Assembly: GCF_018141545.1 (NCBI RefSeq)
Contig: NZ_CP064356.1
Location: forward strand, 3,237,001-3,301,000
DNA length: 64,000 nucleotides
DNA from: Miltoncostaea oceani
Lineage (GTDB): Bacteria > Actinomycetota > Thermoleophilia > Miltoncostaeales > Miltoncostaeaceae
Direction: 5' to 3'
Part shown: positions 1-64,000 of the stretch, piece by piece
Layout: each line of letters opens with the position of its first letter
Position numbering within the stretch: position 1 is the first letter of the stretch
Position numbers and translations under genes: made by a program
The notes under the pieces: generated by a model
What the model was told of the DNA's origin: nothing
What the model saw: only the letters and a program-made list of their open reading frames with translations
Databases searched by the model: none

Positions 1-377
1 ATGTCAGCGAGGAGGATCGGCAACCACGACGGTCGCCAGTAGTGGCTGGGGTCGTACCACTCGGCCGACATCTCGCCAGCGACAAGACTGGCGGCATCGC
101 GATGGCCGGTTTGGATGAGGCGGCGCCGTTGGTGCAGGGCCTCGTCGAGGGCGAGGAGCTGCCAGCGGCTCGGCAGCGCCGACGCCCCTCGGTCGTCGGT
201 GCCGTCGTGCCAGGCGTACCAGTCGAGGATCTCGGCGGGCGCCGGGAGGCCCTCCCGAGCGAGGGCCTCCCGAGTCGCGTCTTCGTGAATGCCTGGCCTG
301 AGCGGAAGCACGCCGGCGGGCTTGATCGACGCCCACACCGCCTCGTACCGGACGAGCGCATCCGCGAGAGCGGTCAT
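1..377 (-). CDS. SMI1/KNR4 (SUKH)-like protein, C-terminus off the left edge
   Basis: The reading frame is open from an ATG at 377 to the window edge, giving about 125 residues. It carries the SUKH-like core EILDWYAWHDG near residue 53 and a SWLPILLAD segment at the edge. It aligns over its whole visible length with the gene at 763-1383 (shared patterns YE.VW, PLRPG, EAL..GLP.P.EI.DW), so the two are paralogs. SUKH proteins often act as immunity proteins or peptide-binding partners; no cognate toxin is visible here, so the role is unknown. The position beside a broken integrase suggests mobile-island cargo. Confidence 0.75.
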   Translation of the reverse strand, partial: MTALADALVRYEAVWASIKPAGVLPLRPGIHEDATREALAREGLPAPAEILDWYAWHDGTDDRGASALPSRWQLLALDEALHQRRRLIQTGHRDAASLVAGEMSAEWYDPSHYWRPSWLPILLAD

Positions 378-762
378 CGCCCGCAGACGCCGAACCCCGC
401 GACGCGGAGGTTCGGAAGAGGGATGTCCAGGAAGTGGGTTCCGGTCACGGCGGCCGGCGAAACAGGCTCCACGGGGCTGGAGTCCACGCGAACAGACGGT
501 GGCCGACGTTCTGGCAACCTCGCGGATCGCTCATGGGCGGCCGTGAGCCTACCGGCCGTCGCACTGCCCCCGATCAGTCCTCCCTCGCCCTCCGTCGCGA
601 TCGGAGCAGACGAACACCCTCTATCGCGAGCCTCAACGTGGTCGATGGGGCGGCCTGCTGACCAGTACGTCTCCGAACTCCACAACGTCGTCATCGAGAT
701 GGCCATGGTCGCGGCTGAACCCGTACGGCGTGGGCGGCGACAGACGGGAGCGCGACGAGGCG
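378..762. other. 385-bp gap between the two SUKH paralogs
   Basis: I see no convincing gene. Frames are open on both strands, but their compositions look like shadows and none matches a family I know. A degraded third gene cannot be excluded. Nothing resembling a toxin, RNA gene or long repeat was seen. Confidence 0.4.
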
Positions 763-1383
763 TCATTGCAGTTGCGGGGGGACGTATTCGGGAGCGGGCG
801 GACGGCGGTCCCTGTCGATCTCCCAGTGGGGGAAGCGTCCATCCGTCCGCAATCGCGTGCAGCAGCGGAGGACGACCGTCCAATACTCGATCACCGACGC
901 CATCGACGGCGAGGCCATCTCGTTCGCCTCCTCAGGCGCGTCGCTGGCCCAGGCCCGAAGCGGCACCTCATCGCCGCCTGCCCTGAGCTCGGCGACGACA
1001 TAGGTCGCGTCACCCATCAGCACCGGAAGCCAGGAGTGGTGCCAGTGGAAATCCAGGTCGTCCCACTCGTCGGGTGGCTCGCTCGGACCGAGCGTGGCGA
1101 TGAAGCGACGCCGCTCCTCCCGTACCTGCTCACGGTGCTCGAGGGCCTCGTCGAGGGACAGCAGGTGCCAGACGCTCGGAAGCTGCGACAGCCAGCCCTC
1201 GCCGCTTCCGTTGTGCCAGCCGAACCAGTCGATGATCTCCTGCGGGGACGGCAGGCCGGCCCCGGCGAGCGTCTGTCGCACCGTCTCCGGAGAGGCGCCG
1301 GGCCTGAGGGGTTTCACCCCCTCAGGCCGCAAGGTGCCCCAAACGCGCTCGTACTCGGCGAGGGCTTGGCTTAACGCAATCAC
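763..1383 (-). CDS. SMI1/KNR4 (SUKH)-like protein
   Basis: About 206 residues from a GTG at 1383. The frame continues upstream to an ATG at 1461, but those residues are antisense to conserved integrase sequence, so the GTG is preferred. The core EIIDWFGWHNGSGE lies at residues 49-62 and HHSWLPVLMGD at 115-125, the usual W..WHNG and WLP.. landmarks of the SMI1/KNR4 superfamily. It is a paralog of the truncated gene at the left edge and is transcribed the same way. The 5' end abuts the integrase fragment almost exactly, so the native start and promoter may have been lost at that junction. An immunity or defence-accessory role is family knowledge, not shown here. Confidence 0.72.
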   Translation of the reverse strand: MIALSQALAEYERVWGTLRPEGVKPLRPGASPETVRQTLAGAGLPSPQEIIDWFGWHNGSGEGWLSQLPSVWHLLSLDEALEHREQVREERRRFIATLGPSEPPDEWDDLDFHWHHSWLPVLMGDATYVVAELRAGGDEVPLRAWASDAPEEANEMASPSMASVIEYWTVVLRCCTRLRTDGRFPHWEIDRDRRPPAPEYVPPQLQ

Positions 1384-2007
1384 CGAGAGCAGATCCCCGA
1401 GGGCGGCAGGTTCCTCACCTGGGCAGAAGCCGAGGAACTCCAGTCGTGGATGCCCGAGCACGTCGCACGGATCGTTCCGTTGGCGATCCTGACGATGCTG
1501 CGCCGCGGGGAGATCCTCGGCCTCCGCGACCGTGACCTCGACCTGGACGCCGGAGCGGTGTCGGTGTTCAGCCAGTGCCAGGAGGGCGAGCGCGTCGCTA
1601 CCAAGACCCGCTCCTCACGAAGGATCGTCGACGTCGGTCCGGTTGCGGTGCGCCTCATCGGAGAACAGCAGGACGCCAGGGTCGATTCCCCGGAGGGGTT
1701 CCTCTTCCCCTCGCGCACCGGCGGACCCTTCGACGCCGACAACTTCATGGCGCGGATCTTCACGCCGGCGGCCCGCGCGGCCGGGATCCCCGAGCTGACC
1801 TTCCACGACCTCCGCCACACCGGCGCGTCGCTGATGATCGCCGCCGGCTGCCACGTGAAGGTCATCGCCGAGCAGATGGGCCACTCCGACGGTGGAGGCC
1901 TCGTCCTCAAGCGCTACGGCCACCTCTGCAAGGGGGCCCGCCGTCAGGCTGCCGAGGCCCTCGAGACCCATCTCTTCGGGGCGGCCGGCGCCAGCTCTGT
2001 GGGGTAG
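1375..2007 (+). pseudogene. Tyrosine integrase, 5'-truncated
   Basis: Only the C-terminal catalytic domain of a phage-type tyrosine recombinase is present, about 210 codons. The frame shows integrase-like sequence from about 1390 (EGGRFLTWAEAEELQSW), although the first ATG is at 1450 and an in-frame stop lies at 1372. The catalytic set is intact: Arg in LRRGEILGLR, the HDLRHTG box, GHS, and Tyr in KRYGHL. The N-terminal SAM-like core-binding domain is missing. The gene ends 83 bp before the 3' end of tRNA-Arg, the classic position of an island integrase next to its attachment site. With half the protein gone it is presumably inactive. Confidence 0.85.
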
Positions 2008-2054
2008 ACGTGGGATGACGCGCGAGGCCCGGCGCGTGTGCCGTGCCCCAGAAC

Positions 2055-2087
2055 GACGAGAGCCCGGTCAAGGACCGGGCTCTCGTC
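2055..2087 (-). terminator. 15-bp perfect hairpin behind tRNA-Arg
   Basis: Arms 2055-2069 and 2073-2087 are perfectly complementary with an AAG loop. The hairpin starts three bases past the tRNA-Arg 3' end, so it is probably the tRNA terminator, although there is no strong T-run. It shares its outer sequence (GACGAG...CTCGTC) with the hairpin behind tRNA-Ala at 48982-49015. Confidence 0.7.
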
Positions 2088-2089
2088 AA

Positions 2090-2163
2090 TGCGCCAGACA
2101 GGATTCGAACCTGTGACCTCCGGTTTCGTAGACCGGCGCTCTATCCGACTGAGCTACTGGCGC
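2090..2163 (-). tRNA. tRNA-Arg (ACG)
   Basis: Full cloverleaf with acceptor GCGCCAG/CTGGCGC, D-loop TAGCTCAGTCGGATAGAG, anticodon loop CTACGAA (anticodon ACG) and T-arm GGTTCGAATCC. CCA is not encoded. The integrase fragment lies beyond its 3' end, so this tRNA is the likely attachment site of the left-hand island. Confidence 0.96.
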
Positions 2164-2331
2164 GCGACCCGGGAGGTTACCAGGGTCCGCCGGGGTGGCC
2201 AGCAGGGCGGCGGCGGGGGGCGCGGCGGATGGTGCATGATCGCCGCCGAGAGGAGCCCCGATGACCGCCGACGACCGTCCCCCCACAGCCGCCCGGGCCG
2301 CGGGCCGCCCGTCACCCTGAGCGCGCCGCGG

Positions 2332-3411
2332 GTGGTCGTGTGCGGCGCCGGCGTCATCGGCGCCGCCGTCGCGTGGGCGCTCGCGCGGCACGGCGTGCCG
2401 GCGGTGATCGTGGACCGCGGCGGTCCGGCGGCGGCGGCGTCGGGCAGCGCCTCCGGGTTCCTCGCCGCCGACTGGAACGCCGGGAACCCCCTCGACGCGA
2501 TGAGCCGCGCGAGCTTCGCGCTGCACCGCGAGCTCGCCGACGAACTGGGGGCGGAGCGGATCGGGTACCGGCCGCTCGAGGTCATCAGCGCCGCGACGGC
2601 GGAGGAGGGCGACCTGGAGCGGTACCGGCGGCTCCCGACGCCGGACTGGCTCGACGGGCGCGTCGTCGCGCACGAGGTGATCGGCACCACCGCGACGGCG
2701 GCACAGGTCGACCCGCGGCGGTTCACGACGGCGCTGGTGGACGACGCGGTCGCCGCCGGCGCGCGGTTCGTGTCGGGGGTGGTCGACGGCCTCGACCTCG
2801 CCCCTGACGGCACCGTGCGGGGCGTCCGCATCGACGGCGCCGTGGAGCCGTGCGACGTGGTGGTGCTGGCGCTCGGGCCGTGGACGGACCGCGCGCAGCG
2901 GTGGCTGGCGCTGCCCCAGGTGTTCGGCACACGGATGGCGAGCATGCTGCTCGCCGCGGACGCGCCCGCGCAGGCGGTGTTCAGCGAGTACGCCGCCCCC
3001 GGCGGCGGCGGGATGCAGTTCCGCATCTACCCCCGCCCCGGCGGGACCGTCTACATCACGGGCCGGCAGGAGCACGGGACCCTTCCCGACGACCCGGCCG
3101 CGATCGCGCCCTCGGAGGACTCGATCGCGGAACTGCGCCGCGTCGCGGCGGTCCACAGCTCCCGGCTCGCCGCCGCCGGCGAGCTCGCCCGGTCGGCGTG
3201 CCACCGCCCCCTCACCGTCGACGGCCTCCCGCTGATCGGCCCCGTGCCGGGCGCGTCGGGGGCGTTCCTCGCGACGGCGCACGCGTCATGGGGGCTGCTC
3301 CACGCCCCCGCGACGGGGCGGATGGTCGCCGAGATGGTCCTCGATGGCGGGTCCACGTCGCTCGACGCGGCGCCGTTCGCGGTGGGGCGCCTGCCGGCCG
3401 GGCGCCGCTGA
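2332..3411 (+). CDS. FAD-dependent oxidoreductase, DAO family
   Basis: A flavoprotein of the D-amino acid oxidase / glycine oxidase superfamily, about 359 residues from the GTG at 2332. The N-terminal Rossmann motif VVVCGAGVIGAAVA binds FAD and is followed by the acidic strand end VIVDRG. The C-terminal signature DGLPLIGPVPG...ATAHASWGLLHAPATG is typical of the family. The natural N-terminus is unclear. An ATG at 2261 with a strong GAGAGGAG site and a CATGAT -10-like box upstream is in another frame that stops at 2320; one missing C in the six-C run at 2279-2284 would join it to this gene. The in-frame ATG at 2236 overlaps the -10-like box and is less likely. Substrate unknown. Confidence 0.85.
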   Translation: MVVCGAGVIGAAVAWALARHGVPAVIVDRGGPAAAASGSASGFLAADWNAGNPLDAMSRASFALHRELADELGAERIGYRPLEVISAATAEEGDLERYRRLPTPDWLDGRVVAHEVIGTTATAAQVDPRRFTTALVDDAVAAGARFVSGVVDGLDLAPDGTVRGVRIDGAVEPCDVVVLALGPWTDRAQRWLALPQVFGTRMASMLLAADAPAQAVFSEYAAPGGGGMQFRIYPRPGGTVYITGRQEHGTLPDDPAAIAPSEDSIAELRRVAAVHSSRLAAAGELARSACHRPLTVDGLPLIGPVPGASGAFLATAHASWGLLHAPATGRMVAEMVLDGGSTSLDAAPFAVGRLPAGRR

Positions 3412-3454
3412 GGCCGGGGATCGCGGGAGCGGCGATCACCCGGGTGCGACGGGA

Positions 3455-3544
3455 CGGAGAGGGAGGGATTCGAACCCTCGAATCAGGTTAACCCCGATTA
3501 CCCGCTTAGCAGGCGGATGCCTTCAGCCACTCGGCCACCTCTCC
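3455..3544 (-). tRNA. tRNA-Ser (GCT)
   Basis: Class II tRNA of 90 nt with acceptor GGAGAGG/CCTCTCC, a long variable arm, anticodon GCT in the loop after CCGCCT, and T-arm GGTTCGAATCC. CCA is not encoded. It lies between the DAO-type gene and a methyltransferase. Confidence 0.95.
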
Positions 3545-3608
3545 CCGAGGCGACCGCCATCCTAGCGAGCGGCCCGCGAAAGGGTGCGGCGGCGCGTAGC
3601 CTCGGCAC

Positions 3609-4424
3609 GTGGACGGATCACCGGATCTCGGCGGGTTCGCGGACGTCGACGGGGCGGCGGAGCCGGGCGCCCTCGCGGGGTACCTCGACACCGTCCGCGG
3701 CGTGGGTGCGGTGGCGGAGTGGAAGGAGCGCTCGTTCGCGCTCCTCGACCCCCGGCCCGGCGCGGAACTGCTGGACCTGGGCTGCGGTACCGGGGACGAC
3801 CTCCTCGCCCTCGCCCCACGCGTCGCCCCCGGTGGTCGTGTCGTCGGCGTCGACGCGAGCGCCGCGATGGTGGCCGAGGCGCGGCGGCGGACCGCCGGTC
3901 ATCCGGGGGTCGAGGTCCACCGGGGCGACGGCCACCGCCTCGACCTGCCGGACGGATCGCTCGACGGCGCCCGGGCGGAGCGGGTGCTGCTGCACGTCCC
4001 CGACCCCGCCGTGGTGGTCGCGGAGATGGTGCGCGTCCTGCGTCCCGGCGGCCGCCTGGTGGTGGCGGAGCCGGACTGGGGGACCCTCGTCATCGACGCC
4101 CCCGACGCCGCGGCGTCCCGCGCCGTCGCCGCTGCGGGGGCCGGGCGGTTCCGCTCCCCCTTCGCCGGGCGCACGCTGCGGCGCCTCCTGATCGCGGCCG
4201 GGCTGACGGACGTGGAGGTCGCGGCCCGTGCCCTGGTGATCCACGACCCGGACGCCGCCGAGGCGGTGTTCCAGCTCGCCGACGCCGCGGACCGCGCCGT
4301 CGGCGCCGGGTCCCTCACCCCCGCCGAGGCGACCGCCTGGCGCGACGGCGTCGCCCGCGCCGGGGCCGCCGGGACCCTGCTGGTGGCGATGACGGCGTTC
4401 ATGGCGAGCGGCCGCCGCCCCTGA
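3609..4424 (+). CDS. Class I SAM-dependent methyltransferase
   Basis: 271 residues from a GTG. SAM-binding motif I is LDLGCGTGDDLLALA near residue 56, followed by VVGVDAS and the post-I pattern. GDGHRLDLPDGSLDGARAERVLLHV matches the Methyltransf_11/UbiE type, and LRPGGRLVVAEPDWG follows. The substrate cannot be read from sequence. The start is supported by a TAGCCT box at 3597-3602 ending six bases before the GTG, which implies a leaderless transcript. It stands alone between two serine tRNA genes. Confidence 0.88.
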   Translation: MDGSPDLGGFADVDGAAEPGALAGYLDTVRGVGAVAEWKERSFALLDPRPGAELLDLGCGTGDDLLALAPRVAPGGRVVGVDASAAMVAEARRRTAGHPGVEVHRGDGHRLDLPDGSLDGARAERVLLHVPDPAVVVAEMVRVLRPGGRLVVAEPDWGTLVIDAPDAAASRAVAAAGAGRFRSPFAGRTLRRLLIAAGLTDVEVAARALVIHDPDAAEAVFQLADAADRAVGAGSLTPAEATAWRDGVARAGAAGTLLVAMTAFMASGRRP

Positions 4425-4456
4425 GCGACCCGCGGGTATCCTCGCCCGGCGCCCCC

Positions 4457-4544
4457 GGAGGGGTGGCAGAGCGGTCGAATGCGACGGTCTTGAAAACCGT
4501 TGCCGGGCAACCCCCGGCCGAGGGTTCGAATCCCTCCCCCTCCG
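4457..4544 (+). tRNA. tRNA-Ser (TGA)
   Basis: Class II tRNA, 88 nt, acceptor GGAGGGG/CCCCTCC with G discriminator, anticodon TGA in loop CTTGAAA, long GC-rich variable arm and T-arm GGTTCGAATCC. CCA is not encoded. Confidence 0.96.
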
Positions 4545-4588
4545 TTCGACGACGCGAGGCACCCTCGTTCGGCCGTCGCACCCCGTGC

Positions 4589-5083
4589 CTACCGGAGTGC
4601 GGCCTCCCCGCGGGCGTCGGCGATCGCGCGGACGGCGTTCTCGGGGAGCGGGGTGCTGATCGTGACGCGGCGTCCGTTGGTGAGGGTGAGGCGCAGGGCG
4701 GGGCCGGTCCGGAGGGTCAGCCACAACCCCTGACGGGGCGACCAGCTGATCCCCCAGCCCCACCGCCACGGTGAGACGGAGATCTCGACGGCCTCGGCGT
4801 CGCGGATGCGATCCAGCGGGTACCGGAACCGGGGCCAGCCGAACACGCCGAAGTGCACCGTCACGCCGTTCGGGCCGGCGATAGAACGGACGCTGTTCGC
4901 GGTCAACAGGTTCGCCAGCACGGCGACGACGATGATCGCGGCGGAGATCACCCCGAGGCCCGTCCACGATCCGTTCGCGACCCCCAGCGCGAGGAGCGGC
5001 ACGGCCATGGCCGTCGTCAGCCAGAGCGCGAACCAGTTGGTCGTGCGCCCCGAGTAGAACGTGTGGACAGCGGTGTCGTTCAC
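4589..5083 (-). CDS. Membrane protein with PH-like domain
   Basis: 164 residues. Two adjacent hydrophobic segments (about residues 17-35 and 41-61) are followed by a soluble part rich in beta strands. That part has the pattern VTVHFGVFGWPRFRYPLDRIRDAEAVE and ends in LTLTNGRRVTISTPLPE, as in bacterial PH-domain membrane proteins. It overlaps the upstream GntR gene by 4 bp and is therefore co-transcribed and probably co-regulated with it. No biochemical role is evident; GntR-linked membrane proteins of this type are often of unknown function. Confidence 0.75.
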   Translation of the reverse strand: MNDTAVHTFYSGRTTNWFALWLTTAMAVPLLALGVANGSWTGLGVISAAIIVVAVLANLLTANSVRSIAGPNGVTVHFGVFGWPRFRYPLDRIRDAEAVEISVSPWRWGWGISWSPRQGLWLTLRTGPALRLTLTNGRRVTISTPLPENAVRAIADARGEAALR

Positions 5084-5427
5084 GTGAGCTCCTGGATCAG
5101 TCGGATCAGGTCGTCGCGCCCCATCCCGTGGGTGCGCGCGAGGTCGATCAGCTCCGTCGCCGCCACCACCACCGCCGGGGCGGACGGTGCGGCCGTCGCG
5201 ACGCGGACCCCGCGACCCCGGCGGAACTCGAGGACGCCGCCGTCACGGAGCTGGCGGTATGCCGCCAGGACGGTGTTGCGATCGACGGACAGCGCCTCGG
5301 CCAGTTCCGCCGCCGGGGGAAGCTGCGCGCCGACGGTGAGGTCGCCGCTCGCCAGCGCGCGTCGCACGCAGGTCGCGATCTGGTCCCGCAGCCCCATCGG
5401 CGACGAATGGTCGATTGCCCACAGCAT
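5080..5427 (-). CDS. GntR-family transcriptional regulator (YtrA-like, short)
   Basis: 115 residues from the ATG at 5427. A winged helix-turn-helix spans residues 8-72 (LRDQIATCVRRALASGDL, QLPPAAELAEALSVDRNTV, RDGGVLEFRRGRGVRVA), and only a short C-terminal helix follows. There is no large effector domain, which fits the YtrA-type subgroup. The start codon lies inside the left arm of a long palindrome (5418-5458), a strong hint of autorepression. It is the first gene of a two-gene unit with the PH-domain membrane protein. Confidence 0.88.
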   Translation of the reverse strand: MLWAIDHSSPMGLRDQIATCVRRALASGDLTVGAQLPPAAELAEALSVDRNTVLAAYRQLRDGGVLEFRRGRGVRVATAAPSAPAVVVAATELIDLARTHGMGRDDLIRLIQELT

Positions 5428-5458
5428 GGTACTAATGAAACTAGCACCATGCTGTGGG
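5418..5458. promoter_or_regulatory. Palindromic operator at the GntR start
   Basis: Arms CCCACAGCATGGT-A-CTA (5418-5434) and TAG-C-ACCATGCTGTGGG read as reverse complements with one mismatch around a short AT-rich centre. The GntR ATG at 5425-5427 is inside the left arm. The inner GGTACTA...TAGCACC resembles GntR-type sites. Autoregulation is inferred. Confidence 0.75.
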
Positions 5459-5467
5459 AAGGCGAAG

Positions 5468-5590
5468 GGCCTACTCCTCGATGGGGATCGCGATGGTCTC
5501 GGCAGGACCCCGTCGTACTCCTCCGCCGCCCTGGCCTTGTCCGACTGCAGCAGCGCCGTCATGGCGTCCATGTCCGGGACGTCCCGGCGG
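5468..5590 (-). pseudogene. Remnant of a small coding region, frameshifted
   Basis: On the minus strand one frame reads naturally as DMDAMTALLQSDKARAAEEYDGV. The next frame continues PAETIAIPIEE and a stop at about 5468. A single lost base near 5508-5512 would join them into one C-terminus. The family is not recognised. It lies in the 303-bp interval between the GntR and ZIP-like genes, which otherwise holds only the operator. It could be chance coding-like sequence. Confidence 0.35.
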
Positions 5591-5730
5591 ATTCCGCTCG
5601 TCGAGGTCCCGGGAGCGGCCGCGCCTGAGCCGGCGCCGGGCGGATCGCCCCCTCCGGCCCGTGACTCGCGCCCCGCGGGCTGATGTGGTGCGATCGTGGT
5701 GATGGGACACCCGCCCCGCACGGTCCCGGC

Positions 5731-6450
5731 GTGACGGCCGCCCTCGGCTGGGGGGCCCTCGCCGCGTCGTCACTGGTCATCGGGGCGCTGCTCGGCCTCG
5801 TCCGGCCGTGGCCGCCGCGGCCGCTCGGGCTCGTGCTCGCGTTCGGCGCCGGGGCCCTGATCAGCGCCGTCAGCTTCGACCTGGCCCAGGAGGGCGCGCA
5901 GGTCGGCGGGGCCGGCTACCTCGGGCTGGGCCTCGCCGTCGGCGCGTTCACGTACTTCGGGCTGAACCGGCTCCTCCGACGACGCAGCCGCCATGGGGGT
6001 GGAGGCGACGCGGACGAGGCCGGCGGCGGGTCGCTCGCGCTCGGGGCGTTCCTCGACGGCATCCCCGAGCAGGCCGTCCTCGGGATCGGCGTCGCATCCG
6101 GCAGCGGGGTGAGCGTCGGCCTCCTCGTCGCGATCTTCGTCTCCAACCTCCCGGAGGCCATCGGCTCGGCGACCGACATGCGCGCCGCCGGGACGCCCGC
6201 CGCGGCCATCCGACGCCTGTGGGTCATCGTCGCCGTCATCTGCACCGCCGCGACCGTCGCGGGCTACGCGATCGCCGACAACGTGTCCGGGGACCTCAAC
6301 GCCGCGGTCGACGGCTTCGCCGCCGGCGCGCTCCTCGTGATGCTCATCGACTCGATGATCCCCGAGGCGGTCCGCAAGGGCGGGGACGTCTCCGGGCTCG
6401 CCACCGTCCTCGGCTTCGCGGTCGCCGCCGCCCTCTCCAGCGTCTCCTGA
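5731..6450 (+). CDS. ZIP-like membrane transporter
   Basis: 239 residues from a GTG, with about seven or eight hydrophobic segments and a short charged loop (RRRSRHGGGGDADEAG) in the middle, the layout of ZIP metal transporters. The positions matching the metal-binding TM4 and TM5 motifs read LDGIPEQAVLGIG and VSNLPEAIGSATD. The histidines expected in HNxPEG-type motifs are therefore Asp and Ser, while Pro-Glu is kept. Substrate specificity, and even metal transport, are uncertain. It is not overlapped by its neighbours; the AI-2E-type gene starts 24 bp downstream and may be co-transcribed. Confidence 0.8.
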   Translation: MTAALGWGALAASSLVIGALLGLVRPWPPRPLGLVLAFGAGALISAVSFDLAQEGAQVGGAGYLGLGLAVGAFTYFGLNRLLRRRSRHGGGGDADEAGGGSLALGAFLDGIPEQAVLGIGVASGSGVSVGLLVAIFVSNLPEAIGSATDMRAAGTPAAAIRRLWVIVAVICTAATVAGYAIADNVSGDLNAAVDGFAAGALLVMLIDSMIPEAVRKGGDVSGLATVLGFAVAAALSSVS

Positions 6451-6474
6451 CCCCCGCGGGGGTAACTGCGGGCA

Positions 6475-7602
6475 ATGCACACCACCGAGCCGGACCGGGC
6501 GGGCGACACCACCACGCCCGCAACCCCCGCCGCCCCGCGCGCCCGGACCGCCGTCACGCCGCGTCCCCTCGACGTCGCCGCCGGGTGGAGCTGGAGGCTG
6601 CTCGTCGTCGGCGCCGCCGTCGCCGTCGTGTTCCTCGTCCTGTCGCGCCTCCGGATCATCGTCCTGCCCGCGATCGTCGCGCTCCTCGCCACGGCGATCC
6701 TGTACCCGCCACTGCGCTGGCTCCGGGCGAGGGGGTGGCCGCGCCTCCTCGCGACGTGGACCGTCCTGCTCGGGGCGATCACGACGGTCGCGGCGGTCGT
6801 TGCCAGCCTCTCATGGCAGGTCGCCGGCGAGGTCGACCAGCTCGACGTCAGCATCGAGGAGGGCGTCGCCGACGTCGAGGACTGGCTCGTCGACGGCCCC
6901 CTGGGCCTGTCGCGGTCGAGCGTCACCGAGGCGTACGGCCAGGCACGCGAGTGGGTCACCTCCGGGGACGGCCTGCTCTCCACCGGCATCGCCGGCCAGG
7001 CCGTCGTCGCCGTCGAGGTCGTCGCCGGCCTCCTCCTCGCCCTCGTCCTCGTCTTCCTCAAGGACGGCGAGCGGATGTGGCAGGCGATCACCGGCCGCCT
7101 CGGCACCCGTGCCTCCGCACACGTCGACCACGCCGGCCGGCGCGCCTGGACCACCCTCGGCGGCTTCGTGCGGGGCACGGCGATCGTCGCCGCCGTCGAC
7201 GCCGTCCTCATCGGCACCGCCGTCGCCGTCCTCGGCGTGCCGTTCGCCCTCCCCCTCGCGGCGCTCACGTTCGCGGGCGCGTTCCTGCCGATCGTGGGCG
7301 CGGTCGTGGCGGGGGCGATCGCGGTGCTCGTCGCGCTCGCCACCCAGGGCGTCGTCACCGCCCTGATCCTGCTCGGGGTCGTGGTGCTCGTGCAGCAGGT
7401 CGAGGGGGGCGTCCTCCAGCCCATCGTCCTCGGGCGCGCGGTGAGCCTGCACCCCGTCGTCATCCTCCTCGCCGTCGCCGGCGGCGCCGCCCTCGGTGGC
7501 ATCGTCGGCGCGTTCCTCGCCGTGCCCGTCGTCGCGGTCGCCTCCGCCGTCATGGGCTACGTGTGGGGGGAGGTCGGCCCGCGGGACGCCACCGCGCCGT
7601 GA
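6475..7602 (+). CDS. AI-2E / PerM-family transporter
   Basis: 375 residues. After a 30-residue Ala/Pro/Thr-rich N-terminus come two hydrophobic segments, a soluble helical stretch (about 115-175), and a C-terminal membrane block. That block carries the family pattern LPLAALTFAGAFLPIVGAVVAGAIAVLVAL and a late LHPVVILLAVAGGAALGGIVGAFLAVPV. Members include exporters of autoinducer-2 and Na+/H+ antiporters; the substrate here is unknown. It follows the ZIP-like gene in the same direction. Confidence 0.88.
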   Translation: MHTTEPDRAGDTTTPATPAAPRARTAVTPRPLDVAAGWSWRLLVVGAAVAVVFLVLSRLRIIVLPAIVALLATAILYPPLRWLRARGWPRLLATWTVLLGAITTVAAVVASLSWQVAGEVDQLDVSIEEGVADVEDWLVDGPLGLSRSSVTEAYGQAREWVTSGDGLLSTGIAGQAVVAVEVVAGLLLALVLVFLKDGERMWQAITGRLGTRASAHVDHAGRRAWTTLGGFVRGTAIVAAVDAVLIGTAVAVLGVPFALPLAALTFAGAFLPIVGAVVAGAIAVLVALATQGVVTALILLGVVVLVQQVEGGVLQPIVLGRAVSLHPVVILLAVAGGAALGGIVGAFLAVPVVAVASAVMGYVWGEVGPRDATAP

Positions 7603-7662
7603 CGGCGCCCGGCCGATCGCGGCCCGCCCGACGCCCCACGGCGCCGGGCGGCCGCGGCGCGG

Positions 7663-8112
7663 TCAGTCGGGGAACGCGACGTGCACGTCCCGGGGGGACG
7701 GCGCCCCCGTGCCCGTCTCGACGAGCGACTTCAGGCTCATCAGGTAGGTCGCCCACTTCGTGCTGCAGTGGTGCATGAACTCGATGGGCTCCGCCCACCC
7801 ACGGTGGGCGAACAGCACGATCGTGTGGTCGCCGTCCTGGCGGAGCCGCCAGTCGACCGTCGTGCCCACCCACTCCTCCGGGCCGGCGACGACCCTCCAC
7901 GTCACCCGCTCGCCGGGCCGCCGGTCGACGACCTCCATGTCGAAGCCGCCCGCCGGGAACCGGAACTCCAGGACGCCGCCGACCTCGGCGCTGCCCGACG
8001 CGTCGTCCGTCCACCACCCGGCCAGGCCGTCGACCGTGGTGAGCGCCTCGAAGACCTTCTCCGGCGAGGGGGTCTCCACCCCCACCCGGTGCAGGATGTC
8101 CACCGTCGTCAC
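7663..8112 (-). CDS. SRPBCC (AHSA1/START-like) protein, downstream copy
   Basis: 149 residues from a GTG overlapping the stop of the ArsR gene (GTGA). The AHSA1-type pattern is clear: VETPSPEKVFEALTTVDGLAGWWTDDA, then VGGVLEFRF and TTVDWRLRQDG, and C-terminal FMHHCSTKWATYLMSLKSLVETG. Such proteins have a hydrophobic ligand cavity, but activities are rarely known. It is the last gene of a three-gene unit SRPBCC-ArsR-SRPBCC. Confidence 0.88.
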   Translation of the reverse strand: MTTVDILHRVGVETPSPEKVFEALTTVDGLAGWWTDDASGSAEVGGVLEFRFPAGGFDMEVVDRRPGERVTWRVVAGPEEWVGTTVDWRLRQDGDHTIVLFAHRGWAEPIEFMHHCSTKWATYLMSLKSLVETGTGAPSPRDVHVAFPD

Positions 8113-8489
8113 CGTCCACCTCCGTCCGATTCGTCGTCGCGGTCCTCGCGGCCGCGCTGGATCGCCTCGGCGATCCCCTTGATCCGCTGCAGGCGGGCGT
8201 CCCACGCCGCGCCGACCGACGCGAGCTGAGCCGCCGCGCGCGCGAGCTGCTCCTCGTCCACCCGGTAGCGCCGCTCGCGGCCCTCCGGCGACGCCCGCAC
8301 CAGCCGGACTCTGTCGAGCACCCCGAGGTGCTTCGCGACCGCCTGCCGGGTCACCGGCAGGCGCGCGCTCAACGTCGTCGCCGTGCCGCCGCCCTCGGCG
8401 AGGAGCAGGTCGAGGATCCTCCGGCGCGTCGGGTCGCCGATCGCCGACCAGACGTCGTCGTCGACCCCCTCGCGCGTGGCGGTGCTCAC
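8109..8489 (-). CDS. ArsR-family repressor, copy 1
   Basis: 126 residues from a GTG overlapping the upstream stop (GTGA). A winged helix occupies residues 12-85: WSAIGDPTRRRILDLLLAEG, then RLPVTRQAVAKHLGVLDR and SPEGRERRYRVDEE. No cysteine metal site is present, so this is the non-metal subgroup commonly paired with SRPBCC proteins. It is sandwiched between two SRPBCC genes with 4-bp overlaps. The likely target is the promoter region 8960-9018. Confidence 0.9.
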   Translation of the reverse strand: MSTATREGVDDDVWSAIGDPTRRRILDLLLAEGGGTATTLSARLPVTRQAVAKHLGVLDRVRLVRASPEGRERRYRVDEEQLARAAAQLASVGAAWDARLQRIKGIAEAIQRGREDRDDESDGGGR

Positions 8490-8947
8490 GGCCGCACCGC
8501 CGGCGCGGTGGCGTACGCCACCAGCCGCGGGAGGTAGAAGTCCCACCCCGTGACGTGCTCGCGGTACTGGCGCTCGAGGACGGCGGCCTCCCAGCCGAGC
8601 TCGCGGAAGCCGCTCTCGGTCATCCTCAGCAGCGTCCCCCCGCCGTCCGGGGTCAGCTCGAAGGCGACGAGCAGGGAGTTGCCCTCCCCCGCAGGCTCAC
8701 CCGCCGGGTGCGTCCACCGGAACGAGAACGTCCGCGGCGGCCGCGCATCCACGACCGTGAACCCCACCACGATCCCGTCGGCGCCCTCCCGGCCGAAGAC
8801 GATCTCACCCTCCGACCCCGCCACCGGCTCGTACCGCGCCTCGTCGGGCCACCACCGCCGGACGTGCTCCGGATCGCTCACCACGTCGAACACCACCTCC
8901 GGTGGCGCCGCGATGTGGATCTCGCGCTCGATCGTCCCGAACTCCAC
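8486..8947 (-). CDS. SRPBCC (AHSA1/START-like) protein, first gene of the unit
   Basis: 153 residues from a GTG preceded by a strong site (CAGGAGGGG, 4 nt spacing). The pattern EREIHIAAPPEVVFDVVSDPEHVRRWWPDEARYEP and C-terminal REHVTGWDFYLPRLVAYA marks the AHSA1 type. An in-frame ATG at 9007 lies upstream of the predicted promoter and is unlikely. It heads the operon with ArsR and the second SRPBCC protein. Confidence 0.88.
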   Translation of the reverse strand: MEFGTIEREIHIAAPPEVVFDVVSDPEHVRRWWPDEARYEPVAGSEGEIVFGREGADGIVVGFTVVDARPPRTFSFRWTHPAGEPAGEGNSLLVAFELTPDGGGTLLRMTESGFRELGWEAAVLERQYREHVTGWDFYLPRLVAYATAPAVRP

Positions 8948-8959
8948 GACACCCCTCCT

Positions 8960-9018
8960 GCAACTTTTTGTTGCGCAAACCCTAACCTGCCGGGCCGATA
9001 TGCGCAACCATCAGTTGC
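8960..9018 (-). promoter_or_regulatory. Promoter with two GCAAC-N5-GTTGC operators
   Basis: Inverted repeats GCAAC-N5-GTTGC occur at 8960-8974 and 9004-9018, with centres 44 bp apart (about four helical turns). A promoter fits between them on the minus strand: TTGCGC (-35, 9002-9007), 17-bp spacer, TAGGGT (-10, 8979-8984). One repeat covers the -35 and the other the expected transcription start. The SRPBCC gene start is 13 bp beyond. Confidence 0.72.
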
Positions 9019-9043
9019 AGATGCCTTCCGGGCGCCGTCGCCG

Positions 9044-9844
9044 CTACGCCTCCGGCTTCCGCGCCACCGCGAAGAGCTTGCAGTAGTCGTAGACGAAGCC
9101 CTCCGGGCCGGCGGCGTCGTGGAGGGCGGCCTCGATGCGCTGGTCGAGCTCGCTGAAGCCCCCGGGCGGGTTGCCGAGCAGGTGCCCCGCGACGGAGCGG
9201 GTGCGGGCCATGAAGGCGTCGGGAGGGGTGCTGCGCCGGCGGCGCTCCATCCAGACGTCGATCGGCTCCAGGCCGGCGGCGCGCATGTCGCGGGCGATCT
9301 CCTCGACGTCGCGCTGGTTCTCGGCGAACCAGCCCGTCCAGGCCGCCGGGGCGCCCATCCCCTCGAGCAGCTCCCGCCACGCGTCCTCGCCGCCGCGGCC
9401 CGCCGTCAGGATCCCCATGACCCCGCCGGGGCGCAGCGCCCGCGCCATCCGCGCGACCGCCCCCGGCTTGTCGGGGAACCAGTGGAGCGCCATCGCCGAG
9501 ATGACCGTGTTGAAGGCGCCGTCGGGGACGTCCATCTCCATCACGTCCTCGGCGCGCAGCTCGATCTGCACGCCGTGGAACGCGTCGAGCTTCGTCGCGA
9601 AGACCTCCAGCATCCCCTGCGCCGGGTCGACGCCGACGAGCGACGCGACGTCGAAGCGGCGCATCATCTCCGCGGCGGAGAACCCCGTGCCGCACCCGAC
9701 GTCGAGCACCCGCCGGTGGTCGCCGTCGGGCAGCGCCTGCACCAGCCGCCGCGACCCGGCGATGTTGTGGCGCACCGCGGAGTCGTACGACTCGGCGGCC
9801 TTGCTGAAGCCGGCGGGCGCGCTGTCGGCGGTGGTCTCGGTCAC
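9044..9844 (-). CDS. SAM-dependent methyltransferase (UbiE-like)
   Basis: 266 residues. Motif I is VLDVGCGTGFSAAEM near residue 48, followed by LVGVDPAQGML. MEMDVPDGAFNTVISAMALHWFPD and RALRPGGVMGILTAG give the Methyltransf_11 pattern. The C-terminal half, rich in charged residues, would bind an unidentified small molecule. It is transcribed towards the SRPBCC-ArsR unit, which starts 97 bp further on behind its own promoter, and away from the second ArsR gene. Confidence 0.88.
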   Translation of the reverse strand: MTETTADSAPAGFSKAAESYDSAVRHNIAGSRRLVQALPDGDHRRVLDVGCGTGFSAAEMMRRFDVASLVGVDPAQGMLEVFATKLDAFHGVQIELRAEDVMEMDVPDGAFNTVISAMALHWFPDKPGAVARMARALRPGGVMGILTAGRGGEDAWRELLEGMGAPAAWTGWFAENQRDVEEIARDMRAAGLEPIDVWMERRRRSTPPDAFMARTRSVAGHLLGNPPGGFSELDQRIEAALHDAAGPEGFVYDYCKLFAVARKPEA

Positions 9845-9942
9845 GTGGTCGCTCCTCGATGGCCGTGGGGTCGCGGCCAGTCTGCCGGATCCGGACGACC
9901 GCCTCGCGACCCGGCTTGCGTCCCGCGCCCACCGCGACTAAC

Positions 9943-9962
9943 CTACAACCAAATGGTTGTAG
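9943..9962. promoter_or_regulatory. Perfect palindrome over the second ArsR start codon
   Basis: CTACAACCA-AA-TGGTTGTAG has perfect 9-bp arms and contains the ATG at 9953. A TAACCT box at 9939-9944 ends eight bases before the ATG, suggesting a leaderless promoter that the repressor would cover. The core CAAC...GTTG resembles the operators of the first cassette. Confidence 0.75.
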
Positions 9963-10303
9963 ATCCGCTCACGGAGCCCCAGGTCGACCAGCTCTTCCAC
10001 GCACTCGCCGACGCGACGCGCCGCGACATCGTCGTGAGGGCGGCGGCGGGCGACCTCTCCGTCTCGGCCCTCGCCCGCTGCTACCCGATGAGCGTCACCG
10101 CGATCCAGAAGCACGTCGCGGTGCTCGAATCGGCCGGCCTCGTCCGCAGGACGCGACGCGGGCGCGAGCAGATCGTCACCACCGACCCGGGGTCGCTCGC
10201 ATCGGCCCGGGGGATCCTCGACCGCCTCGAATCCATGTGGCGGGACCGCCTCGGGCGCTTCGGCGCGGTCCTCGCCGACCAACCCGGAGGAGAACGGACA
10301 TGA
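9953..10303 (+). CDS. ArsR-family repressor, copy 2
   Basis: 116 residues. The winged helix covers residues 10-80: FHALADATRRDIVVRAAAGDL, SALARCYPMSVTAIQKHVAVLE, TRRGREQIVTTDP. The stop overlaps the start of an SRPBCC gene by 4 bp (ATGA). The ATG lies inside a perfect 20-bp palindrome and eight bases after a TAACCT box, so leaderless expression and autorepression are likely. No metal-binding cysteine cluster is visible. Confidence 0.92.
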   Translation: MVVDPLTEPQVDQLFHALADATRRDIVVRAAAGDLSVSALARCYPMSVTAIQKHVAVLESAGLVRRTRRGREQIVTTDPGSLASARGILDRLESMWRDRLGRFGAVLADQPGGERT

Positions 10304-10800
10304 CCGTCCAGGACGTGCGCAAGGACGTGGAGAACCACTCGCTGACGATCGTCGCGGAGTACCCCGCGACCGTCGGGCGCGTGTGGCAGCTCTGGGCCGA
10401 CCCGCGACAGCTCGAGCGGTGGTGGGGGCCTCCCGGCTACCCGTCGACGTTCACCGAGCACGACCTGACGACCGGCGGGCACGTGCGCTACTTCATGACC
10501 GGACCGGACGGCGACCGGTTCCACGGCGGGTGGCGGGTGCTGGGCGCCGAGCCGCCCCACCGCCTCGAGGTGCGGGACTTCTTCGCCGACGACGACGGCG
10601 GCGAGAACCACGACATGCCGGCGGCGACGATGGTCGTCGCGATCGAGGACGCCGGGTCGGGCGCCACCCGCATGACCATCAACAGCACCTGGGACTCCGC
10701 CGCGGAGATGGAGAAGGTGCTCGCGATGGGGATGGAGGAGGGGATCCGGGAGGCGCTCGGCCAGATCGACGCCCTCCTCGCGGAACGCCCCGGGGAGTAG
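10300..10800 (+). CDS. SRPBCC (AHSA1-like) protein, cassette 2
   Basis: 166 residues, start overlapping the ArsR stop. The pattern is LTIVAEYPATVGRVWQLWADPRQLERWWGPPGYPSTF, then GGHVRYFMTGPDG, and a C-terminal helix EMEKVLAMGMEEGIREALGQIDALL. The WWGPPG motif is typical of the AHSA1 group. Function unknown; expression is presumably under the upstream repressor. Confidence 0.9.
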   Translation: MTVQDVRKDVENHSLTIVAEYPATVGRVWQLWADPRQLERWWGPPGYPSTFTEHDLTTGGHVRYFMTGPDGDRFHGGWRVLGAEPPHRLEVRDFFADDDGGENHDMPAATMVVAIEDAGSGATRMTINSTWDSAAEMEKVLAMGMEEGIREALGQIDALLAERPGE

Positions 10801-10926
10801 CGGGCGCCGGGCCCCCCGCGCGGCCGGGCGGGTGCGGGCGACTACCGAGAGCACGTCCCGCGCGGCCCCGATGCCGGGTCCGCGGGACGCGCCGAGGATG
10901 GGGCCACCATCGAGAGGGAGGCCCCC

Positions 10927-11583
10927 ATGTCCCGACCCGGCACGGACGAACGGCTGCGCACCACCCCCGTCCGCGATGCGATGACGACGGAGATCGTCAC
11001 CTGCACCGCGGACGTGCCGCTCATGGAGGTGGCGGCCCTCATGGCCGCCCACCGCATCCACAGCGTCGTCGTCCTCGCGCCACCCGGGAGCCCCCGGGAT
11101 GACAGCCCGGAGGTCTGGGGCGTCCTGCAGGACATCGACCTCGTCGCCGGCGCCTCATGGAGCGACCAGTTCGCCGGGGCGGGGACCATCGCCGCGTCGC
11201 CGCGCGTCGTCGTCTCCCCGGACGACAGCCTCGCCGCGGCGGCGCTCGCGATGTCCGAGAACGCGGTCGGGCACGTCCTCGTGACGGAGCCCGGTGCCGC
11301 CGCCCCCGTCGGCATCCTCTCGGCGCTGGACATCGCCCGCGCGATGGCGCCGCTCCCGGACCCCGGACCTCGGGTCGCGCCGGACCGCGCCGCGGTGCGC
11401 CCCGGCGACCGCCTGGTCATCACCGCCCACCAGCAGGGCGGCCGCCCGCGCGACGCCGAGGTCCTGGAGGCGCGCGGACCGGGCGGGGGCCCGCCGTACC
11501 TCGTCCGGTGGGAGGACGACGGCCGGGTCACCCTGCACTACCCGGGCTCCGACGCGCAGATCCAGCGACTCAGCCGCACCTGA
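10927..11583 (+). CDS. CBS-pair protein with C-terminal DUF1918-like domain
   Basis: 218 residues with a good ribosome site (GAGAGGGAGG) before the ATG. Two CBS motifs span residues 12-140 (VRDAMTTEIVTCTADVPLMEVAALM; VVSPDDSLAAAALAMSENAVGHVLV), an adenine-nucleotide sensing module. The last 60 residues (VRPGDRLVITAHQQGGRPRDAEV to PPYLVRWEDDGRVTLHYPGSDA) match DUF1918, a small beta domain common in actinobacteria. The combination suggests energy-state sensing; the partner is unknown. Confidence 0.85.
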   Translation: MSRPGTDERLRTTPVRDAMTTEIVTCTADVPLMEVAALMAAHRIHSVVVLAPPGSPRDDSPEVWGVLQDIDLVAGASWSDQFAGAGTIAASPRVVVSPDDSLAAAALAMSENAVGHVLVTEPGAAAPVGILSALDIARAMAPLPDPGPRVAPDRAAVRPGDRLVITAHQQGGRPRDAEVLEARGPGGGPPYLVRWEDDGRVTLHYPGSDAQIQRLSRT

Positions 11584-11711
11584 GGGACGGGCGGGTCCGC
11601 ACCTCGGCGCGCCCGGGCTGCGGGTTGGCCGCACGGCGGAGCGGGGTGCGGCCCGACGCCGCCGGCACGGGGGCGGGGGACGATGGCCCCAGGACACGAG
11701 AGGAGGACACC

Positions 11712-11855
11712 ATGTTCGCCGAATGGGGTGTGATCGCCATGATGATCGGGTTGATCGCCGCCTGGGCGGGGATCGTGTGGGTGTTCTTCGGCGTCCACGC
11801 GAGGTGGCGCGGACGCCGCGGGACCCACGGCCCCGCGACGCCGCGCGGCACCTGA
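11712..11855 (+). CDS. Small single-pass membrane protein
   Basis: 47 residues behind a strong AGAGGAGGA site. One hydrophobic helix (WGVIAMMIGLIAAWAGIVWVFF, residues 5-26) is followed by a basic tail (HARWRGRRG), predicting an N-out/C-in topology. It is free-standing between the CBS-pair and phosphoribosyltransferase genes. No family recognised. Confidence 0.65.
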   Translation: MFAEWGVIAMMIGLIAAWAGIVWVFFGVHARWRGRRGTHGPATPRGT

Positions 11856-11909
11856 CGCCCGAGGTGGGGGCGCGCACCGGCGGCCGCCCGGCGGCCGCCG
11901 GCCCCGCGC

Positions 11910-12386
11910 TCATCCCACGGGGGGCTCGGCGCTCCAGGGGAACGTGATCCACCGCTCGGTCCGGCGCCACACGTAGTCGCACCGCACCGTCGAGCGGTCC
12001 TTCTCGTAGAGCACCGCCGTCCGGACCGTCGCCACCTTCCCCGCGCAGAAGGCGTGGACGACCTCGAGCGTGGCGCCGGTGTCCGCGACGTCGCCGACGA
12101 TCAGCAGGTCGGCGTGGCCCACGTCCACGAGCTCGGGGACCGGCGGGAGGACCATGGGGACCTCGAGGCGCTGGTCGACGTCGGTGTAGAACTCGATGTT
12201 CATCGTGTACGTGTTCTTCACGCCGAGCGCGTAGGCGACCGCCGCGGCCGGGATCAGACCCCCGCGGGCGATGGCGAGGATGATGTCGGGCCGGTAGCCG
12301 TCGGCGTGGACGGCCTCCGCGAGCGCGCGCGCCGACACCCCGACCTCGTCCCAGGTCATGACCTCCGTCGGGTGGGCGTCGCTCAC
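11910..12386 (-). CDS. Purine phosphoribosyltransferase-like protein
   Basis: 158 residues from a GTG. The PRPP-binding motif is DLLIVGDVADTGATLEVV near residue 92, and the earlier ILAIARGGLIPAAAVAYALG is the PPi-loop region of the Gpt/hypoxanthine-guanine class. LYEKDRSTVRCDYVWRRTERWITFPWS ends the domain as in xanthine-guanine enzymes. Likely purine salvage; the exact base is not deducible. It is divergent from the LuxR-type regulator at 12448. Confidence 0.85.
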   Translation of the reverse strand: MSDAHPTEVMTWDEVGVSARALAEAVHADGYRPDIILAIARGGLIPAAAVAYALGVKNTYTMNIEFYTDVDQRLEVPMVLPPVPELVDVGHADLLIVGDVADTGATLEVVHAFCAGKVATVRTAVLYEKDRSTVRCDYVWRRTERWITFPWSAEPPVG

Positions 12387-12447
12387 ACCGGCAGTCTCCC
12401 ATGCCGCCACATTCGCGCGGGGGGGCCGGGCCTGGTTCAATCGCGGC

Positions 12448-13083
12448 GTGACCGACATCCGCGTCGTCATCGCCGATGACCATCCCGTCTACTGCGACGG
12501 GCTGGCCGAGGCGGTGGCCGCCCGCGCCGGGCTCGACCTGGTGGGCACGGCCCGCGACGGCCGGGTGGCGCTCGAGATGGTGCGCGAGCTCGTGCCGGAC
12601 GTCGCCGTGCTCGACGTGAAGATGCCGCATGCGTCCGGCCTGGACGTCGCCATCACCATCGCCCGCGACGGCCTCGCCACCCGGACGTTGCTGCTGTCGG
12701 CGGTGGACGACCCGAAGGTGATCGTCGACGCCGTCGCCGCCGGGGTCGGCGGCTACGTCATCAAGGACGCGTCGCGGGGGGACATCTGCGACGCGATCGT
12801 CGCGGTGGCGGAGGGGCGCGTCGTGCTGGCGCCCGAGGCGCAGACCGCCGTGGCGGCCGGCCTGCGCGCGCACGGCGACGCGGGGCACGGGCGCCTCACC
12901 GACCGGGAGCGGGAGATCCTCCAGATGACCGCCGAGGGGTTGTCGGCGGCCCGGATCGGCGACGCCCTCTTCCTCAGCCCCGCCACGGTGAAGACCCACC
13001 TGCGCAGCATCTACGAGAAGCTCGGCGTCTCCGAACGGGCGGCCGCGGTGGCCGTCGCGATGCGCCGGGGCATCGTGGAGTGA
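12448..13083 (+). CDS. NarL/LuxR-type response regulator, orphan
   Basis: 211 residues from a GTG. The receiver has VVIADDHPVYCDGLAEAV and the phosphoacceptor Asp in VAVLDVKMPHASGLD (residue 54 region), with the conserved Lys in GGYVIKDAS. The LuxR helix-turn-helix is LTDREREILQMTAEGLSAARIGDALFLSPATVKTHLRSIYEKLGV. No sensor kinase is adjacent. TTCAAT (12436-12441) six bases before the GTG suggests a leaderless transcript. Confidence 0.93.
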   Translation: MTDIRVVIADDHPVYCDGLAEAVAARAGLDLVGTARDGRVALEMVRELVPDVAVLDVKMPHASGLDVAITIARDGLATRTLLLSAVDDPKVIVDAVAAGVGGYVIKDASRGDICDAIVAVAEGRVVLAPEAQTAVAAGLRAHGDAGHGRLTDREREILQMTAEGLSAARIGDALFLSPATVKTHLRSIYEKLGVSERAAAVAVAMRRGIVE

Positions 13084-13102
13084 GCCCGGGGCGGGGTCCC
13101 GC

Positions 13103-13633
13103 TCACGGCGGGGTGGGCTCCGCCGGGGGGTCGGGGGCGCCGGGTGCGAGGTCGAGCTGCCACCACCCCACGTCGCGCCACGCGCCGTGCTTCCACCCGA
13201 TGCGGCGGTAGACCCCGACGGGGACGAAGCCGACCGCCTCGTGCAACCCGACGCTGCCGGGGTTCGGCAGGGTGATCCCCGCACACGCCATCCGCAGGCC
13301 CCGGTCGCGCAGCAGGGGGAGCAGGGCGCCGTAGAGGCGGCGGCCCACGCCCTGCCGGTGCCGGGCGGGGTCGACGTAGACCGCCACGTCCGCCGCCCAC
13401 CGGTACCCGGCGCGCGGGTGGTGCGGCGACGCGTACGCGTACCCCGTGACCGCCCCGTGGAGCTCCTCCACGAGCCACGCGTGGGTGGCGGAGACCCGCG
13501 CGATGCGTGCGGCCATCTCGCCGGGCGGGGGCGCGACCTCCTCGAACGACGCGACCCCGCCGGTGACCGCCGGCGCGTAGATCGCGGCGCACGCCTCCGC
13601 GTCGCGTCCCGGGTCGGCGTGGCGGATGGCCAT
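13103..13633 (-). CDS. GNAT N-acetyltransferase (phosphinothricin/PAT-like)
   Basis: 176 residues from the ATG at 13633. The N-terminal pattern IRHADPGRDAEACAAIYAPAVTGGVASFEEVAP and ADVAVYVDPARHRQGVGRRLYGALL (acetyl-CoA P-loop, RQGVGRRL) are those of the phosphinothricin acetyltransferase / YncA group. Its C-terminus GFVPVGVYRRIGWKHGAWRDVGWWQLDL fits too. The acceptor could be an amino acid or related amine. It stands alone, convergent with the response regulator. Confidence 0.9.
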   Translation of the reverse strand: MAIRHADPGRDAEACAAIYAPAVTGGVASFEEVAPPPGEMAARIARVSATHAWLVEELHGAVTGYAYASPHHPRAGYRWAADVAVYVDPARHRQGVGRRLYGALLPLLRDRGLRMACAGITLPNPGSVGLHEAVGFVPVGVYRRIGWKHGAWRDVGWWQLDLAPGAPDPPAEPTPP

Positions 13634-13676
13634 GGCCGCGGACGATCTCACGGGCGTCCCCGCCCGTGAAGGCGCG

Positions 13677-14009
13677 TCAGGCGGTCGCCGCGCCCGGGGT
13701 GGGGGGCGCCCCGTCGAGGTGCCCGGCGCGCACCGCCCACCGCTCGAAGACGAGGGTGCCGAACGGCGGGACGCTCGCCGCCAGCGCGAGCAGGCCCACC
13801 ACGGGGCTCCACGCCAGGGACCGCCACGTCAGCAGCGCCACGCCGACGTAGAGCACGAAGATCGCCCCGTGGATCGGCCCGAACACCTGGACGCCGACCT
13901 CCGACCCCCCGATCGCGTATTTGAACAGCATCCCGACGAGCAGCCCCGCCCACGACAGGGCCTCGGCGATGGCGACGGCGCGGAAGCGACCGGTGACGGT
14001 CCCGGGCAC
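13677..14009 (-). CDS. DUF3817 membrane protein
   Basis: 110 residues from a GTG behind GAGGAGACACC. Three hydrophobic segments are visible with the DUF3817 pattern RFRAVAIAEALSWAGLLVGMLFKY, QVFGPIHGAIFVLYVGVALL and WSPVVGLLALAASVPPFGTLVFERWA. The family is common in actinobacteria, membrane-located and uncharacterised. Confidence 0.87.
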   Translation of the reverse strand: MPGTVTGRFRAVAIAEALSWAGLLVGMLFKYAIGGSEVGVQVFGPIHGAIFVLYVGVALLTWRSLAWSPVVGLLALAASVPPFGTLVFERWAVRAGHLDGAPPTPGAATA

Positions 14010-14257
14010 GGTGTCTCCTCGGATCGGTGGACGGCCACCACCGAGGGTAGGCGGGGTCCCGGCGGCACGACAGCGACCAGCGTCTCCGCCGCCCGGGCGG
14101 ACCGTCACGGAACGCGCGCCACGGGCGCGCGGGCCGCGGCCGACGCCGACGGAGATCCCCCGACGGGGGGATGCGCGAGCCCCCACGGGGGTCTCGCACA
14201 GGCCGTTCACAGCTCGTTCTCACCCGCGACGGCTCCGAGTGGTGTTGTATCCCCGGT

Positions 14258-14617
14258 GTGGCGACGACCCCACAGACCCCCCAGGCGCAGGCCGCGGTCA
14301 TCCTGGCGGTCCACGACGCGCACGTCGCGGGGGAGCTGCACGGCGAGCTGAGCGGTGCGGGGTGGCGGGTGCTGCCGGTGCTCGACCGCGACGAGATCCT
14401 CCGCATCGCGCGGAGCGGCGTCGCCGAGGTCCTGGTGCTGGAGCCCTGGCCGACCCTCGACGAGGCCATGTCGCTGTGCGAGGAGGTGACCGCGTGCGAG
14501 AACCCGGTCACGGTCCTCCTGCTCGGCTCGGAGGGTGGCGGCGCCGCGGGACGCCCGTTGCGCGCCGTCGCCGGCAGCGGCGGGGACCCGGCCGCGGCCA
14601 CGGAGACCGCCGGCTGA
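14258..14617 (+). CDS. Receiver-like protein lacking the phospho-Asp
   Basis: 119 residues from a GTG seven bases after TTGTAT (14245-14250). The fold resembles a CheY-like receiver: AVILAVHDAHVAGELHGELSGAGWRV, EILRIARSGVAEVLVLEPWPTLDEAM, ENPVTVLLLGS. The position of the acceptor Asp is Glu-Pro (LVLEPWP), so phosphorylation by a kinase is unlikely. No output domain. Probably a pseudo-receiver; family assignment is tentative. Confidence 0.55.
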   Translation: MATTPQTPQAQAAVILAVHDAHVAGELHGELSGAGWRVLPVLDRDEILRIARSGVAEVLVLEPWPTLDEAMSLCEEVTACENPVTVLLLGSEGGGAAGRPLRAVAGSGGDPAAATETAG

Positions 14618-14790
14618 CGACCCCGCCCGGCCCGCGGGCCGGCGTCGGTCGCACGGGGCGGGGACCGGGACGCCCACCGGGCGTGGGCGGGACCGCCGTG
14701 CCGTGGGATGATCACCGTGCGACGACGCGCCGCGCGTGCCATCCACGCGCCGCCCGCCGGACCCGCACCACCACCATCGAGAGGACGAGC

Positions 14791-15144
14791 ATGGATCCCG
14801 GCCACGCCAAGGAGCTCCTGGCCGCCGAGCGGCAGCGCATCGAGGAGGCCCTCGGGCGCCTCACCGCCGAGTTCGACCCGGAGTCACCCGACGGACCGGC
14901 CGAGGAGGCCGACACCGGCGACCAGGCCGCCGACCTCGTCGACCGCCAGCGCGACCTCGGGCGCATCGAGGAGCTCCGCGAGGAGCTGGAGGCCGTCGAG
15001 CGCGCCGAGGCGCGCCTCGCCGACGGCACCTACGGCATCAGCATCGAGAGCGGCGAGCCCATCTCGGACGTGCGGCTCGAGCGCATCCCGACGGCCGAGC
15101 GCACCGCCGACGAGCAGCGCGCCTACGAGCGGAACCCGCTCTAG
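14791..15144 (+). CDS. DksA/TraR-like protein without zinc cysteines
   Basis: 117 residues with a good ribosome site (GAGAGGACGAGC). The N-terminal coiled coil (residues 4-75, acidic and Leu-rich) and the following ARLADGTYGISIESGEPISDVRLERIPTAE correspond to the DksA/TraR zinc-finger region. There the usual YGxCxxCGxxI motif reads YGISIESGEPI, so the cysteines are Ile, Ser or Glu. Family members without zinc exist. A role at the RNA polymerase secondary channel is inferred only from the family. Confidence 0.8.
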   Translation: MDPGHAKELLAAERQRIEEALGRLTAEFDPESPDGPAEEADTGDQAADLVDRQRDLGRIEELREELEAVERAEARLADGTYGISIESGEPISDVRLERIPTAERTADEQRAYERNPL

Positions 15145-15329
15145 GGACCCCCCGCCCCGGGGCCCCCGCCGGGGGGACCCCGGGGTCGCGTCGATCCGCG
15201 CGTCCCGCCGCCGCACCCCCCGGGCGGCGCGATCCCGGACGCCCGGGCATGCATCCGCGCCTCCCGGCAATGGACGCGCCGGTGCGCCTCCACGTGAATG
15301 GCATCGGGACACGACAGGGGAGGAACCCG

Positions 15330-16182
15330 ATGCGACACGACAGCGTGGACAGCCCGATCGTCATCGTCGGCGGGGCCGGCACCACCGGCCGGCGGGTGGC
15401 CGCGCGGCTCGAGACCCGCGGCGTGCCGGTGCGCCTGGCCTCGCGGACGGCCGCCACCCGCTTCGACTGGGACGACCCCGCCACCTGGGGGCCGGCGCTC
15501 GCCGGCGCCCGGGCGGCGTACATCGCCTACGCCCCCGACCTCGCGGTGCCCGGCGCCGCCGAGGCCGTCGCGGCCCTCGCGGACATCGCCCTCGACACCG
15601 GCGTGCGGCGCCTGGTGCTGCTGTCGGGCCGCGGCGAGGACGGCGCCGCGCGCGCCGAGGAGGCGCTCCGCGCGTCCGGCGCGGCGTGGACGGTGCTGCG
15701 CTGCGCCTGGTTCATGCAGAACTTCTCGGAGGGGCACCTGCACGCCCCGCTGGAGGCCGGGGAGCTCGCGCTGCCGGTCGATGCGGTCCCGGAGCCGTTC
15801 GTCGACGTCGACGACGTCGCGGACGTCGCCGTGGCGGCGTTGACCGGCGACGGCCACGCCGGACGGCTGTACGAGCTGACCGGGCCGGAGGCGCTGACGT
15901 TCCGGGAGGCGGTGCGGATCATGGCCGCCGCGGCGGGCAGGCCGATGCGCTTCACGACGATCACCCTCGACGCGTTCGTGGAGGGCATGGCCGCCGAGGG
16001 CGTCCCCGGGGACGTCGCGGGGCTGATGCGGCACCTGTTCGCGGAGGTCCTCGACGGGCGCAACGCCCGGCCCGCCGACGGGGTGCGGCAGGCCCTGGGC
16101 CGGGCGCCCCGCGACCTCGCGGCGTTCGCCGCGGCCGCGGCGCGGGGCGGGCGCGTGGGCGCCGGCGGGCGTGGCACGGTGA
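15330..16182 (+). CDS. NmrA-like NAD(P)-binding protein
   Basis: Starts at ATG 15330 behind AGGGGAGGAACCC. The Rossmann motif IVIVGGAGTTGRRVAARLETRG is followed by LVLLSGRGEDG, WTVLRCAWFMQNFSEG and YELTGPEALTFREAVRIMAAAAGRP, the NmrA/YesF pattern of atypical SDRs, usually redox sensors or quinone reductases of about 280 residues. The frame does not stop where the domain ends; it stays open to 16781 across the DUF1772 gene in a different frame. The end given (16182) is a TGA in the +1 frame, where the family's length would end. An indel around 16140-16200 is likely. Confidence 0.75.
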
Positions 16183-16239
16183 CCGGCCCACGCCGCGGCG
16201 ACCGCCGCCACCGCCCTCGCCTGCGCCACGGCGGGAGGC

Positions 16240-16659
16240 GTGTTCTTCGCGTTCTCGGCGTTCGTGATGCCGGCGCTCGGCCGCCTCGCGCCCCGCGACG
16301 GGCTCGTCGCGATGCAGTCGGTGAACCGGGCGGCGGTGACGCCCCCGTTCATGGCGGTGCTGTTCGGCGCGGCGGCGGGGTGCGTCGCGCTCGCCGCCGG
16401 CGCGGTCGTCCGCTGGGGGGAGGACGGCGCGGCGTGGACCCTCGCGGGCGCCGCCGCCTACCTCGCCGGGGTCATCGCCCCGACCGTCGTGTTCCACGTG
16501 CCGCGCAACGAGGCGCTCGGCCGGGTGCACCCCGGCGACCCCGGCGCCGACGCCCACTGGCGGCGGTACCTCGCCGCGTGGACGGCGGGCAACCACGTCC
16601 GCGCCCTCGCGGGGATCGCCGCCGCGGCGGCGCTCACCGTCGCCGTCGCGGCCGGGTAG
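16240..16659 (+). CDS. DUF1772 membrane protein, start unclear
   Basis: From the GTG at 16240 there are 139 residues with the family signature VFFAFSAFVMPALGRL at the start, NRAAVTPPFMAVLFGAAAG, VIAPTVVFHVPRNEAL and WTAGNHVRALAGIAAAAALT. The same frame reads on upstream as a natural first membrane helix (AAATAATALACATAGG) back to a stop at 16180, but contains no start codon. A GTG at 16179 is in the frame of the preceding NmrA-like gene. One base change between 16183 and 16200 would supply a start or fuse the two genes. Confidence 0.75.
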   Translation: MFFAFSAFVMPALGRLAPRDGLVAMQSVNRAAVTPPFMAVLFGAAAGCVALAAGAVVRWGEDGAAWTLAGAAAYLAGVIAPTVVFHVPRNEALGRVHPGDPGADAHWRRYLAAWTAGNHVRALAGIAAAAALTVAVAAG

Positions 16660-17175
16660 TCACCCCGCGGCGGGCTGCGGCGCCCGCGCGGCGGGCACGT
16701 CGGCCCCCTCCAGGCGCAGCAGCGCCGCCTTGCGGGCGAGGCCCCCGACGTAGCCGCGCAGCCCGCCGTCGGCGCCGATGACGCGGTGGCAGGGCACCAC
16801 GACGGGGACGGGGGTGCGCGCGACGGCCCCCGCCACGGCCCGCACCGCGGCGGGCCGGCCGACGTCGCGCGCGAGCTGCGCGTAGGTGACCGTCGCGCCG
16901 TGGGGGATGGCGCGGAGCGCCTCCCACACGCGGAGCTCCAGCGCCGTGCCGCGCAGGTCGAGCGGCAGGTCGAAGGCCCGGCGGGCGCCGTCGAGGTACT
17001 CGGTGAGCTGTCCGGCGGCGCGGGCGAGGGCGGCCGGGTCGCGGTCGCGGTCGTCGAGGCCGGCGGTCGCGCCGGGGCCGTCCCAGCGCACCGACCGCAG
17101 ACCGGCGGGACCCGCGACGAGCGTGACGGGACCGAGCGACGTGCCGACGGTCGTCCATGCGGGGCGCGTGGTCAT
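16660..17175 (-). CDS. ogt: Methylated-DNA--[protein]-cysteine S-methyltransferase
   Basis: 171 residues. The suicide-cysteine motif PVVVPCHRVIGADGGLRGYVGG, with the acceptor Cys in PCHR, and RVWEALRAIPHGATVTYAQLARDVGRPAAVRAVAGA before it (recognition helix) are diagnostic for Ogt/AGT. It repairs O6-alkylguanine by transferring the alkyl group to itself. The start overlaps the stop of the alkA-like gene upstream (ATGA), so the two alkylation repair enzymes are co-expressed. No Ada regulatory domain is present. Confidence 0.95.
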   Translation of the reverse strand: MTTRPAWTTVGTSLGPVTLVAGPAGLRSVRWDGPGATAGLDDRDRDPAALARAAGQLTEYLDGARRAFDLPLDLRGTALELRVWEALRAIPHGATVTYAQLARDVGRPAAVRAVAGAVARTPVPVVVPCHRVIGADGGLRGYVGGLARKAALLRLEGADVPAARAPQPAAG

Positions 17176-18125
17176 CGTGGTGCCTCCTCGGGTGGGGCGG
17201 TTCCACGGGGGGAACGCCGCCCGGTCGTGGCCCGTGAGACCGGCGGTGCGCCGGAGAACACCTCGCGCGTCCAGAGGTGGACGAGCGCGTACGCGCGGAA
17301 GGGGCGCCAGGCCTCCGCCCGCTCCTGCGCCTCCGCCGCCGTGCGCACCCCGAGGGCGCGCCGCAGCACCAGGTCGCCCGCCGGGTAGGCGTCGGCGTCG
17401 CCGACGACGCGAACGGCGATGTAGTCCGCCGTCCACGGGCCCACGCCCGGCAGGGCCATCAGGGCGGCGCGGGTCGCCGGCCCGTCCGCGCCGTGGGCGA
17501 GCCGCAAGCCGCCCGCGACGGCGGCCGCCAGGGCGTGCAGGCTGCGGGCGCGGGCGCCCGTGACCCCCGTCGCCGCGCGCAGCCGGTCGGCGCCGGCGTC
17601 GGCGAGGGTCGCGGCCGGAGGGAACGCGTGGAGGCCGTCGTCCACCGGCACGCCGAACGCCGCGACGAGGCGGCCGGTGAACGTGCGGGCCGCGCCGAGC
17701 GAGACCTGCTGGCCCAGGATCGTCGACGCCGCCGTCTCGAACCCGTCGGTCGCGCCGGGCACCCGCAGGCCGGGTCGCGCCGCGACGAGCGGAGCGAGCA
17801 GGGGGTCGGTGGACAGGACGGCGCCGACGGCGGCGGGGTCGGCGTCCAGGTCGAGCCACCGCCGGAGCGTCACGGCGACGGCCGGCAGGTCCCCCTCCCC
17901 GCAGCCCCTCACCGTGACCCCGACCGCCCCGGGGTGGGCACGCAGGTCGGCCGTGACGACGGCGTGCCCGCCGGGGGTGCGCACCACCCGGGTCAGCCCC
18001 CCGGCGTCGCGGCGCTCCAGGCCCGGCACGACGTGGGTGCCGAGCATCCGCTCGAGGGCGTCCGCCTCGAACGGCGCGCGGTGGTCGAGCCGCAGGACGT
18101 GGACGCGCGCGGTCACGGGGACCAC
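17172..18125 (-). CDS. alkA: DNA-3-methyladenine glycosylase II (AlkA-like)
   Basis: 317 residues. An AlkA_N-type domain covers about 1-115, then a HhH-GPD core: STILGQQVSLGAARTFTGRLV, LMALPGVGPWTADYIAVRVVGDADAYPAGDLVLRRALG, with the catalytic Asp in PAGD. AYALVHLW near the end is also typical. It excises alkylated purines. It overlaps ogt by 4 bp in the same direction, a compact alkylation repair unit. No separate regulator is adjacent. Confidence 0.93.
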   Translation of the reverse strand: MVPVTARVHVLRLDHRAPFEADALERMLGTHVVPGLERRDAGGLTRVVRTPGGHAVVTADLRAHPGAVGVTVRGCGEGDLPAVAVTLRRWLDLDADPAAVGAVLSTDPLLAPLVAARPGLRVPGATDGFETAASTILGQQVSLGAARTFTGRLVAAFGVPVDDGLHAFPPAATLADAGADRLRAATGVTGARARSLHALAAAVAGGLRLAHGADGPATRAALMALPGVGPWTADYIAVRVVGDADAYPAGDLVLRRALGVRTAAEAQERAEAWRPFRAYALVHLWTREVFSGAPPVSRATTGRRSPRGTAPPEEAPR

Positions 18126-18152
18126 GATGACCGATCCGGCGGGCGCCCCGCC

Positions 18153-19616
18153 TCAGTCCACGGGACGCTCCCCCACCGCCGGCTCCCGGCCGCCCGTGTC
18201 GAGGCGGAAGGGCGGGTACTCGTCGCGCAGCAGCCCCGCGTAGGCGACCACCCGGTACACCCAGCGGTTCAGCCCCATCACGAGGTCGAAGACCCCGCGG
18301 GGGTAGCGCCCCGTGAACAGCAGGACGACCGCGGCGATCAGGGTGAGGATGCCGATCAGACCGCCACCCCACCCGGTCCAGCTCCACCCGCCGTCCCAGT
18401 CCTGGCCGCCGAGCCACGCGCCCGACCACCAGACGCCACCGCCGAACACGCCGATCACCAGGTAGTGGGGGATCGCCAGCAGCCACGTCTTCACGAGCGC
18501 CAGCCCGCGCGAGAGCTGCTCGGGGTGGTCGACCTCGAGCGTCGCCGGGTAGTCGGCCGGGCCGAGGGTGAACGGCGGGTACCGGTCGGTGCCGAGGGCG
18601 CTGTAGGAGTAGAAGGCGACGCGCCAGCTCCAGCGCATCACGCCGACGACGAAGTCGAAGATGCCCCGCGGGTAGCGGCCCGTCACGAGGATCGCGACCC
18701 ACGCCACGACGCTGAGCACGAGCACCGCGATCCAGAGGAACGTCAGGACGATGTAGTGCGGGATCGCCAGGAGCCACTTGACCAGCCACAGCCACCGGGA
18801 GAGGTCGTCGTCGAGGCGGCCCTCGATGCGGACCGGCGGGGCGCGGGGCGCGTGGGCGCCCACCGGCGCGGCGGAGGCGGGCGCGGGGGACGCGGGCGCG
18901 GCGACCACCGGTCGCCCCTCCCCGTCGCCCGGAGGCGGCTCCCCGCCGCCCCGCGCGCCGAACGCGATCATCGTGACCCCGGTCGCCAGCATCACCAGGC
19001 CGACGGCGAGGACGATCCACGCGATGCGCCCGAGCAGGCCGATGCGCACGCCGAGCTGCACGTCGGCCCGGACGACGCGCGACCCGTCGGCGTTCATCGC
19101 GACGACCGCCCAGTTGCCCTCGCGGGGCTCCCACTCGACCACCTGGCGCCCGGTGCCCTCGGCCGACGCCACCCAGAAGCCACGCGTCCCGGGGGCCGCG
19201 GGGGCGCGTGCCCCGGGCACCCGCGTGTAGTCGGCGGAGAAGGGGTCGGTGTCGAGGTCGGTCACCCGGTCGTGCGGCACCCCGGCCAGGTAGCGCCGGA
19301 CCGCCGCGTCGGGGCCGATGCCGACGAAGACCGCCCCGTCCGGGGCGGCGGAGGTGGCCGCGACGCGGGTGCGCACCAGGTCGCCGAGGTCGGTAACCCA
19401 GCTCGTGTCGTCCCACTCGGCGCCCAGGTCGATCTCGTCGGAGACGATCGCGTACCCCGTCGACGCCAGGCGCCCGGTGTCGGTCGTGAAGTACCCGTCG
19501 GCGTCGCGCTGGGTCTCGTGCGCCCACAGCAGCGCCCCGCCGCCGGCGGCCGCGCCCAGGCCGATGAGCGCGAGCAGCGACCCCACCACCAGCAGCACGA
19601 TCCGTCCACCGCTCAC
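18153..19616 (-). CDS. Membrane protein with two DUF4389 repeats
   Basis: 487 residues from a GTG. One N-terminal membrane helix (6-30) and a roughly 140-residue extracytoplasmic part are followed by a second helix (LGRIAWIVLAVGLVMLATGVTMIAF) and an Ala/Pro-rich linker. Two repeats come next, each starting LAIPHY and containing FTGRYPRG or VTGRYPRG, then F..V.G..RW..RV..Y and .YPPF. This is the DUF4389 pattern, duplicated. Function unknown; it is apparently monocistronic. Confidence 0.85.
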   Translation of the reverse strand: MSGGRIVLLVVGSLLALIGLGAAAGGGALLWAHETQRDADGYFTTDTGRLASTGYAIVSDEIDLGAEWDDTSWVTDLGDLVRTRVAATSAAPDGAVFVGIGPDAAVRRYLAGVPHDRVTDLDTDPFSADYTRVPGARAPAAPGTRGFWVASAEGTGRQVVEWEPREGNWAVVAMNADGSRVVRADVQLGVRIGLLGRIAWIVLAVGLVMLATGVTMIAFGARGGGEPPPGDGEGRPVVAAPASPAPASAAPVGAHAPRAPPVRIEGRLDDDLSRWLWLVKWLLAIPHYIVLTFLWIAVLVLSVVAWVAILVTGRYPRGIFDFVVGVMRWSWRVAFYSYSALGTDRYPPFTLGPADYPATLEVDHPEQLSRGLALVKTWLLAIPHYLVIGVFGGGVWWSGAWLGGQDWDGGWSWTGWGGGLIGILTLIAAVVLLFTGRYPRGVFDLVMGLNRWVYRVVAYAGLLRDEYPPFRLDTGGREPAVGERPVD

Positions 19617-19752
19617 GTGTCCATCCCCGTCCGGTTCATGGCATGCCTCCCCCGTCTGCGCCGTGGCGCGACCGTAGGGCCGCCGCCCGGCGGCGCAATC
19701 GGCGCGCGCCGGGAGGCGACCTGCGGGTTTACCCGCGATCCGGCGGCCCGGG

Positions 19753-20454
19753 TCACGCGTCCCGGCGGATGAAGCGGGCCGCCCCGAGGCCGACGAGCCC
19801 CACCACCCACGCCACGAGGACGAGGGACGCGCGCAGCACCGCGTGGTCGCCGGGCTGCTGGGTCAGGGCGTCGTGGATCTCGACGACCGACGACTGCGCC
19901 GTCCAGTCACCGACCCGCGGGATCGCCGAGACGGCCGACTCGATCACGAACGCGAACACCAGGGCGATGGTGATGCCGCCCGCCATGCTGCGCGTCAGCA
20001 GCGCGAACGCGACGCCGATCGCCGCGTAGGCGACGTTCGAGACGAGCGCCGCCGCCCCCGAGCGCAGCAGGTCGGAGACCGGCAGGTCGGTGTCGTGGGC
20101 GGACGCGATCGACGGGAACGCCGCGATCGCGATCGCGTAGACGACGACGGTCAGCACCACCGCGGCGGCGAGCGCGAGCCCCAGCTTGGCGGCGAGCACC
20201 CGGGCGCGGCGCGGCTCGGCGGTGAGGACCCTCCGCATGGTCCCCTGGCCGTACTCGAGGCCGACGATCCAGACGCCGAGGATCATCGCGGCGACCGAGG
20301 TCGGCAGGTCGGCGCCGAGGGCGACGGCGAGCTGGTCCTCGCCGATGCCGGCGAAGATCGCGACGGTGATCGCCGTCGCGAGGCCGAGGAGCGCCCCGAG
20401 GGCGGTCCACCGCGGCGTGGGGAGGGCGCGGAGCTTCAGGATCTCAGCGGTCAT
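19753..20454 (-). CDS. ABC transporter permease
   Basis: 233 residues with six hydrophobic segments, an N-terminal MTAEILKLRALPTPRWTALGALLGLATAITVAIF typical of ABC-2 type permeases, and VWIVGLEYGQGTMRRVLTAEPRRARVLAAKLG in the first cytoplasmic loop. It overlaps the ATPase gene upstream by 4 bp. The pair forms an exporter of unknown substrate, divergent from a two-component system that probably controls it. Confidence 0.9.
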   Translation of the reverse strand: MTAEILKLRALPTPRWTALGALLGLATAITVAIFAGIGEDQLAVALGADLPTSVAAMILGVWIVGLEYGQGTMRRVLTAEPRRARVLAAKLGLALAAAVVLTVVVYAIAIAAFPSIASAHDTDLPVSDLLRSGAAALVSNVAYAAIGVAFALLTRSMAGGITIALVFAFVIESAVSAIPRVGDWTAQSSVVEIHDALTQQPGDHAVLRASLVLVAWVVGLVGLGAARFIRRDA

Positions 20455-21407
20455 GCCGCCACCTCCTCGGCCGTGACGGCCGTCGCGTCGTCATCGCCCG
20501 TGAGCGAGAGGAACACGTCCTCGAGGCTCGCGGAGCGCCGGACCAGCTCGCTGACGTGGATGCCGGCCCCGGCGAGGGGCCGGCTGATGTCGGTGCCGTC
20601 GGCGATCTCGCCGGACACCGCCAGCGCACCGCCGTCGCCGGCACCCACGGTGAGGCCCGCGGCGGCGAGCACCTCCCGCGCCCGCCCGGCGTCGCCACCC
20701 GGCACCCGCACGGTGAAGCCGAGGCCCCCGCCCTGCCCGGCGAGCAGCTCGTCCATGGTCCCCTGCGCCACGAGCCGGCCGTGGTGGATGATCGTCGCCC
20801 GGTCGCACATGAGCTGCACCTCGGAGAGGAGGTGCGACGAGACGAGGACGCTGGTGCCGCGCTCGGGCAGCCGGGCGATCAGCTCGCGCATCTCGACGAT
20901 GCCCGCCGGGTCGAGGCCGTTCGTCGGCTCGTCGAGCACCACGAGGCGCGGCTCGCCGATGAGGGCGAGGGCCAGGCCGAGGCGCTGCTTCATGCCGAGC
21001 GAGAACGTCCCGGCCCGCGACCCGGCGCGGTCCGCGAGGCCGACGAAGGCGAGCAGCTCCTCGATGCGCGCCGCCGCGGGGTCGAGGCCCCGCGCGGCGG
21101 CCTCGATGCGCATGTTGTCCCGGGCGCTCGCCCGGGCGTAGAGGGCGGGGCCCTCGATGAGGCTGCCGACCCGCCGGACGGCGTCGGCGAAGCCGGCGCC
21201 ACCGGGGGCCGCGCCGAGCAGGGTCACGCTGCCGGACGTCGGCCGGGTGAGCCCCAGCAGCATCCGGATGGACGTGGTCTTGCCGGCGCCGTTCGGGCCG
21301 AGGAGGCCGGTGACCGCGCCCTCGGGCACGTCGAAGGTCAGGCGGTCGACGACGGTGAGGTCACCGTAGCGCCGGCCGAGTTCGTGGAAGCTCGCGAGAG
21401 ATGTCAT
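20451..21407 (-). CDS. ABC transporter ATP-binding protein
   Basis: 318 residues from the ATG at 21407. Walker A is LGPNGAGKTTSIRMLLGL, the signature is FSLGMKQRLGLALALIGEP, and Walker B is LVVLDEPTNGLDPAG, followed by the H-loop VSSHLLSEVQLMCDR. The C-terminal 100 residues are the usual extension of antibiotic/ABC-2 type exporters. The permease follows with a 4-bp overlap. Confidence 0.95.
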   Translation of the reverse strand: MTSLASFHELGRRYGDLTVVDRLTFDVPEGAVTGLLGPNGAGKTTSIRMLLGLTRPTSGSVTLLGAAPGGAGFADAVRRVGSLIEGPALYARASARDNMRIEAAARGLDPAAARIEELLAFVGLADRAGSRAGTFSLGMKQRLGLALALIGEPRLVVLDEPTNGLDPAGIVEMRELIARLPERGTSVLVSSHLLSEVQLMCDRATIIHHGRLVAQGTMDELLAGQGGGLGFTVRVPGGDAGRAREVLAAAGLTVGAGDGGALAVSGEIADGTDISRPLAGAGIHVSELVRRSASLEDVFLSLTGDDDATAVTAEEVAA

Positions 21408-21482
21408 GTCCCCAGGCAAGCGCGCGGGACCGGGGCATCCCATCGGCCAGGTGGCCATTCCGTGTCCGCCGAAGGTCGATAC

Positions 21483-21525
21483 GTGGCCCTCCGGCCACGA
21501 TCACGGGCCGTCGCCGTCGTATCGT
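21483..21525 (+). promoter_or_regulatory. Divergent promoter region of the two-component system
   Basis: An inverted repeat GTGGCC-CTCC-GGCCAC lies at 21483-21498 in the 124-bp divergent intergenic region between the ABC genes and the kinase. TATCGT at 21520-21525 ends six bases before the kinase ATG, a leaderless-type -10. The repeat is a candidate response-regulator site; this is inference. Confidence 0.45.
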
Positions 21526-21531
21526 CAGGAC

Positions 21532-22686
21532 ATGCGCACCCCGGCCACCACCCGGTCACGTCGCGACCTCCTCGTCGACCTCGCCGCGATCGCCGTCGCC
21601 GTGGGCGTCGGGCTCCCGATCAGCCTCACCTCCGACGGCCCGGGCGGGCCGTGGCCGGTCATCGACCTGGTCGTCGGGTCGGCGGCGTGCCTGGCCCTGT
21701 GGTTCCGCCGCCGCTGGCCCCTCGGCGTGGCGCTGGCGTTGCTGCCGATCGGGGCGGTGTCGGCGATGGGCGGTGTCGCCGCGGGGATCGCGGTGTTCAC
21801 GCTCGCCGTCCACCGGCCCGCGCGCGTGGCGCTGCCGGTCGCCGTCCTCCACGCGGCGGGGGGCGCGGTCTACCTGGCGCTGTACCCCGACTCCCAGAGT
21901 CCCTACTGGGTCTCCGTGACGATGGGGGTGCTGTTCACGGCGGTGCTCGTCGGCTGGGGGATGTTCGTCCGCGCCCGGCGGGAGCTGATCGCGTCACTGA
22001 CCGAACGCGCCGAGCGGGCCGAGGCGGAGCAGGCGCTGCGGGTGGCGGGTGCCCGGCTCGGCGAGCGGGAGCGCATCGCCCGGGAGATGCACGACGTGCT
22101 CGCGCACCGCCTCTCGCTGGTGAGCCTGCACGCCGGGGCCCTCGAGTACCGGCCGGACGCCCCCCGCGCGGACGTGGCGCGGGCGGCGGGGGTGATCCGC
22201 GACAACGCGCACCGGGCCCTGGAGGAGCTGCGCGCCGTGATCGGCGCCCTCCGCGACGACGGCGGCAGCGAGCCGGAGCCGCCCCAGCCGACGCTGGCCG
22301 ACGTGCCGCGCCTGGTGGACGAGTCGATCGGGGCCGGGATGGCGGTGACCCCCGACTACGGGCTCGCGCTGGCGGACGCGCCGCGCGACGCCGGACGCCA
22401 CGCCTACCGGGTGGTGCAGGAGGGCCTGACGAACGCCCGCAAGCACGCGCCGCGCAGCCGGGTCACGCTGCGGATCGCGGGGGCGCCCGGGGAGGGCCTG
22501 CGCGTCGAGGTGCGCAACCCGCTGCCGGTGGGCGCCGCGGCGGCGGCGGGCATCCCGGGGGCGGGGGCCGGGCTGGCGGGCCTCGGCGAGCGCGTGGAGC
22601 TGGCGGGGGGCCGCATCTCCCACGGCCGCGCCGGCGGGGGCGACTACGTGCTGACGGCGTGGCTGCCGTGGACGGCGCCCGCGTGA
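21532..22686 (+). CDS. Sensor histidine kinase (HisKA_3 type)
   Basis: 384 residues. Four or five hydrophobic N-terminal segments (to about residue 150) form a membrane sensor. The dimerisation motif is EREMHDVLAHRLSLVSLHAGALE, preceded by GERERIA, with the phospho-His in MHDVLAHRL. The HATPase has RVVQEGLTNARKHAP (N box) and GLAGLGERVELAGG (G box). It overlaps the response regulator by 4 bp and is divergent from the ABC exporter, the usual arrangement of drug- or peptide-sensing systems. Confidence 0.93.
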   Translation: MRTPATTRSRRDLLVDLAAIAVAVGVGLPISLTSDGPGGPWPVIDLVVGSAACLALWFRRRWPLGVALALLPIGAVSAMGGVAAGIAVFTLAVHRPARVALPVAVLHAAGGAVYLALYPDSQSPYWVSVTMGVLFTAVLVGWGMFVRARRELIASLTERAERAEAEQALRVAGARLGERERIAREMHDVLAHRLSLVSLHAGALEYRPDAPRADVARAAGVIRDNAHRALEELRAVIGALRDDGGSEPEPPQPTLADVPRLVDESIGAGMAVTPDYGLALADAPRDAGRHAYRVVQEGLTNARKHAPRSRVTLRIAGAPGEGLRVEVRNPLPVGAAAAAGIPGAGAGLAGLGERVELAGGRISHGRAGGGDYVLTAWLPWTAPA

Positions 22687-23333
22687 TCCGGCTGGTGCTG
22701 GCCGACGACGACCCGCTGGTGCGGATGGGTCTCGGGATGCTCCTCGCCGGCGACCCGGAGATCGAGATCGTCGCCGAGGCGGCCGACGGCGCGGAGGCGG
22801 TCGCCGCGGTGCGCGCGCACGGGCCGGACGTGGTGCTCGTCGACATCCGCATGCCGGTGATGGACGGCCTCGCCGCGACGGAGCGCCTGCGCGCCCTCCC
22901 CGAGCCCCCGCACGTGATCGTCCTGACGACCTTCGACGCCGACGAGCAGATCGTGCGGGCGCTGCGGGCCGGCGCGAGCGGGTTCCTGCTGAAGGACACC
23001 CCGCCCGCCGAGATCGTCCGGGCGATCCACGTCGTCGCGTCCGGCGAGGCGCTCCTGTCCCCCGCCGTGACGCGCCGGCTGATCGCCCACATCGCCGACG
23101 ACGAGACCGACGCGCGGCGGCGGGCGGCGGCGGGCCAGATCGCGGCGTTGACCGACCGCGAGCGCGACGTCGCCGTCGCCCTGGGCCGGGGGATGACGAA
23201 CGCCGAGATCTCGCGGGAGCTCTACATGAGCGTGCCGACGGTGAAGGTGCACGTGTCCCGGACGATGGCGAAGCTCGACCTGAACAACCGGGTGCAGGTG
23301 GCGCTGCTCGTGCACGACGCCGGGCTCGCCTGA
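22683..23333 (+). CDS. NarL/LuxR-type response regulator
   Basis: 216 residues from a GTG overlapping the kinase stop (GTGA). The receiver shows VLADDDPLVRMGLGMLL, acceptor Asp in VVLVDIRMPVMDGL, and Lys in SGFLLKDTPP. The LuxR domain is LTDRERDVAVALGRGMTNAEISRELYMSVPTVKVHVSRTMAKLDLNN. It is the cognate partner of the upstream kinase and likely controls the divergent ABC exporter. Confidence 0.95.
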   Translation: MIRLVLADDDPLVRMGLGMLLAGDPEIEIVAEAADGAEAVAAVRAHGPDVVLVDIRMPVMDGLAATERLRALPEPPHVIVLTTFDADEQIVRALRAGASGFLLKDTPPAEIVRAIHVVASGEALLSPAVTRRLIAHIADDETDARRRAAAGQIAALTDRERDVAVALGRGMTNAEISRELYMSVPTVKVHVSRTMAKLDLNNRVQVALLVHDAGLA

Positions 23334-23335
23334 GG

Positions 23336-23881
23336 GTGCCGGCGCCGGGGGCCGACGGGGAGCTGCGGCGGCTCGCGTCGCTGCGGGCGACCCGCTGGTT
23401 CACCGACCGCGACGTCGGCGACGGCGACCTCGACCGGGTGCTCGAGGTGGGGCGGTGGACGGGGTCGGCCCGCAACCGCCAGCCGTGGCGCGTCGCGGTG
23501 GTGCGCGACCCGTCCCGGCGTGGTGAGCTCAGCCGCCTCGGCGCCTACGCCCGGCACCTGGAGGCCGCCCCCGTCGTGCTGCTGCTCGCCCTCGACACCG
23601 CCGGCGGCGGGGCCGACGCCGAGTTCGACGGCGGGCGGCTCGCCCAGTCGCTGATGCTCGCCGCCCGCGCCGTCGGCCTCGGCACGTGCCCCGTCACGTT
23701 CTTCCCCGACGACAACGTCGCGCGGGCGACGGCCATCGCCGGGGTGGCCGCGCCATGGCGGGTGCGCACCGGGATCGCGGTCGGGTGGCCGGCGCCCCGC
23801 CCCGCCGGGGGCGGGCGGCCGGCGATCCCCCTCGGCCGGCGCCCCCTCGCCGACATCCGGCGCGACCCGGGGGCTCAGTAG
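23336..23881 (+). CDS. Nitroreductase-family protein
   Basis: 181 residues from a GTG two bases after the response regulator stop. TRWFTDRDVGDGDLDRVLEVGRWTGSARNRQPWRVAVV carries the FMN-binding Arg and S.RN.QPW motif. DGGRLAQSLMLAARAVGLGTCPVTFF is the second family hallmark. It is an FMN-dependent oxidoreductase of unknown substrate. The 3' end overlaps the converging VOC gene by 7 bp. Co-transcription with the two-component genes is likely from spacing but may be incidental. Confidence 0.85.
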   Translation: MPAPGADGELRRLASLRATRWFTDRDVGDGDLDRVLEVGRWTGSARNRQPWRVAVVRDPSRRGELSRLGAYARHLEAAPVVLLLALDTAGGGADAEFDGGRLAQSLMLAARAVGLGTCPVTFFPDDNVARATAIAGVAAPWRVRTGIAVGWPAPRPAGGGRPAIPLGRRPLADIRRDPGAQ

Positions 23882-24303
23882 CCGGGGGCGTCCGTCCTCT
23901 GGACGAGGCGGATGTGGTTGCCGGAGGGGTCCCGCAGCCCCGCGTCGATGCCGTAGGGCTGCTCGGTCGGCTCCTGCGTGAACTCGGCGCCGCGGGCGCG
24001 GAGGTCCTCGAACGTCGCGCGGCAGTCGTCGCACTCGAGCATGAAGCCGCCCGTCCGGCCGCGGGCGACCATCTCCAGCACGGACCGGCAGGTCTCCTCG
24101 TCGAACATGGGGGGCTCCGGGACGTTCAGGATGAACCCCGTCAGCTCGCCGGGCAGCGCGACCGTCAGCCACCGGTAGCCGCCGAGCTCCGGGAGGGTGA
24201 CGTCCTCGCGGACCTCGAAGCCCAGCGTGCCGGTGTAGAAGGCCAGCGCCTCCTCCTGGTCGTGCACCCACAGCCCCACGTGGGCCAGGCGCGTCGTGCT
24301 CAT
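23875..24303 (-). CDS. VOC (glyoxalase-fold) protein
   Basis: 142 residues. One VOC module: RLAHVGLWVHDQEEALAFYTGTLGFEVREDV, then RWLTVALPGE and the closing strand GAEFTQEPTEQPYGIDAGLRDPSGNHIRLVQ. Potential metal ligands His8 and Glu in the last strand region fit the family, but the third is not certain. Probably a small metalloenzyme or antibiotic-binding-type protein. AraC gene follows upstream at 24342. Confidence 0.85.
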   Translation of the reverse strand: MSTTRLAHVGLWVHDQEEALAFYTGTLGFEVREDVTLPELGGYRWLTVALPGELTGFILNVPEPPMFDEETCRSVLEMVARGRTGGFMLECDDCRATFEDLRARGAEFTQEPTEQPYGIDAGLRDPSGNHIRLVQRTDAPGY

Positions 24304-24341
24304 CGGGACCTCCCGGGTCGTACGTCGTGACGCCCCCGACG

Positions 24342-24779
24342 CTAGCCCGGTGCCGGAGCCCCCGTCTTCTCCGAACCTGCGCGATCGCGGGGCCGGGTCC
24401 ACGCCATCACCACGCACGACGGGACGAGCGCGCGCCGGGCGACCGGTGGGTGCGCGGCGCGGTAGGCGGTCGGCGTCATCCCGTGGCTGCGCCCGAAGGA
24501 GGTGGTGAAGGAGCCGACGCTCGACAACCCCACCTCCGCGCAGATCCGCGCGACGGTGTGGTCGGTGTCGCGCAGCAACGCGGCGGCGCGCTCCATGCGA
24601 CGGCTCAGCAAGTACTGGTGGGGCGTCTCGCCGAAGGCCCGCCGGAACGCCCGGGAGAAGTGGGCGGGCGACGCCGCCGCCGCCCGCGCGAGGGCGGGCA
24701 CGTCCAACGGGTCGGCGTACCGGGCGTCGATCAGGTCGCGGGCGCGCAGCAGGTGGCGGTCGGACGGGACGGGCGCCAT
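24342..24779 (-). CDS. AraC-family regulator, DNA-binding domain only
   Basis: 145 residues. Two helix-turn-helix motifs span residues 10-110: DVPALARAAAASPAHFSRAFRRAFGETPHQYLLSRRMERAAALL, then ARICAEVGLSSVGSFTTSFGRSHGMTPTAYRAAHP. There is no N-terminal ligand domain, as in short SoxS/MarA-type regulators. The final 30 residues (ALVPSCVVMAWTRPRDR) are an extension. It reads towards the VOC gene, 39 bp away, and could control it. Confidence 0.9.
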   Translation of the reverse strand: MAPVPSDRHLLRARDLIDARYADPLDVPALARAAAASPAHFSRAFRRAFGETPHQYLLSRRMERAAALLRDTDHTVARICAEVGLSSVGSFTTSFGRSHGMTPTAYRAAHPPVARRALVPSCVVMAWTRPRDRAGSEKTGAPAPG

Positions 24780-24810
24780 GTCCCCATCCTCGCAAGCGCG
24801 GCGGCCGCCG

Positions 24811-25023
24811 TCAGCCGCGGCGGCGGAGCGCCTCGGGGCGGTGGGCCGCCCGGGCGCCCGTCGTCGCGCTCTCGACCAGGTACTGGGGGTCGTCCTCGCT
24901 CGCGGCGACGGTGTGGCCCTCGACGTGCGTCCGGGACGTCAGCCGCCGCACCACCGTGCCGTGGGTCGTGCCCTGGGGCGTGTTCCACTCCACGCGGTCG
25001 CCCGCCCGCAGATCCCGTGCCAT
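24811..25023 (-). CDS. DUF2945 (HVA1 TUDOR-like) small protein
   Basis: 70 residues. RAGDRVEWNTPQGTTHGTVVRRLT and DDPQYLVESATTGARAAHRPEAL are the DUF2945 pattern, a small beta-barrel found widely in bacteria and fungi without a proven role. It lies between the AraC gene and the redox operon, divergent from the latter. Confidence 0.88.
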   Translation of the reverse strand: MARDLRAGDRVEWNTPQGTTHGTVVRRLTSRTHVEGHTVAASEDDPQYLVESATTGARAAHRPEALRRRG

Positions 25024-25115
25024 GGGGTCCTCCCTCGTCGTTTGGCCGGGGATACCCGCGCGGGGACCCGCCGATCCGGGGTTGGGAACACCGGGACCGG
25101 GGCAACCCCCGCCGC

Positions 25116-25991
25116 ATGGGACGAATGGACGGGAAGGTCGCGATCGTGACGGGCGGCGGCGCCGGCATCGGCGAGGCCGTGGCGTTGAAGCTGGCCGCGG
25201 AGGGTGCGCGGGTCGTGGTGAGCGGGTTGGAGGACGACCCCATCGACGACGTCGCACGCACCGCCGCCGGCCTGGGGCCCGGCGCCGTCGCGTGCGCCGG
25301 CGACCTCGGGGAGGAGGGCACCGCCGAGCGCTGCGTGGCCGCCGCGATCGACGAATGGGGGCGCCTCGACGTGGTCGTCAACAACGCCGCGACCGAGGCC
25401 GACCGCATGTGCCCCGCCGACGAGATGCCGGTGAGCGAGCTCGACCGCCTGTTCCGCGCGAACGCGCGGTCGCTGGTGCTCATGACCCGGGCGGCCCTGC
25501 CCGCCCTGCGCGAGAGCCGCGGCGTGGTGCTGACGGCGGGCAGCACCGCCGGCGTGTCCGGCATCCCGAACATGGCGATCTACGGCGCCACGAAGGGCTT
25601 CGCCACCTCGTTCACCCTCGGTGTCGCCGCCGAGTCCGCCGCCGACGGCGTCCGCGCCGTCGTGGTGGTGCCCGGCCCGACCGACACCGGCCAGACGCGC
25701 CCCGAGGCGGGGCCGCACACCCCGGACGCCGCCCAGACGATCGTGGACTCCACCATCGTCGGACGCCGGGCGACGGTCGAGGAGATCGCGAACGTCTACG
25801 CCTTCCTGGCGAGCGACGAGGCCACCTTCGTCACCGGCGTGGTCTGGGTCGTGGACGGCGGCGTCGGCATCTCCCGCGGCCTCCCGGGCCGCCGCGGCGA
25901 CATCACGGCGCCGCCGGTGTCGCTGCCCGTCCGCCATTCACTCGAGGGATTCGCACACGATCCGGGCGAGAAGCCCGGAGAGGGGAACTGA
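25116..25991 (+). CDS. Short-chain dehydrogenase/reductase
   Basis: 291 residues. The cofactor motif TGGGAGIGEAVALKLAAEG, VVVNNAA, catalytic Ser in TAGSTAGVSG, and YGATKGF (YxxxK) are all present. The C-terminus ATFVTGVVWVVDGGVGISRG is the classical SDR ending, followed by a 40-residue extension. Cofactor and substrate are not deducible. It is first in a three-gene unit with only 5 bp before the F420-dependent enzyme. Confidence 0.92.
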   Translation: MGRMDGKVAIVTGGGAGIGEAVALKLAAEGARVVVSGLEDDPIDDVARTAAGLGPGAVACAGDLGEEGTAERCVAAAIDEWGRLDVVVNNAATEADRMCPADEMPVSELDRLFRANARSLVLMTRAALPALRESRGVVLTAGSTAGVSGIPNMAIYGATKGFATSFTLGVAAESAADGVRAVVVVPGPTDTGQTRPEAGPHTPDAAQTIVDSTIVGRRATVEEIANVYAFLASDEATFVTGVVWVVDGGVGISRGLPGRRGDITAPPVSLPVRHSLEGFAHDPGEKPGEGN

Positions 25992-25996
25992 CCGCA

Positions 25997-27049
25997 ATGG
26001 GAGTCATCGAATCGATCCGCGGCGTCATGTGGGCGCGCCGCAACCAGCCGGACCAGGTCGCGTACGTGCTGGGGGCCTCTCACGAGCGGTTCGGCCCCGA
26101 CGACCTGCTGCGCCAGGCCGTGCTCGCCGAGCAGGCGGGTTTCGACGGCATCGCCGCGAGCGACCACATCACGCCGTGGTGGGAGCCGGGTGAGCCCTCC
26201 CCCGCCCACTGCGCGAACGCGTGGGTGTGGCTCGGCGCGGCCGGCCAGGCGACGAGCGAGATCTCGATCGGCACCGGCGTCACCGGCCTCGTGCACCGCT
26301 ACAACCCCGTCGTCGTCGCCCAGCAGCTCGCGACGCTCGAGGTGATGTTCCCCGGCCGCGCGTACCTCGGCGCCGGGTCGAGCGAGGCGATGAACGAGAC
26401 GCCCGCCGGCATGGACTGGCCGAGCACCGGCGAGCAGCTCCGCCGCACGGAGGAGTCGCTCGAGATCATCACGCGCCTGCTCGACGGCGAGACGGTGACC
26501 TACGAGGGCGAGTACTTCCGCACGAAGGGCGCGCGCCTCTACCTGCGCCCCGAGCGGCGTCCCCCCGTCTACCTGTCGGCGTTCCACGAGCAGGCCGCCG
26601 AGCTCGCCGGCCGCCTCTGCGACGGCGTCTGGACGCTCGGCGACCCGACGTCGGCGCCGGGGATCCTCGCCGCCTACCGTCGCGGCTGCGACGACGCGGG
26701 CCGCGCGCCCGGCGAGGTCATCCTGCAGAGCCTGGCGTCGGTCGCCGCGACCGACGAGGAGGCCCTCGAGACCAGCCGCGAGTGGAAGGCGAGCCTCGCC
26801 GACGAGCTCTACACGGACGACATCCACGTCCCGGCGGACATCCAGGCGAAGAGCGCCGACGTGTCGGACCGCACGTTCACGACCGGCAACCTCGTCTCCG
26901 CCGACCCCGACACGCACGTCACGAAGCTGAAGCTGATGCGCGAGCTCGGCGCCACCGCGATCGTGCTCGTCAACGCCTCCGGGGCGGACCCGGCCCGGAT
27001 GATCGACATGTACGGGGCAAGCGTGCTGCCGCGCCTCCGGGAGGGCTGA
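25997..27049 (+). CDS. F420-dependent LLM-class oxidoreductase, G6PDH family
   Basis: 350 residues. The TIM-barrel luciferase-like pattern is LAEQAGFDGIAASDHITPWW, ISIGTGVTGLVHRYNPVVVAQQLATLEVMFPGRAYLGAGSSEAMNE, and RTEESLEIITRLLDGETVTYEGEYFRTKGARLY, as in F420-dependent glucose-6-phosphate dehydrogenase and its relatives. SDHITPW and GAGSSEAMNE line the F420 pocket in the family. Glucose-6-phosphate as substrate is not proven. It is central in the operon SDR-F420 enzyme-flavoprotein disulfide reductase-like protein. Confidence 0.9.
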   Translation: MGVIESIRGVMWARRNQPDQVAYVLGASHERFGPDDLLRQAVLAEQAGFDGIAASDHITPWWEPGEPSPAHCANAWVWLGAAGQATSEISIGTGVTGLVHRYNPVVVAQQLATLEVMFPGRAYLGAGSSEAMNETPAGMDWPSTGEQLRRTEESLEIITRLLDGETVTYEGEYFRTKGARLYLRPERRPPVYLSAFHEQAAELAGRLCDGVWTLGDPTSAPGILAAYRRGCDDAGRAPGEVILQSLASVAATDEEALETSREWKASLADELYTDDIHVPADIQAKSADVSDRTFTTGNLVSADPDTHVTKLKLMRELGATAIVLVNASGADPARMIDMYGASVLPRLREG

Positions 27050-27056
27050 GCGCCTG

Positions 27057-28400
27057 ATGGCGGAGTTCGACGTGGTGGTGATGGGCTCCGGGTCGGGGGG
27101 GCGGGCCGTGGCCGGCCGCCTCGCCGACGCCGGGATGGCGGTGGCGATGGTCGAGCAGGAGCTGGTGGGCGGGGAGTGCCCCTACTGGGCGTGCATGCCG
27201 AGCAAGGCGCTGCTGCGTCCGCCGGAGGCCGTCCACGCCGCGCAGGTCGTGCCGGGGGTCCGTGCCTCCCTCGACGACTGGGGGGCGGTGCGGGCGTTCC
27301 GCGACGACGTCGTCTCGGGGCGCGACGACTCCGGCAAGGTCGCCGCCTACGCCGACCGCGGCGTCACGATCCTGCGCGGCCGCGGCGCGCTCGCGGGCCC
27401 GGGGGCCGTCACCGTCGACGGCGAGCGCCACACCACCGCCCGCGTCGTCGTCGCGACCGGCAGCGCCGCCACGTGGCCGCCGGTCGAGGGCATCCGCGAC
27501 GTCGGCGCGTGGACGAACCGCGAGGCGATGGAGATGGACGAGGTCCCGGACAGCGCCCTCGTGCTCGGCGCCGGCCCCGTCGGCGTCGAGATCGGCCAGA
27601 TGCTGTCGCGCTACGGCGCGCAGGTCACGATCGCCGACTCCTCCCCGCGGCTTCTCGGCAAGGAGGACCCGGAGGTCTCCGGCCTGCTCGCCCGCCGGTT
27701 CACGGACGAGGGGATCACCCTGGCGCTCGGCACCGAGGCGGTGCGCGTCGCCCCCGCCCCCGGCGGCATGACCCGGGTGGTGCTCGACGACGGCTCCGAG
27801 CACGTCGTCGCGCGCCTCGTGGTGGCCACGGGGCGCCACGCCCGCGTCGACGACATCGGCCTCGAGACGGTCGGCGTCACCCCCGGCGACGGCGGCCTGG
27901 CCGTCGACGCCCGCTGCCGTCTGGCGGAGGGGGTCTGGGCGATCGGCGACGTGACCGACGTCGGCCAGTTCACCCACCTCGCGTCGTACCAGGGGCGGAT
28001 CGCGTGCGCCGACATCCTCGGCGAGCCCCGCGACGCGGACTACTCCGCGATCCCGCGGTCGGTGTTCTGCGACCCCGAGGTCGCCGCCGTCGGCCTCACG
28101 GCGGAGCAGGCCGGGGAGCAGGGCATCGACGTCGCGACGGCGACGGTCGACCTGGCCGACCACGAGCGCGCATCGACGTACGGCCGCGACGTCGGCGGCC
28201 TCGTCGGCCTCGTCGCCGACCGGGGCGCCGGCGTGGTGGTGGGCGCCCACGCGGTGGGCCCGCTCGCGTCGGAGTGGATGCACATGGCCGTGCTCGCCGT
28301 CCGTGCGCGGGTGCCGGTGGACGTGCTCCGGGACGTGATCGGCCAGTTCCCGACCTTCGCCGAGACCATCGTCACCGCCGCACGGGAGCTCGACATGTAG
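27057..28400 (+). CDS. Pyridine nucleotide-disulfide oxidoreductase-like flavoprotein
   Basis: 447 residues. FAD motif VVVMGSGSGGRAVAGRLADAG, redox pair in GGECPYWACMPSK (two Cys separated by four), NAD(P) motif ALVLGAGPVGVEIGQMLSRYG, second FAD motif GVWAIGDVTDVGQFTHLASYQGRIA, and a C-terminal dimerisation domain. The spacing fits the mercuric/lipoamide/glutathione reductase group. The C-terminal His-Glu pair expected in dihydrolipoamide dehydrogenase is not evident (SEWMHMAVLAV), so the partner is uncertain. It starts 7 bp after the F420 enzyme. Confidence 0.92.
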   Translation: MAEFDVVVMGSGSGGRAVAGRLADAGMAVAMVEQELVGGECPYWACMPSKALLRPPEAVHAAQVVPGVRASLDDWGAVRAFRDDVVSGRDDSGKVAAYADRGVTILRGRGALAGPGAVTVDGERHTTARVVVATGSAATWPPVEGIRDVGAWTNREAMEMDEVPDSALVLGAGPVGVEIGQMLSRYGAQVTIADSSPRLLGKEDPEVSGLLARRFTDEGITLALGTEAVRVAPAPGGMTRVVLDDGSEHVVARLVVATGRHARVDDIGLETVGVTPGDGGLAVDARCRLAEGVWAIGDVTDVGQFTHLASYQGRIACADILGEPRDADYSAIPRSVFCDPEVAAVGLTAEQAGEQGIDVATATVDLADHERASTYGRDVGGLVGLVADRGAGVVVGAHAVGPLASEWMHMAVLAVRARVPVDVLRDVIGQFPTFAETIVTAARELDM

Positions 28401-28440
28401 GCGGCCCCGGGTGCGGCGGACGCGTACGATGGGCGACTTC

Positions 28441-30180
28441 GTGCCGGAGCTCCGCTCGCCCATCGACGACCCGGCACGCCTCGATGCCGTGCGCCGCACC
28501 CATCTGGTGGGGGGTGACGGGCTCGGCGTGGAGGCCTTCGACCGCCTCACCAGCCTCGCGGCGGCGCTGCTCGACGCCCCCTGGGCGTTCCTGACGGCGG
28601 TCGACGACACGCACTCGCACTGGATCGGCGCGGCCGGCCTCCCCGACGGCGCCCCCCGCGGCAACACCGTCGAGGAGTCCTTCTGCCGGTACGTGGTGGA
28701 GAGCGGCGAGCCGCTGATCCTGGGCGACGCGCGCACCGACGCCCGGACGCGCGACAACCCGTCGATCGCCTCCATGGGCGTCGTGGCGTGGGCGGGGTTC
28801 CCCGTGCGGGCGCCCGGCGGGGAGGTGCTCGGCACGTTCTGCGTCGTCGACGCCCGGACGCGCGAGTGGTCGGAGCGCGAGGTCCAGGTGCTCGGCGCGC
28901 TCGCCGACACGGCGCGCACCGAGATCCATCTGCGCCTCGCGCTCGCCGAGAGCCGTGGCGCGATCGTCGCCCTCGAGCGGATGCAGCGGGCCAGCGCATC
29001 GCTGCTCGGCGCGCTGTCGTTCGACGACATCGCGGAGATCGCGCTGCGGGAGGCCGTGGAGGTGCTCGGCGCCCGGGCCGCGAACATCGCGCTGACCGAC
29101 GACGAGGGCACCCGCTTCACCGCCGTCCGCTCCGTCGGCTTCCCCCCCGCCGTGCGCCGTGCGCTGCAGGGCATGGAGATCGACGACTCCCTCCTCTCCG
29201 CGGAGGCGGCGCGCACCCGGCGGCCCGTGTGGATCTCGGGCGCGGAGTGGGCGCGCCGGTTCCCCCGGAGCGCCGCCATCGCGGACGAGGTCGGCGACGA
29301 GGCGGCCGCCGTGCCGCTCGCCGCCGGCGACCGGCTGCTCGGCGTCCTCGGCCTGGTCTTCGACGGCGGCCGGGTGCGCACCGACGCCGAGCGGACGCTG
29401 ACCCAGTCCCTCGCCGACCAGTGCGCGCAGGCGATGGAGCGGGGGCGCCTCTACGACCGGGAGCACCGGACGGCCGAGGTGCTGCAGCGCAGCCTGCTGC
29501 CGGGGCGCCTGCCCGCGGTGCCGGAGCTCGAGGTCGCCGCCCGGTACCTCCCCTCCGACGACGGCGGCCGCGTCGGCGGCGACTTCTACGACCTCTTCCC
29601 CGTCGGGGACGGGATCTGGGGCGCGGTCATCGGCGACGTCTGCGGCAAGGGCCCCGAGGCCGCCGCCGTCACCGCGCAGGCCCGCCACGTGATCCGGGCG
29701 GACGCCCGCGGCGGCCACGGCCCGGCGGAGGTGCTGCGCCGCCTCAACACCGTGCTGATCGAGGACGGACGCAGCTTCCTCACCGCCGCGCACCTGCGGT
29801 TCCACGCCGGGGCCGGCGGGGTCGCCGGGACGCTCTGCCTGGGGGGCCACCCCCACCCGCTCGTCCTGCGCGCCGACGGCGGCGTCGCGTCACTCGGCGT
29901 CCCCGGGACCCTGGTGGGCGTCCTCGACGCGCCGCGCCTGCACGAGGTGCCGTTCGCCCTCGGGGCCGGCGACACCCTGGTGCTGTTCACCGACGGCGTC
30001 AGCGAGGCGCGCCGCGACGGCGAGCAGCTCGGCGCCGCCGGGGTCGCACGTGTGCTGGAGGGGTGCGCCGGGCTCGACGCCGAGGCGGTCGCGACCCGGA
30101 TCGAGCAGGCGGTCCGCGACCACGCCGGCCCCGTCGCGTCCGACGACATCGCCCTGCTCGTCATGCGCCGGTACCGCTAG
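28441..30180 (+). CDS. GAF-containing PP2C (SpoIIE-type) phosphatase
   Basis: About 579 residues. Two GAF modules (residues 20-165 and 185-325) precede the SpoIIE domain: [76 protein letters not shown]. The metal-binding Asp residues are present, so it should dephosphorylate an anti-anti-sigma protein. I chose the GTG at 28441 because TACGAT (28425-28430) looks like its -10; in-frame alternatives are ATG 28429 and GTG 28411. It converges with zwf, overlapping by 4 bp. Confidence 0.88.
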
Positions 30181-31655
30181 GCGCCCGTGGCGGGACCCCT
30201 CCACCGGCGCTCGAACGGCAGCCGCCACGTGGCGGGCGCCAGCAGGCCGTGCATCGCGCGCGGACCCCACGAGCCGGGGGCGTAGGGCAGCACCTCCGGC
30301 GGCTCCTCGATGAGCCCCTGCGAGACCTCCCAGAGCCGCTCGATGCCCTTCGCGTTGGCGAACAGGGTGTGGTCGCCCATCATCGCGTCGTAGATGAGGC
30401 GCTCGTAGGCCTCGAGCACCTCCTCGTGGGCCTGGTCCTCGTAGAGCGAGAACTGGAGGCTCTGCTTCACGAGCCGCATCCCCGGTCCGGGGCGCTTGCC
30501 GTAGAACGACAGGGACAGGCGCGACGCCTCGGCGAGGTCGAACGTGAGGTGGTCGGGGCCGAACTGGCCGACCCCCGAGCCCGCGGGGAACATGCTCCGC
30601 GGCGGCTCCTTGAAGGCGATGGAGATGATCCGCGCACCCTCGGCCATGCGCTTGCCGGTGCGCAGGTAGAACGGCACCCCCGACCACCGCCAGTTGTCGA
30701 TGAAGCAGCGCAACGCCACGAATGTCTCGGTGTTGGAGTCGTCGGCGACGCCCGGCTCGGAGCGGTACCCGTCGTACTGGCCGCGGACGACGTCCCCCGG
30801 GCCGATCGGCAGCATCGACCGGAAGACCTTGTCCTTCTCCTCGCCGATCGCGTCGGGCGCGAGCGCGGTGGGGGGCTCCATCGCGGTGAACGCGAGCACC
30901 TGGAAGAGGTGGGTGACGACCATGTCGCGGTACGCGCCGGTCGCCTCGTAGAAGCCGGCGCGGCCCTCGACGCTGAGCGTCTCGGGGACGTCGATCTGGA
31001 CGTGGTCGATGTTGTTGCGGTTCCAGATCGGCTCGAAGAGGCCGTTCGCGAAGCGCAGGGCGAGGATGTTCTGCGCCGCCTCCTTGCCGAGGAAGTGGTC
31101 GATGCGGAAGACCTGCTCCTCGTCGAGCACCGACTGCACCATCGCGTTCAGGGCGCGGGCGCTGGCGAGGTCGGTGCCGAACGGCTTCTCCATGATCACC
31201 CGGGCGCGGCCCACGAGGCCGGCGCTCCAGAGCTGGTCGATCACGGTCGACGCCGCGCTCGGCGGCACGCTGAGGTAGTGGAGGTACCGGGGGGTCCCGC
31301 CGAGGGCGTCGCGGGCGGCGCCGACGCGGCTCGCCAGCTCCTCCGTGCCCTTCGTCAGGTCCACGTAGGTGAGGCGCCGGGCGAACGCCGCCCACTCGTC
31401 GTCGGGGACGGGGCGGCGGCCGAACTCGTCCCACGCGGACCGCGCGAGGTTCCGGAACGAGTCGTCGTCGAGGGGGTCGAGCGAGGCGCCGACGATGCGG
31501 AAGTCCGGCATCAGGCCGGCCTGGGTCAGGTGCACCAGCCCGGGCAGCAGCTTGCGCCGCGCGAGGTCGCCGGTCGCCCCGAAGAGGACCACGACGTAGG
31601 GCTCCAGGGGGGCGATCGCCGAGACGGCGACGTCATCGGGGTCGTTCCGCGACAT
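30177..31655 (-). CDS. zwf: Glucose-6-phosphate 1-dehydrogenase
   Basis: 492 residues from the ATG at 31655. The NADP motif [19 protein letters not shown], the active-site RIDHFLGKE (with catalytic His), and later [11 protein letters not shown] and [15 protein letters not shown] are diagnostic. It makes 6-phosphogluconolactone and NADPH at the head of the oxidative pentose phosphate route. Length matches the family. No gnd, pgl or opcA is nearby, unlike many actinobacteria, so it is an isolated copy. Extra upstream codons exist but lack a better start. Confidence 0.97.
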
Positions 31656-31751
31656 CTGCGACGCGACGCTACCGGTGGCGGCGGACGCCGCTCCTCGGCC
31701 CGGGGGCCCGAACGGGCCCCGCCACGTGCCGCCGCGGGTCGGGACGGGTGC

Positions 31752-31781
31752 TTGCCCGTCGCCCGGGCACGGTCGTAGTGT
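31752..31781 (+). promoter_or_regulatory. Candidate promoter of the haem peroxidase gene
   Basis: TTGCCC (31752-31757), 18-bp spacer, TAGTGT (31776-31781) fits a housekeeping promoter about 55 bp before the chosen ATG. The region lies in the gap divergent from zwf. Confidence 0.4.
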
Positions 31782-31837
31782 CGGTCGCGGGAGGTCACGC
31801 GGCCGGGGTGGCCGCCCGATCCGACGGGGGTGGGACC

Positions 31838-33430
31838 ATGGCCGCGCACCACGGTCGCGAGGACTACTTCGTGGTGGGCGAGGGGCTGCTCGGCGTGACG
31901 GCCCCATCGGTGCCGGGCGCCGTCGCGTCGGCGTCGCTCGCGGAGCCCGACCTGCGGGCGTTCCGCTTCTCCCGCCTCGGGCCGAAGGGCCGCGCGATGC
32001 CGGAGCGGCTGCGGCGGCGGCTCGCGGCGGCGATGACGATGGACGTCGACGCGGGCGGCCCGACGCTGCGGTCGGCGGTGCCGGCGGGCTACACGTACCT
32101 CGGGCAGTTCCTCGACCACGACCTCACGTTCGACCGCAGCCGCCTCCGGGAGGACGCGGTGGTGCCGGTGGCCGACCTCGTCCAGGGGCGCTCGCCGAGC
32201 CTCGACCTCGACTCCCTCTACGGCCTCGGCCCGGGACTGACGCCCGCCTTCCACGCCTCGGGGGGGCGGCTCCGCATCGGGGCGACGCGACGGTCCGACT
32301 TCCGCACGCCGGGCGTCGACGACGGACCGCGCGCCGGGTTCGACCTGCCGCGGCGGCCCGACGGGAGCCCCCTGATCCCCGATCCCCGCAACGACGAGAA
32401 CCTCGCCGTCGCCCAGACCCACCTCCACTTCATCCGGTTCCACAACCGCGTCGTCGCCATGCTCGCGGCGGACGGGGTGCCGCCGGGGGAGCGGTACGGG
32501 CGGGCCCGCGAGATCGTGGTGCGCCACTACCAGTGGATGATCCGCACCGACTTCCTGCCGCGGATCGTGAAGCCCCAGCTCGTGGACGACGTCTTCACCC
32601 GGGGGCGGCGGGTGTTCGAGACGGCGCCCCCGCCCGGGGCCGCGCCGACGATGCCGGTGGAGTTCTCCGTCGCGGCGTACCGCCTCGGGCACAGCATGGT
32701 GCGCACCGCCTACGACTGGAACCGGGTGTTCGAGGACGGCGCGGGGAGCCTGTCGCTGCTGTTCGGCTTCACGGGGGGCGGGGGCCTCGGCGGCGGGCCG
32801 CGGCTGCCGACGAACTGGATCGCCGACATGCGGCGCCTCTACGACTTCCGCGAGGCGGGCCGGCCGGACCTGCGTCCCATGGTCGGGGGCCGGAGCCGCC
32901 TGAACATGGCGCGGCGCATCGACACCCTGCTCGCGAACCCGCTCGCCGACCTCCCCGCCGGATCGACCGGGGGACCGGAGGGCGTCGCGGTGCGACGCAA
33001 CCTGGCGTTCCGGAACCTGACGCGGGCCAGGATGCTGCAGCTCGCGACGGGGCAGCAGATGCTGGCGCTGATGCGGTCCCGCGGCGTGACCGTCAGCGGC
33101 CTCGACGCCGACCGGATCATCCGGGGCAACCGCGGCGCCGACCTCTCGGGCCTCGACGCCGCCCAGCGCCGCCTGCTCGGCCGCGAGACGCCGCTGTGGT
33201 TCTACGTGCTCCGCGAGGCGGAGTTCAACGGCGGGCGGATGGCCGGGGTCGGCGGGCGGATCGTCGCGGAGACGTTCCACCGGGCGATCGAGGGCAGCAC
33301 GATCTCGATCCTCGCCGACCCCGCGTGGAGGCCGACGCTCGGCCCCGACCCCGACACGTTCCGGATGGTGGACCTGCTGCTCGTCGCGGCCGAGGGCCGG
33401 GAGGAGCTGCTCAACCCCCTCGGGGGCTGA
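31838..33430 (+). CDS. Animal-type haem peroxidase (peroxicin/peroxinectin-like)
   Basis: 530 residues from ATG 31838. The distal motif [12 protein letters not shown] (His-Asp) and [27 protein letters not shown] hold family landmarks including the catalytic Arg region. The proximal haem ligand sits in [15 protein letters not shown]. An REAEFNGG segment and [15 protein letters not shown] finish the domain. Bacterial members oxidise halides or small aromatics; the substrate is unknown. No signal peptide is apparent from this start. The next gene, on the opposite strand, encodes a proline-rich protein. Confidence 0.9.
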
Positions 33431-33436
33431 GGGCGG

Positions 33437-33628
33437 TCAGATCTGCGGGGGCGGCACCGGGTCGGGCTGCGGGATCTCCGGGGCGCTCGGCGGGTACGGC
33501 TCCGGGATGATCGCCGGACCGGGGACGGGCTCCACCGGGTCGGGACCCGGCTCGGGGATGTCGGGCGGGTACGGCTCGGGGATGCTCGGGGGCGTGGGGA
33601 ACGGGTCGGGTATCGGCTGCGTCGTCAT
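33437..33628 (-). CDS. Proline-rich repeat protein
   Basis: 63 residues, about 45% Pro, with IPEPYPP twice and related SIPEPY/DIPEPG/EIPQPD units, so the chain is an extended repeat with acidic residues. A GGGGGGTGG stretch before the ATG could serve as ribosome site. No signal peptide. It converges on the haem peroxidase gene. The composition is unlike a shadow frame, but the protein could still be spurious. Confidence 0.55.
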   Translation of the reverse strand: MTTQPIPDPFPTPPSIPEPYPPDIPEPGPDPVEPVPGPAIIPEPYPPSAPEIPQPDPVPPPQI

Positions 33629-33714
33629 GCCACCCCCCTACCCGGCGCCACCGCGGTTCATCCGCGGCGCTCCCGGGGAAGGTGGGGGCGGAACGTCCCA
33701 TCGAGGAGGCCCCG

Positions 33715-33876
33715 TTGCAGAAGGATCCCGCGTCGACCCCCGTCCCGGACGACCGCGAGCCCGGCGTGCCGCCCCACGAGCCGCCCGTCGAGGAGGACGA
33801 GGACCGCGCCGAGGAGGACGCCCGCGAGTCGTTCCCGAGCTCGGACCCGCCCGCCACCGGAGGGCCCGGAATCTGA
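33715..33876 (+). CDS. Small acidic disordered protein
   Basis: 53 residues from a TTG with an ideal GAGGAGG site. It is rich in Asp, Glu and Pro and ends EEDARESFPSSDPPATGGPGI. The ESFP.SDPP motif recurs in small conserved actinobacterial proteins of unknown role. It precedes the CorC-like gene. Confidence 0.6.
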   Translation: MQKDPASTPVPDDREPGVPPHEPPVEEDEDRAEEDARESFPSSDPPATGGPGI

Positions 33877-33921
33877 CCGTCCGGCTCGGGGAGGGCTCGC
33901 GGGGGCGCTCCGGCGCTCGGC

Positions 33922-33958
33922 TATGATGCGCGCCGTGAACCTCTCCCCGGGCCGTTGA
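33922..33958 (+). promoter_or_regulatory. Promoter and seven-codon leader before the CorC-like gene
   Basis: TATGAT at 33922-33927 lies seven bases before GTG 33935. That GTG opens a seven-codon frame whose TGA overlaps the TTG start of the CorC-like gene (TTGA). This suggests a leaderless transcript with either a coupled mini-leader or a further frameshift at the gene's start. Confidence 0.45.
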
Positions 33959-35282
33959 CGAACACGGTCCAGATCGTCGCGGCACTCCTGCTGGTGCTGC
34001 TGAACGGCTTCTTCGTCGCCGCGGAGTTCTCCCTGGCGCGCGCGAGGATGACCCGCCTCGACCAGCTGGCCGAGCAGGGTCGCGGCAGCGCGGTGCTCGC
34101 CCGCGAGCAGGTGCGGCACATCGACCGCTACCTCGCCGCGTGCCAGCTCGGCATCACCCTCGCCAGCCTGGGTCTCGGCTGGCTCGGCGAGCCGGCGTTC
34201 GCGCACATCATCGAGCCGGCCCTCGAGAGCATCGGGCTCGGCGAGTCGAGCGCGACCCTCACCGCGGTGATCATCGCGTTCGCGATCATCACGGTCCTGC
34301 ACGTCGTGGTGGGCGAGCTGGCGCCGAAGACCGTCGCGATCCAGCGGGCCGAGCCGACGGCCCTCAGCATCGCGCGCCCCCTCGAGTGGTTCCGGTGGGT
34401 CTTCTCCCCCTTCATCTTCCTGTTGAACGGCGCGGGCAACGCCCTGGTCCGCGCGCTCGGCGTGGAGCCGGCGAGCGAGCGGGAGCTCGCCTCGACGCCG
34501 GAGGACCTGCAGATCCTCATCGCCCAGAGCGAGGAGGGCGGCGCGATCGAGCCGGAGGAGGCCGACATGCTGGAGGGCGTCTTCGGCCTCCAGGCGAGCC
34601 TCACCCGCGACATCATGACCCCGCGTCCCGAGGTCACCACGCTCGTCGCCGACCAACCGGTCCTGACGGCGCTGACCCAGGCGCTCGGCACCCGGCACAG
34701 CCGCTTCCCGGTGCTGAACGGCGACGGGGTGCTCGGCATCGTGCACCTCAGCCAGCTCGCGCGCGGCCTGTTGGAGAGCGGTGAGGACACCCCGTGCGGG
34801 GCCTCGTCGGGCCCGCCCTGTTCGTCCCGGAGACCCAGCCGGTCGACGACCTGCTGCGCCAGCTCCAGGCGCGCCGCGCCTCGGTCGCGGTGGTGCTCGA
34901 CGAGTACGGCGACTTCGCCGGCGTTGTGACCGTCGAGGACGTGATCGAGGAGATCGTCGGCGAGATCGATGACGAACGCGACCGCGCACCCGCCGTCGAC
35001 CAGCTCCCCGACGGCCGCCTCATCGTGCGCGGCCACGTCCCGATCGAGGACCTCGCCGACCACGGCGTGGAGCTCATCGACGACACCGTGACGAGCGTCG
35101 GCGGCCTGGTCTTCACCCGGCTCGGCCGCCTGCCCCGGACGGGGGACAGCGTCACCGCGGACGGCTGGCAGCTCACCGTCGAGGCGACCCGCGGCACGCG
35201 GGTGGTGCTCGTCGCCATCGAGCCGGCGGAGGAGCGGGACGAGACCCCCGCCGAGGCCGACGAGGACGACCCCGGCGATTGA
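33955..35282 (+). pseudogene. CorC/HlyC-like transporter (CNNM-CBS), frameshifted
   Basis: The first 280 codons from TTG 33955 hold the CNNM domain (VAALLLVLLNGFFVAAEFSLARARMTRLDQL; LHVVVGELAPKTVAIQRAEP) with three or four membrane helices, and the start of the CBS pair (MLEGVFGLQASLTRDIMTPRPEVTTLV). At about 34790 the frame breaks: after GEDTP the natural sequence [15 protein letters not shown] continues in the next frame to 35282, covering the second CBS motif ([26 protein letters not shown]) and the CorC_HlyC domain. One lost G in CCCCGTGCGG explains it. Either a recent lesion or a sequence error; the intact family exports Mg2+ or related ions. Confidence 0.85.
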
Positions 35283-36134
35283 TCAGGCCGGCGGCGGGGA
35301 CTCCACGAGCTGGGCGGAGAGCGCCCCGCGGCCGGTGAGGCAGGCGGCCCCGCAGCGGGCGCCGAGGGCGAGGGCGTCGTCGAGGTCGAGGCCGCGGGCG
35401 AGCCCGACGGTCAGGCCCGCGGCGAACGAGTCGCCGCAGCCGTAGCTGTCGACGGCCGGGCCGGGCGGCGGGGCCGGGTCCCAGCGGCCGGCGCGGCCGT
35501 CGTCGGTGAGGTACCGGCCACCCCGGGCGCCCTCGGTCCAGACGATGACGGCCGGCGGGACGGGCAGCGTGGCGGGGTCGACGGCCTCGGTCGGGTCGCT
35601 GTCGCTCGCCACGAGGACGTCGGCGCGGACGCCGCTCTCGATCAGCTGGGTGAGCCGCCGGGTCGGGACCACGAGGTGGGTGGCGCGGCGGGCGGCGGCG
35701 ACGGTCGCGGAGTCGTGACCGGTGAAGTAGGCGGCGTCGCAGCCGGCGAGGTCGTCCCACGGAAGGGCGTCCTCGATGCGGGCCGACATGGGGCCGCCGA
35801 TCACGGCGATGGCCCGGTCGCCGTCCTCGTCGGTGGCGCTGAGGGCCCGCGTCTGGGGCTCGGCGCGCCGGGCGGCCAGGACGGTGACGCCCTCGGCCTC
35901 GAGCCGCGCGAGGGCGCTGTCGCCCGAGTGGTCGGCGCCGAGGGCGGTGAAGAACAGGCACTCCGCCCCGAGCTTCGGCACCTGGGAGGCGCTGACGCCC
36001 CCACCGCCGGCCGGCTCGTCGAAGGGGTCCGCGAGGTACGTGATCCGCCCGGGGCGGGGCATCGGGCCCCGGCCGTGGGTGACCCACTCGAGGTGGCCGA
36101 CGACCGCCACCCGGGGGCGCGTGACGGGGCTCAC
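35283..36134 (-). CDS. PfkB-family sugar/nucleoside kinase
   Basis: 283 residues from a GTG overlapping the serS stop. The N-terminal pattern [51 protein letters not shown], and the C-terminal ATP/anion hole [21 protein letters not shown] (GxGD with catalytic Asp) are those of ribokinase/PfkB kinases. The sugar substrate is not identifiable. The 4-bp overlap makes it part of a serS transcript. Confidence 0.9.
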
Positions 36135-37393
36135 CGGGGCCGGATCTCGGCGGGGGCGCCGCGCGCGACGAGCGCGGCGGGCAACGCCACGGAGCCGTCC
36201 TCGCGCTGGTGGTTCTCGAGGATCGCGATGATCGTGCGGCCCACGGCGACGGCGGTGCCGTTGAGGGTGTGCACCGTCTCGGTCGCCGATCCGCGCTTCA
36301 CCCGGGTGCGCAGGCGGCGCGCCTGGTAGTCGGTGCAGTTCGAGCAGGACGTGACCTCGCGGTACGCCCCCTGCGCCGGCATCCACGCCTCGCAGTCGAA
36401 CTTGCGGGCCGCGGGGGCGCCGAGGTCGCCGACGGCGATGTCGATCACCCGGTACGGCACCTCGATCGCGCGGATGATCTCCTCCTGCACGGCCAGGATG
36501 CGCTGGTGCTCGGCGGCCGAGTCCTCGGGCAGCACGAACGAGAACATCTCGACCTTGTCGAACTGGTGCACGCGGAAGATGCCGCGGGTGTCGCGGCCCG
36601 CGGCCCCCGCCTCGCGGCGGAAGCACGTCGAGACGCCGCCGTACCGCAGCGGCAGCTCGTCCTCGCGGAGGATCTGGTCGCCGTGCAGGCCGGCGAGGGG
36701 GACCTCGGACGTCCCGACGAGGTAGAGGTCGTCCTCGGCGGTCTCGTAGATGGAGGCGCGGTCGGTCGGGAAGAACCCGGTGCCGTACATCGCCTCCTCG
36801 CGCACCAGGACCGGCGGGATCACCGGCGTGAACCCGGCCGCCTCGACGTGGTCGAGCGCGAGCGCGACGAGCGCCATCTGCACCCGCACGAGCGGGCCGA
36901 GGAGGTACGCGAAGCGGGCGCCCGACACCCGTGCGGCCGCCTCCATGTCGATGATCCCGGCGGCGACGCCGATGTCGAGGTGGTCGCGCACCGGGAAGCC
37001 GAACGCCGGGGGGTCCCCGACGCGCCGCAGCTCGACGGCGTCGTCCTCCCCGCCGTCGGGGGCGGCGTCCTCCGCCAGGTTCGGCAGGCCGGCGAGGAGG
37101 ACGTCGCGCTCGCCCTCCAGGCGCCGCAGCTCCTCCTCCTGGCGCGACAGCTCCTCGCCGAGGCCGCGGGCGGCGGCCTCGAGGTCGCTGCTGTCGGCCC
37201 CGCTGCGCCGCGCCTCGCCGACGCCCTTCGAGAGGCGGGCGCGCTCCGCACGGGTCTCCTCCACGCGGACCCGCAGGGCGCGGGCCTGCTCGTCGACGCC
37301 GAGCAGGCCGTCGAGGTCGGCGCCCCCGCCACGGCGGGCGATGTTGGCGCCGACACGGTCCCGCTCGGCGCGGATCAGCTTCAGGTCGAGCAT
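36131..37393 (-). CDS. serS: Seryl-tRNA synthetase
   Basis: 420 residues. The N-terminal coiled coil (residues 1-110) is followed by the class II core: ERDV..LPN, motif 2 CFRREAGAAGRDTRGIFRVHQFDKVEMF, and motif 3 ending TVHTLNGTAVAVGRTIIAILENHQREDGSVALPAAL. Length is right. Two serine tRNAs (GCT and TGA) lie elsewhere in the window. The next gene (PfkB kinase) overlaps the stop by 4 bp. Confidence 0.98.
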   Translation of the reverse strand: MLDLKLIRAERDRVGANIARRGGGADLDGLLGVDEQARALRVRVEETRAERARLSKGVGEARRSGADSSDLEAAARGLGEELSRQEEELRRLEGERDVLLAGLPNLAEDAAPDGGEDDAVELRRVGDPPAFGFPVRDHLDIGVAAGIIDMEAAARVSGARFAYLLGPLVRVQMALVALALDHVEAAGFTPVIPPVLVREEAMYGTGFFPTDRASIYETAEDDLYLVGTSEVPLAGLHGDQILREDELPLRYGGVSTCFRREAGAAGRDTRGIFRVHQFDKVEMFSFVLPEDSAAEHQRILAVQEEIIRAIEVPYRVIDIAVGDLGAPAARKFDCEAWMPAQGAYREVTSCSNCTDYQARRLRTRVKRGSATETVHTLNGTAVAVGRTIIAILENHQREDGSVALPAALVARGAPAEIRPR

Positions 37394-37397
37394 GGCC

Positions 37398-37766
37398 TCA
37401 GGTGGTGGCGGGTGATGACGCGGGACCCTCGGCGAGGCCCGCGAGGACCCCTTCGAGGTCGTCGCCGAAGGTGAACGCGCGGCGGAGGCCGGTGATCTCG
37501 AAGACGCGCCGCAGCCGCCGGTGGGGGCAGATCAGGCCGAGGCGGCCGTCGCCCGCGCGTACCCGGTTCAGCAGGCTGACGAGGGCGCCGAGGCCCGACG
37601 AGTCGAGCAGGCTGACGTCGGTCAGGTCGATGACGAGGGGGGCGGCGACGGCGTCGATGCCCTCCAGGTACTGGCGGAACCCGGCCACCGTGTAGATGTC
37701 CAGCTCGCCACCGAGGATGACGAGTGTGACCCCGTCGCGGGTCTCGGTCGTGACGTCCAGGCTCAT
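37398..37766 (-). CDS. STAS-domain anti-anti-sigma factor
   Basis: 122 residues. GVTLVILGGELDIYTVAGFRQYLEGID and PLVIDLTDVSLLDSSGLGALVSLLNR match RsbV/SpoIIAA-type antagonists; the phospho-acceptor Ser is in LDSSGLG. No RsbW-type kinase or sigma factor is adjacent. Two SpoIIE-type phosphatases in the window (28441 and 38921) could dephosphorylate it. Transcribed with serS direction, 4 bp upstream of serS. Confidence 0.92.
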   Translation of the reverse strand: MSLDVTTETRDGVTLVILGGELDIYTVAGFRQYLEGIDAVAAPLVIDLTDVSLLDSSGLGALVSLLNRVRAGDGRLGLICPHRRLRRVFEITGLRRAFTFGDDLEGVLAGLAEGPASSPATT

Positions 37767-37830
37767 GGGGCTGATGGTACCCCCGGCCCGGGGGCCGCGC
37801 ACACGCGGGCCCCGGGCGACGTGACGGGAG

Positions 37831-38295
37831 TTACTGGATGCTCACGACGTACGCGACGACGTTCTCGAGGTCGGTGCCGCTGACGAGGCCGCCGGGCATC
37901 GCGCCCTTGCCGTTCACGACCGTCGTCTCGACGAGGGCCGCGTCGCGGCCGCCGCCGGCGAGCTGCGGGCCGACGCCGCCGGCGTCCTGCCCGTTGTTCA
38001 GGTGGCACCCGCTGCAGTTGGTCGCGAAGACCTCCTGACCCGCCGCGGCGTCACCGGCGGCCTCGCCGCCGCCGCCCGCGGTGTCGGTCCCGCCGCCGGG
38101 GGCGGCCGGAGCCGTCTCCGCCGGCGCGGTGATGAACTCGCCGTCCGAGTCGGTCTGGAGCGCGCTGTTCGCGACGGTGGCGGCGTCGGACGGGGTCCGG
38201 GCCTCCTCCTCGCTGCTCTCGACGCACCCCGCCAGCAGGCCCGTGGCCGCGATGAGGACTACCAACAGAATGGCCATCCAGGACCTGCGCACCAT
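37831..38295 (-). CDS. Lipoprotein cytochrome c, monohaem
   Basis: 154 residues from ATG 38295. A lipoprotein signal peptide ends LIAATGLLAGC (lipobox, lipidated Cys near residue 25). It is followed by a 55-residue disordered linker rich in Ala/Gly/Glu, then a class I cytochrome: CSGCH haem site with AGQEVFATN before it, and MPGG (axial Met) plus LENVVAYVVSIQ at the end. It is membrane-anchored on the outer face and likely an electron carrier. A promoter at 38330-38357 fits. Confidence 0.92.
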   Translation of the reverse strand: MVRRSWMAILLVVLIAATGLLAGCVESSEEEARTPSDAATVANSALQTDSDGEFITAPAETAPAAPGGGTDTAGGGGEAAGDAAAGQEVFATNCSGCHLNNGQDAGGVGPQLAGGGRDAALVETTVVNGKGAMPGGLVSGTDLENVVAYVVSIQ

Positions 38296-38329
38296 CTCAC
38301 CCCCGGCTCGCTCGGCGTCGACGGGACGG

Positions 38330-38357
38330 ATCATATGCGGCGGACCCCCAAAGACAA
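38330..38357 (-). promoter_or_regulatory. Promoter of the cytochrome c gene
   Basis: On the minus strand TTGTCT (38352-38357), 16-bp spacer, TATGAT (38330-38335): a near-consensus housekeeping promoter about 35 bp before the start codon. Confidence 0.6.
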
Positions 38358-38424
38358 CGCGCGTCCGGACATCCGGGGTCATCCATCCCACCGGGGAGGG
38401 GAACCCGAGTACCCTGGGTACACG

Positions 38425-38934
38425 GTGATCCGCGCACTCGACGGCCACGAGCCCGAGTTGTCACCCGGCGCCTTCGTGCACGAGGCGGCCGAGGTCATCG
38501 GCCGCGTCCGGCTCGGCGCCGGGGCCTCCGTCTGGCCGCGGGCCGTGATCCGCGGCGACACCGAGGACATCGCCGTCGGCGACGGGAGCAACGTCCAGGA
38601 CGGCGCGGTGCTGCACGCCGACCCCGGCTTCCCGTGCCGCGTCGGGGACCACGTGACGGTGGGCCACCTGGCCGTGGTGCACGGCTGCACCGTCGGGGAC
38701 GGGTCGATGGTCGGCATGGGGGCGATCGTCATGAACGGGGCGGTGGTGGGCGCCGGCTCGATCGTCGGCGCCGGCGCGGTGGTCCCCGAGGGCGTGCGGA
38801 TCCCGCCCGGCTCGATGGCCGTCGGGGTGCCGGCGCGGGTGGTCCGCGCGACGACCGACGACGAGCGGCGCGGGCTGCTCGGCGCGGCGGCCCGCTACGT
38901 CGCGATGATCGGGGTGCACCGTGGCGATCGGTGA
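38425..38934 (+). CDS. Gamma-carbonic anhydrase-like hexapeptide-repeat protein
   Basis: 169 residues from a GTG. Left-handed beta-helix repeats fill residues 25-140, with SVWPRAVIRGDTEDIAVGDGSNVQDGAVLHADPGFPCRVGDHVTVGHLAVVHGCTVGDGSMVGMGA carrying the three zinc His of the YrdA/CaiE/gamma-CA family (H in LHAD, GHLAV and VHGC). TACCCT (38410-38415) lies nine bases upstream. It overlaps the PP2C phosphatase by 14 bp. Confidence 0.9.
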   Translation: MIRALDGHEPELSPGAFVHEAAEVIGRVRLGAGASVWPRAVIRGDTEDIAVGDGSNVQDGAVLHADPGFPCRVGDHVTVGHLAVVHGCTVGDGSMVGMGAIVMNGAVVGAGSIVGAGAVVPEGVRIPPGSMAVGVPARVVRATTDDERRGLLGAAARYVAMIGVHRGDR

Positions 38935-41146
38935 ACCCGGCGTACGCGGGGCGGTCGACCCGGCCCGCTGGCTGACCCGGCTCGCCGCCGTCGCGGCCGA
39001 CGACCTCGCCGTCGCCCTCGGGGAGATCGCCGAGCGCGTGCACGAGATCTTCCCCGTCGACCTCGTGATGGTCCAGGTCGCCGACGAGACGGGGGCCGAC
39101 CCCGTCGTCCGCGGGCTCCGGCTGGGGGCCTCGGCCGCCGCGCAGTCGCTCGCGCCCCTCCTGGCGGGCGAGGGCCCGGACGTCATCGGCCTCGCCGACG
39201 CGGCCGTGGCGGCGGGCGCGCCGGTGTCGTGGCCCCGCGTCGCGGCGGAGCCCGCCGCGCTGGAGCGCCTCGCCGCCGTCGCCGACGCCGGCGGCCCGGC
39301 GGGTGCCCTGCACCGCCTGCTGGCCGACGCGGGCGGGCTGGCGGTGCCCGTGGCGGATCCGCGCGGCGAGGTGATCGGCGCCGTCGCGCTCGTGACGTTG
39401 TCGCGCGACGCGCCGCTGCCCGGGGGTGCCGCCGACACCCTGGCGGGACTCGCGCCCCAGATCGCCCTGACGGCGCGCAACCACCAGCTCGCGGCGCGCA
39501 GCGCGCGCAACCGGCAGACGCTGGAGGGCGTCATCACCTCCACGCGGATGGGCGTCATCGTGACCGACGTCCGCGGGCGCCTGTCCGTCGCGAACGAGGC
39601 GGCCACCGACATCCTCGGCCTGTCCCTCGACCCGCTCGTCGGGCAGTCCATGCGCGGGCTGGTGGCCGAGCGCATCAAGTGGAGGTTCACCAACCCCGAG
39701 GACTACGCGGCGCGGGTGCTCGCCGCGCACGACGACCCGGCGGGCGAGGCGCTGCACGAGGTCGAGACGGTCGACGGCCGGGCCATCGAGCACAGCTCCA
39801 GCCCCGTGCGGGACCGGGACGGGCGCATCGTCGGGCGGGTCGACATCCTCACCGACGTGACGACGGCGCGGACGGCGCTCACCGACGCGCGGCGCCTGGC
39901 GGCGGAGCGCGCCGAGCTGCTCGCCCGGGAGGAGCGCCGCGCCCAGGAGGAGGTCGCGCTCTCGCGGGCGGCGCACCTGCTGGCGTCGGCGATGACGGCC
40001 CCGGAGATCCACGAGCACCTGCTCGACCAGGCGCACGCCCTCGTCCCCGGCTGCGAGAAGAGCGCCGTCTTCAGCGTGGACGCCCGTGGTGCGGTGCTCC
40101 CCGTCGCCACCCGGGGCTTCTCCGAGGCGACCGTCGCGAAGATGACGTTCCGCACCGGCGTCGGCACCGTCGGGAGGGTGATGGCGGACCGGCGGCCCTT
40201 CGTCTGCGGCGACACGGCGGTGGACGACCGCATCTCGACCCGCATCACCGGCCCGGAGGGGATCCGGTCGTTCATGCTCGTGCCCCTCGTCCACGGTGAC
40301 CGGGTGCTCGGCATGGTCAGCCTCAACTGCCTGTCGCCGCGCGAGTTCGGCGAGCGGGAGGTCCGCCTGGTGACGGCGCTCGCCCGCCACGCCGCGGCGG
40401 CGCTGCGCAACGCGCTGCAGTTCGAGCAGGAGCGCCACATCGCCCAGACGCTGCAGCAGGCGCTGATCGCCGAGGAGCTGCCGCGGATCGACGGCCTGGA
40501 GCTCGCCGCGATCTACCAGCCGGCCGCGGGCTCCCTCGTGGGGGGCGACTTCTACAGCGCCTGGCCCCTCTGCGACGGCCGCCTCGCGGTCCTCGTCGGG
40601 GACGTCTCCGGCAAGGGCGTCGAGGCCGCCGGCGTGACGGCGATGGTGCGGTACATGGCGGAGGCGCTCAGCCAGCACCAGCACGAGCCCGCCGGCCTGG
40701 TGCGCGAGCTGAACGACCTGCTGTGCCCGCGGATGGCCGACGGGTCGCTCGTGACGCTCGTCCTCGCGGTGGTCGACACCGACGTCGGCGAGGTGAGCTG
40801 GTGCAGCGCCGGCCACCCGCCCCCGGTGCTGCTGGAACCCGGCGGCGGGTACCGCACCCTCGAGGACCCCGACCCGCCGTGCGGCGTCTTCCCCGGGCAG
40901 ACGTACCACCAGGGGATCGAGGCGTTCCCGGCGGGGGCGTGCCTGGTGCTCTACACCGACGGCCTGATCGAGGCGCGCCGCCAGGGGCGGGAGTTCGGCG
41001 AGGCCGGCCTGCGCGACGCCCTCCTCGCCGCCCGCGGCGGGACGCCGGAGGCGCTGGCGCGGGCCGTCCACGCCCGCGCGCGCGACTGGTCGGGCGGGCG
41101 CCTCAGCGACGACGTCGCCGTCGCCGTGGTGCGCCGGGTGCCCTAG
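38921..41146 (+). CDS. GAF/PAS-containing PP2C (SpoIIE-type) phosphatase
   Basis: 741 residues. A GAF-like region (20-185) is followed by a PAS domain (TLEGVITSTRMGVIVTDVRGRLSVANEAATDILG, 195-310), a second GAF (350-500), and the SpoIIE core: IAQTLQQALIAEELPRIDGLELAAIYQPA, VGGDFYSAW, VLVGDVSGKGVEAAGV, LYTDGLIEARRQG, SDDVAVAVVR. Metal-binding aspartates are present. The substrate is presumably a phosphorylated STAS protein. It starts inside the carbonic anhydrase-like gene (14-bp overlap). Confidence 0.93.
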   Translation: MAIGEPGVRGAVDPARWLTRLAAVAADDLAVALGEIAERVHEIFPVDLVMVQVADETGADPVVRGLRLGASAAAQSLAPLLAGEGPDVIGLADAAVAAGAPVSWPRVAAEPAALERLAAVADAGGPAGALHRLLADAGGLAVPVADPRGEVIGAVALVTLSRDAPLPGGAADTLAGLAPQIALTARNHQLAARSARNRQTLEGVITSTRMGVIVTDVRGRLSVANEAATDILGLSLDPLVGQSMRGLVAERIKWRFTNPEDYAARVLAAHDDPAGEALHEVETVDGRAIEHSSSPVRDRDGRIVGRVDILTDVTTARTALTDARRLAAERAELLAREERRAQEEVALSRAAHLLASAMTAPEIHEHLLDQAHALVPGCEKSAVFSVDARGAVLPVATRGFSEATVAKMTFRTGVGTVGRVMADRRPFVCGDTAVDDRISTRITGPEGIRSFMLVPLVHGDRVLGMVSLNCLSPREFGEREVRLVTALARHAAAALRNALQFEQERHIAQTLQQALIAEELPRIDGLELAAIYQPAAGSLVGGDFYSAWPLCDGRLAVLVGDVSGKGVEAAGVTAMVRYMAEALSQHQHEPAGLVRELNDLLCPRMADGSLVTLVLAVVDTDVGEVSWCSAGHPPPVLLEPGGGYRTLEDPDPPCGVFPGQTYHQGIEAFPAGACLVLYTDGLIEARRQGREFGEAGLRDALLAARGGTPEALARAVHARARDWSGGRLSDDVAVAVVRRVP

Positions 41147-41478
41147 GCGGCGGGGGCCCGCACGAGGTCGACGTCGCCGAGCGTCAGGCGGTCGCCGCCG
41201 GCCGTGATGCGCAGGGGCCGCTCCAGCGCCGCCAGGAGCCGCACCTCGAGGTCGTTCCATCCGGGGGGACCCGCCATGCGGGTCGTCATGAGGGGACCGG
41301 CGGTGAGCACGTCCCCGTCGACGGCGTAGGGGCCGGCGAGGCGGTTGACGCCGCCGCTCCCCGACACGCGGCCGGCGCCGTCGAAGACGAGGGAGGGCGG
41401 CTCGCCCCCCTCCGGCACCGGCGTCCCCCCGACGGCGACGACCACCCACGCGCCGGCGAGGGGGTCGCCCCCGGTCAC
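41143..41478 (-). CDS. META-domain (HslJ-like) small protein
   Basis: 111 residues from a GTG overlapping the stop of the gene at 41475-42122. DPLAGAWVVVAVGGTPVPEGGEPPSLVFDGAGRVSGSGGVNRLAGPYAVDGDVLTAGPLMTTRMAG is a META domain: G.GG.NR..G.Y and T.MAG. No signal peptide, so probably cytoplasmic. Family function is poorly known, sometimes linked to heat or drug resistance. It converges on the PP2C gene. Confidence 0.88.
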   Translation of the reverse strand: MTGGDPLAGAWVVVAVGGTPVPEGGEPPSLVFDGAGRVSGSGGVNRLAGPYAVDGDVLTAGPLMTTRMAGPPGWNDLEVRLLAALERPLRITAGGDRLTLGDVDLVRAPAA

Positions 41479-42122
41479 AGGTGCTCCGCGAGCGCCTCCA
41501 CCAGGAAGCGGGTGTGGGCCTGCAGCATCGCCGCCTGGCCGATGCGGTTGACGACCTCGGGGCTGGCGACGGCGTCGGGGCCGCCCCGGTCGATCTCGGC
41601 CTGCTTGGCCTGGCGGTCCATCGCGAAGATGGTGTCGGCGAGGCGGGTCTGGCGCGCCCCCATCCAGGCGAGGACGGGTCCCGCGACGGGGGCGTGCCCC
41701 TCGCGCGCGTCGTCGAGGCCGTCGAGGAACACGCGCGTCCACGCGGCGACCCGGACACGGCGGTCGAGGGTGGACCGCATCGCCGGGTCGTCCTGCGCCT
41801 CCGCGCCGAACTGCAGGTCGACCTCGAAGGCGTGCGCCTCGCCGACCCGCCGGATCTCGGCGTCGACGTCGTCCTCGCGGGCGGCGAGCAGCGCCGGCAG
41901 GCCGGCGGCGAAGCGCTCCAGGGCCGGCGCCGCCGCGGGTGCGGCGTTCGCGGCGAGGGCCTCGGCGACGAACCCGAGGTGGGCGCGGACGGCGGGGTCC
42001 CCCGCGGGCGCGAGGTCGTCCTCCCCCGCCGCCTCGCGGTCGAGCAGATCGCGGAGGCGGCCGGGGTGCGACTGCATCCACACCAGCAGGCCGCGCGCCG
42101 TCGGGTGTGGAGCCGTGCTCAT
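41475..42122 (-). CDS. Conserved helical protein, unknown
   Basis: 215 residues, almost entirely alpha-helical by composition (Ala 20%, Leu/Arg/Glu-rich) with no membrane segment. Blocks such as FVAEALAAN, RRVGEAHAFEVDLQFGAEAQDD and NRIGQAAMLQAHTRFLVEAL suggest a helical bundle. I do not recognise the family. It lies 4 bp downstream of the ETF-quinone oxidoreductase gene and overlaps the META gene by 4 bp, so the three are one transcript. Confidence 0.8.
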   Translation of the reverse strand: MSTAPHPTARGLLVWMQSHPGRLRDLLDREAAGEDDLAPAGDPAVRAHLGFVAEALAANAAPAAAPALERFAAGLPALLAAREDDVDAEIRRVGEAHAFEVDLQFGAEAQDDPAMRSTLDRRVRVAAWTRVFLDGLDDAREGHAPVAGPVLAWMGARQTRLADTIFAMDRQAKQAEIDRGGPDAVASPEVVNRIGQAAMLQAHTRFLVEALAEHL

Positions 42123-42126
42123 GCGG

Positions 42127-43824
42127 TCACGTGATCGTGTACTCGGGCCCGCTGCCGCCCTCGGGCGGCGTCAGGCGGCCGCCCTTGGCGGTGATCGCGC
42201 CGCACTGCACGCAGTTCGACGGGTTGACCTTGACCGTGACGGTGCCGTTCTGCGGCGCGTCCTCGTCGATCTCGTAGACCTTCGCGGGGCACATCCAGAC
42301 CCAGGTGGTGGCGAGCGCCGTCGGGACGTCGCGCTGCAGGCGGATGTGGTTCGGCTGGTCGTCGCGGGTCGCGTTGCCGCTGGCGAAGACGCTCGAGAGC
42401 TTGTCGAAGATCAGCTCGCCGTCGGGCTTCGGGTACTTCGCCTGGCGGTTGCCGACGAACACCGGCTCGCGGGCGTCGGTCTTCGACTTGACGCGCTTGC
42501 GCGGGAGGTGGCCGAAGGAGGCCGTCGCCATGCCGTGGACCATGCCGCCGTAGATGAAGCCCTTCTGGAAGGCGGGGCGGATGTTGCGGACCTTCCACAG
42601 CTCCTTCCAGATGGAGGAGTCCTGGACGGCCTTCGTGTAGCCCCAGAGGCCGGCGGGCGTGGTGGCCTTGCCCTCCTTGAGGGACGCGTAGATCTGCTCG
42701 CCGGCGAGCTTGCCGGAGTGGATCGCGTGGTGGACGCCCTTCAGGGCCATCATGTCCACGAAGCCGGCGGAGTCGCCGACCATCACCGCGCCGGGCACGT
42801 GCAGGCGGCTCGGCAGGCCCCAGAGGCCGCCGCCGGGGATCGTCTTCGCGCCCCAGGCGAGGCGCTTGCCGCCGGCGAGGATCTCGCGCAGCAGCGGGTG
42901 CGTCTTGAACTCCTGCAGCAGGTCGTGCGCGGACAGCGTGGCGTCGGCGTAGTCGAGCCCGATGACGTACCCGAGCGAGACCATGTCGTCGCCCATCGGG
43001 TAGATCCAGGAGCCGCCGTACTCGCGGTACTTGGTCTGCATCCGCAGCGGCCAGCCGAGCGTGTGGATGACCTTGTCGAGGGGCTTCGCGACCTGCCAGA
43101 CCTCCTTGACGCCGAGCTCCCAGCTCTGGGTGGCGTCGCGGTCGAGGTCGTAGTGGCGGCGCAGCACGCCGGTGAGGTGGCCGGGGGTGCCCTCGGCGAG
43201 GACCGTCACCTGGGCGTGGACCTCGGCGCCGGGCTCGAACGCGGAGAGCTGCTCGCCCTCCTTGCCGCGGCCCTTGTCGCCGGTGACGACGCCCATGACG
43301 CGGCCGGAGTCGATGATGAGCTTCTGGCAGTCGGTCTCGGGGAGCATGAAGGCCCCGAGCTCCTCCGCCTGCTCGCCCATCCAGCGGGCCAGCTTGCTGA
43401 TCGAGACGACCCAGTTGCCGTGGTTCTTCATCTGCGGCGGGGTCGGGATGCGGATCTTCGACTTCGGCCGCATGAAGTAGACGGACTCGCCGGTGACGGA
43501 GCCGTAGTGCGGGATGTCGTCGGCGGCGACGTCCGGGAAGAGTTCCTGGATCGGGCCGGGCCGCATCACGGCGCCCGACAGCAGGTGCGAGCCGGCCGTC
43601 TTGCCCTTCTCGGCGACGGCGATCGGCACCTCGCCCAGCTGCTCCATCAGCTCGGGGTCGTCACCGAGGAGCTGCCCAAGACGGACGGCGGTCGCGAGGC
43701 CCGCGGGGCCCGCTCCGACGATCAGGACGCCGACGTCGATCCGCTCGTCCTCGGCCGCTGCCGGCGGGACGATGTGGTCGGACGGCTGGAAGGGCGGCGG
43801 GTAGTCGGCCGGGAGGGTGCTCAT
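42127..43824 (-). CDS. Electron-transfer flavoprotein:quinone oxidoreductase (ETF-QO)
   Basis: 565 residues. FAD motif VLIVGAGPAGLATAVRLGQLL, quinone-binding membrane-facing segment with GGGLWGLPSRLHVPGAVMVGDSAGFVDMMALKGVHHAIHSG, and the C-terminal iron-sulfur domain WVWMCPAKVYE...NPSNCVQCGAITAKGG. It passes electrons from ETF to the quinone pool. The iron-sulfur part shows only three of the usual four cysteines: the C-x2-C-x2-C block reads C-x2-C-x2-I. No ETF alpha/beta genes are in the window. Confidence 0.93.
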   Translation of the reverse strand: MSTLPADYPPPFQPSDHIVPPAAAEDERIDVGVLIVGAGPAGLATAVRLGQLLGDDPELMEQLGEVPIAVAEKGKTAGSHLLSGAVMRPGPIQELFPDVAADDIPHYGSVTGESVYFMRPKSKIRIPTPPQMKNHGNWVVSISKLARWMGEQAEELGAFMLPETDCQKLIIDSGRVMGVVTGDKGRGKEGEQLSAFEPGAEVHAQVTVLAEGTPGHLTGVLRRHYDLDRDATQSWELGVKEVWQVAKPLDKVIHTLGWPLRMQTKYREYGGSWIYPMGDDMVSLGYVIGLDYADATLSAHDLLQEFKTHPLLREILAGGKRLAWGAKTIPGGGLWGLPSRLHVPGAVMVGDSAGFVDMMALKGVHHAIHSGKLAGEQIYASLKEGKATTPAGLWGYTKAVQDSSIWKELWKVRNIRPAFQKGFIYGGMVHGMATASFGHLPRKRVKSKTDAREPVFVGNRQAKYPKPDGELIFDKLSSVFASGNATRDDQPNHIRLQRDVPTALATTWVWMCPAKVYEIDEDAPQNGTVTVKVNPSNCVQCGAITAKGGRLTPPEGGSGPEYTIT

Positions 43825-43993
43825 GCGGCGGGCTCGCTGGCGTCGGGAACGAGGACTTGCGCGATCTTACCCGCCGTGGCCGGGTACGAATGGCCCACCC
43901 CGCGGGCGGGGGCGTCGTCCGGCATGCGGACGGGGAGGCGCGCGGAGCGCCGGCCGGGGTCGCCCCCGGCCGGCGCGTCGCCGCGCGGCACGC

Positions 43994-45400
43994 TCAGAGG
44001 GAGATGGCGTCCCGCTGGCCGCTGACCTCGTTGGTCAGCTCCGTCACGACCGACTTGGCGTCGCCGAACACCATCGAGGTCTTCTCGTTGAAGAAGAGCT
44101 CGTTCTCGATGCCCGCGAAGCCGGCCCGCATCGACCGCTTGACCACGAACACGGTCTGGGCCTTGTCGACGTCGAGGATCGGCATGCCGTAGATCGGGCT
44201 GCCCTTGTCGTGACGGGCGGCCGGGTTGACCACGTCGTTGGCGCCGAGCACCAGCACGACGTCGGTCTGCGGGAAGTCGCCGTTGATCTCGTCCATGTCG
44301 AGCAGCTGCTCGTAGGGGACGTTGGCCTCCGCGAGGAGCACGTTCATGTGCCCCGGCATGCGGCCGGCGACGGGGTGGATCGCGAACCGCACCTCGACGC
44401 CCTCCTTCTCGAGGGCGTCCGCGAGCTCGCGGACCTTGTGCTGCGCCTGCGCCACCGCCATCCCGTACCCCGGGACGATGACCACCGACGAGGCGATCTT
44501 CATGAGGTCGGCCGCCTCGTCCACGGAGGCGGAGCGGTAGGTGCCCTGCTCCTGCCCCTCGCCCGACCCGACGGCGTCGGTCGCGCCGAACGCGCCGAAG
44601 AGGACGTTCGAGAAGGAGCGGTTCATGGCGCGGCACATGATGATCGCGAGGATCAGGCCGGACGCGCCGTCCAGGGCGCCGGCGACGATCAACAGCTTGC
44701 TGTCGAGCACGAAGCCGAGGGCCGCGGCCGAGAGGCCGGCGTAGGCGTTGAGGAGCGCGATGACCGTCGGCATGTCGGCGCCGCCGATCGGGATGATCAG
44801 GAACACGCCGAACACGAGGCCGAGGGCGGCGATGACCGGGACGGCCCAGTCCTGGTCGGGGTTGAACACCTGGTAGATGATCAGGCCGACGGCGATGGCC
44901 AGGACGCCCGCGTTCACGAGGTTCTGGCCGGGATAGACGATCGGTCGCTGCGGCAACCACTCCTGCAGCTTGCCCGCGGCCATCAGGGACCCCGTGAAGA
45001 CGAGCATCCCGAGCCCGATCTCGATGCCGATGACGCCGAGGTCGAACTTGGAGAAGTGCTCGCGCTCGAGGAAGAAGTGCGCGATGCCGATGAGGCCGGC
45101 CGCGAGGCCGCCGAAGGCGTGCGACAGGGCGATCCGCTGGGGCATGGCGGTCATGGGGACCAGCAGGCCGAGCGGGACGCCGATCGCGGAGCCGATCAGC
45201 AGGGCGACGGCGATCAGGACGTAGCCGGTGCCCGTGATGTCGGGCCAGAAGAGCGTCGCGACGATCGCGATGCCGAAGCCGATCTCACCGGCGAGGACGC
45301 CGCGGCGGGCCGTGGAGGCCTGCGACATCCACTTCAGGGAGAGCGCGAACCCGAGGGCCGCGACGAGGTAGGCGAGCTGGATCCAGTTCATGCGGTCCAT
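43994..45400 (-). CDS. pntB: NAD(P) transhydrogenase subunit beta
   Basis: 468 residues with about nine membrane helices in the first 260 residues and a soluble dIII domain: SSVVIVPGYGMAVAQAQHKVRELADALEKEGVEVRFAIHPVAGRMPGHMNVLLAEANVPYEQLLDMDEIN, then VVLVLGANDVVNPAA. It binds NADP(H). With the two alpha genes upstream it forms the proton-pumping transhydrogenase linking NADH and NADPH. It overlaps the preceding gene by 1 bp. Confidence 0.97.
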   Translation of the reverse strand: MDRMNWIQLAYLVAALGFALSLKWMSQASTARRGVLAGEIGFGIAIVATLFWPDITGTGYVLIAVALLIGSAIGVPLGLLVPMTAMPQRIALSHAFGGLAAGLIGIAHFFLEREHFSKFDLGVIGIEIGLGMLVFTGSLMAAGKLQEWLPQRPIVYPGQNLVNAGVLAIAVGLIIYQVFNPDQDWAVPVIAALGLVFGVFLIIPIGGADMPTVIALLNAYAGLSAAALGFVLDSKLLIVAGALDGASGLILAIIMCRAMNRSFSNVLFGAFGATDAVGSGEGQEQGTYRSASVDEAADLMKIASSVVIVPGYGMAVAQAQHKVRELADALEKEGVEVRFAIHPVAGRMPGHMNVLLAEANVPYEQLLDMDEINGDFPQTDVVLVLGANDVVNPAARHDKGSPIYGMPILDVDKAQTVFVVKRSMRAGFAGIENELFFNEKTSMVFGDAKSVVTELTNEVSGQRDAISL

Positions 45401-45729
45401 CAGGCGACCCCGTCCTCGACGCCGGCCTCGGGCTTCGGCGTCCGCTCACGCGGCTTGAACATCTTCAGCATGCGGTCCGTGATGATGAACCCGCCGACGA
45501 GGTTGATGGACGACGCGACCACGGCGATGAAGCCGAGCACCTGGGCGTAGGTCGTGTGGCCCTGGCCGAGGATGACCATGGAGATGACCAGCGCGATCGC
45601 CGACAGGGCGTTCGTGAGGGCCATGAGCGGCGTGTGCAGGAGCTTCGGGATCCGCCGGATCGACTCGAAGCCCACGAAGGCCGCGAGCATGAAGATGAAG
45701 AGGCTGGTGATGATGACGTCACTGCTCAT
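45400..45729 (-). CDS. pntAB: NAD(P) transhydrogenase subunit alpha, membrane part
   Basis: 109 residues with three or four membrane helices (MSSDVIITSLFIFMLAAFVGFESI; LMALTNALSAIALVISMVI; GFIAVVASSINLVGGFIIT). This is the dII part of alpha as a separate polypeptide, as in Rhodospirillum. It overlaps pntAA by 4 bp and pntB by 1 bp. Confidence 0.95.
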   Translation of the reverse strand: MSSDVIITSLFIFMLAAFVGFESIRRIPKLLHTPLMALTNALSAIALVISMVILGQGHTTYAQVLGFIAVVASSINLVGGFIITDRMLKMFKPRERTPKPEAGVEDGVA

Positions 45730-46946
45730 GAGGTGACGCCCTCCTCGGCGCCCAGGGCGGCCTGCACCCTGTCGTTGACGATGCGACCGTCCTTGCTGAC
45801 CATGCTCTGGTTCACGATGTCGTCGTCCGGGTCGGGCGCGACGGCGCCGCCGGAGACGATCAGCGCGAGGAAGTTGGCGACGTTCTTGCCGTACATCAGG
45901 CTCGCGTGGTTCGGGGCCTGCGACGGCACGTTGACCGGGCCGATGACGGACACGCCGTCGATGTCGACCGTCTCGCCGGGCCGGCTCGGCTCGACGTTGC
46001 CGCCCTGCTCGGCGGCGAGGTCCACCACGACGGACCCGGGGGCCATCGCGCGGACCATGTCCTCGGTGACGAGCACCGGGGCGGTCGCGCCCTGCACCTG
46101 CGCGGTCGTGATGACCACGTCGGAGCGGGCGACCACCTTCGTCATGAGCTCGCGCTGCTTCGCGATCTGCTCGTCGGTCATCTTGGTCGCGTAGGCGCCG
46201 GACCCGCCGCCCTCGCCCTGGCCGGTGTCGAGGTCGAACTCGACGAACTTGGCGCCGAGGCTCTTGACCTCCTCCTTCGCCGCGGCCCGCACGTCGTAGG
46301 CCTCGACGACGGCGCCGAGGCGACGCGCGGTGGCGATGGCCGACAGGCCGGCGACGCCGGCGCCGACGATGAACACCCGCGCGGGCGCCATGGTGCCGGC
46401 GGCGGTCGTCATCAGCGGGAAGACCTTCGGGAGCGCCGTCGCGGCCATGATCACGGCCTTGAAGCCGGAGATGTTGGCCTGCGAGCTGAGGACGTCCATC
46501 GACTGCGCCCGCGTGGTGCGGGGCACGAGCTCCAGCGAGTGGAGGGTGACGCCCTTCTCGGCGAGCGCGGCGGAGACGGCGGGCGCCGCGAACGGCGCCG
46601 CCATGCCGACGACGACCTGGCCGGCGTGCATCTTGGCGAGGTCGGGGCTGGCGGGGTCACCGCCGAGGACGCGCACGCAGGCGACGACGGGTGCGGCGAG
46701 CACCTCGTCGCGGGTGCCGATGCGGGCGCCCTTCTCCTCGTAGGCCGCGTCCGTGAAGCCGGAGGCCACTCCGGCCCCCGACTCGACGAGCACGGAGGCC
46801 CCGAGCTTCTCGATCGCGGCGACAACCGCGGGGGTCAGCGCGACGCGCCGCTCCCCGTCGAGGGTCTCCGCGGGCACGCCGATGGTCAGCGGCGCGCGCG
46901 TGGCTTCGGCCCCGTCACTTGGGGCGGGTGGAGAGCTGGTCGACAC
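45726..46946 (-). CDS. pntAA: NAD(P) transhydrogenase subunit alpha, NAD-binding part
   Basis: 406 residues from a GTG. The AlaDh/PNT N-terminal domain (TIGVPAETLDGERRVALTPAVVAAIEKLGASVLVESGAG) and the NAD-binding domain (ARVFIVGAGVAGLSAIATARRLGAVVEAYDVRAAAKEEVKSLGAKFVEFD) are clear. YGKNVANFLALI ends dI. The frame is open to an upstream ATG (47024), but that would cross the promoter (46983-47011). First gene of the operon. Confidence 0.95.
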   Translation of the reverse strand: MSTSSPPAPSDGAEATRAPLTIGVPAETLDGERRVALTPAVVAAIEKLGASVLVESGAGVASGFTDAAYEEKGARIGTRDEVLAAPVVACVRVLGGDPASPDLAKMHAGQVVVGMAAPFAAPAVSAALAEKGVTLHSLELVPRTTRAQSMDVLSSQANISGFKAVIMAATALPKVFPLMTTAAGTMAPARVFIVGAGVAGLSAIATARRLGAVVEAYDVRAAAKEEVKSLGAKFVEFDLDTGQGEGGGSGAYATKMTDEQIAKQRELMTKVVARSDVVITTAQVQGATAPVLVTEDMVRAMAPGSVVVDLAAEQGGNVEPSRPGETVDIDGVSVIGPVNVPSQAPNHASLMYGKNVANFLALIVSGGAVAPDPDDDIVNQSMVSKDGRIVNDRVQAALGAEEGVTS

Positions 46947-46982
46947 AGTGTGGGATCCCGGGACGCTGACGAGGGTGCAGGT

Positions 46983-47011
46983 TTCTACCGTACGGCGTGC
47001 GAATCCGTCAA
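46983..47011 (-). promoter_or_regulatory. Promoter of the pnt operon
   Basis: On the minus strand TTGACG (47006-47011), 17-bp spacer, GTAGAA (46983-46988). Near-consensus and about 37 bp before the chosen pntAA start. Confidence 0.65.
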
Positions 47012-47179
47012 CGCACGGAAGCACAGGCCGTTGCGGCGATCGGAGGGCATCGGGACGAAACCCCGTGGTTTTCGAGGTTGATCGTCACGCGGCGCCCCCG
47101 ACGTGGGCCGAGAGCCTACCCGGCGCGGCGGCGGCGCGCGGGGATCGGTCGCCGCGGGACCCCCGCGGGCGGCCGGGCG

Positions 47180-48856
47180 CTACCGCACCACCCGGGCGCT
47201 CCGCAGCGTGCCGCCGGTCGTGAACCGCAGCGCCGCGCGGGTGGCGGCGCCCATCGCCGGCACGTGCTCCCAGGGGCCGAGGACGCGCCCGATCCAGTGG
47301 CCGGGCAGGACGCGGCTCGGCGGGGCGCGCAGGATCGTCGCGAGCGACGCGGTGGTGCGGCCGCCGTCGGGCCCGGTCAGCACGCTCGTGACGCTGATCC
47401 GCACGCGTCCGGCGGCGGCGAGCCGCGCCCGGACCCGGGCGGGGAGGACGAGCCGTACGCGCACCGCGCCCGCGGCGGCGACCGCGGTCTCGGCGGCGGG
47501 GATCGTGACGGTCCGGCCGTCGATCGTCGCGCGGACCGTGCTGGCGAGGGTGCCCGGACCGCTCACCGCGACGTTCACGCCGGCGACGCCGAGGGCCGTC
47601 GGCGACTGACCGGCGTCCGGCGCGGGTGCGGGGGCGGGTGCCGTCACCGGCGCCGGGGCGACCGCCGGGGGGACGGCGGGGGCGGTCGCGGTGCCCGAGA
47701 GGCCGGCGACCACGGGCGAGGTCCGGCCGTTGCCGGGGACCGTGAGGACCGCCGACTTTGCGCCCGCGGACGAGGGTCCGAACGCGATCTCCACGGTGCA
47801 CGCGGCCCCGGCCGGCAGCACCCGGCCGGAGCAGGCGTCGGCCACGACGGCGAACTGCGCGGGGTCGGTGCCGGTGATCGCGGCGGAGCCCGGCGTGAGG
47901 CGACCCGTGCCGGTGTTGGTGACCGTGAACGTCCGCCCGGCGGAGGTGGTCCCCGGGGCGCGGTCGGCGAAGGCGCCGGCCGCCGGGGCGAGGACGGCGA
48001 CGGGGTCGGTGAGGACCACGGCGACGCCGGTGGGGCCGGGGGCGCCGGGGATGAAGTCCTCGTCGACGTCCGTGCCGTCGGCGCCGGCGCGCCCGACCCG
48101 GTTCGCCGTGTACTCGGCCCAGTAGACGTGCGTCCCGTCGTTGGCGAGGTAGTTCACCGGGGAGGTCAGCGGGATGAACCCCGGGGTGACGCCGCTGCCG
48201 TCGAGGGCCGCGCGGCCGATGGAGCGGACCCCGCTGATGCTGCTCCCCCAGTAGACGTGGCCGCCGTCGACCGCCACGCCGAGCGAGGCGGTCCCGGTGG
48301 AGATGAACGCCAGGTCGGCGCCGGTGCCGTCGAGGGCCGCCCGGCCGATCGCCTGGAAGTTGTAGTCCGTCCAGTAGACGTGGGTCCCGCTCACCGCCAG
48401 GCCGCTGATGGAGTACCGGCCGGTGCTGATGAACGCCTGCGTGGCATCGGTGCCGTCGAGGTCGGCGCGCCCGATGGTGCCGTCGCCGGTGTTCACCCAG
48501 TAGACGTGGGTCGCGTCGATCGCGAGCCCGCTCGGGCCGTCGACCCCCGTGATGAAGTCGGCCTCGATGCCGGTGCCGTCGCGCCGTGCGCGGCTGATCC
48601 GGTTCGTGTCGTTGCTGCTCCAGTAGACGAAGTCGTCGTCCGCGGCGATGCCCCGGGGGTAGGTCTGCCCGGCGATGAAGTCCTGCTCGGCGTTCGCGCC
48701 GTCGAGGTCGGCGCGCCCGATCGCGTTGTAGTTGGTCCACACGACGCCCGGCGCGGCGGAGGCGGTGGGGACGCCGGCGGCGAGCGCCAGGGCCAGCAGG
48801 GCGCCGGCGAGGTGCCGGCGGCGCGGCGCGCCGGGGCGGCGGGGGGCGACGGGCAT
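47180..48856 (-). CDS. Secreted YWTD-type beta-propeller protein
   Basis: 558 residues from ATG 48856 with AAGGAG before it. A Sec signal peptide (RRRHLAGALLALALAAGVPTASAA) is followed by about seven repeats with HVYW or DFVYW, IGRA.LDG and FI, each about 40 residues, forming one LDL-receptor-B-like propeller. Next comes an ASH/choice-of-anchor-like domain (RTFTVTNTGTGRLTPGSAAITGTDPAQF, CSGRVLPAGAACTVEIAFGPSSAGAKSAVLTVPGNG), an Ala/Pro linker and a C-terminal beta domain. No membrane anchor or LPXTG seen. Function unknown, probably adhesive or sensing. Confidence 0.88.
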   Translation of the reverse strand: MPVAPRRPGAPRRRHLAGALLALALAAGVPTASAAPGVVWTNYNAIGRADLDGANAEQDFIAGQTYPRGIAADDDFVYWSSNDTNRISRARRDGTGIEADFITGVDGPSGLAIDATHVYWVNTGDGTIGRADLDGTDATQAFISTGRYSISGLAVSGTHVYWTDYNFQAIGRAALDGTGADLAFISTGTASLGVAVDGGHVYWGSSISGVRSIGRAALDGSGVTPGFIPLTSPVNYLANDGTHVYWAEYTANRVGRAGADGTDVDEDFIPGAPGPTGVAVVLTDPVAVLAPAAGAFADRAPGTTSAGRTFTVTNTGTGRLTPGSAAITGTDPAQFAVVADACSGRVLPAGAACTVEIAFGPSSAGAKSAVLTVPGNGRTSPVVAGLSGTATAPAVPPAVAPAPVTAPAPAPAPDAGQSPTALGVAGVNVAVSGPGTLASTVRATIDGRTVTIPAAETAVAAAGAVRVRLVLPARVRARLAAAGRVRISVTSVLTGPDGGRTTASLATILRAPPSRVLPGHWIGRVLGPWEHVPAMGAATRAALRFTTGGTLRSARVVR

Positions 48857-48981
48857 GTGGGACTCCTTGCAGGAGGCGGCCCGCCACGAGGTGGCACGGG
48901 TGGAACACGGTGGCGCCCCCGCCCATCGGCATCCCGGCGGCCCGGCGCGAGCCCCCGGTCGGCGCGTCAGGGCCCCGAAAC

Positions 48982-49015
48982 GACGAGAAGCCCTGCATTT
49001 GCAGGGCTTCTCGTC
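48982..49015 (-). terminator. Hairpin behind tRNA-Ala
   Basis: Arms 48982-48996 and 49001-49015 are perfect (15 bp), loop ATTT. It starts 8 bases after the tRNA 3' end. The outer bases GACGAG/CTCGTC match the hairpin behind tRNA-Arg. Confidence 0.75.
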
Positions 49016-49022
49016 AACGGGA

Positions 49023-49095
49023 TGGAGGATAGCGGATTCGAACCGCTGACCTCCTGGGTGCGATCCAGGCGCTCTCCCAACTGAGCTAATCCCCC
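49023..49095 (-). tRNA. tRNA-Ala (CGC)
   Basis: 73 nt, acceptor GGGGGAT/ATCCTCC, D-loop TAGCTCAGTTGGGAGAG, anticodon CGC in loop ATCGCAC, T-arm GGTTCGAATCC. CCA not encoded. Confidence 0.95.
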
Positions 49096-49179
49096 CGGTC
49101 CGCCGGGGACTGTATCGCGCCGCCGCCCGCACGTCAGCCCGGTGGTGGGGACAGCGGACCCCGGCGCTACCCTGGGTGG

Positions 49180-49974
49180 GTGATCGATCTCCACGCCCAC
49201 CTGCTCCCCGGCGTCGATGACGGCCCCGCCACCATGGGGGATTCCGTCGCGATGGCCCGGGCGGCGTGGGAGAGCGGCACCCGCACCATGGTCTGCACCC
49301 CCCACATGATCGCGGGGTACCCCACCGATCCCCCCCGCGTGCACTCCGGCGTGCGCGACCTGGCGGCCGCCCTGCGCGAGGCCGAGATCGGGCTGAAGGT
49401 GACGACGGGCGCCGAGATCGCGCTCGACCACCTGCCGCGGATGAACGATGCGGACCTCGCGATGTCGACGCTCGGCGGGCGGGGCGAGTGGCTCCTGCTG
49501 GAGATGCCGTTCCTCGGCTGGCCCCTCCGCCTCGGGGAGATCCTCCGCGACCTCGAGATCCGCGGCTTCCGGGCGATCCTCGCGCACCCCGAGCGGGCCG
49601 ACGCGATCCAGCGGTCCCCCGACCGCATCCGCGACGTGATCGGCCGCGGCGCCCTGGTGCAGCTCACCGCGGGGTCGTTCCTCGGTGACCACGGCCCGGC
49701 GGCGCGGCGTACGGCCGGGATCCTGCTGGCCGGCGGCGCGGCGCACCTGATCGCATCCGACGCCCACTCGGCGGGGCCGTGGCGCGGGCCGGAGATCGGT
49801 CCCGGCCTGCAGGCCGCCGCCGACGCGATCGACGTCCACCCGCAGACGCTCTCGTGGATGGTCGACGAGGGCCCCGCGGCGATCCTGGAGGGCGGCCAGG
49901 TGCGGCCGCCCCGGATCACGTCGTCGCGAACGCCCCGGGGGGGCGGGCGTCCGGCGCCTGCCGGGCCGCGATGA
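49180..49974 (+). CDS. CpsB/CapC-like tyrosine-protein phosphatase (PHP fold)
   Basis: 264 residues from a GTG six bases after TACCCT (49168-49173), so leaderless. IDLHAHLLPGVDDGPATMGDSVAMARAAWESGTRTMVCTPHMI has the metal-binding H-x-H and later His. FRAILAHPERADAIQ and HLIASDAHS supply the rest of the PHP site. The family dephosphorylates bacterial tyrosine kinases in capsule synthesis. No kinase or capsule genes are beside it, but a sugar-nucleotide epimerase converges on it. Confidence 0.9.
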   Translation: MIDLHAHLLPGVDDGPATMGDSVAMARAAWESGTRTMVCTPHMIAGYPTDPPRVHSGVRDLAAALREAEIGLKVTTGAEIALDHLPRMNDADLAMSTLGGRGEWLLLEMPFLGWPLRLGEILRDLEIRGFRAILAHPERADAIQRSPDRIRDVIGRGALVQLTAGSFLGDHGPAARRTAGILLAGGAAHLIASDAHSAGPWRGPEIGPGLQAAADAIDVHPQTLSWMVDEGPAAILEGGQVRPPRITSSRTPRGGGRPAPAGPR

Positions 49975-50875
49975 CCGACTCGTACGTGAGGCGCAGCCCG
50001 TCGCGCAGCGAGGTCTCGGGCCGCCAGCCGTAGAGCGCCGCGGCCTTCGCGTTGTCGAGGGCGCTGCGCTGCAGCTCGCCGGGCCGGGCGTCGGCGAACT
50101 CGGGGTCGCCCTCGTAGCCGAGGCCCTCGAGCAGGTCGAGCACGGTGATCTCGGTGCCGGTGCCGATGTTGACGGTCTCGCCGGGCTCGCCCGCCTCGGC
50201 GGCGAGGAAGGCGCGGACGACGTCGCCCACGTAGACGTAGTCGCGGGTCTGGAGGCCGTCGCCGAAGATGCGGGGGCGGTCGCCGTCGAGGACCTTGCCG
50301 CAGAAGATCGCGACGACGCCGGCCTCCCCGTGGGGGTCCTGGCGGGGGCCGTAGACGTTGCCGAGGCGGAGCACCGTGGCGGGGACGCCGTAGAGCCGCC
50401 CGTAGAGGCCGCAGTACCCCTCCCCCGCCATCTTGCTCATCCCGTAGTGGGAGAGCGGGCGGGTGGCGGAGGTCTCGGGGCTGGGGACGGGGAGCTCGGG
50501 GTACTCGCCGTACCCGGCGCCCCCGGTGGAGGCGAAGACGACGCGGGCGCCGACGGCGCGGGCCGCCTCGAGCACGTTGATGGTGCCGATGACGTTGACG
50601 TCGGCGTCGAAGGCGGGGTCGTCGAGGGCGCGGCGGACGTCGGCCTGCGCGGCGAGGTGGAAGATCACGGAGGGCTTCGCGGCGGTGGCGACGGCGACGA
50701 GGTCGTCGGCGCGGCGGATGTCGAGCTCGTGGAACTCGGCGTCCGCGGGGAGCCGGATGCGCTTGCCGTTCGAGAGGTCGTCGACGATGTGGCACGCGCG
50801 GCCGTCGGCGAGGACGGCGTCGGCGAGGTTCGACCCGATGAACCCTGCGCCGCCGGTGATGAGTGCGGTGCTCAC
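49916..50875 (-). CDS. NAD-dependent sugar-nucleotide epimerase/dehydratase
   Basis: 319 residues from a GTG with AAAGGT before it. ALITGGAGFIGSNLADAVLADG, VDDLSNGK, IFHLAAQADVRRALDDPAFDADVNVIGTINVLEAA, catalytic FASTGGAGYGEY and SHYGMSKMAGEGYC (YxxxK), and VLRLGNVYGPRQDP are those of extended SDRs close to UDP-glucose 4-epimerase. The last 20 codons overlap the converging phosphatase gene by 59 bp. Confidence 0.93.
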   Translation of the reverse strand: MSTALITGGAGFIGSNLADAVLADGRACHIVDDLSNGKRIRLPADAEFHELDIRRADDLVAVATAAKPSVIFHLAAQADVRRALDDPAFDADVNVIGTINVLEAARAVGARVVFASTGGAGYGEYPELPVPSPETSATRPLSHYGMSKMAGEGYCGLYGRLYGVPATVLRLGNVYGPRQDPHGEAGVVAIFCGKVLDGDRPRIFGDGLQTRDYVYVGDVVRAFLAAEAGEPGETVNIGTGTEITVLDLLEGLGYEGDPEFADARPGELQRSALDNAKAAALYGWRPETSLRDGLRLTYESVIAARQAPDARPPGAFATT

Positions 50876-50971
50876 GCTGTTACCTTTCGGACGTGTGAGG
50901 GCCATTCCTGAAACGAGGGGCAGTGTGGATCACGCTCCCGTGAACGGCAAGGCGCCGCGGGCGGCCGTACG

Positions 50972-51151
50972 GTGACCGTTCCCGACGAGGAACCCCGCCG
51001 CCCCGGCGTCTACGCGCGGCTCGCGGAGGAGGCCGACGTGCACCGCGTGGTGCTGACGCCGCCGCCGTGGGTGAGGTGGGCGGGCCGGGGCATCTGCCTC
51101 GCGATCGTGGCGGGCGTCGTCGCGACCGCGCTGCAGGTCCACCCCTGGTGA
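50972..51151 (+). CDS. Small single-pass membrane protein upstream of tmk
   Basis: 59 residues from a GTG. A charged N-terminus (about 35 residues, ending TPPPWVRWAGR) precedes one hydrophobic helix (GICLAIVAGVVATALQV). The stop overlaps the tmk start by 4 bp (GTGA), so it is translated with tmk and holB. No family recognised. Confidence 0.6.
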   Translation: MTVPDEEPRRPGVYARLAEEADVHRVVLTPPPWVRWAGRGICLAIVAGVVATALQVHPW

Positions 51152-51759
51152 GCGGCCGCTTCATCGCCCTGGAGGGCGTCGACGGCAGCGGCAAGAGCAC
51201 CCAGGCGGGTCTGCTGGCGGACGCGCTGGAGGCCGCGGGCCGGACGGTGCTGCGCACCCGCGAGCCGGGCGGCACCCCCGTCGGCGAGCTGATCCGCGAC
51301 GTGGTGCTGGCGGCGCCGTCGTTGTCGATGACCCTGCTCGCCGAGGTGCACCTGTTCGCCGCGTCGCGGGCCGAGCACGTGCGGGCGGTGCTGCGTCCCG
51401 CGCTCGCGGGGGGTGCCTGGGTGGTGAGCGACCGCTTCGTCGACTCGTCGCTCGCGTTCCAGGGGGCGGGGCGGGGCCTCGGCATCGACGCGGTGTGGGA
51501 GTTGAACCGGTCCGCGGTCGACGGGTGCCTGCCGGACCTGGCGGTGGTGATCGACGTGCCGGGCCCCCTCGCCGCGGCCCGCCGCAAGCCCGCCCCGGAC
51601 CGCATCGAGGCGGAGGGCGAGGGGTTCCACGCCCGCGTGGCGGAGGGGTACCGGGAGCTCGCCGGGCGGTTCCCGGAGCGGGTCCGCCTGGTCGACGGCC
51701 GCGGCACGCCGGACGAGGTGCACGCCCGGGTGCGGGACGCCGTGGCGGTGCTGGCGTGA
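51148..51759 (+). CDS. tmk: Thymidylate kinase
   Basis: 203 residues. P-loop FIALEGVDGSGKSTQAGLL, TREPGGTPVGELIRD, and the DRFVDSSLAFQGAGRGLG lid/substrate region are diagnostic. It converts dTMP to dTDP. Its start and stop overlap its neighbours by 4 bp each, giving a compact unit with the small membrane protein and holB. Confidence 0.97.
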   Translation: MSGRFIALEGVDGSGKSTQAGLLADALEAAGRTVLRTREPGGTPVGELIRDVVLAAPSLSMTLLAEVHLFAASRAEHVRAVLRPALAGGAWVVSDRFVDSSLAFQGAGRGLGIDAVWELNRSAVDGCLPDLAVVIDVPGPLAAARRKPAPDRIEAEGEGFHARVAEGYRELAGRFPERVRLVDGRGTPDEVHARVRDAVAVLA

Positions 51760-52793
51760 TCACGATCCCGGGTCAGCCGCTGGCGCAGCGCATCCTGCGG
51801 GCCGTGCTCGCGCGCGACGACGCCCCCCAGCAGCTGCTGCTGTTCGGCCCGCCGGGGACGGGGAAGCGCGCGGCGGCGCGGGAGGCGGCGTGGTCGCTGA
51901 TGGACCCGGAGGGCGTGCACGAGCGCACGGCGCGCGCCCTGGACCTGACGGTGATCGAGGCGACGGGCCAGCAGATCCTGTTGCGCGACCTGGAGGAGGG
52001 CCTGTCCCAGATCGCGGGCCGCCCGAGCGTGATGCGCCGCCGCGTGATGATCGTGCTCGACATCGAGCGCCTGCGCGAGCAGGAGTCGCGGCTGCTGAAG
52101 ACGCTGGAGGAGCCGCCGCCGCGGTCGCACATCATCGTCGTGACGGACCACCCGTCGGACCTGCTCGACACGATCCGCTCCCGCTGCCTGCCGGTGCCGT
52201 TCCGCTCGCTGGGCTGGCGGCACGCGATGGAGCAGATGGACCCGTTCGCGTCCGAGATGCACCGCATCGGCGTCGATTTCGCCCTGACGGCGCTGGCGGG
52301 GCGGGCGACGGCGCCGGCGGCGGTGGTGCAGGCGATCCAGTCGCGGATGGAGGGCGCCGCGGACGGCAACCCGTCGGAGGAGCTGGTGCGCCTGCGGGCG
52401 GAGGCGGCGGGCCTGGAGGGCAAGCGCGGGGAGCGCACGGCGGTGAAGCGGGCGGAGGACCAGGAGAAGCGGGAGCGCCGGCGGATGGTCACGGACGGCT
52501 GGACCCAGGTGCTGGACGCGGCGGCGGCGACCGCCGCGGACGCCCTCGCGGTCGCGGTGGGGGCGGAGCGGGCGGTCCGCCACGTGGAGCGGCTCGACGA
52601 TCTGCGGGAGGTGGGTGTGCCGGAGCGCCTGCCGTTCCTGGAGCGCGCCGTCGCGGAGATCCAGGTGTCGCGGGCGGATCTGGAGCTGAACCCGCGGGTG
52701 GAGCTCGCCGCGGAGGCGCTGCTGGTGCGGCTCGACGAGGCGCGTCACGGCGCCCACGGGCGGCTGGTCGGGCCGGGGCGCCTCGGGTTCTGA
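51756..52793 (+). CDS. holB: DNA polymerase III subunit delta'
   Basis: 345 residues. AAA+ P-loop LLLFGPPGTGKRAAAREAAW, sensor region RVMIVLDIERLREQESRLLKTLEEPPPRSHIIVVTDHPSDLLDTIRSRCLPVPF are those of the clamp-loader delta' subunit. The zinc-module cysteines seen in many homologues are absent here. The C-terminal 130 residues form a helical collar domain. The tmk-holB pair is a common arrangement. Terminates before the HtaA-like gene. Confidence 0.92.
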   Translation: MITIPGQPLAQRILRAVLARDDAPQQLLLFGPPGTGKRAAAREAAWSLMDPEGVHERTARALDLTVIEATGQQILLRDLEEGLSQIAGRPSVMRRRVMIVLDIERLREQESRLLKTLEEPPPRSHIIVVTDHPSDLLDTIRSRCLPVPFRSLGWRHAMEQMDPFASEMHRIGVDFALTALAGRATAPAAVVQAIQSRMEGAADGNPSEELVRLRAEAAGLEGKRGERTAVKRAEDQEKRERRRMVTDGWTQVLDAAAATAADALAVAVGAERAVRHVERLDDLREVGVPERLPFLERAVAEIQVSRADLELNPRVELAAEALLVRLDEARHGAHGRLVGPGRLGF

Positions 52794-52879
52794 GGGGCGG
52801 GCGCGACGGCGCCTCAACCGGCGGGAGGGGTCGTCTCGTAGTCGCAGGCGACCCGTCCACTCCCCTGGAGGTCCCTCCC

Positions 52880-53533
52880 ATGAGGTCCACTCTCGGTCGC
52901 CCCCGGCTGCTCGTCGCCGTCGCCGCGGCCGCCCTCACCGCCGCCGCCCTGATGCTCGTCCCGGGCGCGATGGCGACGAAGGGCAAGCCCGCTCCCCCCG
53001 CCGCCCCGGCGGCGCAGGCGGATGTGCTGCTCTACAAGGGCGCGACGACCGTCGCGCTCGACCCGGGCGCCGCGGCCGCGCTGACGTCGCTCGGCATCTC
53101 GGTCGCCCCGTCGGGCAACGCCTACGCCGGTTCGAAGGGCATCAGCTTCCCGATCTCGTTCGGCGTCGTCGACGCGACGACCCTCGCCGGGCAGATCCGC
53201 CACTCCGGCGGGCTGAAGTTCACGAAGGACGGCACCACCGTCTACCTGAGCCGGTACTTCATCGACATCGACGATTCGCCGAGCCTGTCCGGCCTCGTCG
53301 GGACGGCGAAGAACGGCGGCGACCGCGCCGACCTGTTCTCCCTCGACCTCGCGAACCTGAAGGTCGACGCCGGCAAGCGCTACATCAAGCTGTCGGGCGT
53401 GACGCTGAAGCTGACCGCGGGTGCCGCGGCGGCGCTGAACGGCGCGTTCGGCGATGGCGGCACCCCGTTCGCGGAGGGCCTGGTCATCGGGTCCGCGACG
53501 GTGGCGGCGCACACGTACACGAAGGGCGTCTGA
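52880..53533 (+). CDS. Secreted HtaA-like protein
   Basis: 217 residues behind GGAGG. A Sec signal (LLVAVAAAALTAAALMLVPGAMA) and an Ala/Pro linker lead to one beta-rich domain. Its pattern (ALDPGAAAALTSLGISVAPSG, FPISFGVVDATTLAGQIRHSGGLKFTKDG, DLFSLDLANLKVDAGKRYIKLSGVTLKLTAGAAAAL) resembles single-domain HtaA-like proteins of Thermoleophilia. HtaA domains bind haem in corynebacteria; haem binding here is untested. A terminator follows. Confidence 0.78.
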   Translation: MRSTLGRPRLLVAVAAAALTAAALMLVPGAMATKGKPAPPAAPAAQADVLLYKGATTVALDPGAAAALTSLGISVAPSGNAYAGSKGISFPISFGVVDATTLAGQIRHSGGLKFTKDGTTVYLSRYFIDIDDSPSLSGLVGTAKNGGDRADLFSLDLANLKVDAGKRYIKLSGVTLKLTAGAAAALNGAFGDGGTPFAEGLVIGSATVAAHTYTKGV

Positions 53534-53551
53534 GCACCTGACGGCCTGACC

Positions 53552-53610
53552 CCACACGAGACGAGGGGCCGCGGCGCACCTTGAACGCCCGCGGCCCCTC
53601 TTTCGTGTGG
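53552..53610 (+). terminator. Terminator after the HtaA-like gene
   Basis: A long hairpin: inner stem GAGGGGCCGCGG (53563-53574) with CCGCGGCCCCTC (53589-53600) and outer arms CCACACGA/TCGTGTGG. TTT lies inside the 3' arm. It is placed 19 bp after the stop codon. Confidence 0.78.
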
Positions 53611-54184
53611 AGCGACGTCACCTCCGGAGCGTCACGTTCCCGGAGCCCCGGCGGCGGCGCCTCAGCTGGTGGAGACGGACGGCCCCTCGCCCCGAGCGGG
53701 GCTCAGAGCGACGGACCGCCCTCTATCGCCGTGTCCAGAGGCCGTCACCTCCCCGCGGCCAACCGCCCGTCCGGGCGTTGATCGTCCGGCCACGTGGTCG
53801 TGGTGGTCCGTACGGGGTGCGCCGCATCGTGGCGCGCGCTGGGAGACGCGACATCGTCGGGACGTCGTCCGGGCGAGGTGCTCCGTTCGACCGCGAAGCG
53901 CTCTGGAGCGCGACCGTCAGGATCCCCCGTGGGTTGCCCCTCAGGGTGACGTATGGAGCGCGGTCGACCTGCTGTCGCCTGTGCATCCCGTCCTCATCCC
54001 GTTCCCGCGGTTCGACCGTGCAAGCGGGGCACTGGATGGAGCGGCGCCGCTCACGATCTCTGCATCGACCATGGCCCCTTCCGGGACCCGCGTCAAGGTC
54101 TGGGAGGGAACGTCTCGAGGGGGCTTCCGATCGGGGTGCCCGGCTCGCTAGGCTTCGGGGTCGTGGGCCTTCACGGGCCCCCGG
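53611..54184. other. 574-bp region without a convincing gene
   Basis: Between the terminator and tRNA-Thr I see only frames with composition like shadows on both strands, and no ribosome site with a plausible start. No clear inverted repeat or tRNA-like fragment was noticed. It could be degraded sequence next to the tRNA or hold a non-coding RNA. Confidence 0.4.
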
Positions 54185-54257
54185 GCCGACGTAGCTCAGT
54201 TGGTAGAGCACTTCACTCGTAATGAAGGGGTCCGCGGTTCGAATCCGCGCGTCGGCT
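54185..54257 (+). tRNA. tRNA-Thr (CGT)
   Basis: 73 nt, acceptor GCCGACG/CGTCGGC, D-loop TAGCTCAGTTGGTAGAG, anticodon CGT in CTCGTAA, T-arm GGTTCGAATCC. CCA not encoded. Confidence 0.95.
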
Positions 54258-54297
54258 TCCCCTCAGGTGGCGGGGTCTCTACCCGGGACGGTTCCGC

Positions 54298-54933
54298 TCA
54301 TCGCTCCCGGACGGCGTAGGTCAGGTGGGTGACCCTCCCGGTCGGCTCGGCGTCGACCGGTTCGAGGGCCACGCGGGTCGCGTCGACGCCCTCGAACAGG
54401 CGGGTCCCCGCGCCGAGGAGCACGGGCGAGAGCGCGATCGTGAACTCGTCGATGAGACCGGCGTTCAGGTACTGGAGGATCGTCGCCCCGCCGCCGGCGA
54501 TGCGGACGTCCCGGTCGCCCGCGGCCGCGCGGGCCCGGTCGAGCGCGACCGCGATGCCGTCGTCGACGAAGTGGAACGTCGTCCCGCCCGGCCGCTCCCA
54601 CGGGTCACGGGGATCGTGGGTGAGCACGAAGACGGGCGTGTGGAACGGGGCCTCCTCCGGCCACGCCCCCTCGCCGAGGTCGAACATCCGCCGGCCCATC
54701 ACGCTCGCGCCGGTGCGCGCGAACGTCTCCCGCAGGATGTCGTCGTCGCGCCCCTCCTCGCCGCCGTCGCCGAGCCGCAGCCTCTCCCGGAAGGACCTGA
54801 GCGGGAGGATCCACTGCTGCAACTCCATCCACTGCGCCGTCCAGCGGCGGCGGTCCGGGTCGTCCGCGCGCTCCTCGGGCGCGACGAACCCGTCGAGCGA
54901 CATCGAGACGCTGAAGAACACCTTCCCGGCCAT
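54298..54933 (-). CDS. Dihydrofolate reductase-like (RibD C-terminal) protein
   Basis: 211 residues. FFSVSMSLDGFVAPEER, ASVMGRRMFDLGEGAW, DVRIAGGGATILQYLNAGLIDEFTIALSPVLLGAGTRLFEG are diagnostic for the DHFR-like RibD_C family (YyaP/YwjB type). Substrate unknown; not a folate enzyme by itself. The ATG overlaps the stop of the SRPBCC gene (TGATG), so it is the last gene of the ArsR-SRPBCC-DHFR-like unit. Confidence 0.92.
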   Translation of the reverse strand: MAGKVFFSVSMSLDGFVAPEERADDPDRRRWTAQWMELQQWILPLRSFRERLRLGDGGEEGRDDDILRETFARTGASVMGRRMFDLGEGAWPEEAPFHTPVFVLTHDPRDPWERPGGTTFHFVDDGIAVALDRARAAAGDRDVRIAGGGATILQYLNAGLIDEFTIALSPVLLGAGTRLFEGVDATRVALEPVDAEPTGRVTHLTYAVRER

Positions 54934-55445
54934 CAGTCCCCCGCCCCGATCCCGCGTGTCTCGGTGACGTAGGCCGCCAGGTTGGCGAGGGTCTGCCGGC
55001 CGCCCTCGACCGCGTGGTACCTCTCCACGGCCACGTCGCGCAGCTCCCTCGTGGGGAACACCGTGACCATCTCGATCCGCGTCGCGACGCCGTCGGGCGT
55101 GAAGGTGAGGACCGACGTGAACGCGTCCGGGTCGTCGCGGGACTCACCGTGGCGCAGCACGATCCGCTCCGGCGGGGTGATCTCCGTCCAGGTGATCCAC
55201 TCCGGGTAGTCCGTCCCGTCCGGCCCGTGCATCGTGAACTCCCACACCCCGCCAACCTGGAACGCGAACGCCTGCGTGGTGGTGGTGAACCCCTCCGGCC
55301 CCCACCACCGCGACAGGTGCCGGACCTCGGTGAACGCCGCGAACACGAGCTCCCGCGGCGCCGGGATGACGCGGTCGATCGCGATCTCGCGGTCCGCCGT
55401 CGCCGACGGCGCCTGCACGTGCGCGTCCCGTCCCGTCGCCGCCAT
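54933..55445 (-). CDS. SRPBCC (AHSA1-like) protein, cassette 3
   Basis: 170 residues. REIAIDRVIPAPRELVFAAFTEVRHLSRWWGPEGFTTTTQAFAF, VWEFTMHGPDGTDYPEWITWTEITPPERIV and GGRQTLANLAAYV show the AHSA1 pattern, with the WWGPEG motif shared with cassette 2. It starts 3 bp after the ArsR stop and is followed by the DHFR-like gene. Confidence 0.92.
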   Translation of the reverse strand: MAATGRDAHVQAPSATADREIAIDRVIPAPRELVFAAFTEVRHLSRWWGPEGFTTTTQAFAFQVGGVWEFTMHGPDGTDYPEWITWTEITPPERIVLRHGESRDDPDAFTSVLTFTPDGVATRIEMVTVFPTRELRDVAVERYHAVEGGRQTLANLAAYVTETRGIGAGD

Positions 55446-55448
55446 CCC

Positions 55449-55790
55449 TCACCCCTCCCGTCGAGTCTGCTCGAGGTCCTGCACGTACGCGTCGAGGCGG
55501 TCGAAGCTCTCGTTCCAGAACCGCTCGAACCCGCCGGTCCACTCATGAAGCGGCCGCAGCCCACGGGCGTCGAGGCGGTACAGGCGCTGACGCCCCTCCC
55601 GGCGGTCCCGCACCAGCCCCACCTCCCGGAGCACCCGCAGGTGCTTCGACGCCCCCGGCTGGGTCGTCCCCAGCTCCCGGGCCACCTCCGTCACCGGCCG
55701 CTCACCCGCCCGCAGCAGCGTCAGGATCTGCCGCCGCTGCGGCTCGGCGATCGCGTTGAAGACGTCGGAGGTGGTCGCGGCCCGTGCCAT
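55449..55790 (-). CDS. ArsR-family repressor, copy 3
   Basis: 113 residues. A winged helix: VFNAIAEPQRRQILTLLRAGERPVTEVARELGTTQPGASKHLRVLREVGLVRDRREGRQRLYRL, then DARGLRPLHEWTGGFERFWNESFDRLD. No metal site. It heads the third ArsR-SRPBCC cassette. The upstream region contains ATAT-TCTC-ATAT, a weak palindromic candidate operator. Confidence 0.92.
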   Translation of the reverse strand: MARAATTSDVFNAIAEPQRRQILTLLRAGERPVTEVARELGTTQPGASKHLRVLREVGLVRDRREGRQRLYRLDARGLRPLHEWTGGFERFWNESFDRLDAYVQDLEQTRREG

Positions 55791-55903
55791 GCGCTGATCA
55801 TATTCTCATATCGGCATGCGTCAACCCGTGGGATCCGATGATTCGTGGCGGAGGCGACCATGGCATCGGGGGCGGCACGCGAGTTCCCCGCCGCGGGTCC
55901 GTG

Positions 55904-55919
55904 TAGCGTCGGGCCGGTG
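55904..55919 (+). promoter_or_regulatory. Leaderless-type -10 of the nuclease-like operon
   Basis: TAGCGT at 55904-55909 lies seven bases before the GTG at 55917, the spacing seen at other leaderless-looking starts in the window. No convincing -35 was picked out. Confidence 0.5.
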
Positions 55920-57068
55920 AGCATCGACCTCCAGGGAGGCGGGGTGTTCCTCCTCGACGGAGGGGAGTCCCTCGCGGAGCTGACGGAGGCGCCGTTCGCG
56001 AGCGAGGACGACTTCCAGGCCCTGGTCGCTCGGCACCCGCGCTTGATCGCCGCCGCGCTCTCGGAGGAGGGCACGTCCCGCTGGCTCCTCGTCGCCCGGG
56101 AGCAGGGGATCGCCGAGACGCTCGACGGGTCCCTGCGCTGGTCGGTCGACCACCTCCTCCTCGACGGAGAGGGGGTGCCGACCCTCGTCGAGGTGAAGCG
56201 CTCCACCGACACCCGGCTTCGTCGCGAGGTCGTCGGGCAGATGCTCGACTACGCCGCCGGAGCGGCGGCCAGCTGGCGGGCATCGGACCTGCGCGGCCAG
56301 GTCGAGGCGACGGATCCCGACGCGCTGATCGGACTGCTCGGCCCCGACGCGGAACCAGAGGTCTTCTGGGGCCGGGTGGAGTCCAATCTTCGCGCGGGGC
56401 GCCTGCGGCTCGTCTTCCTCGCCGACCGGATACCGACCGAGCTCGAGCGGATCGTCGAATTCCTGGACGCGCAGATGGAGCTCTGCGAGGTCCGGGCGGT
56501 CGAGCTACGCCGCTTCAGCGAACCCGGAGGGCGGTCGACGCTCGTCACGCGACCGGTGGGCCGCACCGCGATGGCCTCGACCCGTGGCGCCGGGGGCACC
56601 CCGGGACGGCAGTGGGACGAGGCGTCGTTCCTGGAGGACCTCGCCGCGAAGGGAGGCCGGCTCCAGGCCGAGCGCATGGTCTGGCTGATCTCCGCCTTCC
56701 GTGCCCGCGATCTGCGGCTCTGGTTCGGGCGCGGGATCCGAGCCGGCTCGCTCATCCCCATTCGCGACGTCCCTGACGGACGCCGCTTCTACCCCCTCGG
56801 CTTCTGGAGCTCGGGCTCGGTGGAGGTCCAGTTCCAGCACATGCAGCCGCCCTTCGACCGCACCGAGATGCAGGAGGCGTTCGCCGATCGCCTCGAAGCG
56901 ATCCCGGGCGTGAGCATCCCCCGCGACCGGCTCGGCAAACGGCCGAGTTTCCCCCTCTCGCTGGTCGTCGAGCAGGCCTCCGCGGAGGAGTTGATCGCGA
57001 CGCTCGACTGGTGCCTCGAGCGCTCAGTCCAGGAGCCGACACCACCCCGCAGCCCCGATCCTGGGTGA
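55917..57068 (+). CDS. PD-(D/E)XK nuclease-like protein, unknown family
   Basis: 383 residues from a GTG. An N-terminal segment (SEDDFQALVARHPRLIAAAL, residues 29-48) precedes a nuclease-type core: WSVDHLLLDGEG (Asp78), TLVEVKRSTDTR (Glu92, Lys94), and REVVGQMLDYAAGAA (Gln108), the D...ExK...Q order of PD-(D/E)XK enzymes such as NucS/DUF91. The other 240 residues (region ERMVWLISAFRARDLRLWFGRGIR, then FYPLGFWSSGSVEVQFQHMQPPFD) have no family I recognise. Cleavage activity is inferred only. It overlaps the next gene by 4 bp. Confidence 0.78.
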   Translation: MSIDLQGGGVFLLDGGESLAELTEAPFASEDDFQALVARHPRLIAAALSEEGTSRWLLVAREQGIAETLDGSLRWSVDHLLLDGEGVPTLVEVKRSTDTRLRREVVGQMLDYAAGAAASWRASDLRGQVEATDPDALIGLLGPDAEPEVFWGRVESNLRAGRLRLVFLADRIPTELERIVEFLDAQMELCEVRAVELRRFSEPGGRSTLVTRPVGRTAMASTRGAGGTPGRQWDEASFLEDLAAKGGRLQAERMVWLISAFRARDLRLWFGRGIRAGSLIPIRDVPDGRRFYPLGFWSSGSVEVQFQHMQPPFDRTEMQEAFADRLEAIPGVSIPRDRLGKRPSFPLSLVVEQASAEELIATLDWCLERSVQEPTPPRSPDPG

Positions 57069-57442
57069 TCGGGTGGCACGTCAGTGTCAGCCGCCAGGCG
57101 GCTGATCGCCGGGCACCCGCCACGGGTGACACGGAGAGGGGAGCGCGGATCGCCGTCTGGCAGACGGGCTCCGGTGGCCTCGGCTGGATCGATGCGCTCG
57201 TGCGAGAAGGCCGCGCGCTCAACCTCGGCGGCAACGGCTACCCGTACCGGTACACCGCGCCCGCCCGACACCTCCTTCCGGCGATCGAGGATGGCCCGCC
57301 GGAGGCTCGCGATCCGTGGGTACACGGCTCGGGCGACATGCTCGGGGAGGATTGGAGTGGACGGACCGTGATCGACCGTCCGGCCGCCCGCGACTGCCCA
57401 CCCGACGAATGGCTCGTGGTCGAAGCGTGGGACGAGAGTTGA
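57065..57442 (+). CDS. Unknown protein coupled to the nuclease-like gene
   Basis: 125 residues from a GTG overlapping the upstream stop (GTGA). WHVSVSRQAADRRAPATGDTERG, GLGWIDALVREGRALNLGGNGYPYRYTAPARHLLPAI and PPDEWLVVEAWDES look like a compact soluble alpha/beta protein. I recognise no domain. The tight coupling suggests that the two proteins work together, for example as nuclease and specificity or immunity partner; this is inference. Confidence 0.6.
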   Translation: MIGWHVSVSRQAADRRAPATGDTERGARIAVWQTGSGGLGWIDALVREGRALNLGGNGYPYRYTAPARHLLPAIEDGPPEARDPWVHGSGDMLGEDWSGRTVIDRPAARDCPPDEWLVVEAWDES

Positions 57443-57502
57443 CCGACACCTGATCCGGGCGGCTCCGGGTCGCAATCCCGTCGAACCCTGACCGCACCGA
57501 GC

Positions 57503-57868
57503 TCACCCGGCGGCGCGGCGCACGATCGCGGCGATCCGCTCCTCCGTCGCCGCGTCGAGGGCCGCGAGGAACCACGCGGCCCCGACGAGCTGGTCCGGCG
57601 CCCCCTCCTCGACGGAGATGTCCGCCTTCTCCGTCAGGCCGAACGACATCACCCCGTCATCGACGCGGAAGAAGCAGAGGACGGGACCGCCCTTCGTGTA
57701 CCCCGGCATGCCGTACCAGAGCTTCGGGCGGAGCTCCGGGACGCTCTCGAGGATCACCTCGTGGACACGCCGGCAGATCGACCGGTACGGCTCGTCGAAC
57801 GAGGCGATCTTCGCGGTCACCGCGTCCTCGTCGTCGCCGGCCTTCTTCGACCTCTTCCTCTCCGCCAC
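57503..57868 (-). CDS. DUF1801 protein (YdhG-like)
   Basis: 121 residues from GTG 57868 (an in-frame GTG at 57877 lies too close to the AGGAGAG site). EPYRSICRRVHEVILESVPELRPKLWYGMPGYTKGGPVLCFFRVDDGVMSFGLTEKADI is the DUF1801 signature (P.L...L.YGMP.Y). Members may bind iron or small ligands; no function is established. A 26-bp palindrome lies 36 bp upstream. Confidence 0.87.
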   Translation of the reverse strand: MAERKRSKKAGDDEDAVTAKIASFDEPYRSICRRVHEVILESVPELRPKLWYGMPGYTKGGPVLCFFRVDDGVMSFGLTEKADISVEEGAPDQLVGAAWFLAALDAATEERIAAIVRRAAG

Positions 57869-57904
57869 CCCGACCACCTCTCCTCACGCCCCGACACGGG
57901 ACCT

Positions 57905-57930
57905 GGAACCGCCCCGGCCGGGGCGGTTCC
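57905..57930. promoter_or_regulatory. 26-bp perfect palindrome upstream of the DUF1801 gene
   Basis: GGAACCGCCCCGG is followed directly by its reverse complement, a 13-bp-arm perfect palindrome. It could be an operator for the DUF1801 gene or an extruding or terminator hairpin without a T-run. Confidence 0.5.
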
Positions 57931-58007
57931 GTCGACACCTATCAGGGCCGCCCACGTCCGGGATAGGCGCGGCGTGTGACGGTGACGCGCGCACCCGCAC
58001 CCGGGCG

Positions 58008-58223
58008 TCAGGTCAGGGCCCTCACCCGGCGCGACAGCGCCCGGAGCGCCCCGTGGCGCGAGACGCCCCGCCCCACCAGCTCGGCCGGGGAGGCGGGGTG
58101 CCGCGAACGCGCCACCCAGAGGGGGAGCGGGAACCCGTAGCGCACCCGCACGTCCGCCTCCGGCCAGACCGCGGGCGGGCGGGCCGTCGCGTCGGCCGCG
58201 CGCCCGACGGCGGGCGCGCTCAC
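58008..58223 (-). CDS. Small hypothetical protein
   Basis: 71 residues from a GTG overlapping the stop of the gene at 58220 (GTGA). Central part PPAVWPEADVRVRYGFPLPLWVARSRHPASPAELVGRG has a possible short beta pattern; no family recognised. It may be real because of the tight overlap, but could be spurious in this GC context. Confidence 0.4.
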   Translation of the reverse strand: MSAPAVGRAADATARPPAVWPEADVRVRYGFPLPLWVARSRHPASPAELVGRGVSRHGALRALSRRVRALT

Positions 58224-58426
58224 GCCGCCGACCCACCGTGCGCGACGACACCCCCGGGCGGCGACGCCGACCGGACGACCCTGCCGTCGTCGTCGCGCCA
58301 GCGCAGGTGGGGGCGACGGCCGCGGCGGCGGCACTCCTCGAGGTGGCGGGACAGCTGGTCGCGCCCCGCGCACACCACCTCGCTGCCGTCCGGCTCGACG
58401 GCCACCACGATGCCGGGGCCGAGCAC
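58220..58426 (-). CDS. Small hypothetical protein, beta-rich
   Basis: 68 residues from a GTG. IVVAVEPDGSEVVCAGRDQLSRHLEECRRRGRRPHLRWRDDDGRVVRS resembles small nucleic-acid or regulatory beta domains such as DUF1918 in its LRWRDDDGRV end, but is not a clear member. It overlaps the next small gene by 4 bp. Confidence 0.45.
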   Translation of the reverse strand: MLGPGIVVAVEPDGSEVVCAGRDQLSRHLEECRRRGRRPHLRWRDDDGRVVRSASPPGGVVAHGGSAA

Positions 58427-58723
58427 GCGGTCGGGGAGGGAGCCGGTGGCCGCGGTGCGGGACGGGGGTGCGTGGCGCCGGCTGCTCGACAACTGGAACG
58501 TCTCCCACGTCGGCTCGGCCCGGGCGGCGGGGCGAGCGGGTTCACACCTCGGGGGAGGTACGCGCGCCGGGGGGGCCCTGCTTCCCCGGCACCCCCCATC
58601 CGCCGCCGGGCGGGACGCCGTCACGGGGCGGCGCGGATCCCCTGGGCACGGGTCGTCCGCCGGATATCCTGCGGCCCGCGTGCCCCGACCCGGAGCCGAG
58701 CGAGACGTGCCGACGCGACGCCC

Positions 58724-58918
58724 ATGAGCGAGGGTGGCTTCCACACCGCACGGGACCGCTCACGGCCCGAGCTGCTGTGGTTCCTCCGCCACAAGGACGT
58801 CCTCGGGCGCTGGCCCGTCATCGCCGAGGACTGGGCGCACCAGGTCGAGGCCCGCCGCGAGGCCGAGGTCAACCCCACCGGGCGGGACATCACCTACCTG
58901 CACGGCGCCGGCCGCTGA
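58724..58918 (+). CDS. Small hypothetical protein, Trp-rich
   Basis: 64 residues from an ATG. HTARDRSRPELLWFLRHKDVLGRWPVIAEDWAHQVEARREAEVNPTGRDITYLHGAGR is a natural-looking sequence with conserved-type W and R residues and no membrane segment. Not recognised. It converges on the GGDEF/HD-GYP gene. Confidence 0.55.
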   Translation: MSEGGFHTARDRSRPELLWFLRHKDVLGRWPVIAEDWAHQVEARREAEVNPTGRDITYLHGAGR

Positions 58919-58948
58919 CACCGCCGCCCGTCGGGCGCCGACGGGGGC

Positions 58949-61015
58949 TCAGTGGGCCCCGTCGACCCCCAGGCCGTCCGTCGCCGCGAGCCGCAGCAGC
59001 GCGTCCACCACAACGGGGGCGAACTGGCGACCCCGCTCCCGCCGCATCTCGTCGAGGGCCTCCGCCCGCGGGCGCGGCGCCGCGTAGATGCGCGCCGAGC
59101 ACATCACGTCCATCGCATCCGCGACCGCGATCACCAGGGCGCCCACCGGGATCTCCGCACCCGCGAGCCCCCCGGGGTAACCGCCGCCGTCCCAGCGCTC
59201 GTGGTGGTGGCGCACCCAGCTCACCTGCTCCGGCGACAGCACCTCCGCGCCGATCTGCGCGCCGAGGACCGCGTGGGCCTTCACCGTCTCGTACTCGGCG
59301 GCCGTCAGCGGGCCCGGGTTCAGCAGGATCGCGTCGGGCACGCCGATCTTGCCGACGTCGTGGATCAGGGCCGCCTCGGCGAGGGACGTGATGCGCCCGA
59401 TGTCCCAGCCGAGGGCCGTCGCCAGTTTCACGCTCAGGTCGGCGACGCGCTCCGAGTGCAGGCGCGTCGACGGGTCCTTCGCGTCCACGGCGCGGGCGAG
59501 GGCGCGGATGCCCCGGATCGTCTGGCTCTGGTCGCCGCCCAACCCGGCCCGGCCCTCCGACCCCGCCCGGGCGGAGGCGACCTGCGACTGCCGCCACACC
59601 TGGTTGCGGCCGCGCTCCTTCGCCCAGTAGAGCGCCTCGTCGGCGAGCCGGTACAGCTCCGCCGGGCCCCCGGTGCGGGACAGCTCGCAGACGCCCCCGG
59701 AGATCGTGATCGACACCCCGCGCGCGAACCCCTCGGCCTCGATCGCGTGCCGCAGGCGCTCCGCCGCCCCCCGCGCCGCGTCCTCGCGTGCGTCGGGCAT
59801 CAGCCACGCGAACTCCTCGCCGCCCATCCGCGCCAACGTGTCCCCCGGCCGCACCAGGGCGCGCATCCGGGCCGCGACCTGCCGCAGCACCTCGTCGCCC
59901 GTCGGGTGCCCGTAGACGTCGTTGACCTCCTTGAAGTGGTCGAGGTCGAGGATCACCAGCGACAGCCCGTGCCCGTGCCGGCGGGCGCGGGCCGCCTCGT
60001 CGGCGAGCCGCTGCTCGAACGCGCGGCGGTTCGCGAGACCCGTCAGGGTGTCCGTCGTCGCCAGCTCGTGCAGCTCCGTGTGGGCCTGCGCGTTCGCGAC
60101 GGCCAGGGCGACCAGCTCCGCGAACCGGGTCAGCCGCACGTCCGCGTCGGGGGACAGGCCGTCGTCGCGCTTGGTGGTCGCGAGGACCGCCCCCCACAGG
60201 GCGCCCGACACGTCCACCGGCGCCGCGACGCTCGCCCGGTACCCGTGGCTCAGGGCGTGGATCCGCAGCGGGGCGCCGGCGGGCAGCGACGCGTAGTCGG
60301 CGATCGCGGCGCTCGAGCGGGTCGTCGCGACGCGCGCCAGCGCGCCGTCGCCCGTCGCCGGGAGGCGCTCACCCAGCGTCGAGTGCCCGCCGTGGCTCGC
60401 GACCACCACCGCCTCCCGGCCCTCGAACCGCGCCACGAGGGCCGACTCGACCCCCAGCAGCCCCGCGCACTCGCGCGCCACCGCCCCGAAGATCTCGTCG
60501 GCGCTCGTGCCGCGCGCGACCTCGATCGCCACCCGCCGCAACGCCGCCTGCTCGGCGGCGAAGGCCTCCTGGCTCTCGGTCAGACGGGCGAGGCGCGCCT
60601 GCGCCACCCGCTGCGCCGTGATGTCGGTGATCACCCCGCGCAGCCCCACCACCGTCCCGGCGTCGTCGCGCGCGAGCCGGACGATGTCGCGCACCCACAC
60701 CTCGCGGCCGTCGCGGGCCACGACCCGGTACTCGAAGTCGTGGTCCCGGCCGGCGGCGGTCTGCGCCATGCAGAACGACGCCGTGGCGGCGCGGTCGTCG
60801 GGGTGGATCATCGCCGCCCAGGACGCGAAGTCGGTCCACGCGCTCCGTGGGTACCCGAGCACCCGTTCGGCGTGCTCGCTCACGAACGTGAACCGGTCGG
60901 CGGCGGGGTCGAACGCCCAGATGATGGCGTCGAGGTCCTGCACGAGCTCGAGCAGGCCGAGGTCGTCCGCGTCGGGCGGGCTGTCGAGTGGCGTGACGTG
61001 GGGCCCGATGGTCAT
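58949..61015 (-). CDS. PAS-GAF-GGDEF-HD-GYP c-di-GMP enzyme
   Basis: 688 residues. A PAS/PAC region (residues 20-150, AIIWAFDPAADRFTFVSEHAERVLGYP) and a GAF (175-320) precede a GGDEF domain with an intact GGEEF motif (ARMGGEEFAWLMPD) and a final HD-GYP domain (ALIHDVGKIGVPDAILL; VRHHHERWDGGGYPGGLAG). Both catalytic motifs look intact, so it could make and degrade c-di-GMP. Soluble; no membrane segment. Confidence 0.95.
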   Translation of the reverse strand: MTIGPHVTPLDSPPDADDLGLLELVQDLDAIIWAFDPAADRFTFVSEHAERVLGYPRSAWTDFASWAAMIHPDDRAATASFCMAQTAAGRDHDFEYRVVARDGREVWVRDIVRLARDDAGTVVGLRGVITDITAQRVAQARLARLTESQEAFAAEQAALRRVAIEVARGTSADEIFGAVARECAGLLGVESALVARFEGREAVVVASHGGHSTLGERLPATGDGALARVATTRSSAAIADYASLPAGAPLRIHALSHGYRASVAAPVDVSGALWGAVLATTKRDDGLSPDADVRLTRFAELVALAVANAQAHTELHELATTDTLTGLANRRAFEQRLADEAARARRHGHGLSLVILDLDHFKEVNDVYGHPTGDEVLRQVAARMRALVRPGDTLARMGGEEFAWLMPDAREDAARGAAERLRHAIEAEGFARGVSITISGGVCELSRTGGPAELYRLADEALYWAKERGRNQVWRQSQVASARAGSEGRAGLGGDQSQTIRGIRALARAVDAKDPSTRLHSERVADLSVKLATALGWDIGRITSLAEAALIHDVGKIGVPDAILLNPGPLTAAEYETVKAHAVLGAQIGAEVLSPEQVSWVRHHHERWDGGGYPGGLAGAEIPVGALVIAVADAMDVMCSARIYAAPRPRAEALDEMRRERGRQFAPVVVDALLRLAATDGLGVDGAH

Positions 61016-61147
61016 GGGGCGTCGGAGCTCCGGGAGCGGACGGGGTGGGACGGGATACTCATCGGCCGCATCCTCTCCTGCATTACCCCCGCACGGCGAC
61101 GGGGGCCCCGGGACCCCGCAACGGCCCGCGCGGGGCCCGTCGGCGCG

Positions 61148-62077
61148 TCAGCGGGTGCCGGCGGCGCGCCGGACGGCGCGCGGGTTGGCGATCGGCGTCA
61201 GGGTGCGCTCCAGGCACTCGCGCAGGTGGGCGTGGATCGCGGGCACCCGCAGCTCCTCCCCCAGCCGGTCCGGGTCCTCGTCGACGGCGAACCCCGGGGA
61301 CATCGTCGCGATCTCGAACAGGATGCCCCGTGGGGTGCGGAAGTAGATCGCGTCGAAGTAGTCGCGGTCGATGACGTCGGTGACGAGGCCGCCCGCCGCG
61401 GCGATCCGGTCGCGCCACGCGACGTGGTCGGCGTCCTGCGACGCCCACGCGATGTGGTGGACCGTGCCCGCCCCGGGGCGGCCGTTCGTCGTCGGCGGGT
61501 CGAACGTCCAGTGGACGTGGCGCTCCTCGCCGTCGAGGCGGTACCGGCCGTCGCCGAGGTACGTGAACCCCAGGGTGTCCGTGAGCAGCCGCTCCTCGAC
61601 GTACGCGTACTCGCTGAACGCGCGCACGCCCTCGACGCCGGTGATCGCCGACGCCGCCGGGATCTCCGGGTGCTCCGCGCGCAGGGGCGGGTTGCCGTCG
61701 TCGGCGACGACCAGCTCCAGCCCGAGGCCGTCGGGGTCCTCGAACCGCAGCACCCCGTCCTCGCGGACGGCCGGGTGACCCGCGGCCGCCAGGCGCGCCT
61801 CCCACAGGTCGAGCGCCTCGGCCGGGACGCCGAGCTGCACGGTGTGGATCATCCCGAGGCCCGCCCGGCCGCGCTCCGCGCCCGCGTACTCGAAGAACGT
61901 CAGGATGGAGCCCGGCGCGCCGCGCTCGTCGCCGAAGTAGAGGTGGTAGGCGCCCGGGTCGTCGAAGTTCACCGTGGTCTTCACCAGCCGCAGCCCGAGG
62001 ACGTCGGCGTAGAAGTCCACGTTCCGCTGGGCGTCCGCGGTGATCATCGTGATGTGGTGGAGGCCCTCGAGCTTCAT
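61148..62077 (-). CDS. VOC dioxygenase/glyoxalase-like protein, two modules
   Basis: 309 residues. The N-terminal module (LEGLHHITMITADAQRNVDFYADVLGLRLVKTTVNFDDPGAYHLYFGDERGAPGSILTFFEY) and a second (GTVHHIAWASQDADHVAWRDRIAAAGGLVTDVIDRDYFDAIYFRTPRGILFEIAT) give the pattern of ring-cleaving MhqO-type enzymes. Metal ligands His in LHHIT, HHIA and Glu in LFEIAT are visible. The function is probably aromatic or quinone detoxification. Its promoter region is strongly palindromic. Confidence 0.92.
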   Translation of the reverse strand: MKLEGLHHITMITADAQRNVDFYADVLGLRLVKTTVNFDDPGAYHLYFGDERGAPGSILTFFEYAGAERGRAGLGMIHTVQLGVPAEALDLWEARLAAAGHPAVREDGVLRFEDPDGLGLELVVADDGNPPLRAEHPEIPAASAITGVEGVRAFSEYAYVEERLLTDTLGFTYLGDGRYRLDGEERHVHWTFDPPTTNGRPGAGTVHHIAWASQDADHVAWRDRIAAAGGLVTDVIDRDYFDAIYFRTPRGILFEIATMSPGFAVDEDPDRLGEELRVPAIHAHLRECLERTLTPIANPRAVRRAAGTR

Positions 62078-62108
62078 GGCGTCGTCCCCTCGCGCGGTGC
62101 ACAGATCG

Positions 62109-62153
62109 TTGCGCGAGCAAATATATCCGGTGGTGCTTGCGCGCGCAAGCACC
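62109..62153 (-). promoter_or_regulatory. Promoter with two TTGCGCG-type palindromes
   Basis: On the minus strand TTGCGC (-35, 62143-62148), 17-bp spacer, TATATT (-10, 62120-62125). A 22-bp perfect palindrome covers the -35 (62132-62153; core TTGCGCGCGCAA). A related 12-mer TTGCGCGAGCAA overlaps the expected transcription start (62109-62120). This suggests a MarR/TetR-type repressor; none is encoded in the adjacent genes. Confidence 0.78.
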
Positions 62154-62162
62154 GCCGGCGGC

Positions 62163-63173
62163 TCAGAGCCCCCAGTGGTGGCCGATGACCGACGCCGCCC
62201 GCGAGGTGGCGAAGTCGGGGGCTACCGACCGGGGCGGGCGGTCGTCGGCGAGGGCCCCCATCGTCGCGATCACCGACTCCGCCAGCGCCCCCAGGGCGTA
62301 TCCGCCCTCCATCACGGCGCCGACGGGCGCCCCCACCCGCGTCCCGAGCGCCCGCACGTGACGGGCCATCTCGGCGAACGACGCGGCGTCGAGGAGGCAG
62401 CCGCCGAGGGGGTCGTCGCGGTGGGCGTCGAAGCCGGCCGAGACCAGCACCAGCTGCGGCCGGAACTCCTCGGCGGCGGGCACGACGATCCACTCCAGGA
62501 GGGACAGCCAGGCGTCCTCGTCGCTGCCCGCCGGCACCGGCAGGTTGATCGAGAACCCCGTCCCGGGACCCGACCCCACGTCGAGCAGCGGGCCCGTGCC
62601 GGGGAACATCCCGCCCTGGTGGATGCTCGCGTAGAGCACGGCGTCGCTGCGGCGGAAGATGTCGTTGGTGCCGTTGCCGTGGTGGACGTCCCAGTCGATC
62701 ACCAGCACCCGCGCGAGGCCGTGCGCGTCGAGGGCGTGGCGGGCGGCGACGGCGACGCTGTTGAGCAGGCAGAACCCCGACGTCGTGTCGTGGGCGGCGT
62801 GGTGGCCGGGGGGCCGGACACCGCAGAACGCGACGGGCGCCTCCCCACCGAGCAGCGCGTCGACCATCGCGCACGCCCCGCCGGCGGCGCGCCGGGCCGC
62901 CTCCCACGACCCCGGGCCGACGGGCGTCTCGGGGTCGAACGCGCCGCCGCCGCCGGCGCTCATCGCGCGGAGCGCCTGGACGTAGCGGGCGGAGTGGACC
63001 GCCGTCAGCTGCGCGTCGGTCGCGGGCGGCGCGGTGCGGCGGGCGTACCCGAGCCAGCCCCGCCGCGTGAGGGCGTCGGTGACGGCGGACATCCGCTCCG
63101 GTCGCTCCGGGTGCCCGCCACCCGTCACGTGACCGATGGCGGCAGGGTGGGAGAACCAGAGGGGCGGGCTCAC
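62163..63173 (-). CDS. Histone deacetylase-family (AcuC-like) deacetylase
   Basis: 336 residues from a GTG. GVRPPGHHAAHDTTSGFCLLNSVAVAARHAL (His-His pair), VLVIDWDVHHGNGTNDIF (Zn Asp and His) and SAGFDAHRDDPLGG (Zn Asp) are the active-site motifs. The start overlaps the stop of the acyl-CoA synthetase subunit upstream by 4 bp. The pairing suggests control of acyl-CoA metabolism by lysine deacetylation, as with AcuC and acetyl-CoA synthetase. Confidence 0.93.
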   Translation of the reverse strand: MSPPLWFSHPAAIGHVTGGGHPERPERMSAVTDALTRRGWLGYARRTAPPATDAQLTAVHSARYVQALRAMSAGGGGAFDPETPVGPGSWEAARRAAGGACAMVDALLGGEAPVAFCGVRPPGHHAAHDTTSGFCLLNSVAVAARHALDAHGLARVLVIDWDVHHGNGTNDIFRRSDAVLYASIHQGGMFPGTGPLLDVGSGPGTGFSINLPVPAGSDEDAWLSLLEWIVVPAAEEFRPQLVLVSAGFDAHRDDPLGGCLLDAASFAEMARHVRALGTRVGAPVGAVMEGGYALGALAESVIATMGALADDRPPRSVAPDFATSRAASVIGHHWGL

Positions 63174-64000
63174 GGCGGGGCGGCCCCCCACTCGGGCGGC
63201 GGGGCGGCGTGCAGCGACGGCCAGGGCGGGGCGGGGGGCGCCGGGGCGACGCGCACCCGGGCGTCGAGGATCACGACGCCCTCGGGCGACACGTTCACGG
63301 GGTTGCAGTCCAGCTCCACGATCTGCGGGTGGGCGTGCACCATCGCGGCGACCCGCAGCACCAGCTCCTCGAGGGCCCCGACGTCGCAGGGCGGGGCGCC
63401 CCGGTAGCCCTGCAGCAGCGGCAGCATCCGCAGGCCCGCGACCATGGTGCGGGCGCCGAGGTCGGTCAGCGGGGTGAGGCGGACGGCGATGTCGCGGTGG
63501 ATCTCCGCGCCCGTCCCGCCCATCCCGCACACGACGACGGGGCCGAACTGGGGGTCGGTCGTGCTGCCGACGAGCATCTCCACGCCGCCGCGCACCATCG
63601 GCTGCACGAGGAAGCCGGTGACGTCGTGGCCGAGGACGGCGAGCCGGTCCCGCATCTCCTGCGCGGCGGCGGTCACGGCGGCCACCCCGGCCAGGCCGAG
63701 GCGCACCGCCCCGACGTCGGTCTTGTGCACCAGCCCCGCGGCGATCGCCTTCAGGGCGACGGGCTCGCCGATCGCGGCGGCCGCCGCACCGGCCTCGGCG
63801 GGCGTGGCGGCGACGCGGGATGTGATGAGCGGCAGGCCGTAGCAGGCGAACAACGCCGCCAGGTCCGCCGCGGGCAGCCACTCCGCGCCCGCCACCACGG
63901 CCCCCGAGAGGAGGCTCGTCGCGTGCTCGGGGCGTGTGCCGGGGAACCCCGGGACGCGGCCGGGCGGGAGGCGGCGCCAGTCGGCGTACCCCACCACCCG
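63170..64000 (-). CDS. NDP-forming acyl-CoA synthetase, ATP-grasp part, 5' end off the right edge
   Basis: 277 codons, continuing beyond the window. LPLITSRVAATPAEAGAAAAAIGEPVALKAIAAGLVHKTDVGAVRLGL is the ATP-grasp entry, VVVCGMGGTGAEIHRDIAVRLTPLT the glycine-rich region, and IVELDCNPVNVSPEGVVILDARVRV the C-terminal strand, as in ADP-forming acetate-CoA ligases and protein acetyltransferases (Pat-like). Whether a GNAT domain or CoA-binding part lies upstream cannot be seen. It is cotranscribed with the deacetylase. Confidence 0.85.
   Translation of the reverse strand, partial: RVVGYADWRRLPPGRVPGFPGTRPEHATSLLSGAVVAGAEWLPAADLAALFACYGLPLITSRVAATPAEAGAAAAAIGEPVALKAIAAGLVHKTDVGAVRLGLAGVAAVTAAAQEMRDRLAVLGHDVTGFLVQPMVRGGVEMLVGSTTDPQFGPVVVCGMGGTGAEIHRDIAVRLTPLTDLGARTMVAGLRMLPLLQGYRGAPPCDVGALEELVLRVAAMVHAHPQIVELDCNPVNVSPEGVVILDARVRVAPAPPAPPWPSLHAAPPPEWGAAPP

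Follow-up and report, generated by a model that had tools for sequence, protein, structure and literature searches.

We describe a putative stand-alone PD-(D/E)XK endonuclease of Miltoncostaea oceani that probably serves as a solo, restriction-like defence against foreign DNA. The gene, which we call ORF1, lies near the end of the 64,000 nt stretch of DNA that was analysed (the window), and its product belongs to a widespread family that carries neither a Pfam nor an NCBIfam name. Our reading of its function is based on the active site, a predicted fold of the NucS/EndoMS type, a conserved second domain, a wide and patchy spread and a neighbourhood of defence genes. The small gene directly downstream, ORF2, is a neighbour of the nuclease gene only here; the two do not make a conserved two-gene system.

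The nuclease gene and its family

ORF1 occupies positions 55917..57068 of the forward strand, begins with a GTG codon and encodes 383 aa; an in-frame GTG at 55845 is a possible earlier start that would add 24 aa. ORF2 (57065..57442, forward strand) also begins with GTG and encodes 125 aa. Both ORFs are real at the positions given in the initial annotation. The third-position GC, 0.90 in ORF1 and 0.81 in ORF2 versus 0.93–0.99 in five nearby genes, fits coding sequence, and its lower values perhaps reflect a foreign origin of both genes. The pair had also been credited with a −10 box of its own, which we did not recover: a scan for sigma-70-type promoters within 55400–57700 gave no site on the forward strand, and the sole site observed was on the reverse strand, ahead of the divergent ArsR gene.

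Searches with the ORF1 protein against Pfam (E ≤ 1) and NCBIfam produced no named family, and PDB sequence searches, with the single sequence as well as with a profile, produced only designed-repeat or chance matches. The scan of 84,980 species genomes, by comparison, yielded 447 relatives from both bacteria and archaea. The best 80 of the 447 are mostly full-length proteins (about 380 aa) with 35–55% identity, found in Actinomycetota, Chloroflexota, Bacteroidota, Bacillota, Planctomycetota, Methanothrix and other taxa. In locus L003 the reading frame of the nuclease homologue is broken, and a gene close by looks, by eye, like McrC.

The nuclease core predicted in the initial annotation, D78, E92, K94 and Q108 (positions 56148..56240 on the forward strand, counted from the start at 55917), is indeed present, and these four residues together with Y112 are invariant in all 67 aligned relatives. 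ORF1 has the features by which the PD-(D/E)XK superfamily is recognized, a conserved D and an E-x-K on the restriction-endonuclease core fold. The nuclease domain spans residues ∼25–216 and is followed by a C-terminal domain of about 140 aa (residues ∼231–372); the mean column identity in the 67-member alignment is 72% in the former and 51% in the latter. The C-terminal part had been described as unrecognised, which holds as far as Pfam and NCBIfam are concerned, but it is conserved across the family. A match of this domain to the TSG101 UEV fold (Z 5.4) was too weak to use.

Comparison with NucS/EndoMS and other nucleases

The AF2 model of ORF1 (pLDDT 90.7) has as its top VIA-align match the catalytic domain of NucS/EndoMS (2vld; Z 12.6, rmsd 2.2, 108 residues), and the EndoMS–DNA structure 5gke aligns with Z 12.2. 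The structural match is confined to chain residues 126–233 of NucS/EndoMS. The next match is SduA of Shedu (8ps4, 8ps5; Z 9.0), followed by other restriction-type nucleases; the model also aligns with the FokI and McrC cores. In an hhalign comparison with the NucS family of the host genome, D78, E92, K94, Q108 and Y112 of ORF1 fall on D136, E149, K151, Q161 and Y165 (E-value 0.0013, but a probability of only 18.7). The catalytic residues of EndoMS are D159, E173 and K175 (PMC7736090), and the spacing of the D/E/K triad, 14 and 2 residues (D-x13-E-x-K), is the same in ORF1, which also shares the Q..xY motif downstream of the catalytic E-x-K. The invariant catalytic residues and the structural match to NucS/EndoMS support the assignment of ORF1 as a putative PD-(D/E)XK nuclease.

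These similarities are also the arguments for the main rival explanation, that ORF1 serves DNA repair, as a divergent paralogue of NucS/EndoMS that cuts mismatched or branched DNA of its own genome: NucS/EndoMS has the closest fold, and the catalytic spacing is identical. We nevertheless regard this explanation as rather unlikely. The genome has true NucS genes at two other sites (C1:1435890 and C2:30420), ORF1 lacks the N-terminal dimerisation/DNA-binding domain of NucS (only ∼25 residues precede the nuclease domain), and both the patchy distribution of the family and the defence genes found next to its members (see below) speak against a repair function. With the N-terminal domain absent, a different C-terminal domain in place and NucS genes present elsewhere in the genome, ORF1 is not NucS itself. 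It has no match to the Pfam NucS_C family (PF01939), and no other Pfam family is matched at E ≤ 1; distant relatives of ORF1 (L023, L019 and L016) match PF01939 weakly. The second NucS homologue of the host, on contig C2 (L164:1405-2136), adjoins a gene that by eye encodes a RecQ-like helicase.

Among known and candidate defence proteins, PADLOC gave a match to PDC-S11, one of its candidate systems (E-value 2e-9; ORF1 residues 17–209 versus positions 12–178 of the 358 in the model). The PDC-S11 model PDLC04916 is matched by all 67 aligned relatives (best E-value 5.9e-18), and the neighbour of one ORF1 homologue matches a PDC-S11 model at 6.5e-133. The match of ORF1 itself is limited to the nuclease half and falls short of a full-length match. 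Literature searches on PDC-S11 and on NucS-like defence nucleases turned up no experimental study of a protein of this type.

Shedu SduA likewise contains a PD-(D/E)XK domain, acts in defence as the product of a single gene and, as noted, gives the best fold match after NucS/EndoMS. However, ORF1 has no match to the Shedu family (SduA, DUF4263) in Pfam or PADLOC (E ≤ 1), and its nuclease domain is N-terminal, while that of SduA is C-terminal.

A further relationship is seen in sister proteins in which a nuclease half of the ORF1 type is fused to DUF4268 (PF14088), as in L011 (1066-2298) and, by eye, in L013. Conversely, a protein of locus L004 (1018-1932) joins DUF4268 to the C-terminal domain of the ORF1 family and has no nuclease. 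DUF4268 is most often tied to the GmrSD type IV restriction enzymes (PMC4619093); ORF1 differs from these in having another C-terminal domain and neither a GmrS nor a GmrD part. The different pairings of the nuclease half, the C-terminal domain of the family and DUF4268 look like domain exchange, and the mixing seen in L011 and L004 would point to a DNA-cutting unit whose recognition parts can be swapped.

Genomic setting and probable function

Upstream of the nuclease gene, the DNA is syntenic with a complete congeneric genome (L183) from galE onwards, past tmk, as far as the 3′ end of a tRNA-Thr gene (CGT anticodon; 54184..54260, forward strand), where synteny breaks off. The nuclease gene, ORF2 and a DUF1801-like gene are absent from that genome. 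Since synteny ends at the tRNA and these genes are missing from the related genome, the segment behind tRNA-Thr is strain-variable; no repeat of the tRNA-Thr 3′ end marking a far island edge was found within the window, and an integrated island is for this reason not proven. The distribution of ORF1 is patchy as well (5/61 relatives, 19/396 in the phylum).

The position of the gene in strain-variable DNA downstream of a tRNA gene, along with relatives on plasmids (22 records) and in three viral contigs, could be taken to mean that ORF1 is cargo of mobile elements, used in competition between elements or in element maintenance and not in defence of the host. We consider this improbable, given that a search of 50,697 phage records gave no match and that most relatives reside on ordinary contigs, often adjoining defence genes.

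To characterize these neighbourhoods we used proteins of at least 150 aa located within two genes of the nuclease in about 79 loci, with a PADLOC threshold of E ≤ 1e-10. The neighbours matched 242 PADLOC families (96 proteins) and 187 families (98 proteins), against six for the 97 control proteins, which came from elsewhere in some of these genomes. Because one defence gene can match many PADLOC models, the ratio of 429 to 6 families makes the genes look more numerous than they are, and the contrast gives a direction and not an effect size, the control regions being few (16 usable), arbitrary and taken from some of the genomes only. Among the individual neighbours are a type III restriction enzyme, a type I methylase, DrmD/PbeA-type helicases, HmaC and PDC-S37/Hhe. 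Taken over the whole family, defence families are enriched beside ORF1 relatives in comparison with the control; at the M. oceani locus itself the immediate neighbours (ArsR, AHSA1, RibD-like and DUF1801-like genes) are not defence genes, a point against a function in solo defence. Of the families encoded downstream of the nuclease, none was shared by more than 2 of 70 loci, and we conclude that the nuclease gene stands alone.

In the solo defence that we favour, the N-terminal half of the protein would cut DNA with the help of a metal ion, by analogy with EndoMS, and the C-terminal domain, whose place is taken by DUF4268 in sister proteins, may select the target or sense the invader. The enzyme is probably dimeric, like NucS. 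A more specific version of this proposal, which we put forward tentatively, is that the family arose by recruitment of the NucS/EndoMS catalytic domain from mismatch repair and combines it with interchangeable C-terminal target-recognition domains (its own or DUF4268) into a single-gene, solo restriction system. If true, the defence inventory would gain a solo nuclease family without a name, present in bacteria and archaea, the fold of a mismatch-repair nuclease would be linked to restriction-like immunity, and there would be a concrete target-recognition domain to test.

The downstream gene

ORF2 starts within the stop codon of ORF1, as originally described, its GTG overlapping the TGA in the sequence GTGA, and the two genes share these four bases. 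The start is in line with the family: the N-terminal Met that is invariant in 11 ORF2 relatives, two residues before GW/GF, falls at this GTG. The initial annotation had read the pair as a tightly coupled two-gene unit of a sort typical of unlisted defence or DNA-repair systems. A true lineage-specific system of this kind, a nuclease plus a regulator or antitoxin, would agree with the four-base overlap, which favours translational coupling, and with the low third-position GC of both genes, which fits a shared foreign origin. Still, we find it very unlikely. A relative of ORF2 was present in none of 83 nuclease loci and nowhere in 40 nuclease-bearing genomes, and the latter negative is meaningful because the same profile does detect a relative in genome G386. 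In the nearest relative locus (L002) the nuclease is present and no ORF2 follows it. Conversely, the phylum search gave two genomes with a clear ORF2 relative, both of which lack the nuclease, and ORF2 relatives live on mobile elements apart from it. With no co-occurrence of the relatives of the two genes in these loci and genomes, where homologues were never adjacent, the two-gene unit is refuted. A four-base overlap between genes does not by itself make a good case for a two-gene system.

The statement that ORF2 has no recognisable domain is correct with respect to Pfam, but relatives do exist. They form a small family without a name (about 110–130 aa) with the motif GW...GYP.RYTA...AWDQS, and they are sparse: 13 plasmids, two genomes of another order, a filamentous-phage-like contig and one actinobacterium. 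A relationship of ORF2 to the nuclease was rejected, and a weak match to photolyase (E-value 0.058) was treated as chance. The structural model of ORF2, built from two sequences, is of low confidence (pLDDT 72.9) and gave no structural match above Z 3.7, too little to name a fold.

The best fit for ORF2 is an accessory gene of mobile elements. It would be a separate passenger of such an element that landed directly behind the nuclease in the M. oceani genome, where it is possibly co-transcribed with the nuclease, yet is not a conserved partner of it. Copies of the family are found at L126:5001-5396, L132:4001-4396, L128:3807-4154 and L134:4995-5324, and two plasmid copies lie near Tn3 transposase and toxin–antitoxin genes. 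The relative in the actinobacterium (L027:1495-1884) sits in inverted orientation between genes that by eye encode homoserine kinase and threonine synthase, as if inserted there.
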